38,675 nt of DNA, taken from NCBI GenBank assembly GCA_024638385.1, contig JAHEKJ010000021.1:1-38675 (forward strand), written 5' to 3'. This DNA comes from Gammaproteobacteria bacterium (lineage in GTDB: Bacteria > Pseudomonadota > Gammaproteobacteria > GCA-001735895). The notes under the pieces are model-generated. The model was not told the DNA's origin, ran no database searches, and saw only the letters and a program-made list of their open reading frames with translations. Made by a program: the position numbers and the translations under genes. Shown here in pieces: positions 1-38,675 of this stretch. Every line of letters begins with the position of its first letter. Position 1 is the first letter of the stretch.

Positions 1-1
1 T

Positions 2-55
2 AGCGATTGGCCGGCAACGACCACGTATTACGCGAACTGTTTCGGTCTCGAGTAA
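2..55 (+). CDS. C-terminal tail of a gene entering from the left edge
   Basis: Reading frame 2 gives a 17-residue tail (SDWPATTTYYANCFGLE) ending in TAA, with an intrinsic terminator 19 bases further on. The position just before a forward-facing terminator is the main support for a real gene end. Too little is present to assign a family. Confidence 0.35.
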   Translation, partial: SDWPATTTYYANCFGLE

Positions 56-73
56 CTGTTACTTTCACAACCA

Positions 74-98
74 AACCCGGCCTTGCGCCGGGTTTTTT
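74..98 (+). terminator. Rho-independent terminator
   Basis: A perfect 8-bp stem (AACCCGGC / GCCGGGTT) with a 5-base loop runs directly into a T6 tract. It is oriented to end the forward gene that enters from the left. It touches the stop codon of the reverse hydrolase gene at 97, so it may also stop reverse transcription, but the reverse side has no clean T tract. Confidence 0.85.
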
Positions 99-1050
99 AA
101 TTCGACGCGGCGGCGGGGAGGCCGGCCCGATTCCAGGCGCCGACTGCGGTGCGGGGTCGGTTCTTGCGGTTTAGAAAATCGATCGCCAGGTCCTCGGCCT
201 CGCCGCCGAACAAAAACAGGCTGGCGTGGCCGCGCCAGCGGTGGATGAAGAGTTCCGCGGCGACACCGTGGCGGCGTAGCTCGGCATAGTAGTCGCGCGC
301 CTGGTCGGGCGTGACGAGTCGGTCGAGCGCGCCGTGATAGAGAAAGACCGGCGGGTCGTCCGCCGAGACGTGCACCACCGGCGACGCATCGGCGTAGATT
401 GCCGGCAGCGCGTCGCGGGCGCCGCCGATGAAGCGCTCGACGACCGGGCTGTCGTCATACTTGCGCAGGTCGGCCGGAATGCCGCCGGCGACCACCGCTC
501 GCACCGGCGGGTTGCCGGCGTCCTCATCGTTGGCATCGTGCCCGGCGACCAGCGCCGCGAGGTGCGCGCCGGACGAAAATCCCCAGGTATTGATCCGCGT
601 AACGTCGAGCGCGTAGCGCGCGGCGTTGCGATCGATCCAGCGCAGCGCTTCGCGCACGTCGTCGAGCTGTGCCGGGTAGACGTGCGTCGGCGCGAAGCGG
701 TAACTGATGTTGAACACGGCATAGCCGTGACGCGCGAGCCTGGCGGCGAGCGGCTCCATGTCGGCGCGTTCGCGGTTGGCCCAGCTGCCGCCGTGGATCG
801 TCACGACGACCGGGTGCGGACCGGGCTTGCGCGGCAGCAGCAGATCGGCGCGCAACTCGGCCGGCCAGCCCGGGCGCGTGAAGACGATATCCCCGAGCGA
901 GCGGTCGATCGCGTATTGCGGTAATGCTTTCGCGCCGGCGCCGGGGCCGAGGTGGGTATAGCAGGCGGCGAGCAGCGGCAGGCTCGCGAGGCCGGCAACG
1001 GCCGAGCGCAACAGGCGGCGGCGGCCGGCCGGTTTTGGTTGCGGAGACAT
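97..1050 (-). CDS. Alpha/beta hydrolase lipoprotein (esterase/lipase, BD-FAE/carboxylesterase-like)
   Basis: A 317-residue secreted serine hydrolase. The N-terminus has an Arg-rich n-region, a hydrophobic stretch and a lipobox (LLAAC) with Cys30, so it is probably an outer- or inner-membrane lipoprotein. The oxyanion segment HGGSW lies at 86-90, the nucleophile elbow GFSSG at 157-161 (Ser159), and the likely acid and base are Asp243 and His275 (GHASLF). The layout fits HGG-type carboxylesterases of the arylformamidase/BD-FAE group. The open frame extends 32 codons further upstream, but only the ATG at 1050 gives a proper signal peptide. The gene stands alone and diverges from the cytochrome gene. 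The substrate cannot be told. Confidence 0.85.
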   Translation of the reverse strand: MSPQPKPAGRRRLLRSAVAGLASLPLLAACYTHLGPGAGAKALPQYAIDRSLGDIVFTRPGWPAELRADLLLPRKPGPHPVVVTIHGGSWANRERADMEPLAARLARHGYAVFNISYRFAPTHVYPAQLDDVREALRWIDRNAARYALDVTRINTWGFSSGAHLAALVAGHDANDEDAGNPPVRAVVAGGIPADLRKYDDSPVVERFIGGARDALPAIYADASPVVHVSADDPPVFLYHGALDRLVTPDQARDYYAELRRHGVAAELFIHRWRGHASLFLFGGEAEDLAIDFLNRKNRPRTAVGAWNRAGLPAAASN

Positions 1051-1172
1051 ACAATGTTTACGCCGCCGCGGGCGCGCCGGATCAGGCCGATGCGCCGGTT
1101 CGTGACGCAGGTCAAAACGCGTCGTCCGCGGGCGATTAGGGTGCAATCGTGGTGGCTTCGAGACTCGAGTCG

Positions 1173-1640
1173 ATGAGAGTGCGGAGAACGTGGTGGGCGG
1201 CCGCGCTCGGCGCGACGCTGTCGCTGCTCGGCGCGACGCTGGTTGCGGCCGCGCATCGCAACCCGCCGCCGGCCGAGTGCCCGCAGCCGCGTTTTACCGG
1301 CCAGGCACCGGCGGCCCTGTATAACCGCGTCAATCCGCTGGCGGCGAATCGCGTCAATCGGCGCGCCGGCGAAGACCTCTACCACGAACTGTTGCAGCCG
1401 GCCTGCGTCGATTGCCACGGCGAGCGCGGCGAGGGCAACGGCCCGCTGGCGAGCCAGTTCGATCCGCGGCCGCGGAACTTCGCCTGCCGGCAAACCGTCA
1501 ACGGCGTTCCCGACGGGCAACTGCACTGGATCATCGAGAACGGTTCGCCGGCGACGGCGATGCCGTCGTTCGGTTTTCTCAGCGACGAGGAGATCTGGCA
1601 GCTCGTGATTTACCTGCGTTCGCTCGCCGATGGCCATTAG
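1173..1640 (+). CDS. Exported monoheme cytochrome c
   Basis: A 155-residue protein with an N-terminal signal peptide or anchor (about residues 1-27) and one class I heme c site, CVDCH (Cys78, Cys81, His82). The probable axial Met is Met130 in an AMPSFG segment, followed by the usual C-terminal helix (SDEEIWQLVIYLRSL). It should act in the periplasm as a small electron carrier. The GTG at 1149 is an alternative start adding 8 residues; I prefer the ATG at 1173 because it leaves a clean signal peptide. Its last bases overlap the stop of the convergent DMT gene by 4 nt. No oxidase or dehydrogenase partner lies next to it. Confidence 0.85.
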   Translation: MRVRRTWWAAALGATLSLLGATLVAAAHRNPPPAECPQPRFTGQAPAALYNRVNPLAANRVNRRAGEDLYHELLQPACVDCHGERGEGNGPLASQFDPRPRNFACRQTVNGVPDGQLHWIIENGSPATAMPSFGFLSDEEIWQLVIYLRSLADGH

Positions 1641-2587
1641 CCGCGCCGCGCGACGACGCGCTCGCGCCAGGCGGTAACGACGCCGGCGCCGCCGATCAGC
1701 GTCATGCCGACGAGCGCCTGCGGCGTCGGCCACTGGTCGAAGATGACCTTGCTCCACAGCGCGGCAAACACCAGGTAACTGAAATCCATTGGCGCGAGCC
1801 AGCTCGCGTCGGCGGTCTGGTAGGCGCGGGAGAGGCAGATATTGCCGGTCAGATTGAGCACCGACGCGAACAGCGCGAAGCCGGCCACCATCAGCGTCAA
1901 CTCGGGCCAGCCGACGGCAACGAACGGCATCGCCGCGCGCAGCCCGGCGTCGAGCGGAAACGCGCTCAACAGCGCGATGCCGATGCAGCCCGAGCCGACG
2001 AAGGCGATGCCGACCGCGAACGCGAGCGCCAGCGGGCTTTCGTTGCGGCAGGCGCGGCGCAGCGTCAATATGTTACAGGCATAAAAAAACCCGGCGATGA
2101 CCGGTAACACCTGCACCGCCGAAAAATCTTCGTGCCACGGGGCGAGGACCAGCGCCGCGCCGCCGGCGCCGGCGAGCAGCGCGCCGATACGCCAGGGGCC
2201 GACCGTTTCGCCGAGCACCGGGGCGGCCAGCAGCGAGACGAACAACGGGTAGGTATAGAGTCCCGCCGCCATCTGCGGCACCGTCAGGAACGGTGCGCCG
2301 GCGAAGAAGAAAAACATGCACACGGTCAGAAAAGCGGCGCGCAGGTAGACCGGGCGCCAGTTGCGCGGCAGCATCAGGCCGAGGCTGCCGCTGGCGAGCG
2401 CGAGGATTAGGATGAAGCTGAGATTGCCGAGCGAGCGCAGCGTCTGGAACTGCCAGAACGAGGTGTCTCCGGACATCAGCTTGACCAGCGAATCCTGCAA
2501 CGCGAGCACGAACACGCCGGTCAGCAGCAGCGACAGGGCGGCGATCGGTCGATCGCCGCTCGGATGATCGATCAGCCCGAGTTTCAT
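1637..2587 (-). CDS. DMT superfamily (EamA) transporter
   Basis: A 316-residue inner-membrane protein with about ten hydrophobic segments in two EamA repeats, the normal size and layout of the drug/metabolite transporter superfamily. It shows the typical first-helix region with ALQDSLVKLMSG, a mid-protein Pro-rich LGETVGPWRI segment, and a basic C-terminus. The start is the ATG at 2587; the frame extends 27 codons further but that extension is unlike a membrane protein start. It most likely exports a small metabolite or amino acid. Its start lies 28 bases beyond the stop of the PLP decarboxylase (2616), so the two are probably co-transcribed and the exporter may handle the amine product; that link is inference. 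Confidence 0.85.
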   Translation of the reverse strand: MKLGLIDHPSGDRPIAALSLLLTGVFVLALQDSLVKLMSGDTSFWQFQTLRSLGNLSFILILALASGSLGLMLPRNWRPVYLRAAFLTVCMFFFFAGAPFLTVPQMAAGLYTYPLFVSLLAAPVLGETVGPWRIGALLAGAGGAALVLAPWHEDFSAVQVLPVIAGFFYACNILTLRRACRNESPLALAFAVGIAFVGSGCIGIALLSAFPLDAGLRAAMPFVAVGWPELTLMVAGFALFASVLNLTGNICLSRAYQTADASWLAPMDFSYLVFAALWSKVIFDQWPTPQALVGMTLIGGAGVVTAWRERVVARRG

Positions 2588-2615
2588 CGGCCGCAGGTGA
2601 CCTTTTCGACGTCGC

Positions 2616-4079
2616 TCAACGGGATATCCCGTCAACCAGCGCGCGCCCGATGCGCAGCACGCTGTCACGCAGGCCCTCGACGTGGTCGGCGCGGGTCGCG
2701 TGATTGAGGATGCAGACGCGCAGCACCGGCCGGCCGCGAATCTGCGTCGCCGACATCAGGTAATCGCCCTCGAGCTGGATGCGGTCGCGAATCTCGCTGT
2801 TGATTGCGTCGATGCGTTCGTCGTCGACGCCGGCAGGGCGGTAGCGGAAACACAGGATCGACAGTTGCGGCGCGACCACGAGTTCGAGTTCGTCCTCGGC
2901 TTCGATCAGCGCGGCGAGATACTCGGCGCATTCGACGTTGTGCAGCGCGTTGCGGCCGAGCCGGTCGAAGCCGTAGAAGCGAAACGCGAGGTAGAACGGC
3001 AGCCCGCGGCAGCGCCGCGACAGCTCGGGCGCGATATGAAAGAACATGTACTGTTCCGGCGTGTGGATGTCGTCGCCGGAGCGCAGGTAGTCCGGGCTGT
3101 CGTAAAACAGGTCGCGGGCCGGCTCGGCGTCGCGGTAGAGCAGCAGGCTGCCGGCGAGCGACTGGAAAAACCATTTGTGCAAATCCATGACCACCGAGTC
3201 GGCCAGCTCTATGCCGGCGTAGCGCGGGCGCAGCTCGGGAGACATCAGGCCGCCGCCGCCGAGCGCCGCATCGACGTGCAGCCAGACGCCGTGGCGCCGG
3301 CACAGCGCGCCGATTTCGGCGAGCGGATCGATCGCGCCGGTGTTGGTCGTGCCGGCCGACGCGACGACGCAGACGACCCTGGCGTGCTGCTCGAGTGCGG
3401 CCTCGAGACGGTCGGGCCGCAGGCGGAACTCGGCGTCGGTCTCGACCGCGACGACCTGGTCGCTGCCGAGCCCGAGCAGGATCGCGGCGCGGCGGATCGA
3501 AAAATGCGCCGCCGTCGAGCAGACGACGACCGGCCGCGCGTCGTTGGCAAACGCGGCCATACCGCGTTCCCGAAAATCGGGCCCGGCGGCCCGTGCCAGC
3601 GCCGTCGCGATGCCGCAGAGATTCGATATCGAGCCGCCGCTGAGGATGACGCCCTCGGCCGTGGCCGGGAAGTCAGCGAGCTCGGCGAGCCAGCGGATCA
3701 CGGTTTTCTCGATCGTCGTGCCGACCGGCGAAGACCAGTAGCCGCCGACGTTGGCGTTGATCGCCGCGACCATCGCGTGCGCGAGCGGATCGGTCGGCAA
3801 GCCGGACGGGGCGACCCAGCCGAAGAAGCCCGGATGGGTGTTGCGTCGCGGGTAGGCGTCGAATGCCTGCGTGATTTGTGCGGTCAGCGCTGCGAGCGGT
3901 TCGTCGCCTGCGGGCCAGCGATCGTCGATCAACGCGCGCACGTCGGCTTCGGTCGACGGGCGAACAATCGGCGAGCGCGGGCGTTGCGCAAACAGCGGCT
4001 CTAGCGCCGCGTCGAAATCGACGTTAAGCGCGTGAGTCAGGTCGTCGGCGGGGTCGAGCGCCGGCCGTTGCGCAGCCAT
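2616..4079 (-). CDS. PLP-dependent group II amino acid decarboxylase family protein
   Basis: A 487-residue cytosolic enzyme of the aromatic-L-amino-acid/glutamate decarboxylase fold (pyridoxal_deC family), of normal length. Visible features are THPGFFG near 81-87, the PLP-stacking His192 (AAHFS), Asp270 (HVDAA) that pairs with the pyridine nitrogen, and the Schiff-base Lys302 in LHKWFFQ. These are the full set of cofactor residues, so it should be active. The family converts an aromatic or acidic L-amino acid to its amine and CO2; the substrate cannot be fixed from the motifs. An AGAGGATC ribosome site lies a short distance before the ATG. The downstream DMT transporter suggests a decarboxylase/exporter pair. 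Confidence 0.88.
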   Translation of the reverse strand: MAAQRPALDPADDLTHALNVDFDAALEPLFAQRPRSPIVRPSTEADVRALIDDRWPAGDEPLAALTAQITQAFDAYPRRNTHPGFFGWVAPSGLPTDPLAHAMVAAINANVGGYWSSPVGTTIEKTVIRWLAELADFPATAEGVILSGGSISNLCGIATALARAAGPDFRERGMAAFANDARPVVVCSTAAHFSIRRAAILLGLGSDQVVAVETDAEFRLRPDRLEAALEQHARVVCVVASAGTTNTGAIDPLAEIGALCRRHGVWLHVDAALGGGGLMSPELRPRYAGIELADSVVMDLHKWFFQSLAGSLLLYRDAEPARDLFYDSPDYLRSGDDIHTPEQYMFFHIAPELSRRCRGLPFYLAFRFYGFDRLGRNALHNVECAEYLAALIEAEDELELVVAPQLSILCFRYRPAGVDDERIDAINSEIRDRIQLEGDYLMSATQIRGRPVLRVCILNHATRADHVEGLRDSVLRIGRALVDGISR

Positions 4080-4132
4080 CGGGAAGATCCTCTTGCGATC
4101 GCGAGACCGGGTATCTCCCCGGCGATGCGCGC

Positions 4133-4138
4133 AGTATA
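4133..4138 (-). promoter_or_regulatory. Candidate -10 element for the PLP decarboxylase gene
   Basis: On the reverse strand the intergenic region carries TATACT, 54 bases before the ATG at 4079. The matching -35 position (TTCGCT) is weak. The leader also contains a short CCGGG/CCCGG hairpin around 4108-4123. No other gene starts here. Confidence 0.4.
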
Positions 4139-4177
4139 GCGATTGCCGCGACGCGAGCGAAGCGGCGGGCGAGATCT

Positions 4178-4918
4178 TCAGCCGCGGAAGCTGGCCTCGA
4201 TCATGTAGTTGACGAGCAGGCTGTCGGAGAGCGAAAAGCCCCGCGAGAGCGGGTTCACGCGAACGCCGCGGCGGTCGGTAATTTGCATCGCGTCGCGCTC
4301 GAGCAGGCGCTCGAGTTCGTCCGGCCTGACCAGCTTGCGGTACTGGTGGGTGCCTTTCGGCAGCCAGCCGAGAACGTACTCGGCGCCGAAGATCGCGGTA
4401 ATCCAGGCCAGCGGGTTGCGGTTGATCGTCGAGATGAACATGACGCCGCCGGCGTCGACGAGGCGCACGCAGGCGGCGAGGAAGGCCGGCAGGTCGGCGA
4501 CGTGCTCGACGACTTCCATGTTGAGCACGACATCGTAGCGATCGCGGCGCTCGGCCAGCGTCTCGACGCTGACCAGCTCATAATCGATCGGCAGGCCGCT
4601 CGACTCGTTGTGCCGCCTGGCGACTTCGATGTTTTTTTCGGCGACATCGATGGCATGGACGCGCGCGCCGAGCGCGGCGATCGATTCGCTGAGAATGCCG
4701 CCGCCGCAGCCGATATCGAGCACGCGCAAGCCCTGGAGCGGCTGCCGCTCGACTTCGGCGCGGCCGAAGTGGGCGCAGATGCGGTGCCGCAGATAGTCGA
4801 CGCGCAGGCGGTTGAGATGGTGGATCGGCCAGAACTTGCCTTGCGGATCCCACCATTGTTCGGCCAGCCGATCGTAGTAGGCGACTTCGTCGGGGTCGAT
4901 GCTGCTGGCCTGGCTCAC
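4178..4918 (-). CDS. ubiG: Ubiquinone biosynthesis O-methyltransferase UbiG
   Basis: A 246-residue class I SAM methyltransferase that makes both O-methylations in ubiquinone synthesis. The SAM-binding loop VLDIGCGGG is at about 66-74, followed by the acidic IDVAE segment and a LNMEVVEHV core. The family signature [16 protein letters not shown] and the membrane-interacting stretch around [17 protein letters not shown] are present. Length matches E. coli UbiG. It starts with GTG at 4918, overlapping the folE stop by 4 nt, so it is translationally coupled to folE. That ties quinone synthesis to a pterin operon rather than to gyrA or other ubi genes. Confidence 0.95.
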
Positions 4919-5598
4919 CTGGCGAGAAACTCCGCGCGGGTTTTGTGGCTGTCCTTGAACAGGCCGCCGAGCGCCGTGGTCTGCGTGCGCGAGTTCGCAT
5001 CCATGACGCCGCGCGCCTTGACGCAGTAGTGGGTGGCGTCGATCGTCACCGCGACGTCGTCGGTGTCGAGCAGTGACTGCAGCGCGACCAGCACCTGCTG
5101 CGTCAGCCGTTCCTGCACCTGCGGGCGCTGCGCGAAGAAGCGGACGATACGGTTGATTTTCGACAGGCCGATGATCTTGCCGCGCGGGATGTAGGCCACG
5201 GTCGCGGTGCCGTCGATCGTGACGAAGTGGTGCTCGCAGGTGCTCGTCAGGCTGATCGCGCTGACCTTGACCATTTCCTCGACGCCCATCTTGTTGTCGA
5301 TCACCGTGACCCTGGGAAAGTTCAGATAGTCCAGCCCGGAAAAGATTTCGTCGACATACATCTTCGCGATCCGGTGCGGCGTCTCGCTCAAGCTGTCGTC
5401 GCCGAGATCGAGGCCGAGGGTCTGCGCGATGTCGGTGAACGCCTTGCGAATGCGGCGGTATTTTTCATCGCGCTCGTATTGATGCGGCAGCAGCGGCGTC
5501 TCGAGGCCACGCGCGAGCAGCGCCTGGCGCACCTGGTCGGCCTCGGCCGAATACGGCGAGGGCAGGTCGAGAGATTGATGCGCGAGACTGGGTTCCAT
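4915..5598 (-). CDS. folE: GTP cyclohydrolase I (FolE, type IA)
   Basis: A 227-residue enzyme that converts GTP to 7,8-dihydroneopterin triphosphate, the first step to folate and monapterin. The zinc and catalytic residues are all visible: CEHH (Cys121, His123, His124) and HYCVKARG (His190, Cys192). It has the usual N-terminal helical extension and a C-terminal [12 protein letters not shown] tail. The start is well supported by AGGGG followed by a run of A bases into ATG. It lies 51 bases after folM and overlaps ubiG. Sitting with folX and folM suggests it supplies the monapterin branch. Confidence 0.96.
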
Positions 5599-5649
5599 TT
5601 TTTTTCCCCTGGCTAAAGTGAAATCGGTAAGCGACCGTGACGATCTTGC

Positions 5650-6375
5650 TCAGCTCGCCCGCGCCAGCGGCCGTCCGCCGTCGAGCGCGATCGTCTTGCC
5701 GGTCAGATATTTACTGTCGAGCAGGTAGCGGATCGCGTTGACACCCTCGGCTTCGCCGGGCGCGACCTCGAGCAGCGCCTTGCGCCGCGCGCGCTCGCGG
5801 TAGGCCGCGTCGTCGTCGGGGTTGAACATCAGCAGCGACGGCGCGATCGCGTTGACCTTGACCAGCGGCGCCAGCGCGGTCGCGAACGACAGCGTGAGGT
5901 TGTCGAGCGCGGCCTTGCTGGCGGCGTAGGCGATGTGCCTGCCGCTGCCGGTGGCGGTCACGTAGTCACTGAGGTGGATGATGTCGGCGTGGCCGTGGCG
6001 TTCGCCGTGACGCCGCAGCAAGCCGCCGCAGCGGCGGTTGATCAGGTAGGGCGCGGCGACGTGCACGCGGTACATGCGTTCGAGCAACTCGGCGTCGCCG
6101 AGATCGCCGCCCTCGGCGCGCCACTCGGACGCGTTGTGCACGATCGCGCGCAGCGCGTCATAGCGGGCATGCAGTTCGTCGCAGAAAGCTTCGATGCCGC
6201 CCGGATCGCCGAAGTCGGCGCGAATCGTCGTGATGCCGTCGCGGCGCAACCCGGCGAGCGCCGGGCGCTCGCTGCGGTAGGTGATGACGACCGGCGTCGC
6301 GTCGCCGTGCAGCGCGCGGGCGGCGGCGAGGCCGAGGCGCCGGGCGCCGCCGGTGATGACGATCGGCGAAGTCAC
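5650..6375 (-). CDS. folM: Dihydromonapterin reductase FolM (SDR family)
   Basis: A 241-residue NADPH-dependent short-chain reductase. It has the TGGARRLG cofactor loop (8-15, with the Arg pair typical of pteridine reductases), NAS (81-83), Ser136, and the YxxxK pair Tyr150/Lys154. FolM reduces 7,8-dihydromonapterin to tetrahydromonapterin and also has weak dihydrofolate reductase activity. The assignment rests on the pteridine-reductase-type sequence and on its place 3 bases after folX and just before folE, an arrangement also known from Pseudomonas. In that group the product serves as a hydroxylase cofactor; no phenylalanine hydroxylase gene is in this window. Confidence 0.9.
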   Translation of the reverse strand: MTSPIVITGGARRLGLAAARALHGDATPVVITYRSERPALAGLRRDGITTIRADFGDPGGIEAFCDELHARYDALRAIVHNASEWRAEGGDLGDAELLERMYRVHVAAPYLINRRCGGLLRRHGERHGHADIIHLSDYVTATGSGRHIAYAASKAALDNLTLSFATALAPLVKVNAIAPSLLMFNPDDDAAYRERARRKALLEVAPGEAEGVNAIRYLLDSKYLTGKTIALDGGRPLARAS

Positions 6376-6378
6376 GGG

Positions 6379-6789
6379 CTAACCTTGATTCCGGCTGGCC
6401 GACAGCGTCACCGCAACCGAATCGGCGAAGCGCAGCGCGTGCGGCTTGTCGACGCGAACCTCGGCCCGCGCGACCTGTTCCGACTCGATCGCGATCGCTA
6501 GCAGGTCGGATGCCAGTTTCTCGAGCAGCTGGAAGCGGCCGCCCTCGACGTGGGCGATCATGCGCTTGGTGATGATCTTGTAATCGAGCGCATCTTCGGC
6601 TTCGTCGCTGGCGAAGGCGCGCTCGGCGCGGTAGTGGATGCTGGCGTTGATGACGATGTCCTGCTGCTTGGTTTTTTCGTCGGGGTTGAAGCCGATGTAG
6701 GTGCGCAGGCGCAGGTTTTCGATGTCGATTCGCGCTGGTCCGATGGTCGCGGGCGCGGTCTGGGTGTGCATCTGGCGAAGCGTCTTCAT
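6379..6789 (-). CDS. folX: Dihydroneopterin triphosphate 2'-epimerase FolX
   Basis: A 136-residue protein of the FolB/FolX fold. The segment IENLRLRTYIGFNPDE followed by KQQDIVINASIHY, and RFQLLEKLASDLL and KPHALRFADSVAVTLS further on, match the E. coli FolX pattern closely rather than FolB aldolase. FolX epimerises dihydroneopterin triphosphate to the monapterin form, which FolM then reduces. The start is uncertain: ATG at 6789 is chosen, with TTG at 6804 and ATG at 6771 as alternatives; none has a strong ribosome site. First gene of the folX-folM-folE-ubiG run. Confidence 0.92.
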   Translation of the reverse strand: MKTLRQMHTQTAPATIGPARIDIENLRLRTYIGFNPDEKTKQQDIVINASIHYRAERAFASDEAEDALDYKIITKRMIAHVEGGRFQLLEKLASDLLAIAIESEQVARAEVRVDKPHALRFADSVAVTLSASRNQG

Positions 6790-6857
6790 GGGTCGTCGTG
6801 TCAAAGGCTACAGGCTAAATACGCCGCGACCCGGGGGCACGGATCACCGCCGCGACG

Positions 6858-7277
6858 TCATAGCGAATACTGCACCGCGAGCATCGACAGGCTGGCGACG
6901 ACGGTCAAATGCAGGCGCAGGCTGCGGTAGGCGGGGCTCGGCGGCGGCAACAGACCGCGGTCCTGCTCGGCGAAAAATAGCGCGACGAACAGCACCGCGG
7001 CGACCACCGGCCACCAGGTCGGCACGAAGACGAAGACGCCGGCCGCGACGAGAAAGTAGAGGTTGCTCATCACGAGCGCGCGCCAGCGGCCCGATTCGAG
7101 CGCCATGCCCCACCAGCTACCGGTCAGGAAACAGACGATACCGAAGGCATAGGCGTTGACGAGCCAGAGCAAGGTGCCGAGCGGCCCGACGCCGGCGACG
7201 ATCAGGATGGCCGGCACGAGGAACGGAATCAGCCCGCCGTAGCCGAGCAGGCGAAACGTCAGCGTCGTATCGGCCAC
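6858..7277 (-). CDS. DUF3429-type inner-membrane protein
   Basis: A 139-residue protein with four to five hydrophobic helices and short loops. It opens with LLGYGGLIPFLVPA and contains FLTGSWWGMAL, which resembles the DUF3429 family of small bacterial membrane proteins with no assigned function. It lies 3 bases after the glutathione peroxidase relative and ends its run; the next reverse gene, folX, starts 68 bases further on. Function unknown. Confidence 0.75.
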   Translation of the reverse strand: MADTTLTFRLLGYGGLIPFLVPAILIVAGVGPLGTLLWLVNAYAFGIVCFLTGSWWGMALESGRWRALVMSNLYFLVAAGVFVFVPTWWPVVAAVLFVALFFAEQDRGLLPPPSPAYRSLRLHLTVVASLSMLAVQYSL

Positions 7278-7280
7278 GCG

Positions 7281-7826
7281 TTAGTCGGCGAGCGCGGCGG
7301 CGATGTCGCGCTCGAGCAGGCTGTCGAGCGGCTCGACCGTCGAGTCGTAGTGCTTGACCCGCTGGCCGTCGCGCTGGACGAGATACTTGTTGAAATTCCA
7401 GCGCGGCGTGTTGCCGCTGCGCTGCGCGAGCTGCCTGAACAGCGGGTTCGCGTCGGCGCCGCGCACCGGTCCGGGGGCGACCATCGTGAAACTGACGCCG
7501 TAATTGAGATAGCACATGTCGGCGGTCTTGTTCTCGTCGGCGTACTCCTGACGGAAATCGTTCGACGGAAAGCCGACGATTTCGAGACCCTGTCCGCGGT
7601 ATTTTTCGTAGAGCTGCTCGAGCCCGCTGAATTGCGGCGTGAAGCCGCACTGGCTCGCGGTGTTGACGACCAGCAGCAGCTTGCCGGCGTAGGCCTCGCA
7701 AAAGTCGACGGTTTGCTCCGAGCGCAGTTTGCGCGTCTCGAAATCGAGCAGCGAGCCGCAGGCGGCGGCGACCGGCTGCGCACCGAGCGCGAGCAGAAGA
7801 ATTAATACGGGTTTTGCGCGTCTCAC
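7281..7826 (-). CDS. Exported glutathione peroxidase family protein (atypical active site)
   Basis: A 181-residue thioredoxin-fold peroxidase with a signal peptide (hydrophobic stretch about 7-21, ending near VAAAC), so it should act in the periplasm. The peroxidatic Cys60 lies in NTASQCGFT and Trp143-Asn144 in WNFNKYLV, as in the family. The usual FPCNQF motif reads FPSNDF: the catalytic Gln is Asp90 and the Cys that resolves the disulfide in thioredoxin-dependent members is Ser88. Start is a GTG at 7826 with a GGAGA ribosome site. It is in the same reverse run as an SDR and DUF3429. It may still reduce hydroperoxides by a changed mechanism, but this is untested. Confidence 0.88.
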
Positions 7827-7842
7827 GGGATCTCCGATGCAG

Positions 7843-8565
7843 TTACCAGGGCAGTTCGCTGCCGTCCCAGGCCCAGAAGCGACCGCTGTCGGCCGCTTCG
7901 AGCCCGGCGAGCAGCGTGACGAAGGCCTCGGCGGTGTAATTCGGGTCGAATAGCTGTTCGGGTGCGACGTTGCGCTGGAACGGTTGCGACAGCGCGGTAT
8001 CGTTGGTGCCGGGGTGCAGCGCCGCGACGCGGCCGCGCGGGTGGCTGTGCTTCCATTCGATGCTGAGGGTTTTCAGGGCCATGTTGAGGGCGGCTTTCGA
8101 GATCCGATAACTGTACCAGCCGCCGAGACGATTGTCGTCGATGCTGCCGACCCGCGCCGAAATCGCCGCCAGTAGCGGCGCCGGGCTGAGTTTCAGGGCC
8201 GCGTCGAAATGCTTGGCCAGCAGCAGCGTCGGCAGCGCGTTGACGCGAATACAGTGCAGCAGGAACTCTGGTTTCAGCATGCGCACGTTCTTCTCCGGGC
8301 CGGCGCCGTCGCCGTGCAGGAACCCGGCGCAGTTGACGATCCAGTCGACCCGGTCGGTTTCGCCCGCCCAGTCGGCTATCGCGTCCTCGTCGCGCAGGTC
8401 GAGCCGTCGCCATTGCAGGCGATCGTCGGCGAACGGCGGCTCGCTGCGGTGGTGAGTCGCCTCGATGCGCGCCTCCGGGTAAGCGTCGAGCAGCGCGCGC
8501 GCGAGCGCCGCGCCGATGCCGCCGCTACCGCCGGGCAGCAGGACTCGTTGCGGCGCGTCAGCCAT
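7843..8565 (-). CDS. Short-chain dehydrogenase/reductase (CsgA/C-factor-like)
   Basis: A 240-residue SDR with the glycine-rich GGSGGIG loop (12-18), NCAG (78-81), Ser136 and the catalytic pair Tyr153/Lys157 (YRISK). The overall pattern, including [21 protein letters not shown], resembles the C-factor-like cell-cell signalling/short SDR group often found in gammaproteobacteria. The substrate is unknown. Its ATG overlaps the end of the antiporter remnant by 8 nt and its stop lies 16 bases before the peroxidase gene, so it is mid-operon. Confidence 0.85.
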
Positions 8566-8809
8566 CGATGGGTGTCGCGACAGGTCGAATCATAGGCGTT
8601 GTTACGGGCGGGGCCGCCAACCGGATCAGCCGTCGACGTAGCGGCCGAAGACGCGGTAGTAGAGACGCAGCCAGAAGGACGTTAACAGCGACGCCGGCGA
8701 GAATTTCGCCGATGACCGGGGGCACGCCCACCCGGGCGGCGAGTTCGCCCAGCAGGCGCGCGAAGATCAGGATCGCCGCCACCTGCAGGATCGCCGAGGA
8801 CGTGTCCAT
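8558..8809 (-). pseudogene. N-terminal remnant of a CPA2/Kef-type cation:proton antiporter
   Basis: The 83-codon frame starts with a segment typical of the first helix and turn of CPA2 antiporters (FARLLGELAARVGVPPVIG followed by EILAG) and then loses all similarity; an intact member would be 380 residues or more. After the EILAG segment the read-through is Arg- and Leu-rich and not membrane-like. The +1 frame over the same bases gives a plausible aromatic tail (SFWLRLYYRVFGRYVDG) with a stop at 8626, so a frameshift plus a large deletion is likely. It starts 4 bases after the phosphoesterase stop. It could still make a short membrane peptide. Confidence 0.55.
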
Positions 8810-8813
8810 GAGC

Positions 8814-9434
8814 TCAGTCGACGAGCATGCCGAAATTCCAGCACTTGACGATGTCGCGCCCGCCGAGCGCGCGGGTTTCGACGGCGAGGTCAGGCAGCGT
8901 CAGGATCATGCAACTATGGTTGAACGCCGAACTGCCCGGATTGACGACGAAAACGCCGCCGAGGGTCTCGGCAAAGACCTGGTGGGTGTGGCCGACGATC
9001 AGCACGTCATGCGCGAGACCGGCGAGCGCCGCGTCCCACAACGCGCGACGATCGGGCTTGACCCGGCCCTCGGGGTCGAGCAGCCGAATGCCGCCCGTCT
9101 GCTGCGCCGGCGGCTCGGCGTGGACCACGAGTATACGCTTGTCGGCGTATTCGAATTCGAGGGTCGGCGGCAAACCGCCGAGGTAATCGCGCACGACCTG
9201 GTCGGCGTCGTCGCCGGCCTTGTCGAGCCAGGACTGGTCGTGGTTGCCGGCGATCGCCTTGCACCCGGACTCGATCAACAGGTCGACGGTCGGGCGCAGC
9301 GTTTCGTAGTAGCCGGCGATGTCGCCGGCGCAGACGATAGCGTCCACGCCTTCACGACGAAAAAATTGCAACGCCTCGGCCAGCGGTACCGGACTCGAAT
9401 GCACGTCGCTGACCAGGCCGAGCCGGGCCGTCAT
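8814..9434 (-). CDS. Metallophosphoesterase (YfcE/MJ0936-like phosphodiesterase)
   Basis: A 206-residue calcineurin-like phosphoesterase with every metal motif in order: SDVH (Asp10, His12), GD (Asp38), GNHD (64-66), His105 in VVHAE and GHTH (His149, His151). The short single-domain form matches the YfcE/MJ0936 phosphodiesterase group, which cleaves phosphodiester model substrates with Mn2+ or Ni2+. The physiological substrate is unknown. It lies 31 bases after the lipoprotein gene and directly before the antiporter remnant. Confidence 0.9.
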   Translation of the reverse strand: MTARLGLVSDVHSSPVPLAEALQFFRREGVDAIVCAGDIAGYYETLRPTVDLLIESGCKAIAGNHDQSWLDKAGDDADQVVRDYLGGLPPTLEFEYADKRILVVHAEPPAQQTGGIRLLDPEGRVKPDRRALWDAALAGLAHDVLIVGHTHQVFAETLGGVFVVNPGSSAFNHSCMILTLPDLAVETRALGGRDIVKCWNFGMLVD

Positions 9435-9465
9435 CGCGACTGTCCCGGAATGCCGCGCGACGCGA

Positions 9466-10095
9466 TCAACGCGATTGCGCCTGCGCGTCGGCTTGCGCCT
9501 CGCGTTCGCGCTTGAGCGCGAGGATCGTCGCGCGCGGTTCCCATGGATAGTCGACGTCGGCGCGGGTCGGCGCCCAGAACAGGCGTCCCGAGTGCCGCCA
9601 CGGATCGAGGACGAGACCCTCGTAGAGCGAGTCGCCGCGCGCGCTGATCACCACGGTGCTGTGCTCGAGGCGAAACGCGCTCCGGTAGTTCGCGATCGCC
9701 CAGTGCAGGTCGAGGCTGTGAAAGCGGGCCTTTTTCAGACGTCGCATCAGGTCCTCGGTCCAGTCGACGCACAGCCCGCGCGGCTTGAAGCCGAGATTGA
9801 CCAGCAGGTTGTGGTATACCGGCGACGAGCCGCTAACCTCGTAGCGCTCCGCCAGGGTCAGCGAATACTCGATCGCGAGCCGCGCGGCGCGGCCGGCTTC
9901 GACCGGGTCGACGGCGGCGCCGAGCGCGCGGATGTCGCGCGCCAGCGCCGCGACCCGCTGCTCGTGAGCTTCGGCCGAGATTTCGAGCGGCGACTGGCCG
10001 CCGGCGCATCCGCCAAGTGCGAGCAACGCCGCCAGCAGCGCTGCGCGCAGGATTCCGCGCGGCGATCGCTGTCGGATTGCGTGATCGATCTGCAT
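9466..10095 (-). CDS. Lipoprotein with possible transglutaminase/NlpC-like Cys-His-Asp triad
   Basis: A 209-residue protein with a lipoprotein signal (LALGGC, Cys30). I do not recognise the family by name. In the mature part, GLCVDW (Cys109), EHSTVVIS (His145) and LVLDPWR (Asp164) follow the order and spacing of papain-like/transglutaminase-like folds, so a cysteine hydrolase or transferase in the cell envelope is possible; this is inference from residue pattern only. The frame runs 74 codons further upstream, but the ATG at 10095 fits the signal peptide. It diverges from the homocysteine methyltransferase gene and heads the reverse run of six genes. Confidence 0.75.
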   Translation of the reverse strand: MQIDHAIRQRSPRGILRAALLAALLALGGCAGGQSPLEISAEAHEQRVAALARDIRALGAAVDPVEAGRAARLAIEYSLTLAERYEVSGSSPVYHNLLVNLGFKPRGLCVDWTEDLMRRLKKARFHSLDLHWAIANYRSAFRLEHSTVVISARGDSLYEGLVLDPWRHSGRLFWAPTRADVDYPWEPRATILALKREREAQADAQAQSR

Positions 10096-10151
10096 GGCCG
10101 CACAACTTAGCCAAAGCGGCCGATTTTGTCGAGCGATTCGGCGGCCATCTC

Positions 10152-10160
10152 TGCTAAACT
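10152..10160 (+). promoter_or_regulatory. Candidate extended -10 promoter for the homocysteine methyltransferase
   Basis: TGCTAAACT fits an extended -10 element (TGn plus TAAACT), 33 bases before the ATG at 10193. I see no good -35 hexamer at the usual distance. It lies in the 97-base divergent gap. Confidence 0.4.
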
Positions 10161-10192
10161 CGCCGGCAGGCAATCTCACCCCGGGCGGGCCG

Positions 10193-11128
10193 ATGACCCC
10201 TCTCAGCGAACGTCTCGACAACCACGAGTTGCTGCTGCTCGACGGCGGCGTCAGCACCGAAATTCGCCGCCGCGGCGTCGCCCTCGACGAAAACGTCTGG
10301 AGCGGGCTCACGACCAAGACCCATCCGGACGAGGTGCGCGCGGTGCACGAGGACTATATCCGTGCCGGCGCGCAGGTGATTACCGCCAACACCTACTCGA
10401 CCGCGCGCCATGTTCTCGAGAGTATCAACCTCGGCCACGAGGCCAAGCTGCTGAACCTGAAATCGGTGCAGCTCGCGCAGCAGGCGCGCGACGCGGTCGC
10501 CGAGGATGACGTCTATGTCGCCGGTTCGATGTCGAGCATGCCGCCGTTGACCAGCCAATACGAGGTCGCGACCGGCGAGCATGTCGAATCCAGCTATCGC
10601 GAGTTGGCCGCGGTGCTCGCCGAGGCCGGCGTCGACCTGATCATTTGCGAGATGATGCGCGACGTCGAAAATGCCGGCATCGTGATCGCCGCGGCGCTGG
10701 CCACGGGATTGCCGGTCTGGATCGGCTACAGCACGATGATGGCCGACAACGGCGTCGACGTGCGCAGCCTGCGCTGGAAGAATCGCGACGATACGACCAC
10801 GGCCCACGATTTCGACCAGATGCTCGAGCAACTCGACACCGCCGGCGCGCAGGCGGCCGGCATCATGCACACCCGCGTCGAGCAGGTTGCGCCGGCCCTC
10901 GAGGTGCTCGCGCGGCAGTGGCCCGGGCCGCTGCTGGCCTACGCCGAAACCGGTAACCTGGTGCTGCCCGACTTCCACTTCGATGAACTCTATCCCCCGG
11001 CCGACTATACCGCGGTGGTGCGGAGCTGGATCGACGATCACGGCGTGCAAATCGTCGGCGGTTGCTGCGGTACCGGGCCCGAGCACATCCGCGCGCTTAA
11101 GGAAATGCTCGCCGCGTACGGGGACTGA
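10193..11128 (+). CDS. Homocysteine S-methyltransferase family protein (MmuM-like)
   Basis: A 311-residue TIM-barrel methyltransferase. It starts with the family's LLLLDGGVSTEI segment and ends with IVGGCCGTGPEHIRAL, where the two adjacent Cys, with the earlier Cys in LIICEMM, form the zinc site that activates homocysteine. Family members move a methyl group from S-methylmethionine, SAM or betaine to homocysteine. The frame runs 33 codons upstream, but that extension overlaps the divergent gene; the ATG at 10193 precedes the conserved start. Single-gene unit on the forward strand; the exact methyl donor is not shown by the sequence. A betaine- or methylated-amine link would match the MttB and sarcosine dehydrogenase genes elsewhere in the window. 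Confidence 0.88.
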   Translation: MTPLSERLDNHELLLLDGGVSTEIRRRGVALDENVWSGLTTKTHPDEVRAVHEDYIRAGAQVITANTYSTARHVLESINLGHEAKLLNLKSVQLAQQARDAVAEDDVYVAGSMSSMPPLTSQYEVATGEHVESSYRELAAVLAEAGVDLIICEMMRDVENAGIVIAAALATGLPVWIGYSTMMADNGVDVRSLRWKNRDDTTTAHDFDQMLEQLDTAGAQAAGIMHTRVEQVAPALEVLARQWPGPLLAYAETGNLVLPDFHFDELYPPADYTAVVRSWIDDHGVQIVGGCCGTGPEHIRALKEMLAAYGD

Positions 11129-11152
11129 CGCTGGGCACCGAGCCCGCCACCG

Positions 11153-11416
11153 CCGCCTGGCGGGACATTCTCAATCGAAACCGCGGCGATGCCGACGATC
11201 CAGCGTTTTGGCTGCGCCTTCGGCGCCGCCTGTATCGGCATCGTCGGCAATGCCGTCGGGCTCGAACGCATGCCGACTCAGGCCATCGCGGCCAGCGCCG
11301 CGCCGTTGATTTTCGCCGCCTGTCTGCCGTTCGCGCTGCTCGCGGTCGTCGCGGCCTGGCGTTTCGTTGCCGGCGATGCGCCATCGCGTGCGCCGTCGGG
11401 CGCAAATTCCGGATAA
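11153..11416 (+). pseudogene. C-terminal remnant of an MFS transporter
   Basis: Directly after the methyltransferase stop, in the same frame, the translation reads like the last third of a major facilitator transporter: TAAMPTIQRFGCAFGAACIG, then GIVGNAVGL, a hydrophobic helix, and a final helix ending LLAVVAAWRFV before a charged tail. Only about 80 codons exist; the first ten or so helices are absent. There is no ribosome site or convincing start (an internal ATG lies at 11189). I read this as the 3' end of a deleted transporter gene. Confidence 0.6.
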
Positions 11417-11541
11417 ATTAAGCTCAATTCGTGGCGCGGGCGGCCGATACAGCGGTAGATCGCGATGCCGGCGGCCTGCCTGGGCCGGCCCGCGCGTCGC
11501 GTGACGGCGAAGATTGCCAAACCGAAACGGGAGACTTGCAA

Positions 11542-11670
11542 ATGCTCAGCATGCTACTCGCGATAAGCTATCTGGCGCTGGCCCTGTTCGCGCTGACTTA
11601 CCGGGCCCCGTCACCGCGCCGGATACGCGGCGCTATCAAGCGCGACGATGCGCGGGGAGAACGGCGATGA
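11542..11670 (+). CDS. Small single-helix membrane protein (42 residues)
   Basis: The ATG at 11542 follows a strong GGGAGA ribosome site with 7-base spacing. The product has one hydrophobic helix (about residues 3-19) and a basic, Arg-rich tail. Its stop overlaps the ATG of the CBS protein (ATGA), so the two are translationally coupled. The family is not recognised. A small membrane peptide made together with a nucleotide-sensing CBS protein could be its membrane anchor or partner; that is inference. Confidence 0.6.
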   Translation: MLSMLLAISYLALALFALTYRAPSPRRIRGAIKRDDARGERR

Positions 11671-12071
11671 TACCGACCGTCGAACAATACATGGCGACCG
11701 ACCTGGTCAGCTTTCGTCCCGACGACTGCATCATCGACGCGATGCGCATCCTGCTCGAACGGCGCGTCTCGGGCGCGCCGGTGCTCGACGATAACGGCGC
11801 GATGATCGGAATCCTGTCGCAAAAGGATTGCCTGTCGATCGTCTACAGCACCGCCTACCACCAGGACTGGGGCGGTCGGGTCGAGGAATTCATGAGCGCC
11901 GAGATCGAACACATCCCCGATGACATGTGCATCATCGAGGCGGCCGAGCGCTTCATCCGCTCGAATTACCGTCGCTTTCCGGTCATGCACGACGGCAAGC
12001 TGGTCGGCCAGATCAGCCGCCAGGACGTCATGCAGGCGCTCGACGATACCTATCTGCGCGAACTTCCCTAG
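11667..12071 (+). CDS. Twin CBS-domain protein
   Basis: A 134-residue protein made only of two CBS domains (about 1-60 and 68-130), each with the usual V/S-F-x-P-D-D start, G-A-P-V-L-D and G-I-L-S-Q-K-D endings. Such stand-alone pairs bind adenine nucleotides (AMP, ATP, SAM) and act as sensors for a partner. The ATG overlaps the stop of the small membrane protein and follows a GGGGAG ribosome site, so the pair forms a two-gene unit. It converges with the serine hydrolase gene 38 bases later. Confidence 0.88.
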   Translation: MIPTVEQYMATDLVSFRPDDCIIDAMRILLERRVSGAPVLDDNGAMIGILSQKDCLSIVYSTAYHQDWGGRVEEFMSAEIEHIPDDMCIIEAAERFIRSNYRRFPVMHDGKLVGQISRQDVMQALDDTYLRELP

Positions 12072-12109
12072 CCCGGATATTTCACGCAGGCGGCACCAAC
12101 TGCCAGGTT

Positions 12110-13306
12110 TCACGTCAACGCGGCGTAGACCGCGTCGCGAAATTCCCGCCGGCCCGGATGGTGCAGCGACGGCATGAATTGCTGCAGCAGGATCGCAACC
12201 AGGTCGCGTTCGGGGTCGATCCAGCAATAGGTGTCGGCCAGCCCGCCCCAGCCGAAATCGCCCTGCGAGCCTCGCGCCGGCGCCGCTGCCGGATCCATGT
12301 TGATGCAGTAACCGAGGCCGAAGCCGTAGGCGGGGCTCGGCTTCGGCACGATACCGTTGAACGCGATCGGCAGCAGCGCCGGCTCGAGATAATTGCGCGT
12401 CATCGCTTGCACCGTTTCCGTCCGCAGGATTCGGACCCCGTCCAGCTCTCCGCCGTTCAGCATCATTTGCGCGAAGCGCCAGTAGTCGCGCGCGGTCGAA
12501 ACCAGTCCGCCGCCGCCCGAATTGAAGCGCACCGGCAGCCCCGAGTGCGACGGGATGAACGGCGAGCTTTCGACGAATTCGAGCTGCGCCAGCGGATCGT
12601 CTTCGCTGTATCCGTATAGCGTCGCGAAACGCTCGACGTCGCCGGCGTCGACCTCGAATCCGGTGTCGCTCATGCCGAGCGGCGACAGGATGGTTTGCCG
12701 CAGGTAATCGGCGAACGGCATGTCCGCGATCAGCTCGACCAGGTAGCCGCAGATATCGGTCGCGATGCTGTAGTGCCAGCGCGTGCCGGGTTGCGCGATC
12801 AGCGGCAGCTCGAGCAGGATATCGAGAATCTCGGCGACGGTTTTCGTCTGCGGCGCATCCCGCCAGACCGCGGCATAGTGCTTGTCGACCGGAATATTGT
12901 CGGGATCGAAACCGTAGCTGAACCCGGCGGTGTGCGTCAGCAGGTCGCGAAACGTGATGTCGCGCGCTAGCGGCTGTCCATCTTCGACTTTCAGCTTGCC
13001 GAGCGCGGGCACGAAGCGCCGGGCCACGTCGTCGAGTTCGAATTGCCTGCGCTCGAACAGCGTCATCAACGCGGCGCTGGTGATCGGTTTGGTCATCGAG
13101 AAGATGCGAAAGATCGTGTCTTCGCGAATCGGCCGCGCGGCGGCGATGTCGGCGTGGCCACGGCAGGCGAGGTGTTCGATGCGGCCGTGGCGACTGACCA
13201 GCGTCAACATGCCGGCGCTTCGCCGCTCGGCGACGTAGCGCTCCATCATCGCCTCGATGCGCCCGAGGCCCGCCGGGTCGAGCCCGCCGGCACCGGTGTC
13301 AGCCAT
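12110..13306 (-). CDS. Serine hydrolase, beta-lactamase class C fold (EstB-like esterase)
   Basis: A 398-residue cytosolic protein with no signal peptide. The nucleophile motif S-M-T-K is at 70-73 and the second motif Tyr179 in HYSIATD, the arrangement of family VIII esterases such as EstB and of class C beta-lactamases. There is no clear KTG box, which favours an esterase over a beta-lactamase. The frame extends 11 codons upstream, but the ATG at 13306 overlaps the aminotransferase stop by 8 nt and is preferred. Last gene of a three-gene reverse run with a class III aminotransferase and an MBL hydrolase. The substrate is unknown. Confidence 0.86.
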   Translation of the reverse strand: MADTGAGGLDPAGLGRIEAMMERYVAERRSAGMLTLVSRHGRIEHLACRGHADIAAARPIREDTIFRIFSMTKPITSAALMTLFERRQFELDDVARRFVPALGKLKVEDGQPLARDITFRDLLTHTAGFSYGFDPDNIPVDKHYAAVWRDAPQTKTVAEILDILLELPLIAQPGTRWHYSIATDICGYLVELIADMPFADYLRQTILSPLGMSDTGFEVDAGDVERFATLYGYSEDDPLAQLEFVESSPFIPSHSGLPVRFNSGGGGLVSTARDYWRFAQMMLNGGELDGVRILRTETVQAMTRNYLEPALLPIAFNGIVPKPSPAYGFGLGYCINMDPAAAPARGSQGDFGWGGLADTYCWIDPERDLVAILLQQFMPSLHHPGRREFRDAVYAALT

Positions 13307-14606
13307 CGGGTTCGACCTCGAAGCGCGCGAGCGCGGCATCGATCGCGGCGACTGCGCGCTCGGCGTCGGCGCGGGCGAACACCAGCGGCGGGCGCAGCTT
13401 GAGAATCTGGCCGTAGCGCCCCGAGTGTCCCGTGACGACGCCCTCGGCGACGATCAGGCTACATAGCCGGCGCATTTGCTCGCGCGTGACCGGCGTGCGC
13501 GCGTCGCGGTCGACGACCAGGTCGAGGCCCCAGAACAGCCCGCAGCCTTGCACGTCGCCGATCGTCGCGTGCCGGGCCGCGAGCTCGCGCAGCAGCGATT
13601 CGAAGTAGGCCCCGGTCTCGCGCGCATTGTCGAGCAGGCCTTCGTCGTCGATCACGTCGATCACGGCCTTGCCGACCTCGGCCGAGACCGGGTTGCCGCC
13701 GAAGGTGTTGAAATAGTGACAGCGCTCGGCATAGGCCTCGGCGATGTCGCGTCGCGTCGCCATCAACGCGAGCGGGTGGCCGGCGCCCATCGGCTTGCCG
13801 CAGGTCAGGATGTCGGGTTCGAGCGCGTAATTGGTCGAACCCCACCAGTTTGCGCCGCTGCGACAGTATCCGGACTGGACCTCGTCGGCAATGACGAGGC
13901 CGCCGCGCCGCCGGACCTCGGCGGCGAGCGCATTGACGTAGCCGCCAGGCGCGACCAGCGGCCCGTTCGAATCCCAGACCAGGTCGATCAGCAGCGCCGC
14001 CGGCCGGTGGCCGCGCGCGTCGAGCGCGTCGAGCGCGTCGCGGGCGAGCTCGAGATAGCGCGTCGCCGCTTCCGGATCGTCATAGCCGGCCGGGCCGCGG
14101 TAGCGATTAGGCGGCTCGATGACTGCGAGCCAGTCGGGCCGCCGCGCGGCCGGGTAGCTGTCGGTCGACAGGGTGCGCGTCAGTTCGGTGACCCCGTGAT
14201 AGGAAGCCTCGCTGACGACGACGCCCCGGTTGCCGGTGACCGCGCGCGCGATCTGCACCGCGAGATCGTTGGCCTCGCTGCCGGTGCAGGTGAATACGCA
14301 GGTGTCGATGCCGGCCGGCAGGCGCGCGACCAGCATTTCGCCGAGTTCGACGACGCTGGCGTGCAGATAGCGCGTGTGCGTGTTCAGCGTCGCCGCCTGG
14401 CGGCACAGCGCGTCGACGACGCGCGGATGGCAGTGGCCGACCGAGACCACGTTGTTGTAGCAATCGAGATACTCGCGGCCGTCGGCATCCCACAGGCGCA
14501 CGCCTTCCCCGCGTACCAGGTGCAGCGGCTGATCGTAGAAATTCTGGTAGGTCGGGCCGAGCGTTTGCCGGCGGCGCGCGGCGAGATCGGACGACGATGC
14601 GCGCAT
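13299..14606 (-). CDS. Class III PLP-dependent aminotransferase or phospho-lyase
   Basis: A 435-residue fold-type I enzyme. The N-terminal YNNVVSVGHCHPRV motif, GSEAND (109-114, phosphate loop), Asp241 in IADEVQSG and Lys271 in LTCGKPMGAGHPLA are all in place. NNVVSVGHCHP is characteristic of the AGXT2-like/ethanolamine-phosphate phospho-lyase branch, but ordinary omega-aminotransferases nearby in the family share much of it, so I leave the substrate open. A GAGG ribosome site lies before the ATG. It lies 9 bases after the MBL hydrolase and overlaps the esterase, so the three are co-transcribed. A tandem 9-bp repeat codes for its DALDALDAR segment. Confidence 0.88.
   Translation of the reverse strand: MRASSSDLAARRRQTLGPTYQNFYDQPLHLVRGEGVRLWDADGREYLDCYNNVVSVGHCHPRVVDALCRQAATLNTHTRYLHASVVELGEMLVARLPAGIDTCVFTCTGSEANDLAVQIARAVTGNRGVVVSEASYHGVTELTRTLSTDSYPAARRPDWLAVIEPPNRYRGPAGYDDPEAATRYLELARDALDALDARGHRPAALLIDLVWDSNGPLVAPGGYVNALAAEVRRRGGLVIADEVQSGYCRSGANWWGSTNYALEPDILTCGKPMGAGHPLALMATRRDIAEAYAERCHYFNTFGGNPVSAEVGKAVIDVIDDEGLLDNARETGAYFESLLRELAARHATIGDVQGCGLFWGLDLVVDRDARTPVTREQMRRLCSLIVAEGVVTGHSGRYGQILKLRPPLVFARADAERAVAAIDAALARFEVEPDG
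14015..14041 (+). repeat. Short 9-bp tandem repeat inside the aminotransferase gene
   Basis: About three copies of GCGCGTCGA lie in tandem; on the coding strand they encode the repeated DALDALDAR segment (about residues 190-198). They are in frame and do not disturb the gene. Such repeats can expand or contract during replication. Confidence 0.6.
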
Positions 14607-14615
14607 GCGGAGACC

Positions 14616-15503
14616 TCAGCCTTCGACGCGGATCCGCGTCTTGCCCCGGCGCACGGGCCGCTCGAGGCGCAGTTGCATGCCCTCAGCGGCGCAGACGCTC
14701 TGCGCGGGCGCGCGGTGCGACTTGAGGTAGATCTCGTTTTCGCGCTGGATCTCGTCGAGCTCGCCGTCGCTGCGGTCGGGGTCGTGATGAAACATGACCA
14801 GCGCGCCGACCTCGGCATCGGTCGCGAGCCGGCGGACATCGCCGATCAGCGAATGCCCCCAGCCGTGCTTGTGCGGCATGTCGTCGTCGGTGTACTGCGC
14901 ATCGTGGATCAGCACGTCGACGCCGTGCAGGTACTCGGCCCACTGGTCGAAGCTCGTCGCCGGTTCGCCGGGCGGGTCGAGTTCGTTGTCGGTGACGTAG
15001 GCAACCGATACACCGTCGTCGTCGATGCGGTAGGCAACGCCGCCGCCCGGGTGATTGAGCTTGCGCTTGATGACGCGCACGCCGGCGCGCTCGTAGAGCT
15101 CGCTCTCGATGCCCTTGAACTTGCAGATGTTGTTCGACGGCAAATCCTCGGCGTTTACCGGGAAAGTCACGCCGTCCATTTGCTCGAACAGCGAGCACAA
15201 AAGCTTGCGCCCCGACGGGATACTGATATAGACGTTGATGTCGCGGTCGGGCTGGTAGATCGGGTCGAAAAACGGATAGCCCTGGACGTGATCCCAGTGG
15301 CCGTGCGACATCAGGATATTCGCGGGGGTTCGCTTTTTCGCGAGCTGCTTGCCGAGCAGGCGAATGCCGGTGCCGGCGTCGAATACGAGATCGTGACCAT
15401 TGTCGAGCTCGACGTGCACGCAAGACGTGTTGCCGCCGTACTTGACCGTGCTCGGCCCGGGTGCGGCAGTCGAGCCGCGCACGCCGTAAAAGGAGATTAA
15501 CAT
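14616..15503 (-). CDS. Metallo-beta-lactamase fold hydrolase
   Basis: A 295-residue MBL-fold protein. The metal motif HGHWDH (67-72) is complete, with later His residues in KLNHPGGG and MFHHDPDRS and an Asp in DVLIHDAQYTDDD. It opens with LISFYGVRGSTAAPG, the start seen in PhnP/RNase Z-like and phosphoribosyl cyclic phosphodiesterase relatives. Likely a cytosolic phosphodiesterase; the substrate is not shown. Its ATG overlaps the stop of the decayed DMT transporter. It heads the run with the aminotransferase and the esterase. Confidence 0.88.
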   Translation of the reverse strand: MLISFYGVRGSTAAPGPSTVKYGGNTSCVHVELDNGHDLVFDAGTGIRLLGKQLAKKRTPANILMSHGHWDHVQGYPFFDPIYQPDRDINVYISIPSGRKLLCSLFEQMDGVTFPVNAEDLPSNNICKFKGIESELYERAGVRVIKRKLNHPGGGVAYRIDDDGVSVAYVTDNELDPPGEPATSFDQWAEYLHGVDVLIHDAQYTDDDMPHKHGWGHSLIGDVRRLATDAEVGALVMFHHDPDRSDGELDEIQRENEIYLKSHRAPAQSVCAAEGMQLRLERPVRRGKTRIRVEG

Positions 15504-15994
15504 AGCGTCGATTTCGCCGTTTCGGCATCGCCGATGCCGCTATTCTGCCGGTTCTCGTCCGGATTGACCATCGCCAGTCCGAGCAGCATGACGGCGACCG
15601 AGGCCCGGACCCGGAGCGCAGGCGACCCGGCCGGCAGCAGCATCCCCCTGAATACCCCGGCCAGCGTGTTGATGCAGGAGCACTGGTTCGCGAACACCGG
15701 TCCGGCGACCCGGAACGAATGGAAGAACAGGCCGCAGGCGGTCGCGCTGGTCAGCGTGATGCCGACGATCGCCATGAACGCGCAGGGGCATAAATGCCGC
15801 CACGCGAACAGGCGCACGCGGCCGAGCGGCGCAATGACGAAGATGATCGGCACCGTCACTGCGATCTGCCAGGCCAGCAGGCCGGGCGGATGCACGCCTT
15901 CGGAGGTCGCGATCGGCGTCGGCGAAAACGACGAGCTCCACAGCGGGCCCGCGCAGATGATCAGCAGGCACGGAAACAGGCGGTGCTCGAACAT
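15497..15994 (-). pseudogene. Shortened and decayed EamA/DMT transporter
   Basis: A 165-codon frame that resembles EamA transporters but at little over half the normal 290-300 residues. Residues 1-60 look like a first-helix pair (GPLWSSSF, GVHPPGLLAWQ) and residues 87-145 like the last helices (HSFRVAGPVFANQCSCINTL, then MLLGLAMVNPDE). Positions where I would expect Trp or Tyr in relatives carry Arg or Cys (VFRGMLL, ALRVRAS, QCSCIN), all explicable as single transitions, as expected for a gene no longer under selection. Its stop overlaps the ATG of the MBL gene. It might still be expressed as a short membrane protein. Confidence 0.6.
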
Positions 15995-16151
15995 GATCGC
16001 CGGCGCGCTCCGGCGGTGGCGGGCCCGGCGATTACAGAATGTCCGCCGCCGCGGCGATATCGGTTTTTTCGGCCGCGTTCGCGCGGCGGGCTTGCCAGCG
16101 GCGCCGCGGCAGGGCACATTGAGGCCGTTGCAGGCAAGCGGGGAATAGCAC

Positions 16152-16949
16152 ATGGTGACGGCAAACCAGCCCGATTCGGGCGCCGGCGGCAGGCTCAGCT
16201 TCGACTTCGGGGGCCGGCGGGTGCTCGTCACCGGCGGCACCTCGGGCATCGGCGCGGCCAGCGCGCGCGCCTTCGCCGCGGCCGGCGCGCGGGTCGTCAT
16301 CAGCGGGCGCAACGTCGAACGCGGCGCGAGTCTCGTGCGCGACGGCGGCGCCGTCGTCGAGTTCGTGGCCGGCGACCTGACCCGGCGCGAGGATTGCGAT
16401 CGCGTCGTCGAAGCCGCGCACGAGCGACTCGGCGGGCTCGACGTCGTGGTCAACAGCGCCGGCGTGATCTACCATGCAACCGCCGAGGAGACCAGCGACG
16501 AACAATGGCGGCAAACCATGGCGGTCAACGTCGACGGCGTCTTCTTCGTCTGCCGCGCGGCGTTGCCGCGGCTCAAAGCGAGCCGCGGCACGATCGTCAA
16601 CATCGCCTCCGACGCGGCGCTGTCCGGCAGCTATCACCTGACGGCATACTGCGCAAGCAAGGGCGCGGTGCTGCAGATGTCGCGCGCGATGGCGCTCGAC
16701 TACGCGCGCGACGGCGTGCGCGTCGTGCCGATCTGCCCAGGCGACGTCGACACGCCGATGCTGCGCGGCGAATTCCGCGACCGCGGTCTCGACGCCGAGA
16801 CCGGGCTGCGTCAATCGGCCGGGGGCGTGCCGCTGAACCGGGTATGCAGTGCCGAGGAGGTCGCGCAAATGGTACTCTATGCCGCCAGCGACGCGGCCGC
16901 GTTCGTTACCGGCTACCCGCTGGTGCTCGACGGCGGCAGCCGCGCCTGA
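16152..16949 (+). CDS. Classical short-chain dehydrogenase/reductase
   Basis: A 265-residue SDR with TGGTSGIG (27-34), NSAG (101-104), Ser153 and the Tyr166/Lys170 pair (YCASK), a complete catalytic set. The C-terminal FVTGYPLVLDGG segment is typical of FabG-like classical members. A GGGGA ribosome site precedes the ATG. It lies 34 bases before the catalytically altered SDR at 16984, probably in one unit. The substrate is unknown; an oxidation of a secondary alcohol is the general expectation. Confidence 0.9.
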   Translation: MVTANQPDSGAGGRLSFDFGGRRVLVTGGTSGIGAASARAFAAAGARVVISGRNVERGASLVRDGGAVVEFVAGDLTRREDCDRVVEAAHERLGGLDVVVNSAGVIYHATAEETSDEQWRQTMAVNVDGVFFVCRAALPRLKASRGTIVNIASDAALSGSYHLTAYCASKGAVLQMSRAMALDYARDGVRVVPICPGDVDTPMLRGEFRDRGLDAETGLRQSAGGVPLNRVCSAEEVAQMVLYAASDAAAFVTGYPLVLDGGSRA

Positions 16950-16983
16950 GCGGCAGTGAGCTCAATCAATCCGGAGAAACTTA

Positions 16984-17589
16984 ATGAAAATTATCATCGT
17001 GGGCGCCGGCGGCGCCGTCGGCAAGGCCGCGTACGACGAATTGTCGCCGCGCCACGAAGTCATCGCCGTGGGCCGCTCGAGCGGCGACCTGCAGGCCGAT
17101 ATCGAGGATGCCGACAGTATTCGCAAGATGTACGAACAGGCCGGCAAGGTCGACGCGATCGTCAGCGCGGTCGGCCACGGACACTTCGGCCCGGTCGACG
17201 GCATGACCAGCGAGCAGTTCATGGAAGGGATCAATCACAAGGTCTTGCCGCAGGTGAATCTCGTGTTGCTGGGCATGGATTACGTCAACGACGGCGGCTC
17301 GTTCACGCTGACCAGCGGCGTGCTCAACCGCGATCCGATTCGCGGCGGCGCCTGCGCCGCGGCCGCCAACGGCGCGCTCGACGGCTTCGTTCGCGGCGCC
17401 GCGGTCGACATGCCGCGCGGCATCCGCATCAATTCGGTCAGCCCGGAAGTGCTCGAAGTGTCGCGCGAGCGTTTCGACGGCTTCTTCCGCGGCCATCACC
17501 ACGTCTCCGGCGAAGCCGTCGGGCTCGCCTACAGCAAGGCGGTCGAGGGTTGCGTCAACGGCCAGGTGCTGATCGTCGACTTCGGCTGA
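16984..17589 (+). CDS. SDR-fold protein lacking the catalytic Tyr/Lys (Lin1944-like)
   Basis: A 201-residue Rossmann protein with a short GAGGAVG cofactor loop (7-13) and Ser111, but no YxxxK: the aligned segment reads AAAANGAL, so Tyr is Ala125 and Lys is Asn129. This matches the Lin1944-like SDR group, a named set of SDR-fold proteins in which the active-site residues are absent and whose role is undetermined. A clear GGAGA ribosome site lies before the ATG. It follows a normal SDR by 34 bases. It could bind NAD(P) without the standard chemistry or use other residues. Confidence 0.85.
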   Translation: MKIIIVGAGGAVGKAAYDELSPRHEVIAVGRSSGDLQADIEDADSIRKMYEQAGKVDAIVSAVGHGHFGPVDGMTSEQFMEGINHKVLPQVNLVLLGMDYVNDGGSFTLTSGVLNRDPIRGGACAAAANGALDGFVRGAAVDMPRGIRINSVSPEVLEVSRERFDGFFRGHHHVSGEAVGLAYSKAVEGCVNGQVLIVDFG

Positions 17590-17605
17590 CAATCTGGCCG
17601 CAAGC

Positions 17606-19696
17606 TCAGCGTCGCAGCGCGACCAGCGCGTCGACCGCGAGCGCAGTGTCCGGCCCGGCAATGACCGGGTTGACGTCGATCGAATCGATTTGCTCGCGCA
17701 GCGCGTCGGCCAGTAGCGCGAGGCGCACGATCGCTTCGACCAGGCTCGCGCGGTCGGCCGCGGGCTTGCCGCGCGCGCCGCGCAGCAGCGGGTCGATCGC
17801 GAGCGACCCCAGCAACGTGTCGGCCTCGACCGGATCGACCGGGCAGAGCGCGACGCCGCGATCGGCGAGAACCTCGATCAGGGTCCCGCCGGCGGCGACC
17901 ATGACCAGCGGGCCGAACTGCGGGTCGCTCAAGCTACCGAGACCGACCTCGACGCCGGCCGGCGCCAGCGGCGCGAGCAATGCCGGCGCGCCGAGCCGCG
18001 CGGCGAGGTCGGCGTAGCGCGCACGCAGTTCGGCCTCGTCATCGATGCCGACGAAGACGCCGTCGCAATCGCTCTTGTGCTCGATCCCGGGCACGGCGGT
18101 CTTGAGCACCAGCGGGAAGCCGAAATCCCGCGCCGCTGCGAGCAACCCGGCCTTGTCTTCGACCACGCGGTGGCGGACCACCGGAATGCCGAAATCGGCA
18201 AGCAGGGCGAGTGCGTCGGCTTCGCCGAGGCTCGCCGACGGGTGCCGCGCGAGCCGCTCGCGCCAGGTCTCGATGCGCGCGGGGTCGAGCGCGGGCGGTT
18301 CGATGGCGCGGGACCTGCGCGCGAGCGCATCGCGTCGTGCGAACAGGTGGCGAAACGCGAGCAGGGTTTCGCGCAGGCCGTCGATCAGCGGAATGCCGGC
18401 CGCGTGAGCGCGGCGGCAGAGATCGTCGTTGGCGAGATCGGCGTAGCAGGTGCCGATTGCGATTGGCTTGCCGCTGGCCGCGGCAGCGGACTCGACCGCG
18501 CGGTAAATCGCCTCGGACAGGAAATAGCCGTCGCGGACATTGCTGACGAAGACGCCGGCGCCGACGTTGGGATCGGCGAGCAGCAGCCGCAGGCAGGCGC
18601 CAAAGCGCTCCTCGAAGCGATCGTGCGTGCCCCAGGCGTCGAGCGGGTTTTCGGGCTCGAGTCCCGGATCGAGATGTTGCTTGAGCTCGTCCCGGGTAGT
18701 CGCGTCGAGCGGCGCGAAGTCGACGCCGAGCGCATGCGCCGCGTCGCTCGCGAGCTCGCGCAGGCCGCCCGATTCGAAGGCCGCCGCGAGCCCGCCGGGC
18801 GCGGCTTCGCGGCCGCCTTGCAACAGCATCAGCGTCGCCGCCATTTCGTCGAGATCGTCGACCTCGATCACGCCGTAGCGGCGAAACAGGGCTTCGAACG
18901 CGGCGTGACTGCCGGCGATCGCGCCGGTGTGGGTCAGCGCCTGGGCCGCGCCGAGCGGTGACTTGCCGAGTTTCAGCGCGACCACCGGGATCCCGCGGTC
19001 GCGGGCGCGCGCAAGCGCCATGGTGAATGTCGCCGGGTCGCGCACGGTCTCGAGGAACAGGCCGATGACGCGGGTGTCGGCGCGCGCGAGGCTCCAGTCC
19101 ATGTAATCGGCGACCGTCGTCACGAGTTCGTTGCCGGTCGAAACGCACAGGTTGAAGCCGAGGCGGCGGCCGTTGTGGCACAGGGTCGTAAACGCCGAGC
19201 CGGATTGTGCGATATAGCTGATGCCGCCACGCTCGACATCGCGCGGCCGCGGGAAGATGCCGACGTAGAGGTTGGCCGGCGGATTGTAGAAACCCATCCC
19301 GTTGAGGCCGCAGACTTCGAGGCCGGCGACGCGCGCCTTGCGCGCCAGGCGGTCGACCAGGCGCGGTTCGCTGTCCGCCTCGAGCGCGCCGCTGGCGTAA
19401 ATCGTCGCCGCGCGGGCGTCGTGCGCGATGGCCGCGTCGAGCGCGGCCTCGAGCCTGGCGTTGCCGAGCGCGATGACGACGTGATCGACGCGGGTCGGCA
19501 AGTCTTCGAGCCCGGGATAGCAGTCGCGGCCGAGAATGCGCGCGTAGCCGGGATTGACCGGGTAGATCTCGCCGGCATAGCCCGCGCGCATGACCATCTC
19601 GGCGAGCACCGCGCCGGGACTGCCGGCGCGTTCGGACGCGCCGACCAGGGCGATGCTTGCGGGTTGCAGCAGCGGGTCTAGCCGGTGCGCCGTCAC
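17606..19696 (-). CDS. NDP-forming acyl-CoA synthetase (fused alpha-beta ACD type)
   Basis: A 696-residue protein of the acetate-CoA ligase (ADP-forming)/succinyl-CoA synthetase superfamily. Residues 1-130 form the CoA-binding Rossmann domain (SIALVGASE...), 150-290 and 300-450 the ligase-like domains, and about 480-690 an ATP-grasp domain (DFGIPVVRHRVVEDKAG, KTAVPGIEHKSD). The likely phosphorylated His is His256 in THTGAIAGS, comparable to the His of SCS-alpha. The enzyme joins an acid to CoA with ATP, reversibly. It lies 7 bases after the enoyl-CoA hydratase gene, suggesting a shared acyl-CoA pathway. The acid is unknown. Confidence 0.9.
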   Translation of the reverse strand: MTAHRLDPLLQPASIALVGASERAGSPGAVLAEMVMRAGYAGEIYPVNPGYARILGRDCYPGLEDLPTRVDHVVIALGNARLEAALDAAIAHDARAATIYASGALEADSEPRLVDRLARKARVAGLEVCGLNGMGFYNPPANLYVGIFPRPRDVERGGISYIAQSGSAFTTLCHNGRRLGFNLCVSTGNELVTTVADYMDWSLARADTRVIGLFLETVRDPATFTMALARARDRGIPVVALKLGKSPLGAAQALTHTGAIAGSHAAFEALFRRYGVIEVDDLDEMAATLMLLQGGREAAPGGLAAAFESGGLRELASDAAHALGVDFAPLDATTRDELKQHLDPGLEPENPLDAWGTHDRFEERFGACLRLLLADPNVGAGVFVSNVRDGYFLSEAIYRAVESAAAASGKPIAIGTCYADLANDDLCRRAHAAGIPLIDGLRETLLAFRHLFARRDALARRSRAIEPPALDPARIETWRERLARHPSASLGEADALALLADFGIPVVRHRVVEDKAGLLAAARDFGFPLVLKTAVPGIEHKSDCDGVFVGIDDEAELRARYADLAARLGAPALLAPLAPAGVEVGLGSLSDPQFGPLVMVAAGGTLIEVLADRGVALCPVDPVEADTLLGSLAIDPLLRGARGKPAADRASLVEAIVRLALLADALREQIDSIDVNPVIAGPDTALAVDALVALRR

Positions 19697-19703
19697 CGCG
19701 GTT

Positions 19704-20522
19704 TCATTCGTCGGGGTCGAGCCGCGCCTCGCGCCACTTGAGCGCCGCCTTGAGGCCCTCGCTGCGGTGGATCTGGTTGAATCGCTGGCGCAGTTCGGTT
19801 TCGAGCGTTTCGATCTTGACCGCCGTGTCGGCGCCCTTGCGCAGCGCCTCGTCGAGCCCCATGATCGCGTAGGTCTGGTTGATCGCGCGCTTGGTCAGGC
19901 GTACCGAGTCCGGGTCCATCAACGCGACCTCGCGCGCGAGCGCGACGCCGCGATCGACGCCTTTTCCCTTGGCGGCGACCTCGTTGACGATACCGTAGAG
20001 GAAAGCCTCGTCGGCGCTCACGTGGTCGCGCCCGGCGAGCAGCATCTGCTTGGCGCGCTTCGGATTGACGTACCAGGGCAGCAGCAGCGCGACGATGCTC
20101 GAGCCGAACTTGAGTTCCGGTTCGCCGAACAGGCTGCCTTCCTCGCAGATCGTCATGTCGCAGGCGAGCGCGATCTCGAAGCCGCCGGCCAGCGCGTGGC
20201 CATGCACGACCGCGATCGTCGGCTTGGTGGAATGCCAGAAGCGCATGATCAATTTGAGATCGATGTTGATCGCCTTGCGCCAGTCGGCCTCGGTCTTGCG
20301 ATTGGCTTCGATCCCGGCCTGCAGGTCGAAGCCGGCGCAAAACGCGCGGCCGTTGCCGTGCACGACGATCGCGCGGACGACGTCGTTGGCCTCGAAATTG
20401 TCGAGCGCGCGATTGATTTCTTCGATCATCGCGGCGTTGATGGCGTTGAGTTTGGACGGGCGGTTGAGGCTCAGGATTCCGACCGGACCCTGGCGCGAGA
20501 CTTCGATCGTCTGATAGTTCAT
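19704..20522 (-). CDS. Enoyl-CoA hydratase/isomerase family protein
   Basis: A 272-residue crotonase-fold protein. It has the oxyanion-hole segments AFCAGFDL and HALAGGFEIALACD, a Glu in each of the positions GGFE and GEPELKFG that carry the catalytic acids in hydratases, and the C-terminal trimerisation helices. Such enzymes hydrate or isomerise 2-enoyl-CoA esters. It opens a two-gene unit with the NDP-forming acyl-CoA synthetase, so an acid may be activated and then processed as its CoA ester. A TATAAT element lies about 30 bases upstream. Confidence 0.9.
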   Translation of the reverse strand: MNYQTIEVSRQGPVGILSLNRPSKLNAINAAMIEEINRALDNFEANDVVRAIVVHGNGRAFCAGFDLQAGIEANRKTEADWRKAINIDLKLIMRFWHSTKPTIAVVHGHALAGGFEIALACDMTICEEGSLFGEPELKFGSSIVALLLPWYVNPKRAKQMLLAGRDHVSADEAFLYGIVNEVAAKGKGVDRGVALAREVALMDPDSVRLTKRAINQTYAIMGLDEALRKGADTAVKIETLETELRQRFNQIHRSEGLKAALKWREARLDPDE

Positions 20523-20551
20523 GCGGGCTCCCGCCGCGATGGATACGGCGG

Positions 20552-20557
20552 ATTATA
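20552..20557 (-). promoter_or_regulatory. Candidate -10 element for the enoyl-CoA hydratase operon
   Basis: A perfect TATAAT on the reverse strand, 30 bases before the ATG at 20522, in the divergent gap with the hydroxylase gene. I see no convincing -35, so its strength may depend on an activator. Confidence 0.5.
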
Positions 20558-20653
20558 AGCAGCTTTACGCATCGATGCACCCGCCGCAACGGGCGCGCCG
20601 CCGGCGTCGTCCCGTGGCCTTGCGCAAGCGCACGAGGCGCCTGTGGATAACGC

Positions 20654-20683
20654 TTTACCCTGGAGGCCGGCGAGCGCTAGAAT
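20654..20683 (+). promoter_or_regulatory. Candidate promoter for the first di-iron hydroxylase gene
   Basis: TTTACC (20654-20659) and TAGAAT (20678-20683) are separated by 18 bases and lie 33 bases before the ATG at 20716. Both are close to the sigma-70 consensus and no other gene starts in this gap. Confidence 0.5.
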
Positions 20684-20715
20684 CGGACGGATTCCGACGC
20701 CGCGAGGCTGCCGCC

Positions 20716-21699
20716 ATGGGCTCGACGCCGTACAACGCCACCGGCGATTACCAGCCGGCCACTACCATCGGATTGCCGGTGCTCTACGCGTGGCCGCCGC
20801 GCCCGCTGGCGGCGTTGCGCTACCTGCTCTACGACTTGCTGTTCCCGTGGGGATATTTTTTCTTCGCGCTGGCCTTCGTCACCTGGGAATACCTGACGCC
20901 GAGCCTCGCGACGATGGCCGTACTCGAGCCCGGCTGGATCGCGCTGCTGTGGCTGCGCAATGCCGGACTCCTGTGCCTGCTCGCCGGCGGGCTGCACTGG
21001 TGGTTGTACCTGCGCCGCAGTCAGCAGGGTGAATTCAAGTTTCACCGCCGCTGGCTAGCGACCGACGACGACAAGTTCCTGTGGCGCGACCAGGTGCGCG
21101 ACAACATGTTCTGGAGCCTGGTGTCCGGCGTGACCTTCTGGACCGCCTACGAGGCGACGACCTACTGGATCTACGCCAGCGGGTGGCTGCCGGTGGTCGA
21201 ATACGCCAACCCGCTTTACCACTTCGCGATGTTCTATGTCGTCATCGCGTGGTCGACCGCGCATTTCTATTTCGTCCACCGGTTGCTGCACTACGGCCCG
21301 ATTTATCGCGTCGCCCACGAGCTGCATCACCGCAACGTCAACACCGGTCCGTGGACCGGCATCTCGATGCATCCGCTCGAGCATTCGATTTATTTCTCGG
21401 TGTTCGTGCTGTGGTGGTTCGTGCCGGTGCATCCGATCGTCATTATCCTGACCGGATTCTTTCAGGGTCTTTCGCCAGCGATATCGCACTCGGGTTTCGA
21501 TTTCGTCAAGGCCGGCAGGCTGCGACTGTCGACCGGTGACTGGTATCACCAGCTGCATCACCAGTACTTCAACTTCAACTATGGCAACACGCCGACGCCG
21601 TTCGACAGGCTCTTCGGTAGCTGGCACGACGGCAGCCGGGCCTCGCTCGAGCGGCACCGGCAGCGGCAGCGCGCGCGGCGCAGGCAAGCCGCGAGCTGA
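20716..21699 (+). CDS. Fatty acid hydroxylase/sterol desaturase superfamily membrane protein (paralogue 1)
   Basis: A 327-residue integral membrane di-iron enzyme. About four to five hydrophobic helices surround the His clusters HRLLH (188-192), HELHH (201-205), HPLEH (219-223) and HQLHH (278-282), the set expected for the superfamily. Members hydroxylate or desaturate sterols, lipids or other hydrophobic molecules with O2. The open frame extends to 20521, but the promoter-like bases and protein pattern favour the ATG at 20716. It is followed after 131 bases by an aldehyde dehydrogenase, which could oxidise an aldehyde formed downstream of the hydroxylation. A close paralogue lies at 37136. 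Confidence 0.9.
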   Translation: MGSTPYNATGDYQPATTIGLPVLYAWPPRPLAALRYLLYDLLFPWGYFFFALAFVTWEYLTPSLATMAVLEPGWIALLWLRNAGLLCLLAGGLHWWLYLRRSQQGEFKFHRRWLATDDDKFLWRDQVRDNMFWSLVSGVTFWTAYEATTYWIYASGWLPVVEYANPLYHFAMFYVVIAWSTAHFYFVHRLLHYGPIYRVAHELHHRNVNTGPWTGISMHPLEHSIYFSVFVLWWFVPVHPIVIILTGFFQGLSPAISHSGFDFVKAGRLRLSTGDWYHQLHHQYFNFNYGNTPTPFDRLFGSWHDGSRASLERHRQRQRARRRQAAS

Positions 21700-21722
21700 C
21701 GGCCCGACCCGGCGCGCGCGAA

Positions 21723-21751
21723 TTTCGCTCGTCGCGGCGACGGTCTATACT
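21723..21751 (+). promoter_or_regulatory. Candidate promoter for the aldehyde dehydrogenase
   Basis: TATACT (21746-21751) is a good -10; the -35 at 17-base spacing is TTTCGC, a weak match. It implies a leader of about 75 bases and independent expression from the hydroxylase. Confidence 0.4.
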
Positions 21752-21830
21752 GGCGGGCAAACGGATCTTCCGTTGAAACCGCCGCGACGCGTGCGCGGTC
21801 GGACCGACAAAAATTACCAGGAGTGACGAC

Positions 21831-23294
21831 ATGGCCGCTTCCGACCTGCCCCGGTTCCAGGTACTGATCGATGGCGAATGGCGCGACCCGGCGAGCGGCA
21901 AATGGCTGGCGTCGATCAACCCGGCGACCGAGGAAGCCTGGTGCGAAATCCCGAACTGCCAGCAGGACGACGTCGACGCCGCGGTCGAGGCCGCGTACGC
22001 CGCGCTCGACGGGCCCTGGCGTGACATGCAGCCGACCGAGCGCGGCCAGATCCTGATCAGGCTTGCCGACGCGCTGCCCGACCACGCCGCGCGGCTGGCC
22101 GAGTTCGAGGTTGCGGACGCCGGCAAGAACCTGACCGAATCGACCAATTTCATGACCTTCTGCGCGCGCTTTTTCCGTTTTTACGGCGAGCTGGCCGACA
22201 AGGTCTCGGGCGAAACCTTCGCGACGCCGTTTCCAGGCATTCAGGCGTTTACCCATCGCGTGCCGGTCGGCGTCGTCGCCGCGGTGATCCCGTGGAACAA
22301 CCCGTTGTGGCTGCTGTCGATGAAGCTCGGCCCGGCGATCGCCGGTGGCAACACCTGCGTGATCAAGCCGTCGGAGCTGTGCGCGACGCCGATCATCGAG
22401 ATCGTGCGCCTGATGCACGACGTCGCCGAGATTCCGCGCGGCGTGATCAACCTCGTCACCGGCGAGGGCGAGCCCTGCGGCCGCGTGCTGACGAGCCATC
22501 CGAAAGTGTCCAAGGTCGCGTTCACCGGCGGTCCGGAGACCGCGCGCCACATCGTCGCCAACACCGCGCACAACCTCGCCGAGACCACGCTCGAGCTCGG
22601 CGGCAAGTCGCCGGTGATCGTGTTCGACGACGCCGACCTGGACAACGCCGTGCAAAACGTCATCGGCGGCGTGTTCGCCGGTTCGTCGGGGCAGAGTTGC
22701 GTCGCCGGCTCGCGCGCGCTGGTGCAGCGTTCGATCTTCGACGAATTCGTCGACCGCCTGGTGGCCGCGGCCGAGGCGCTCAAGGTCGGCGATCCGCGCA
22801 GCGCGGATTCGCAGATGGGGCCGCTGGCCTCGCTCGCGCAGGTCGAGCGTTGCGAACAGGCCGTCGCCGGGGCGGTCGAGGCCGGCGCCGAACTGAGGAC
22901 CGGCGGGCGGCGTCCGCCGGGACTCGCCAAGGGTTATTACTTCGCGCCGACGATCCTGACGATTCCGAACCAGGATTTCGAGATCGCGCGCACCGAGCTG
23001 TTCGGCCCGGTGCTGGTCGCGCTGCCGTTCGACGACGAGGCCGAGGCGATCCGGCTCGCCAACGATACGCAGTTCGGTCTCGCCGCCGGCTTTTTCACGA
23101 CCAATCTCGGCCGCGCGATGCGCCTGTCGAAAGCGGTGCGCGCCGGCATCCAGTGGATCAATACCTACCGCCTCGGCGCGCCGATGGCGCAGATCGGCGG
23201 CTTCGGCGACAGCGGCAAGAGCCGCGAGGGCGGCATCGCCGCGATGCACGAGTACACCAAGCCGGTCACCGTCTGGATCAATACCAACGTCTGA
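21831..23294 (+). CDS. NAD(P)+-dependent aldehyde dehydrogenase
   Basis: A 487-residue enzyme of the ALDH superfamily. Visible residues: Asn156 in VIPWNNPLW, the cofactor segment KPSELCATP, FTGGPETAR, Glu255 in LELGGKSP and the catalytic Cys290 in SGQSCVAGSR. Length and order are standard, so it should oxidise an aldehyde to its acid. A strong AGGAGTG ribosome site precedes the ATG. The resemblance is to betaine-aldehyde/aromatic-aldehyde type members, but the substrate cannot be fixed. It follows a di-iron hydroxylase and converges with a YdhR-like gene. Confidence 0.93.
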   Translation: MAASDLPRFQVLIDGEWRDPASGKWLASINPATEEAWCEIPNCQQDDVDAAVEAAYAALDGPWRDMQPTERGQILIRLADALPDHAARLAEFEVADAGKNLTESTNFMTFCARFFRFYGELADKVSGETFATPFPGIQAFTHRVPVGVVAAVIPWNNPLWLLSMKLGPAIAGGNTCVIKPSELCATPIIEIVRLMHDVAEIPRGVINLVTGEGEPCGRVLTSHPKVSKVAFTGGPETARHIVANTAHNLAETTLELGGKSPVIVFDDADLDNAVQNVIGGVFAGSSGQSCVAGSRALVQRSIFDEFVDRLVAAAEALKVGDPRSADSQMGPLASLAQVERCEQAVAGAVEAGAELRTGGRRPPGLAKGYYFAPTILTIPNQDFEIARTELFGPVLVALPFDDEAEAIRLANDTQFGLAAGFFTTNLGRAMRLSKAVRAGIQWINTYRLGAPMAQIGGFGDSGKSREGGIAAMHEYTKPVTVWINTNV

Positions 23295-23304
23295 ACGATC
23301 GGGC

Positions 23305-23613
23305 TTACTCGATGATTTCGCCGGTCAGGTTATCGACGACCACCGGCGTGTCGAAGTAAGTCAGCGACGGGTAGTCGCCGAAGGTGGCCTTGACGTACTC
23401 GCGCCACTCGTCGGTGTAGACCCGTTCGGCTTTTTCGCGACTCTCCCACAGGTAGACGCCGCCGACGCTGTGGCGGTCCTCGCTCAGCAGGTAATACTTG
23501 CGAATCAGGCCATCCTTGTCCTGGTATTTCGGCGCCGTGCGGCGAAACATTTCGCGCGCTTCGTCCGGCGTGACCGGTTCGGGCAGGCGCGTTTGCAACA
23601 GGGCGGTAATCAT
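23305..23613 (-). CDS. YdhR-like monooxygenase-fold protein (dimeric alpha+beta barrel)
   Basis: A 102-residue protein whose pattern (LPEPVTPDEAREMF, TAPKYQDKDGLIRKYY, GGVYLWESREKAE) matches the YdhR/putative monooxygenase family, a small dimeric barrel related to antibiotic biosynthesis monooxygenases. A GGAGGACTCG ribosome site precedes the ATG at 23613. The open frame runs 27 codons further upstream, but the ribosome site decides the start. It is convergent with the aldehyde dehydrogenase, 10 bases away. Function in this family is not settled; an oxygenation or aldehyde-handling role is a guess. Confidence 0.85.
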   Translation of the reverse strand: MITALLQTRLPEPVTPDEAREMFRRTAPKYQDKDGLIRKYYLLSEDRHSVGGVYLWESREKAERVYTDEWREYVKATFGDYPSLTYFDTPVVVDNLTGEIIE

Positions 23614-23878
23614 CGAGTCCTCCGGCGTGAGATTGCAGATTTCAACCGATACCGACCGCTTTCGACGCGAACGGTCCGTCCGACCCGCCGGCATGCGGTT
23701 CGGCCTTCGCTGCGCCGGCTTCGCGCGGCACGCGCACGATCGGATCCTGGCGGGCGCTCGGCGGGTAATTCGTCGCGTGGGCAGGGCAGCGCCAGGCGGC
23801 TTGCATCATATACCAATTGCCGTTGCAGTCGAATACACTGCGGGGTCTCGATCGAACGATCCGCGCGAGGGCAGACCG
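23614..23878. other. Gap with no convincing gene
   Basis: I see no recognisable gene in these 265 bases. A reverse-strand frame ends at 23642 and from its internal ATG (23809) would give 55 residues, but it has no ribosome site. The forward strand around 23801-23840 is locally AT-rich (TTGCATCATATACC and AATACACTG) and probably holds the promoter of the LeuB-like operon, though no hexamer pair has ideal spacing. Confidence 0.5.
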
Positions 23879-23998
23879 ATGATTGCAGGCGCCGACGAGG
23901 CGCGCCGGCCGTTGCATTTCCCGGTACCCGCGTGGCTGGCGGCCGCAGGCGCCGGGCCGCGCGGGCCGGAGTCGCGGGGTAAATCGCGATGGCTTTGA
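23879..23998 (+). CDS. Possible 39-residue upstream ORF coupled to the LeuB-like gene
   Basis: ATG at 23879 follows a GAGGG ribosome site by 7 bases and the frame ends at 23998, overlapping the start of the LeuB-like gene by 10 bases in another frame. The peptide is Ala-, Arg- and Pro-rich and matches nothing I know. It may be a leader that couples translation, or only a chance frame in GC-rich DNA. Confidence 0.3.
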   Translation: MIAGADEARRPLHFPVPAWLAAAGAGPRGPESRGKSRWL

Positions 23999-25089
23999 AG
24001 ATACTGGCAATGGGCGGCGACGGGATCGGCCCCGAGGTGGTCGATGCCGCGCTGCGGGTGCTCGAGGTCGCCGCCCGATCCGTCGGACTGCGGCTCGACA
24101 TCGACGAGGACCTGCTCGGCGGCGCCGCCTGGGACGCGCACGGCACGTTTATCCGCGTCGAAACGCTCGCCAGCGCGCGCGCTTCGGACGCCCTGCTGGT
24201 CGGCGCGGTCGGCGGGCCGAAATGGGATCACATCGTCGTCGACGGCGGGCCCGAAGAGCAGGACGGCCTGATGAAACTGCGCCACGAACTGCAGGTGTTC
24301 GCGTGCCTGCGTCATGCCCGCGCGCACGATGCGTTGCTCGACCGCACTGCGTTCAAAGCGGAAGTGATTCGCGGCGCCGATATCATGCTCATGCGCGAGC
24401 TCTGCGGCGGCGCGATGTTCAGCCGGACTCGCGGGATCGACGACGCCGGCGAGCGCGGCCGTCGCGCCTACGACCTTAACGAGTACACCGAGGCCGAGAT
24501 CGAGCGCTTTGCGCGCGTCGGTTTCGAGGTCGCGCGTCGCCGCCGCGGCCGCGTGCTGTCGGTCGACAAGTCCAACGTGCTGGTCGCCGGCAAGCTGTGG
24601 CGCGAGGTGGTCGATCGGATCGGCAAGACCGAGTTCGCCGACATCGAACTGACCCACTTCTTCACCGACAACGCGGCCTACCAGCTGTGCTGCCGGCCGG
24701 CCGATTTCGACGTGATCCTGGCCGACAACCTGTTCGGGGATCTCCTCTCCGACCAGTCCGGCGCGATCGCCGGTTCGCTCGGGATGCTGCCGTCGGCCTG
24801 CCTCGCCGAGCTGCCGGCGGGCGGGCGTTCGCAAAGGCCGGCGATCTACGAGCCGGTGCACGGCAGCGCGCCGGATATCGCCGGGCAGGGTATCGCCAAT
24901 CCGATCGGCGCAATCCTGTCGGCGGCGATGCTGCTCGAGTTCAGCGCCGGCGAGGTCGAATGCGCGCGCCGGGTCGACGCCGCGGTCGACGCCGCGCTGG
25001 CCGCCGGCAGCCTGACCCGCGATCTCGGCGGCGAGCACACGACGCGCGAGATGACGGACGCGGTGATCCGCGAGTTCCGCGACGCGTAA
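23989..25089 (+). CDS. LeuB-family NAD+-dependent beta-hydroxyacid dehydrogenase (altered active site)
   Basis: A 366-residue isopropylmalate/isocitrate/tartrate dehydrogenase family protein. The family residues Lys194 (DKSNVL), Asp227 (TDNAA), Asp251 and Asp255 (DNLFGDLLSD) are present, as is the Arg of LQVFACLR. The catalytic Tyr of the GGIYFG motif is Met143 (GGAMFS), and the residue after TDNAA, usually Met, is Tyr231. It likely oxidises and decarboxylates a 2-hydroxyacid other than 3-isopropylmalate, given the absence of leuA/C/D nearby. It lies 3 bases before the GMC oxidoreductase, so they are co-transcribed. Confidence 0.87.
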   Translation: MALKILAMGGDGIGPEVVDAALRVLEVAARSVGLRLDIDEDLLGGAAWDAHGTFIRVETLASARASDALLVGAVGGPKWDHIVVDGGPEEQDGLMKLRHELQVFACLRHARAHDALLDRTAFKAEVIRGADIMLMRELCGGAMFSRTRGIDDAGERGRRAYDLNEYTEAEIERFARVGFEVARRRRGRVLSVDKSNVLVAGKLWREVVDRIGKTEFADIELTHFFTDNAAYQLCCRPADFDVILADNLFGDLLSDQSGAIAGSLGMLPSACLAELPAGGRSQRPAIYEPVHGSAPDIAGQGIANPIGAILSAAMLLEFSAGEVECARRVDAAVDAALAAGSLTRDLGGEHTTREMTDAVIREFRDA

Positions 25090-25092
25090 GCG

Positions 25093-26802
25093 ATGGCGAT
25101 AGCGACGGCGGAATTCGACTACGTGATCGCAGGCGGGGGCTCGGCGGGTTGCGTGCTCGCCGCGCGACTGGCCGAGGATCCGTCGCTCGCGATCGGCCTG
25201 GTCGAGGCCGGCGGCAACGGCCGCGACCTGTTCATCCGCATGCCCGCGGGCAATGGTTTCGTGTTCGGCAACTCGCGGCTCGACTGGGGCTACGAATCGC
25301 TGCCGCAGGCGGCGCTCGGTGGACGCCGGATCTATTTTCCGCGCGGCAAAGCGCTCGGCGGCTCGTCGATCATGAACGGCATGATCTACATGCGCGGGGT
25401 GCCGGCGGACTACGACGGCTGGCGCGAACGCGGTCTTCGCGGCTGGGGTTTCAGCGAGCTGCTGCCGTATTTCCGGCGCGCGCAGGGGGCACAGCACAGG
25501 CGCGACGCCTGGCACGGCGTCGACGGACCGCTCAAGACCGAGCTGTCGACCAATTTCGGGCCCCTCGAACAGGCTTTCGTCGACGCCGCGCTGGCCGCCG
25601 GGCATAAGTGGGTCGATGATTTCAATGCCGCCGAACGCAGCGGAATCGGCCGCACCGACAGCACCGTCTGCCGGGGCATCAGGCAGTCCACGGCCATTGC
25701 CTATCTCGCCCGGTCGCCGGCCAACCTGAAGATCCTGCACGGGCGCCAGGTGGCGCGCGTTCTCCTCGACCGCCGGCGCGCCATCGGCGTTGAAACCGTC
25801 ACCGGCGAGCGGATTCGCGCGCGCCGCGAAGTCATCCTGTGCCAGGGTGCTTTCGGCACCCCGCAGACGCTGATGCTGTCGGGGATCGGCCCGGCCGATC
25901 ACCTGGCCGCGCACGGCATCGCGCCGGCGGTCGACCTGCCCGGGGTCGGCGCCAGCCTCGCCGACCACGTCGACGTGTCGATCCAGTACGGATCGGGATT
26001 CCCCGACCTGAGCCTGGCCCGCTACCAGCGGCTCGATCGCGCCGCCGGTCTGCTGGCCCGCTGGCTGCTGTCGCGCAAGGGTCCGGGCGCCGGGGCTTTC
26101 TTCTCGACGATCCTGTTCCACGCGCTCGAGGATCCGGCGCTGCCCGAGTTCGAGGTCTACATGACGCCGATGGTGATCGACGAGAACCTGACCGGCGGCG
26201 CCGTCGAGGCGGCGCCGCTGGCGCAGCGGCTGGGCCGCAGGCTGCTGGTGCGGGGGCGCAAGCTGGCCTTGCCGGGGGTGCAGATCGATATCAACCTGGA
26301 GCGGCCGCGCTCGCTCGGCAGCGTGCGCCTGGCCAGTGCCGACCCGCGCGCCTACCCGCTGATCGACCCGAATTACTTTTCCGCGCCGGAAGATCTCGAG
26401 CAGCTGGCGCGGGGGGTTGCGGCGATGCGCGAGGTCATGGCGCAGTCGCCGATCGCCCGCTACCTGAACGGGGAACTCGGCGCCTGGAAGGGCGTGCACG
26501 GCAAGGCCGAAGTCATCTCGGCGATTCGCGCAACGGCCTATACCGGACACCACCCGTGTTCGACCGCGCGCATGGGCGCCGCCGGCGATCCGGCCGCGGT
26601 GCTCGACGTGGATTTGCGCGTGCGCGGAGCCGACGGCCTGCGCGTGTGCGACGCCGCGGCGATGCCGACGCAGATCACCGGTAACCCCAATGCGACCGTG
26701 ATCGCGATGGCCGAGAAGGCGGCCGACCTGATTCTCGGGCGCGACCCCCTGCCGCCCGAGGACCCGCGGCCCGGTCGGGCGGCGGTGGCGGCGAGTCGGT
26801 GA
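25093..26802 (+). CDS. GMC-family FAD-dependent alcohol oxidoreductase (choline dehydrogenase-like)
   Basis: A 569-residue flavoprotein. It has the GGGSAG nucleotide-binding loop (14-19), the GMC signature PRGKALGGSSIMNGMIYMRG, the second signature GAFGTPQTLMLSGIGP and the C-terminal catalytic His in HHPCSTARMG with the TGNPNATVIAMAEKAAD segment. Length fits choline dehydrogenase-like members. It oxidises a primary or secondary alcohol, passing electrons to a quinone or other carrier. It starts 3 bases after the LeuB-like gene and is followed by a GFA-domain protein. The substrate is unknown; a polyol or betaine precursor is possible. Confidence 0.92.
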   Translation: MAIATAEFDYVIAGGGSAGCVLAARLAEDPSLAIGLVEAGGNGRDLFIRMPAGNGFVFGNSRLDWGYESLPQAALGGRRIYFPRGKALGGSSIMNGMIYMRGVPADYDGWRERGLRGWGFSELLPYFRRAQGAQHRRDAWHGVDGPLKTELSTNFGPLEQAFVDAALAAGHKWVDDFNAAERSGIGRTDSTVCRGIRQSTAIAYLARSPANLKILHGRQVARVLLDRRRAIGVETVTGERIRARREVILCQGAFGTPQTLMLSGIGPADHLAAHGIAPAVDLPGVGASLADHVDVSIQYGSGFPDLSLARYQRLDRAAGLLARWLLSRKGPGAGAFFSTILFHALEDPALPEFEVYMTPMVIDENLTGGAVEAAPLAQRLGRRLLVRGRKLALPGVQIDINLERPRSLGSVRLASADPRAYPLIDPNYFSAPEDLEQLARGVAAMREVMAQSPIARYLNGELGAWKGVHGKAEVISAIRATAYTGHHPCSTARMGAAGDPAAVLDVDLRVRGADGLRVCDAAAMPTQITGNPNATVIAMAEKAADLILGRDPLPPEDPRPGRAAVAASR

Positions 26803-26868
26803 CGGGCGGGTCAAACCCGGGTGGTCGCCGACTACCCGATCATCAACTCTGAAAAGGCGGTTCGAGCC

Positions 26869-27303
26869 ATGACTGAAGAACAGACCAGCAGCGCCAGCGG
26901 TGGCTGTTATTGCGGTGCCGTGCGCTACGAAATCCGCGGCCCGCTGCGCGGCGTGGTCGATTGTCATTGCAGCCAGTGCACGCGGCTCAACGGTCATTTC
27001 GGCGCGCATTCGAAGGCGCGAAAATCCGATCTCGCGATCACCCGCGACGCCGGCCTCGCGTGGTTCGACATCACCGACGTCGCGCGCCGCGGTTTCTGCC
27101 GCCGCTGCGGTTCGCCGCTGTTCTGGGAGAATCGCAGGCAGGATGCGATGGGCATAGTCGCGGGCTCGCTGGACGCGCCGACCGGCCTGCGGACGATCGG
27201 CCATATCTTCGTCGCCGACAAGGCGGATTTTTACGAGATTGCCGACGACGCGCCGCGCTTCGCCGGCTCGTCGGAAGGTGGTCTCGAAGGCGACTACCTG
27301 TAG
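26869..27303 (+). CDS. GFA (glutathione-dependent formaldehyde-activating-like/CENP-V) zinc protein
   Basis: A 144-residue zinc-binding protein with the three Cys clusters of the GFA family: GGCYCGAVRY, CHCSQC and GFCRRCGSPLFW. The name comes from Gfa, which was reported to bind glutathione and formaldehyde, but most members have no proven reaction. ATG at 26869 is preferred; the frame reaches back to 26821. It follows the GMC gene by 66 bases. In this catabolic cluster it might handle a reactive aldehyde, which is inference. Confidence 0.9.
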   Translation: MTEEQTSSASGGCYCGAVRYEIRGPLRGVVDCHCSQCTRLNGHFGAHSKARKSDLAITRDAGLAWFDITDVARRGFCRRCGSPLFWENRRQDAMGIVAGSLDAPTGLRTIGHIFVADKADFYEIADDAPRFAGSSEGGLEGDYL

Positions 27304-27360
27304 CGGGATAGTTGCCGACGCCGGGCTCTCCGCCCCGGGCCCCGACCGGCCTCGTCGGCG

Positions 27361-27756
27361 TCAATCGCCGACCCAGGCCACCGCCTCGATCTCGATGAGC
27401 ATGTCTGCCTCGGCCATCGGCGTCTGCACGGTGGTCCGCGCCGGCGGACGGGTCGGAAACGTCTCGCTGAACACGGCGTTCATTTTCTGAAAATCGCGCA
27501 TGTCCCTGAGATAGACGTTGCATTTGAGGACGTCTTCCCAGGTCGCGCCGCCCTCGTTGAGCACGGCCTCGACGTTGGCGAGCGTTTGCCGGGTCTGGCG
27601 GTCGATATCGCCGGCGCCGACGAGCTCGCCGTCGCTGCCCCAGGCCACCTGGCCCGCGGTAAAGACCAGGTTGCCGCCGCGGGTGCCGGGCGAATACGGA
27701 TAGGTCGGGCGGGGTTGAAAGTTCAATTGCTCGGGCGTCAGTATTTTACGTGGCAC
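27361..27756 (-). CDS. RidA/YjgF/YER057c/UK114 family protein
   Basis: A 131-residue RidA-type protein, the normal length. The conserved Arg (ARTTVQTP) that binds the imine or carboxylate and the segments LVFTAGQVAWG, TLANVEAVLNEGGA and MLIEIEAVA are present. RidA hydrolyses reactive enamine/imine intermediates from PLP or amine-oxidising enzymes. The start is a GTG at 27756 with a GAGGAG ribosome site. It stands alone, convergent with the GFA gene. Many amine-related and flavin oxidase genes nearby could make such imines. Confidence 0.92.
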   Translation of the reverse strand: MPRKILTPEQLNFQPRPTYPYSPGTRGGNLVFTAGQVAWGSDGELVGAGDIDRQTRQTLANVEAVLNEGGATWEDVLKCNVYLRDMRDFQKMNAVFSETFPTRPPARTTVQTPMAEADMLIEIEAVAWVGD

Positions 27757-28015
27757 GGTTCGGTCTCCTCGGGTCGGTTCAATGGCCGGTGATAGTTTAT
27801 CGCTCGGGCGCGCCGACACCGAGGCAGGCATCGAAATTCGCAACCGGCCGGGCTCGGCGCCGCGGGCGGCCGGTCGCCAGAAGGCGGCTCGCCGTCGAGG
27901 TCGTGATGTCGCGATCGCGCTCGCCGGGCCGCGCGGATATCGCCCGAACTGGCGGGCGCCGGATTCTCGTTCCGTGGTAGGGCTGGCGAGGCGGATGGGT
28001 TAGACTGGTCGCGTC
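27757..28015. other. Intergenic region, no gene seen
   Basis: About 260 bases between the RidA gene (reverse) and the small membrane gene (forward). No coding frame with a ribosome site is convincing. TAGACT at 28001-28006 is a possible -10 whose start site would lie only a few bases before the ATG at 28016. Confidence 0.5.
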
Positions 28016-28237
28016 ATGGAATTCGGCGTCAATTTCATCCTCGGCGTGCTCGCGATCTGCTACGGCATATACAGCTATATCCAGCGCAAGACCGCGCCCG
28101 AAAAAATCGAAAGACTGCGAATCATGATCGAACGCAACGGCGAGAAAATGGGGCATTCGATCCACCTGTTCGGTTACACCATTCTGCCGATTGCCGCCGG
28201 GTTGCTGCTCTTGCTCGCGCATTTCCGCCATTCGTAG
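28016..28237 (+). CDS. Small two-helix membrane protein (73 residues)
   Basis: Two hydrophobic helices (about 4-24 and 50-68) flank a charged middle (RKTAPEKIERLRIMIERNGEKMG). I do not recognise the family. No ribosome site is visible and the candidate -10 at 28001 sits close to the ATG, so it may be nearly leaderless. The composition and clear helices support a real gene. It lies upstream of zapG but has its own gap. Confidence 0.65.
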   Translation: MEFGVNFILGVLAICYGIYSYIQRKTAPEKIERLRIMIERNGEKMGHSIHLFGYTILPIAAGLLLLLAHFRHS

Positions 28238-28288
28238 CGGCACCGTCTGCGCGCCGGCGGGATTACTTCCCGATGCTCCAGGTTCCGA

Positions 28289-28321
28289 GGCACTCGAAGC
28301 TGACAAAATCCGTCGAGTGCC
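28289..28321. repeat. Inverted repeat upstream of zapG
   Basis: Nine-base perfect arms (GGCACTCGA and TCGAGTGCC) enclose 15 bases. There is no T tract, so it is not an ordinary terminator; it may be an operator or an mRNA end structure for the preceding small gene. Confidence 0.6.
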
Positions 28322-28383
28322 GAACGAGGCCCGGGCGCAGAATCTCGCGGCGCACGCTGTGGATTGGCCGAAAACCCCACCGC

Positions 28384-28422
28384 CAGCCGATTACGGGTAT
28401 AATCGGGCCTCGTAATCGGCTG
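28384..28422 (+). promoter_or_regulatory. -10 element inside an 11-bp inverted repeat before zapG
   Basis: A perfect TATAAT (28398-28403) sits between perfect 11-base arms CAGCCGATTAC (28384-28394) and GTAATCGGCTG (28412-28422). The start site should fall about 28410, 30 or so bases before the GTG at 28443. There is no clear -35, so the palindrome could be a binding site for an activator or repressor. Confidence 0.6.
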
Positions 28423-28442
28423 TCGAAATCGAAGGGGGCATT

Positions 28443-29150
28443 GTGGAGATAACGAGTTCTATCTGGCTGATCAGCCTGATCGCGCTGACCGCCGGCGCCC
28501 TGATCGGCGTGTTGGCGTACCGGCTGTTCGCGCCATCGGTCAAGCAGGCCGAACGGGTCAGATCCGAGTTGCAAGAGGCCCGCGACGAGCTTGGCAGTTA
28601 CCGCGACAACGTCAACGAGCACTTCGACAAGACCGCCGAACTGGTCAACGACCTGACGCAAAACTACGTCAAGGTCTACCAGCATCTCGCCGAAGGCGCG
28701 CAGACGCTCGGCGACGGCAAGCGCTTCGACAACCTGCTCGAACAGCAGTCGGGCAAGGTTTCGATCGCGGTCGACGACGATGCGATCACGCCGGCCGCGA
28801 GCGCCGGCGCTGCGGTGGTCGATGCGGGCGTTCCGCCGGCCGCCGGCGACGAGACTGTCGCGGTGGAGGCAGTGGCAGCGGCAGAGGTCGCGGAAGTGCC
28901 CGCGGCGGGGGCCCCGGAAGCGGTGGCGAGCGCCGAACCGGTTGCGGCGGAGTCCGAACCGGACGGCGAGACCGATGATCGGCAGCCGGCGCGCGAAGCG
29001 CAGCGCCCGGAGGAACCCCTGGAACCGGTTCTCAATGTCGAAGCACTCGGTGAGGCCATCGCAAAATCCGATCGCGAGGGCGACGACGACAGGGCGGACG
29101 CGGTGCCCGAAAGCAAGCGCGAGACCGAAGTCAGGACGACGGCGCATTGA
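28443..29150 (+). CDS. zapG: ZapG/DUF1043 (YhcB) inner-membrane protein
   Basis: A 235-residue protein with one N-terminal helix (about 7-29), a coiled-coil (about 35-60) and the YhcB/DUF1043 segment RDNVNEHFDKTAELVNDLTQ followed by YVKVYQHLAEGAQ. ZapG anchors a cell-shape and division function at the inner membrane in gammaproteobacteria. The C-terminal half (from about residue 110) is long, Ala/Glu-rich and of low complexity compared with the roughly 130-residue E. coli protein. The GTG start has an AAGGGGG ribosome site. Confidence 0.88.
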   Translation: MEITSSIWLISLIALTAGALIGVLAYRLFAPSVKQAERVRSELQEARDELGSYRDNVNEHFDKTAELVNDLTQNYVKVYQHLAEGAQTLGDGKRFDNLLEQQSGKVSIAVDDDAITPAASAGAAVVDAGVPPAAGDETVAVEAVAAAEVAEVPAAGAPEAVASAEPVAAESEPDGETDDRQPAREAQRPEEPLEPVLNVEALGEAIAKSDREGDDDRADAVPESKRETEVRTTAH

Positions 29151-29249
29151 GCCCGTGACCCTGGCGGCGGCGTCGATCCATCTTCCGGCGATTCGCCGGT
29201 GCGCTGCGGCCGACCGACGAACGATCCGGGCGGCCGGGTCGGGCGGCGC

Positions 29250-30797
29250 ATGACTGAACCGGGGTCCCGCGGTAAACGCCGGCGCCGCCGCAAGGCGGCG
29301 GGCGACGCCGCGAGGCGCGACGCCGATACTCGTCTGGGCGGTCTCGTCGGCGGTCGCTATCGACCACTCGATCCCGACGACTTACCGAAAATCGACGCCG
29401 CGGCGCGCGCGATCCTTGCCGACGTCGGCATGGCCGAAGCGCCGGAAATCGTCATCGCGCAGGTCGACGCCGCGGGCGGTCGTCTCGGCGACGACGGCCG
29501 GCTTCGATTCCCGCCCGGTCTGACCGAAAAAGCGCTCGCCGGACTCGCGCGCAATTTCACGCTCTGCGGTCAGGATCCGAATTACGATTTGAAACTCGGC
29601 GGCGCGCGCGTGCACGTCGGTTCCGGCGGCGCCGCGCCGATGATCCGCGACCTCGACAGCGGGCGCTATCGCGAATCGACGCTACGCGATCTCTACGACG
29701 CGGCGCGCCTGGTCGATTGCCTCGAGCATATCGACTTCTTCAGCCGCTCGTTGGTCGCGCGCGACATGCCGGACCTGGGTACGCTCGACGTCAATACCGC
29801 CTACGCGTGTCTCGCCGGCACGCGCAAGCACGTGTTGGCTGCCGCGTCGGAGGCCGCCAGCGTCGCCGAGATCGCGGAGATGTGTTACGCGATTGCGGGT
29901 TCGCGCGACGCGTTTCTCGCGCGGCCCTTCCTGTCGTTGAACTGCAATATCCCGGTGCCGCCGCTGCGCTTCGACCCCGAGTCCTGCGAGGTCGCCGCCG
30001 CGGCGGTACGCCACGGCATCCCGCTGCACGCGAACACCTTCGGCCAGATGGGTGCGTCGAGCCCGGTGACGCCGGCCGGCACGATCGCGCAAACCGTCGC
30101 CGAGACGCTCGCCGGCATGATCTTCGCGTGGCTCGTCGATCCGGCGGCGAAAGTGATTTTCGGTACGCGGCCGATGCTGACCGATCTGCGCACCGGCGCG
30201 ATGAGTGGCGGCAGCGCCGAAGGCGCCGTGGCGATGGCGGCGACCGCGCAGATGGCCAACTACTACGGCCTCGCCGGCTCGACCATCGCCGGCGCCACCG
30301 ACAGCAAGCTCGCCGATGCGCAGAGCGGCTACGAGAAGAGCCTGGCCGTCACCCTTGCGGCGCAGGCCGGCTCCAACCTCGTGACCCAGGCCTGCGGCAT
30401 GCAGGCGAGCCTGATGGGTTGCGCGCTCGAAAGCTACGTCATCGACAACGACATGCTTGGCGCGATCATGAAATCGCTCGCGCCGATCGAGGTCAGCGAC
30501 GAGACGCTCGCGCTCGCCGCGATCGACGAGGTCGCGCACGGCGAAGGGCATTTTCTCGGCCGCCCGGAAACGCTTGCGCGGATGCAGTCGGATTTCGTCT
30601 ATCCCGGGGTCGCCGACCGCCGCGGCATCGACGAATGGCAAGCCGACGGCGGCAAGGACATACGCGCGATCGCGCTCGAGCGCACGCGTGAACTGCTCGC
30701 GACGCACTATCCGCGGCACCTGTCCGCCGCGCTCGATACGCGCCTGCGCGAGCGCTTCGACATCCGCCTGCCGCGCTCCGCGATGGAGGCGGCGTGA
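29250..30797 (+). CDS. MttB/MtgB-family methyltransferase (non-pyrrolysine)
   Basis: A 515-residue protein of the trimethylamine methyltransferase superfamily. The frame has no internal amber codon, so it is the non-pyrrolysine type, like glycine betaine:corrinoid methyltransferases. The barrel segments GGAAPMIRDLDSG, LSLNCNIPVPPLRF and GTRPMLTDLRTGAMSGGSAE are family-like. The first 35 residues are basic and probably disordered. Related enzymes demethylate a quaternary amine; which one is open. No corrinoid protein gene is next to it. Its stop overlaps a PanE-like gene by 4 nt. Confidence 0.88.
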   Translation: MTEPGSRGKRRRRRKAAGDAARRDADTRLGGLVGGRYRPLDPDDLPKIDAAARAILADVGMAEAPEIVIAQVDAAGGRLGDDGRLRFPPGLTEKALAGLARNFTLCGQDPNYDLKLGGARVHVGSGGAAPMIRDLDSGRYRESTLRDLYDAARLVDCLEHIDFFSRSLVARDMPDLGTLDVNTAYACLAGTRKHVLAAASEAASVAEIAEMCYAIAGSRDAFLARPFLSLNCNIPVPPLRFDPESCEVAAAAVRHGIPLHANTFGQMGASSPVTPAGTIAQTVAETLAGMIFAWLVDPAAKVIFGTRPMLTDLRTGAMSGGSAEGAVAMAATAQMANYYGLAGSTIAGATDSKLADAQSGYEKSLAVTLAAQAGSNLVTQACGMQASLMGCALESYVIDNDMLGAIMKSLAPIEVSDETLALAAIDEVAHGEGHFLGRPETLARMQSDFVYPGVADRRGIDEWQADGGKDIRAIALERTRELLATHYPRHLSAALDTRLRERFDIRLPRSAMEAA

Positions 30798-31717
30798 AGA
30801 TTGCGATCGTTGGCGCCGGCGCGATGGGTTCGATCTACGCCGGCCTGTTTGCCGAGGCCGGTCACGAAGTCTGGGCGATCGACATCTGGCGCGATCATGT
30901 CGACGCGATCAACCGCGACGGCCTGCGTGTCGAAGGCGCCAGTGGCGACCGCGTTGTGACCGGAATCCGGGCGACGGCCAATACTGCCGAAGCCGGCGAA
31001 TGCGATCTCTACGTGCTCGCGACCAAGGCTGCCGGCGTCGGTCCGGCGGCCGAGGCCATCGCGCCTTTAATGGGGCCAGAATCGATAGTCTTGACGATTC
31101 AAAATGGGCTCGGCGCGGGCGAGCGCATCGCGCGGTTCATGCCGACCGATTGCGTGCTGCTCGGCGTCGCCGACGGTTTCGGCGCGTCGATGCGAGGCCC
31201 GGGGCATGTGCATCACAACGCGATGAACCTGATCCGCATCGGCGAAATGAACGGCGGCCTGACCGAAAGACTCGAGCGGATTACCGGCATCTGGCGGGAA
31301 GCCGGCTTCAACGCCAGGGCATTCGCCGACATCGAGCAGCTGATCTGGGGCAAGTACATCTGCAACGTCGCTTTCAGCGGGCCGTGCACGGTGTTCGATT
31401 ACACCCTCGGCGAGCTGATGGCGGATCCGGCGGCCTGGGAGATCGCCAGGGGTTGCGCGCGCGAGGTCGCGGCGCTGGCGGCGGCAAGGAAGATCGCCGT
31501 CGACTATGGCGATCCGGCCGAGTACATCGACGCATTCGGCCGCAGGATGCCCGCCGCGCGGCCGTCGATGCTGCTCGACCACCATGCCGGGCGGCGCTCC
31601 GAAATCGACGCGATTAACGGCATGGCGGTCGAACTTGGCCGCGAACTTGGCATCCCGACGCCCTACAATGAAGTCCTCACCGCGATCATCCGCCACCGCG
31701 AAAAGTCCTTCAAATGA
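30794..31717 (+). CDS. Ketopantoate reductase (PanE/ApbA) family protein
   Basis: A 307-residue NAD(P)H-dependent reductase. The GAGAMG loop (7-12), Lys78 in VLATKA, NGLG, the catalytic-type Lys in IWGKYICNVAF and the C-terminal RRSEIDAING segment match PanE. The GTG start overlaps the MttB-family stop (GTGA) and has a perfect GGAGG ribosome site. PanE-like proteins next to MttB-type genes probably act on a related 2-oxo or 2-hydroxy acid rather than in pantothenate synthesis; this is inference. It is followed directly by the hairpin element at 31722. Confidence 0.88.
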   Translation: MKIAIVGAGAMGSIYAGLFAEAGHEVWAIDIWRDHVDAINRDGLRVEGASGDRVVTGIRATANTAEAGECDLYVLATKAAGVGPAAEAIAPLMGPESIVLTIQNGLGAGERIARFMPTDCVLLGVADGFGASMRGPGHVHHNAMNLIRIGEMNGGLTERLERITGIWREAGFNARAFADIEQLIWGKYICNVAFSGPCTVFDYTLGELMADPAAWEIARGCAREVAALAAARKIAVDYGDPAEYIDAFGRRMPAARPSMLLDHHAGRRSEIDAINGMAVELGRELGIPTPYNEVLTAIIRHREKSFK

Positions 31718-31721
31718 GTTA

Positions 31722-31798
31722 GGGGGACAGTTTACTTGACTACCTCAATTCTGCCCTATTTCAGTGCATAATTAGGGTAATCAAGTAAACTGTCCCCC
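31722..31798. repeat. Palindromic hairpin element with perfect 18-bp arms
   Basis: Perfect 18-bp arms, GGGGGACAGTTTACTTGA and its complement, enclose 41 bases; TACC/GGTA extends the match after one mismatch. It lies 4 bases after the PanE-like stop and 6 bases before the stop of the reverse reductase gene. The arms and size resemble REP-type palindromes that are moved by RAYT transposases in gammaproteobacteria. Only one copy is in this window. It could also separate transcripts of two converging genes. Confidence 0.8.
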
Positions 31799-31804
31799 GA
31801 ATTG

Positions 31805-33151
31805 TCAGAGCATGCTGGGGATGTCGGCGGCGAAGGTCGGGAAGGCGTAGAGCTGTTCGGCGACGGCGTCGGCGGTCAGATCATGGCGCATCGCCAGCGC
31901 GAACAGGTGAATCAGGTCGGAGCCGTGGTGGCCGAGCAGGTGCGCGCCGAGAATTCGCCGCGAATCCCGCTCCAGCAATATCTTGGCGAAACCCGCGGGT
32001 TCGGCCTGGGTCAGGGTCGAGAACCAGTCCGACATGTCCGACGTGATCGCGTCGAAATCCATACCCTGGTCTTTCGCTGCGGTTTCGGTCAGGCCGACGC
32101 TGGCGAGCGCGGGAATGGTGTAGACCGCGCTCGGTACGACCCGGTAATCCGGTTTTTGCAACTCGTCGCCGACGATGCTGCGGGCGACGACCTTGCCTTC
32201 ATAGGTCGCCAGCGGCGACAGCTGCGCCGAGTGCACCAGCGCGTCGCCGGCGACCCAGACCGCGGGATTCGATTTCGAACGCAGATAATCGTCGACCTCG
32301 ATGCGATTGCCGTCATGCTCGACCCCGCCGGTCTCGAGATCGAGGTCCTCGACGTTGGCGACGCGGCCGGCGCCGTTGACGACGCGGTCGGCGCCGAGCG
32401 CCTGTGCTTTGCCGTCGTGTTCGAAGCGCACCCGCAGGCGCTCGCCGTCCTCGTCGATCGCCTGCACGTCGACCTCGGTGAGTATCCGGATGCCGATGCG
32501 CTCGCTTTCCTTGCGCAGCGCGGCGACCGCGTCGGCGTCGAGGTTGCCGAGCAGCCGCGGCGCGACCTCGAGAATCGTGACTTTCGACCCGGCGCGCGCG
32601 TAGACGTGACTGAATTCCATCGCGATCACGCCGCCGCCGACGAATACGACCTCTTCCGGCCGCTTGCGCTCGCTCAGCACCTCATCTGACGTAATCATCA
32701 GCTCGGCGCCGGGAATCGACAGCGGGCGCGTCTTCGAGCCGGTCGCGATGACGATGTGCTCGGCCTCGAGGCGTTCGCCGTCGACGTCGAGTGCGCGTTC
32801 GCCGACGAAGCGCGCCGCGCCGGTATAGACGTCACCGCGCTCGCGCGCGGTGGCTTCGAGATTTTTCGGCAGGTCCGCGATCATTTCACGCTTGCGCTCG
32901 ATCAGCCGCGTCCAGTCGAGCCGCGCCGCGCCGACCTCGATGCCGTGCGTCGGCGCGCGCTCGATTTCGTCGAGCGCCATCGCCGCCGCGACCAGAATCT
33001 TCTTCGGCGTACAGCCGCGGTTGGGGCAGGTGCCGCCGAACAGGTCGGGTTCGACAAACGCGATCGACTTGCCGGCTTCGTGCGCGACCTGGGAGACGCC
33101 GAAGCCGGCGTTGCCGGCGCCGACGATGACGATGTCGTAGCGTTTGCTCAT
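31805..33151 (-). CDS. FAD-dependent pyridine nucleotide-disulfide oxidoreductase (Lpd/GR-like)
   Basis: A 448-residue flavoprotein with GAGNAG near the N-terminus, the redox disulfide GGTCPNRGCTPKK (Cys42, Cys47), GGGVIAMEF in the NAD(P)H domain and the FAD segment VWVAGDA. The C-terminal interface motif HPTxxE of lipoamide and glutathione reductases reads FPTFAAD: the His is Phe437 and the Glu is Ala442. The family is therefore clear but a standard disulfide reduction needs a different acid/base. It stands alone between the hairpin element and the GntR operon. Confidence 0.9.
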   Translation of the reverse strand: MSKRYDIVIVGAGNAGFGVSQVAHEAGKSIAFVEPDLFGGTCPNRGCTPKKILVAAAMALDEIERAPTHGIEVGAARLDWTRLIERKREMIADLPKNLEATARERGDVYTGAARFVGERALDVDGERLEAEHIVIATGSKTRPLSIPGAELMITSDEVLSERKRPEEVVFVGGGVIAMEFSHVYARAGSKVTILEVAPRLLGNLDADAVAALRKESERIGIRILTEVDVQAIDEDGERLRVRFEHDGKAQALGADRVVNGAGRVANVEDLDLETGGVEHDGNRIEVDDYLRSKSNPAVWVAGDALVHSAQLSPLATYEGKVVARSIVGDELQKPDYRVVPSAVYTIPALASVGLTETAAKDQGMDFDAITSDMSDWFSTLTQAEPAGFAKILLERDSRRILGAHLLGHHGSDLIHLFALAMRHDLTADAVAEQLYAFPTFAADIPSML

Positions 33152-33436
33152 GCTCGCCTCGCTTGGGACCGTCGTCGAGTCGACGGTCGCGGCTGATGGG
33201 AGATCCTTCGATGATACCGAAAATCGGGCCGGGCTGCCGACCGCCGACGGCCCGTTCGGGGCCGCCGGTTGCTATTGCCGGACTCCGTTGCGCAAACGCG
33301 AGCTGCGATTGCACCGTCTCGGCGCCGTCATCGTCGCGTGATCCGATCGCCGCGGCGGGGCCGCCGCCCGGATTTCGAATCGGTGCCGGATAGTCTGACA
33401 AAATTTCCGATATTTTCGCCAAAACGCCGAATGACT
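33152..33436. other. Divergent gap between the reductase and the GntR gene
   Basis: About 285 bases with no convincing gene. The forward frame before the GntR start is open but has no fitting start codon or ribosome site. No strong reverse promoter for the reductase is obvious. Confidence 0.5.
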
Positions 33437-33465
33437 TTGGCTTTGCCGCCGGTTTTGCATACAAT
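33437..33465 (+). promoter_or_regulatory. Sigma-70 promoter with overlapping GntR-type operator
   Basis: TTGGCT (33437-33442), a 17-base gap and TACAAT (33460-33465) form a good promoter 29 bases before the ATG at 33494. The bases TTGCATACAA (33455-33464) overlap the -10 and are a near-palindrome close to the TTGTATACAA type bound by FCD-class GntR regulators, so the GntR protein may repress its own operon. Confidence 0.65.
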
Positions 33466-33493
33466 TTCGTCGTCGCAATCGGCCAGACCCGAA

Positions 33494-34222
33494 ATGAATC
33501 ACGCCCTCGAAGACCCACTGCGTAAACCCGAAGCGGACGGCGAACAGCAGCAGCGCGGCAACCTGCGCGCGCACGTCGAAAGCACCGTGCGCAACGCGAT
33601 CTTCGACGGTCGCTACCGGGCCGGCGACAAGCTGGTCGAGCGCGAGCTGTGCGAACTGACCGGCGCCAGCCGCTCGATCCTGCGCGAGGCGCTGGTCAGC
33701 CTCGAGGCCAGTGGCCTGATCCGGCGCGAGTCCAACCGCGGTTACAGCGTCAGCCTGCTGAGCGTGCGCCAGGTGTACGAGATTTTCGAGCTGCGCGCTT
33801 CGCTCGAGACCCTCTCCGCCGAGTTGTTCGCCGAGCGCGCCAGCAACGCGGAGCTCGAGCAGCTCGGGCAGAACCTCGCCGATCTCGAGGCCTGCGTCGC
33901 CAGCGGCGACGTGACACAGATGCGGCTGGTCAAGGAGCGTTACTACGAACTGCTGTTCAGCGGCTGCCGCAACCGCGAAATCCGGCGCGCGCTCGAGAAC
34001 ATCATCGACCGCGTGCATTATCTGCGCGGCCGCCTGATGTCGGACCCCGAGCGGCGGCAGAAATCGCTCGACGAAATGCGCCGCCTGACCGCGGCGCTGC
34101 TCGAACGCGATCGAATCGAGGCGCGCGCGGCAAGCCTCGCGCACCTGACCGCTGCGCGCGACACGGTGCTCGCCGGCATGGCACGCGACGACGATACCCC
34201 GAGCGCGGATCCTGACCGATGA
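33494..34222 (+). CDS. GntR family transcriptional regulator, FCD (FadR) class
   Basis: A 242-residue repressor: winged helix-turn-helix (about 22-90; VERELCELTGASRSILREAL) and an all-helical FCD ligand domain (about 100-230). Two of the His that bind metal and acid ligands in typical FCD domains appear replaced (Tyr before ELLFSGCRN and Met in LDEMRR), so ligand binding may differ. The ATG at 33494 is chosen because it follows the promoter. Its stop overlaps the hydrolase start (ATGA). It should control this three-gene operon. Confidence 0.88.
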   Translation: MNHALEDPLRKPEADGEQQQRGNLRAHVESTVRNAIFDGRYRAGDKLVERELCELTGASRSILREALVSLEASGLIRRESNRGYSVSLLSVRQVYEIFELRASLETLSAELFAERASNAELEQLGQNLADLEACVASGDVTQMRLVKERYYELLFSGCRNREIRRALENIIDRVHYLRGRLMSDPERRQKSLDEMRRLTAALLERDRIEARAASLAHLTAARDTVLAGMARDDDTPSADPDR

Positions 34223-35016
34223 GCATTGCGCGCAGTTTCAACGGCAGTCATTACGAACTGAAGGGCCCGGCCGATGCGCCGGTCGTCGCGCTTATCCACG
34301 GCCTCGGCCTGAACCGGCAAGTCTGGCGCGACTACCTGCCGCGCCTGCAGCAGCGTTACCGCGTGCTCAGTTACGACCTGTTCGGGCATGGCGACAGCGT
34401 CGCACCGCCGGCGAAGCCGAGCCTGACGCTGTTTGCCGAACAGCTCTGCGAACTGATGAACGAGACCGGCATCGAGCGGGCAGCGCTGGTCGGTTTCTCG
34501 CTCGGCGGGATGATCAACAGGCGCATCGCGATCGATCACCCCGAACGCGTCAGCGCGCTCGTGATCGTGAACTCGCCGCACGAGCGCGAGCCCGACGCGC
34601 AGCGCCTGGTCGAGCAACGCGCGCTGGATTCCGCGGCCGGCGGCCCGGGCGCGACCCTCGACGCGACGATCGAGCGCTGGTTCACGCCGGAGTTCCGCCG
34701 CGACCACCCGGACGCCATCGACGAGGTCCGCGCCTGGGTGCTCGCCAACGAGCCCGCGGTCTACGCCGAGTGCCGCGAGGTGCTGGCGTTCGGCGTGACC
34801 GAGTTGATCCGGCCCGAACCGCCGATCGTCCACCCGACACTGGTCATGACCTGCGAGCACGACAGCGGCAGCACGCCGGCGATGAGCCAGGCGATCGCGG
34901 GCGAGATCGCCGGCGCGTCGGTCGTCGTCGTGCCCGGGCTGAAGCACATGGGGCTGGTCGAAAATCCGTCGTTCTTCATCGGCGAGATCGCCGATTTTCT
35001 CGAGCGGTCCCACTAG
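34219..35016 (+). CDS. Alpha/beta hydrolase (PcaD-like)
   Basis: A 265-residue cytosolic hydrolase with the oxyanion segment LIHGLGLN, nucleophile Ser94 in VGFSLGGM, likely acid in CEHDSG and His243 in LKHMGLVE. The order and spacing match 3-oxoadipate enol-lactonase-like and related ester or C-C hydrolases. It overlaps the GntR gene by 4 nt and precedes the flavin reductase by 6 bases. A role in ring or lactone breakdown together with a flavin-dependent oxygenase is possible, but no oxygenase is in the operon. Confidence 0.9.
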   Translation: MSIARSFNGSHYELKGPADAPVVALIHGLGLNRQVWRDYLPRLQQRYRVLSYDLFGHGDSVAPPAKPSLTLFAEQLCELMNETGIERAALVGFSLGGMINRRIAIDHPERVSALVIVNSPHEREPDAQRLVEQRALDSAAGGPGATLDATIERWFTPEFRRDHPDAIDEVRAWVLANEPAVYAECREVLAFGVTELIRPEPPIVHPTLVMTCEHDSGSTPAMSQAIAGEIAGASVVVVPGLKHMGLVENPSFFIGEIADFLERSH

Positions 35017-35022
35017 GCACCA

Positions 35023-35964
35023 ATGGTTGCGGTCAGCGAAAACGACTATGATCCGCGCGACCTGCGACGCGCCTTCGGCTGCTTCATGACCGGCGTCACG
35101 ATCGTCACGACCGTCGACGCCGGCGATGAACCCTGCGGCTTCACCGCCAACTCGTTCACGTCGGTATCGCTCGAGCCCCCGCTGGTTCTGGTCAATATCG
35201 CGCGCACCGCCTGGGGCTGCCCGATATTCACCGGCGCGCAGGGTTTCGCGGTCAACATCCTCGCCGGCAACCAGCGTGAGTTATCGAACCTGTTCGCGCG
35301 CGCCGGCGAGGACAAGTTCGCCCAGGTCGCCTGGTCGCCGGGGCCGGCCGGCTCGCCCATCATCGACGGGGTCGTCGCCTGGTTCGATTGCACGCTCTAC
35401 CAGCAGGTCGACGCCGGCGATCACGTCATCCTGATCGGCGAGGTCTCGCATTACCAGTACAACACGCATTCGCCGCTCGGATTCTGCCGCGGCGCCTACG
35501 TCAGCTCGGCGCTGTCGCCGCGCATGCTGCAACTTGTCACGTCGCCGGGCGTGCTCAGGGTCGGCGCGATCATCGAGTACGACGGCCGGATCCTGCTGGA
35601 GCGCGATCCGAAAAGCGGGCGCCTCGCGCTGCCGACCGCGGCCAGCGTCGGCGCCGCGGCGCGCGGCGACGGCCTGCTCGGCAAGCTCGCCGCGGCCGGC
35701 ATCGACGTCGACCTGCCGTTCATCTACGCCGCCTACGAGGCCGACGGTGCGCGCCACGTCTACTACCTCGGCGAGCTGCGCTCGGCGGAAGAGGCGCGAA
35801 CCTCCGGCGCGCTGCAGTTCTACGAATTCGACCTGATCACCTGGGAGGAGATCAACGACGCGCCGGTAATCTCGATGCTCGAACGCTATATCCGCGAAAA
35901 GAAGTACGGTAATTTCAGCCTCTATATCGGCGACCCGCAAACGGGCGAGACGCATCCGTTCTGA
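35023..35964 (+). CDS. Flavin reductase with C-terminal Nudix-like domain
   Basis: A 313-residue two-domain protein. Residues 1-165 are a flavin reductase-like domain (GVTIVTTVD, GFTANSFTSVSLEPPLVLVNI, the FAVNILAGNQRELSNLFA segment) that binds FMN or FAD and supplies reduced flavin. Residues 175-305 resemble the Nudix fold (VGAIIEYDGRILLERDPKS) but lack the GX5EX7REUXEE box, so hydrolase activity is doubtful; it may be a sensing or binding domain. It is the third gene of the GntR operon and probably provides reduced flavin to a monooxygenase elsewhere. Confidence 0.87.
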   Translation: MVAVSENDYDPRDLRRAFGCFMTGVTIVTTVDAGDEPCGFTANSFTSVSLEPPLVLVNIARTAWGCPIFTGAQGFAVNILAGNQRELSNLFARAGEDKFAQVAWSPGPAGSPIIDGVVAWFDCTLYQQVDAGDHVILIGEVSHYQYNTHSPLGFCRGAYVSSALSPRMLQLVTSPGVLRVGAIIEYDGRILLERDPKSGRLALPTAASVGAAARGDGLLGKLAAAGIDVDLPFIYAAYEADGARHVYYLGELRSAEEARTSGALQFYEFDLITWEEINDAPVISMLERYIREKKYGNFSLYIGDPQTGETHPF

Positions 35965-36007
35965 TCGCGGCGGCGAGTGCCGTTGCCTGGCCTGGCGCGC
36001 GCAGGCC

Positions 36008-36955
36008 TCAATCGGCGTTGACGACGGTCGGCGTGACTCCGCTGGCGCCGTTGCCGGAATCCGCGAGGTAGTTCGCAACCTCATCGCGCAACCAGTCCCG
36101 AAACAACCGCAGCGCTTCATCCTGGCGCGAGTTACGGCTCCAGATCAGGTAGTATCCGTAGCCCTGCAAGCGAATATCGAAGGGTTCGACCAGCAGCCCC
36201 GCGTCGATTTCGGCCTGCACCAGCGGGTTGGCCAGCGCCAGGCCTTGACCGTCGACCGCCGACTGCACGCGGACATTCGGATCGACGATGACCGGCGCGT
36301 CGGGGGTGTGCGTCGCTTCGAGCCCGGCCGCCTGCAGCCATTGTGGCCAGTAATCGATATCTTCCTGGTCGCGCAGCAAGGTCTGGCGCAGTACGTCCTC
36401 GGGTCGAGCCAGGCCGTCCGCGCGCTCGAGTAGCGCAGGCGCGCAGACCATGAACATCGGCATTTCTATCAGCAGTTCCGATTCGCTGCCGGGAAAACGT
36501 CCGTCCCCCCAGCGAATCGCGAGGTCGACATTGTCGAGCGAGAAATTCGGATCGTTGACCGAATGCTGGATTTGCAGGGTGAAGCCGTGGTGCGAATTGA
36601 GGAACCTGCCGAGCCGCGACGAGAGCCAGCGGGTGACGAAGTAAGTGGTCACCGCGACGGTCAGACGCGCATCGCCCCGCTCGGGAAATATGCGGGCGAT
36701 TTCGTCGTCGAGTTCGGCGAACAGGCGAGATACGGCGCGAAACAGTGCCTTGCCCGCCGGCGTCAGTTCGACCTGGCGCGTGCGGCGATGGAACAGGGGG
36801 CTGCCGAAACCCGTTTCGAGTTGCCTGACCTGGTAGCTGATCGCCCCCTGCGACAGCGATAACTCGGCGGCGGCCAGGGTGAAACTGGAATGCCGCGCGG
36901 CGGCCTCGAAGGCGTGTAGTGCTTTGAGTGACGGGATCCTGCCGAATCGGCGCAT
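36008..36955 (-). CDS. LysR family transcriptional regulator (GcvA-like)
   Basis: A 315-residue LTTR with an N-terminal helix-turn-helix (SLKALHAFEAAARHSSFTLA, then AAELSLSQGAISYQV) and a periplasmic-binding-like effector domain (about 95-300) with the usual DLAIRWGDG segment. This start, opening with RFGRIPSLKALHAFE, is GcvA-like. It diverges from the second di-iron hydroxylase across an AT-rich region with a 10-bp direct repeat, so it most likely controls that operon and itself. The effector is unknown. Confidence 0.9.
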   Translation of the reverse strand: MRRFGRIPSLKALHAFEAAARHSSFTLAAAELSLSQGAISYQVRQLETGFGSPLFHRRTRQVELTPAGKALFRAVSRLFAELDDEIARIFPERGDARLTVAVTTYFVTRWLSSRLGRFLNSHHGFTLQIQHSVNDPNFSLDNVDLAIRWGDGRFPGSESELLIEMPMFMVCAPALLERADGLARPEDVLRQTLLRDQEDIDYWPQWLQAAGLEATHTPDAPVIVDPNVRVQSAVDGQGLALANPLVQAEIDAGLLVEPFDIRLQGYGYYLIWSRNSRQDEALRLFRDWLRDEVANYLADSGNGASGVTPTVVNAD

Positions 36956-36956
36956 A

Positions 36957-36991
36957 GATTAAATTATTTGATGTATTGACTAAATTATTTC
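36957..36991. promoter_or_regulatory. AT-rich direct repeat, likely LysR regulator site
   Basis: Two copies of TAAATTATTT (36960-36969 and 36981-36990) lie exactly 21 bases apart, two helical turns, inside GATTAAATTATTTG and GACTAAATTATTTC. The stretch is far more AT-rich than its surroundings and sits just before the LysR start. TTGACT (36976-36981) overlaps the second copy and could be a forward -35 element. Confidence 0.65.
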
Positions 36992-37087
36992 GGTTGTAAC
37001 ATGAATCGTGCCGACAATAAACTACTGCTTTAAATGGATATATCAGGTTTACCAGTATTTTCCAGTTGGTTACGCAGAGTCTAAAAA

Positions 37088-37149
37088 ACTGCTTCATGCA
37101 GGCAAGGCCCCGGTCTTTTCGACAGGCTTTCGGCGATGCCTGAAGCAGT
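37088..37149 (+). promoter_or_regulatory. Hairpin placing the hydroxylase start codon at a stem edge
   Basis: ACTGCTTCA (37088-37096) pairs with TGAAGCAGT (37141-37149), and GGC (37101-37103) with GCC (37138-37140), after a 4-base bulge. The start codon at 37136 sits at the top of this stem and has no ribosome site of its own. It may limit translation, or the true start may be the GTG at 37148. Confidence 0.35.
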
Positions 37150-38146
37150 GCTGGAAACTGCCCGCGGCGACCGCAAGCGGAAACCGGCCTGGCACTACAC
37201 TCCGCCGCTACCGCTGCGCGCGTCGCCTTACTTCAGCTGGCCGCCGCGGCCGTTTGCCTGCGCGAAATGGTTACTGCGCGGCTGGCTGCCGCTGTCGGAG
37301 CGCTCGATAATCCTGCTGCTTTCGATCCTGTCGTGGCTGTATTTCCACCCGGCGCTCGAGCGCTGCCGCGAATTCGCCCCCGACTGGATCGCGCAAATCT
37401 ACCTGCGCAACCTCGCGTTGATGTTTCTCGTCGCCGGTGGCCTGCACCTGTATTTCTACGTCTGGCGGCGCCAGGGCGACGAGCGCCGCTACGACGCGCG
37501 GCCGTTTCCCGAAAACAATCGCGTGTTCACGTTCAACTCGCAGGTGCGCGACAACATCTTCTGGTCCTGCGCCAGCGGCGTAACGATCTGGACTGCCTAC
37601 GAGGCGCTGATGATGTGGGCCCTGGCGAACGGTTACGCACCGATGCTCGACCTGCCGGGCGACTGGCCGTGGCTGGTGCTGATGATCCTGCTGCTGCCGG
37701 CCTGGGAAACTTTCCATTTTTTCCTGATTCATCGCTTGATCCACTGGCCACCACTGTACCGGCGCATACACTCGCTGCACCACCGCAACACCAACGTCGG
37801 ACCCTGGTCCGGCCTGTCGATGCACCCGGTCGAGCATCTGATCTACCTGAGCACGGTACTGATTCACTTCGTCGTGCCGGCCAGCCCATTGCTGATCATT
37901 TTCCACCTGCAATACTTCACGCTGTCGGCGGCGACGACCCACGCAGGTTATGAGGGCATCGCCGTCGGCGGCAAACTGCTATTGCCGCTCGGCACCTATC
38001 ACCACCAGCTGCATCATCGCTACTTCGAATGCAATTACGGCGGCCTCGAAATCCCGATGGATCGATGGACCGGCAATTTCCACGATGGCACGCCCGAATC
38101 GCACCAGCAGTTTCTCGCGCGACGCCGGCAGAAAGCGAATGCCTGA
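37136..38146 (+). CDS. Fatty acid hydroxylase/sterol desaturase superfamily membrane protein (paralogue 2)
   Basis: A 336-residue di-iron membrane enzyme, related to the 20716 protein: both share QVRDNxFWS and SGVTxWTAYEA. The His clusters are HRLIH (199-203), HSLHH (212-216), HPVEH (230-234) and HQLHH (290-294). The enzyme should hydroxylate or desaturate a lipid or other hydrophobic substrate with O2. Its last 8 bases overlap the PanB-like gene, so the two are coupled. The LysR gene upstream probably regulates it. The start is somewhat uncertain because no ribosome site is seen. Confidence 0.9.
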   Translation: MPEAVLETARGDRKRKPAWHYTPPLPLRASPYFSWPPRPFACAKWLLRGWLPLSERSIILLLSILSWLYFHPALERCREFAPDWIAQIYLRNLALMFLVAGGLHLYFYVWRRQGDERRYDARPFPENNRVFTFNSQVRDNIFWSCASGVTIWTAYEALMMWALANGYAPMLDLPGDWPWLVLMILLLPAWETFHFFLIHRLIHWPPLYRRIHSLHHRNTNVGPWSGLSMHPVEHLIYLSTVLIHFVVPASPLLIIFHLQYFTLSAATTHAGYEGIAVGGKLLLPLGTYHHQLHHRYFECNYGGLEIPMDRWTGNFHDGTPESHQQFLARRRQKANA

Positions 38147-38507
38147 ACTAACCGTCAAGGACTTGCTCGAGTTGAAGGGCGTGCGCCAGATCCCGTTCGT
38201 GCAGGTAACGCGCGGCGAAGAAGCAATCGCCGCGGCGATCGCCGGGATCGATATGATCGGTTCCGGGTTCCGCCCCGAGACGCGACACTTCCCGACCCTG
38301 GTGCCGGATTCCCACTTCCAGTTCGGCCTCGACTGGGGCCGGCAGGCGAACGCCGCGGAAGCGTTGCGCGAAGCGATGCAGGCAATGGAGGCCGGCGCGG
38401 AGTCGATTTACTGCGCGATGAGCCCGGCGGTAGAGCACGACGTATCGATCGAGCGGGATGAGTTCGATCGTTTCCTCGACTCGATAGATCCAGCGGGTGA
38501 AGCCTGA
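38139..38507 (+). CDS. Half-length PanB-like TIM-barrel protein
   Basis: A 122-residue protein. Residues 1-45 (TVKDLLELKG, IDMIGSGF) and 55-100 (LVPDSHFQFGLDWGR, AMEAGAESIYC) resemble the first half of ketopantoate hydroxymethyltransferase-like proteins, which are normally about 260 residues; the second half is missing. It overlaps the hydroxylase gene by 8 bases and its stop overlaps the dehydrogenase start (TGATG). The tight coupling argues that the short form is real rather than a broken gene. Related full-length enzymes use methylene-tetrahydrofolate; whether this does is unknown. Confidence 0.7.
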   Translation: MPELTVKDLLELKGVRQIPFVQVTRGEEAIAAAIAGIDMIGSGFRPETRHFPTLVPDSHFQFGLDWGRQANAAEALREAMQAMEAGAESIYCAMSPAVEHDVSIERDEFDRFLDSIDPAGEA

Positions 38508-38675
38508 TGCGGGACTCGGCTCGAGCCGTGATCATCGGTGGCGGTATCGGCGGCTTGTCGGCGCTCTACCACCTGACGCTCGAGGGCTGGACCGACGTGA
38601 TCCTGGTCGAGCGCGACGAGCTGACCTCGGGGACGACCTGGCATTCGGCGGCGCAATGTCCGAACCTGGCCTTCA
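38507..38675 (+). CDS. N-terminus of a sarcosine/dimethylglycine dehydrogenase-type FAD oxidoreductase (partial)
   Basis: The 56 codons seen hold the FAD-binding GGGIGGLSALYHL loop (about 11-23) and the TSGTTWHSAAQCPNLAF segment characteristic of sarcosine/dimethylglycine dehydrogenases that carry a C-terminal GcvT-like folate domain. The gene runs off the right edge. Such enzymes demethylate methylated glycines and pass the one-carbon unit to tetrahydrofolate, which fits the neighbouring PanB-like protein. Confidence 0.8.
   Translation, partial: MRDSARAVIIGGGIGGLSALYHLTLEGWTDVILVERDELTSGTTWHSAAQCPNLAF

Follow-up and report, generated by a model that had tools for sequence, protein, structure and literature searches.

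A membrane hydroxylase gene of the FA_hydroxylase/sterol desaturase family and a gene for a PanB-like protein form a real, recurrent two-gene unit, conserved across alpha- and gammaproteobacteria. In 30 loci drawn from a scan of one genome per species (84,980 species), the hydroxylase lay directly upstream of the PanB-like gene in 22 (21 whole, 1 remnant); the PanB-like gene stood without a hydroxylase beside it in 8. The unit is tentatively read as a catabolic demethylation module, in which a ferredoxin-dependent monooxygenase would pass its C1 product to folate through a PanB-derived enzyme; our confidence in this reading comes close to an even balance and falls slightly short of it. No description of the pair was found in open-licence titles and abstract openings among the matches listed, and the literature search returned no biochemistry of the hydroxylase or of the PanB-like enzyme.

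The window, that is, the whole stretch of DNA analysed, was one complete contig (C79, 38,675 bases) of a 4.25-Mb MAG in 232 contigs (reported completeness 91.14%, reported contamination 5.41%). Near its right edge, a divergent LysR gene faces the hydroxylase gene, the PanB-like ORF and the start of a gene of the dimethylglycine dehydrogenase (DMGDH) type (Table 1). All four were located where the first-pass annotation had put them, and the overlaps that it had described between the genes facing LysR were measured at 8 nt (hydroxylase/PanB-like) and 1 nt (PanB-like stop/DMGDH start).

Table 1. Coordinates of the unit in the window and of its continuation on contig C108.
Feature	Position	Strand	Evidence or remark
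LysR regulator, divergent, GcvA-like subfamily	36008..36955	-	PF03466/PF00126; NF008352 258 bits, under its 288 cut-off
LysR–hydroxylase intergenic region	36956..37135	.	presumed site of both promoters
Membrane hydroxylase, FA_hydroxylase/sterol desaturase family	37136..38146	+	PF04116, His motifs
PanB-like gene with in-frame internal deletion, 122 aa	38139..38507	+	alignment to full-length relatives
DMGDH-type gene, start	38507..38675	+	DAO, FAO_M, GCV_T, GCV_T_C; runs on to base 2370 of contig C108
OpuAC binding protein	contig C108 2541-3500		downstream of DMGDH
ABC ATPase	contig C108 3587-4621		downstream of OpuAC binding protein
Permease	contig C108 4621-6210		downstream of ATPase

Elsewhere on the same contig, an MTTB-family methyltransferase gene (29199-30797, E 3.3e-119) forms a single uninterrupted ORF. 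A flavin reductase gene (35023-35964), whose C-terminal half of ~150 aa follows the PF01613 match without a family match of its own, adjoins an alpha/beta hydrolase gene and a regulator that is GntR-like by eye.

From hydroxylase stop to PanB-like start, distances of -20 to +15 nt were measured in 23 of 25 rows, window included; the window and L037, its nearest relative, share a value of -8. The outliers were two distant pairs, L035 and L097, with 69 and 784 nt. A divergent LysR gene accompanies 21 of the 22 pair loci and is of two types, the window's type in 4 gammaproteobacterial loci and another in 17; the L037 gene, of the window's type, is split over two frames. The pair locus without a divergent LysR gene is L059 (Roseovarius marisflavi), where only the 3' end of the hydroxylase precedes the PanB-like gene (2600-3930), behind sequence that looks transposase-like by eye. 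At L035 (1-1455, G190 contig C25), a second hydroxylase/PanB-like pair is followed by a protein weakly resembling DmmA (dimethylamine monooxygenase), a match under the cut-off.

A hydroxylase tree was built from 46 rows (two being the same gene of the window's own genome), 28 with and 18 without a PanB-like gene. PanB adjacency required 9 changes on this tree, 8 of them forced by starred branches. None of 500 label shuffles came as low as 9 changes (mean 14.5); with the opposite label, 2 of 500 did. The 9 changes indicate that the coupling of hydroxylase and PanB-like gene recurs, and judged from this tree the link is clustered, yet has been gained or lost repeatedly. The DMGDH gene adjoined the pair in 0 of the 30 other loci, and its membership in a conserved trio was ruled out. 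The gene order described in the first-pass annotation is accordingly of two kinds: the three-gene order including DMGDH was unique to the window among the loci examined, and the LysR-hydroxylase-PanB-like part recurs widely. In L037, a sarcosine oxidase alpha gene lies upstream, ~2.3 kb from the LysR gene.

The window hydroxylase matched PF04116 (5.5e-19) and only this family at E up to 1. Its His motifs (H199xxxH203, H212xxHH216 and HH290xxHH294) were invariant in 21 of 21 aligned sequences. A PDB sequence search gave two unrelated matches only (E 0.57 and 0.74). The AF2 model was weak (mean pLDDT 72.7), and none of its 15 Foldseek matches reached E 0.001 or below. A second, diverged hydroxylase paralogue (~41% identity) without a PanB-like gene beside it was present in the window (20734-21693); another lies on C133, where a LysR gene and a TauD-like one were recognised nearby by eye.

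Full-length relatives of the PanB-like protein matched PF02548 (L021, 1.4e-38; L022, 5e-38), and the window ORF had no match. When the L037 protein was modelled with AF2 (mean pLDDT 84.1), PanB chains occupied the top 28 Foldseek ranks (TM 0.67-0.81). The likeness to PanB comprises the fold and the C-terminal sequence. Active-site residues, numbered on 1m3u, were compared in 45 PanB-like and 6 true PanB sequences; L052 (in-frame stop) and the broken L066 were left out. The Asp45 column falls in a gapped region (Asp in 6 of 45 PanB-like sequences), so that the residue test was confined to Asp84, Lys112 and Glu114, which we take to be the Mg/keto-acid handling residues of PanB. These three were found in 6/6 true PanB and in 0/45 PanB-like sequences. 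His136 was kept in 45/45 full-length PanB-like sequences and Glu181 in 44/45, with one Asp. In a tree of the same set, which reports long branches, PanB-like and true PanB proteins fell into separate clades with 100/100 support. The genome encodes a true PanB of its own on C27, next to an ORF identified by eye as PanC; one TGA was counted in the search match, but the 272-aa ORF was open when read. On the residue losses and the separate clade, a true PanB function was rejected for the family. Together with the fold and the genome's own PanB, they argue that the family is PanB-derived, is probably not a ketopantoate hydroxymethyltransferase and very probably does not make ketopantoate.

In the window, the PanB-like gene is shortened. 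The 122-aa ORF had no Pfam match at E up to 1 and a single, unrelated NCBIfam match (E 0.14). A PDB sequence search with the protein gave 7 matches, the best to a beta-mannosidase (E 0.11), and included two weak PanB matches (E 1.2 and 1.4). Its kinship with PanB, as proposed in the first-pass annotation, held good and is visible only via its full-length relatives (262-264 aa; PF02548 at 1.4e-38 for the best). Compared with 20 full-length proteins, the window copy retains residues 1 to ~96 and the last ~25, in frame, a net loss of 142 residues against the L037 protein (264 aa). The equivalents of His136 and Glu181 are absent, and most invariant columns of the family fall in the lost part. What had been annotated as a half-size component looks, from these alignments, like a ~264-aa PanB-like enzyme from which a net ~142 residues have been deleted in frame. 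This shortened copy is the least trustworthy part of the finding.

Among the 30 other loci, the PanB-like gene was of full length in 28, carried an in-frame stop in one (L052) and was broken by transposase sequence in one (L066). The scan patterns had been placed in the part that the window copy keeps, so other half-length copies could have been detected; no fetched locus had one, and a natural half-PanB as a form of the family was ruled out. In L066 (Granulosicoccus, 8001-8420), the PanB-like gene contains stops and runs into transposase sequence from residue ~96, near the cut point of the window copy. A search of 40 other genomes of the window organism's family at E 1e-20 found this PanB type intact in none; PanB-like homologues of 33-37% identity are present in six genomes of the same genus. 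The dN ratio of the kept part to the hydroxylase was 0.52-0.77 in 4 window comparisons, inside the range of 0.47-0.86 for 6 intact pairs; synonymous sites were close to saturated. By this measure the kept part seems to evolve no faster than intact pairs and gives no sign of decay, so the deletion would be recent, an assembly artefact or tolerated. A second gene of the MAG, a ferredoxin reductase behind a 2Fe-2S ferredoxin (contig C231 11388-11818, L080), is missing its middle (~residues 64-329) in frame, and this raises the likelihood that the assembly or a mixture of strains is the cause. The window's PanB-like gene may be defective, or its shortening may be an artefact of assembly.

The genes to the right of the window edge, recommended for reading in the first-pass annotation, were followed onto contig C108, which opens with an exact match to the window's last 121 bases; this 121-nt overlap was taken as one assembly path. 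The window holds only 56 codons of the DMGDH gene. Joined across C79 and C108, its ORF is in frame and comprises 805 aa, with the domain order DAO, FAO_M, GCV_T, GCV_T_C over the full length. The C108 part gave an end-to-end alignment with human DMGDH (5l46, E 5.7e-126), the four-domain order is identical, and the earlier call of a sarcosine/dimethylglycine dehydrogenase was right. The TWH motif aligns with human STWH. FAD is presumably attached through the His of this motif. The human system differs in that the window genome, whose enzyme is assigned from its sequence, holds several paralogues. These DMGDH-type genes lie on contigs C82, C167, C51 and C66 (31-54% identity) and suggest that methylated amines are widely used by this organism. 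Behind DMGDH, the OpuAC binding protein, ATPase and permease constitute a ProXVW-type, betaine-type transporter.

Plasmid relatives were opened for 5 of 40 listed PanB-like hits (631 records matched) and for 9 of 40 listed hydroxylase hits (120 records). In all 4 opened plasmid regions holding both genes (Mesorhizobium 131-2-1, M. amorphae, Mesorhizobium 131-2-5 and Bradyrhizobium sp. 4), a 2Fe-2S protein and an FAD reductase follow the pair. Close by in ten plasmid hydroxylase regions were a PanB-like gene (4), a ferredoxin-type gene (7) and a matching reductase gene (6). No ferredoxin or reductase was found in the window unit or in the first 20 kb of C108; candidates in the same genome are unlinked, on C107 and on C231, the latter with the internally deleted reductase. 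Near the same-genus PanB-like homologues, MTTB, a Rieske catalytic domain, an FMN oxidoreductase, an arginine-deiminase-family gene and MocD/MocE types were found. In the alphaproteobacterial MAGs L042 and L043, which are close to each other, a matching set of SBP, ATPase and permease genes lies within a few kb of the PanB-like gene, that of L043 showing 57, 69 and 53% identity to the window's. Sugar-type or unrelated neighbours were seen by eye at L040, L041, L046, L047 and L064, so the substrate would not always be an amine. The lipid or hydrophobic substrate first suggested was not borne out: the downstream transporter is ProXVW-type, and relatives adjoin sugar, inositol or amine genes.

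The membrane oxygenase, ferredoxin and FAD reductase seen in the plasmid relatives of the pair are also the components of MocDEF of rhizobia. By its title, Bahar 1998 (cited in PMC5132102) assigns mocDEF to rhizopine catabolism as a ferredoxin oxygenase complex, and passages on moc and rhizopine occur likewise in PMC10107442, PMC3538637 and PMC5789663. Rhizopine is given in such passages as 3-O-methyl-scyllo-inosamine. This compound is O-methylated, and demethylation would therefore be a natural role of mocDEF, on which the passages themselves are silent. PMC6341043 was rejected as a relevant moc paper, its passage concerning the mannopine moc genes, another system. The order MocD-MocE-FAD reductase-PanB-like was present in 4/4 opened rhizobial or Agrobacterium plasmid regions, two of which also carry PurU and one FolD, and the PanB-like homologues share 49-53% identity with the L021 protein. 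These regions are MocDEF-like and are not the proven rhizopine plasmid locus itself. Their MocD-type oxygenase is an FA_desaturase (PF00487 for that of L095), whereas the window oxygenase is PF04116; LacI is the adjoining regulator in 3 of the 4 regions, whereas the window unit has LysR and has neither ferredoxin nor FAD reductase adjoining.

Two further systems bear a partial likeness. For methylguanidine, PMC12508155 describes a hydroxylase, MgdH, with a separate lyase, MgdL, a two-gene logic of oxygenase and helper; MgdH is a 2-oxoglutarate oxygenase, in contrast to the membrane di-iron type here, and MgdL is likened by role alone. In the Filomicrobium methanesulfonate gene region, according to a passage of PMC4433239, LysR, gcvT and a PanB-annotated gene occur near a formaldehyde-forming oxygenase, and the PanB-annotated gene, beside gcvT, is called one for transfer of a C1 moiety. 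That oxygenase is a Rieske enzyme, not PF04116, and its PanB protein is likened by annotation alone.

The MocDEF-, PurU- and FolD-type neighbours of homologues, the DMGDH gene and the betaine-type transporter make demethylation with folate-linked C1 transfer the best reading, and to this extent the earlier proposal of oxidative N- or O-demethylation with capture of the C1 unit by folate stands. The anatomy of the genes, the conservation of the pair, the family memberships, the lost residues and the neighbouring genes are observed; for substrate, PanB-like reaction, electron route and regulation, we infer the following. A betaine-like methylated compound would enter by the ProXVW-type transporter, and LysR would induce the unit in response to it. 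The membrane di-iron hydroxylase would draw electrons from a ferredoxin and a ferredoxin reductase encoded elsewhere and hydroxylate an N- (or O-) methyl group, and the resulting hemiaminal or hemiacetal would free formaldehyde or pass it on. The PanB-like partner, a predicted TIM barrel without the Mg/keto-acid site but with the His136/Glu181 equivalents kept, would transfer the C1 unit to tetrahydrofolate. DMGDH would next remove another N-methyl oxidatively, likewise onto folate. Counting against this mechanism are the 8/30 PanB-like genes without hydroxylase, the 18/46 hydroxylase rows without a PanB-like gene and the missing catalytic half of the window's PanB-like gene. Given the ~142-residue deletion, the PanB-like step has in this MAG probably been lost, been taken over or dropped out of the assembly only.

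The PanB-like protein might instead be a folate-independent hydroxymethyl lyase. The hydroxylase would then form a stable hemiaminal or hemiacetal, and the PanB-like protein would accelerate its cleavage, as MgdL does with N-(hydroxymethyl)guanidine. This lyase reading differs from the folate reading only in the chemistry of the PanB-like partner, and we consider it unlikely, though well worth weighing. The MgdH/MgdL pairing of oxygenase and lyase, as described in PMC12508155, is a precedent; the family has lost its metal and keto-acid residues while His and Glu stay, and arginine-deiminase/dimethylargininase-family genes lie near PanB-like genes in L043 and L093 (Pfam) and in L042 and L094 (by eye). 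The PurU/FolD neighbours and the PanB ancestry, however, favour folate. PanB chemistry is reversible in principle, and with the tight hydroxylase/PanB-like pairing this would suit a C-demethylation, in which the hydroxylase makes CH2OH from a C-methyl branch and the PanB-like protein runs the PanB reaction in reverse, removing the hydroxymethyl group from a carbon adjacent to a carbonyl and placing it onto folate. Such a route appears very improbable, since the three residues presumed to handle Mg and keto acid are gone in 45/45 and the neighbour genes indicate N- and O-methyl compounds.

That the enzyme is an ordinary hydroxylase of lipids or sterols, with neighbours placed by chance and overlaps due to genome compaction only, is likewise improbable, if a shade less so. 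The Pfam family name, the paralogues without PanB-like genes in the same genome (20734-21693 and C133) and the solitary PanB-like genes of 8/30 loci would agree with it, but the pair is kept at 22/30 loci in alpha- and gammaproteobacteria, with repeated gains or losses. We give least credence to the view that the 122-aa protein is a new PanB-like component that functions at half size, and not the remnant of a deletion or an error of assembly. It is in frame, without a stop and with its overlaps preserved, and its dN ratio lies inside the intact-pair range at near-saturated synonymous sites; yet the form was found in 0/30 other loci, despite scan patterns that fall within the retained part, most family-invariant columns are absent from it, and the internally deleted C231 reductase hints at an assembly or strain-mixture cause.

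On a wider and slightly more tentative reading than that of the window unit itself, the widespread PanB-annotated family may consist of C1-handling partners of a new class, either formaldehyde-to-folate transferases or hydroxymethyl lyases, associated with at least three kinds of oxygenase, namely PF04116 hydroxylases, MocD-type desaturase-family enzymes and, as a lead from the literature, a Rieske methanesulfonate monooxygenase. With PF04116 hydroxylases it would form a system for aerobic demethylation that has gone unrecognised in marine and rhizobial bacteria. If this is true, many genes annotated as a "vitamin B5 enzyme" would encode enzymes that handle C1 units in demethylation pathways, and one group of "sterol desaturase" genes would be small-molecule demethylases. 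Current annotation would then hide a route by which marine and soil bacteria break down betaines and methyl ethers, and the formaldehyde hand-off of aerobic demethylation would become directly testable in a two-gene system.
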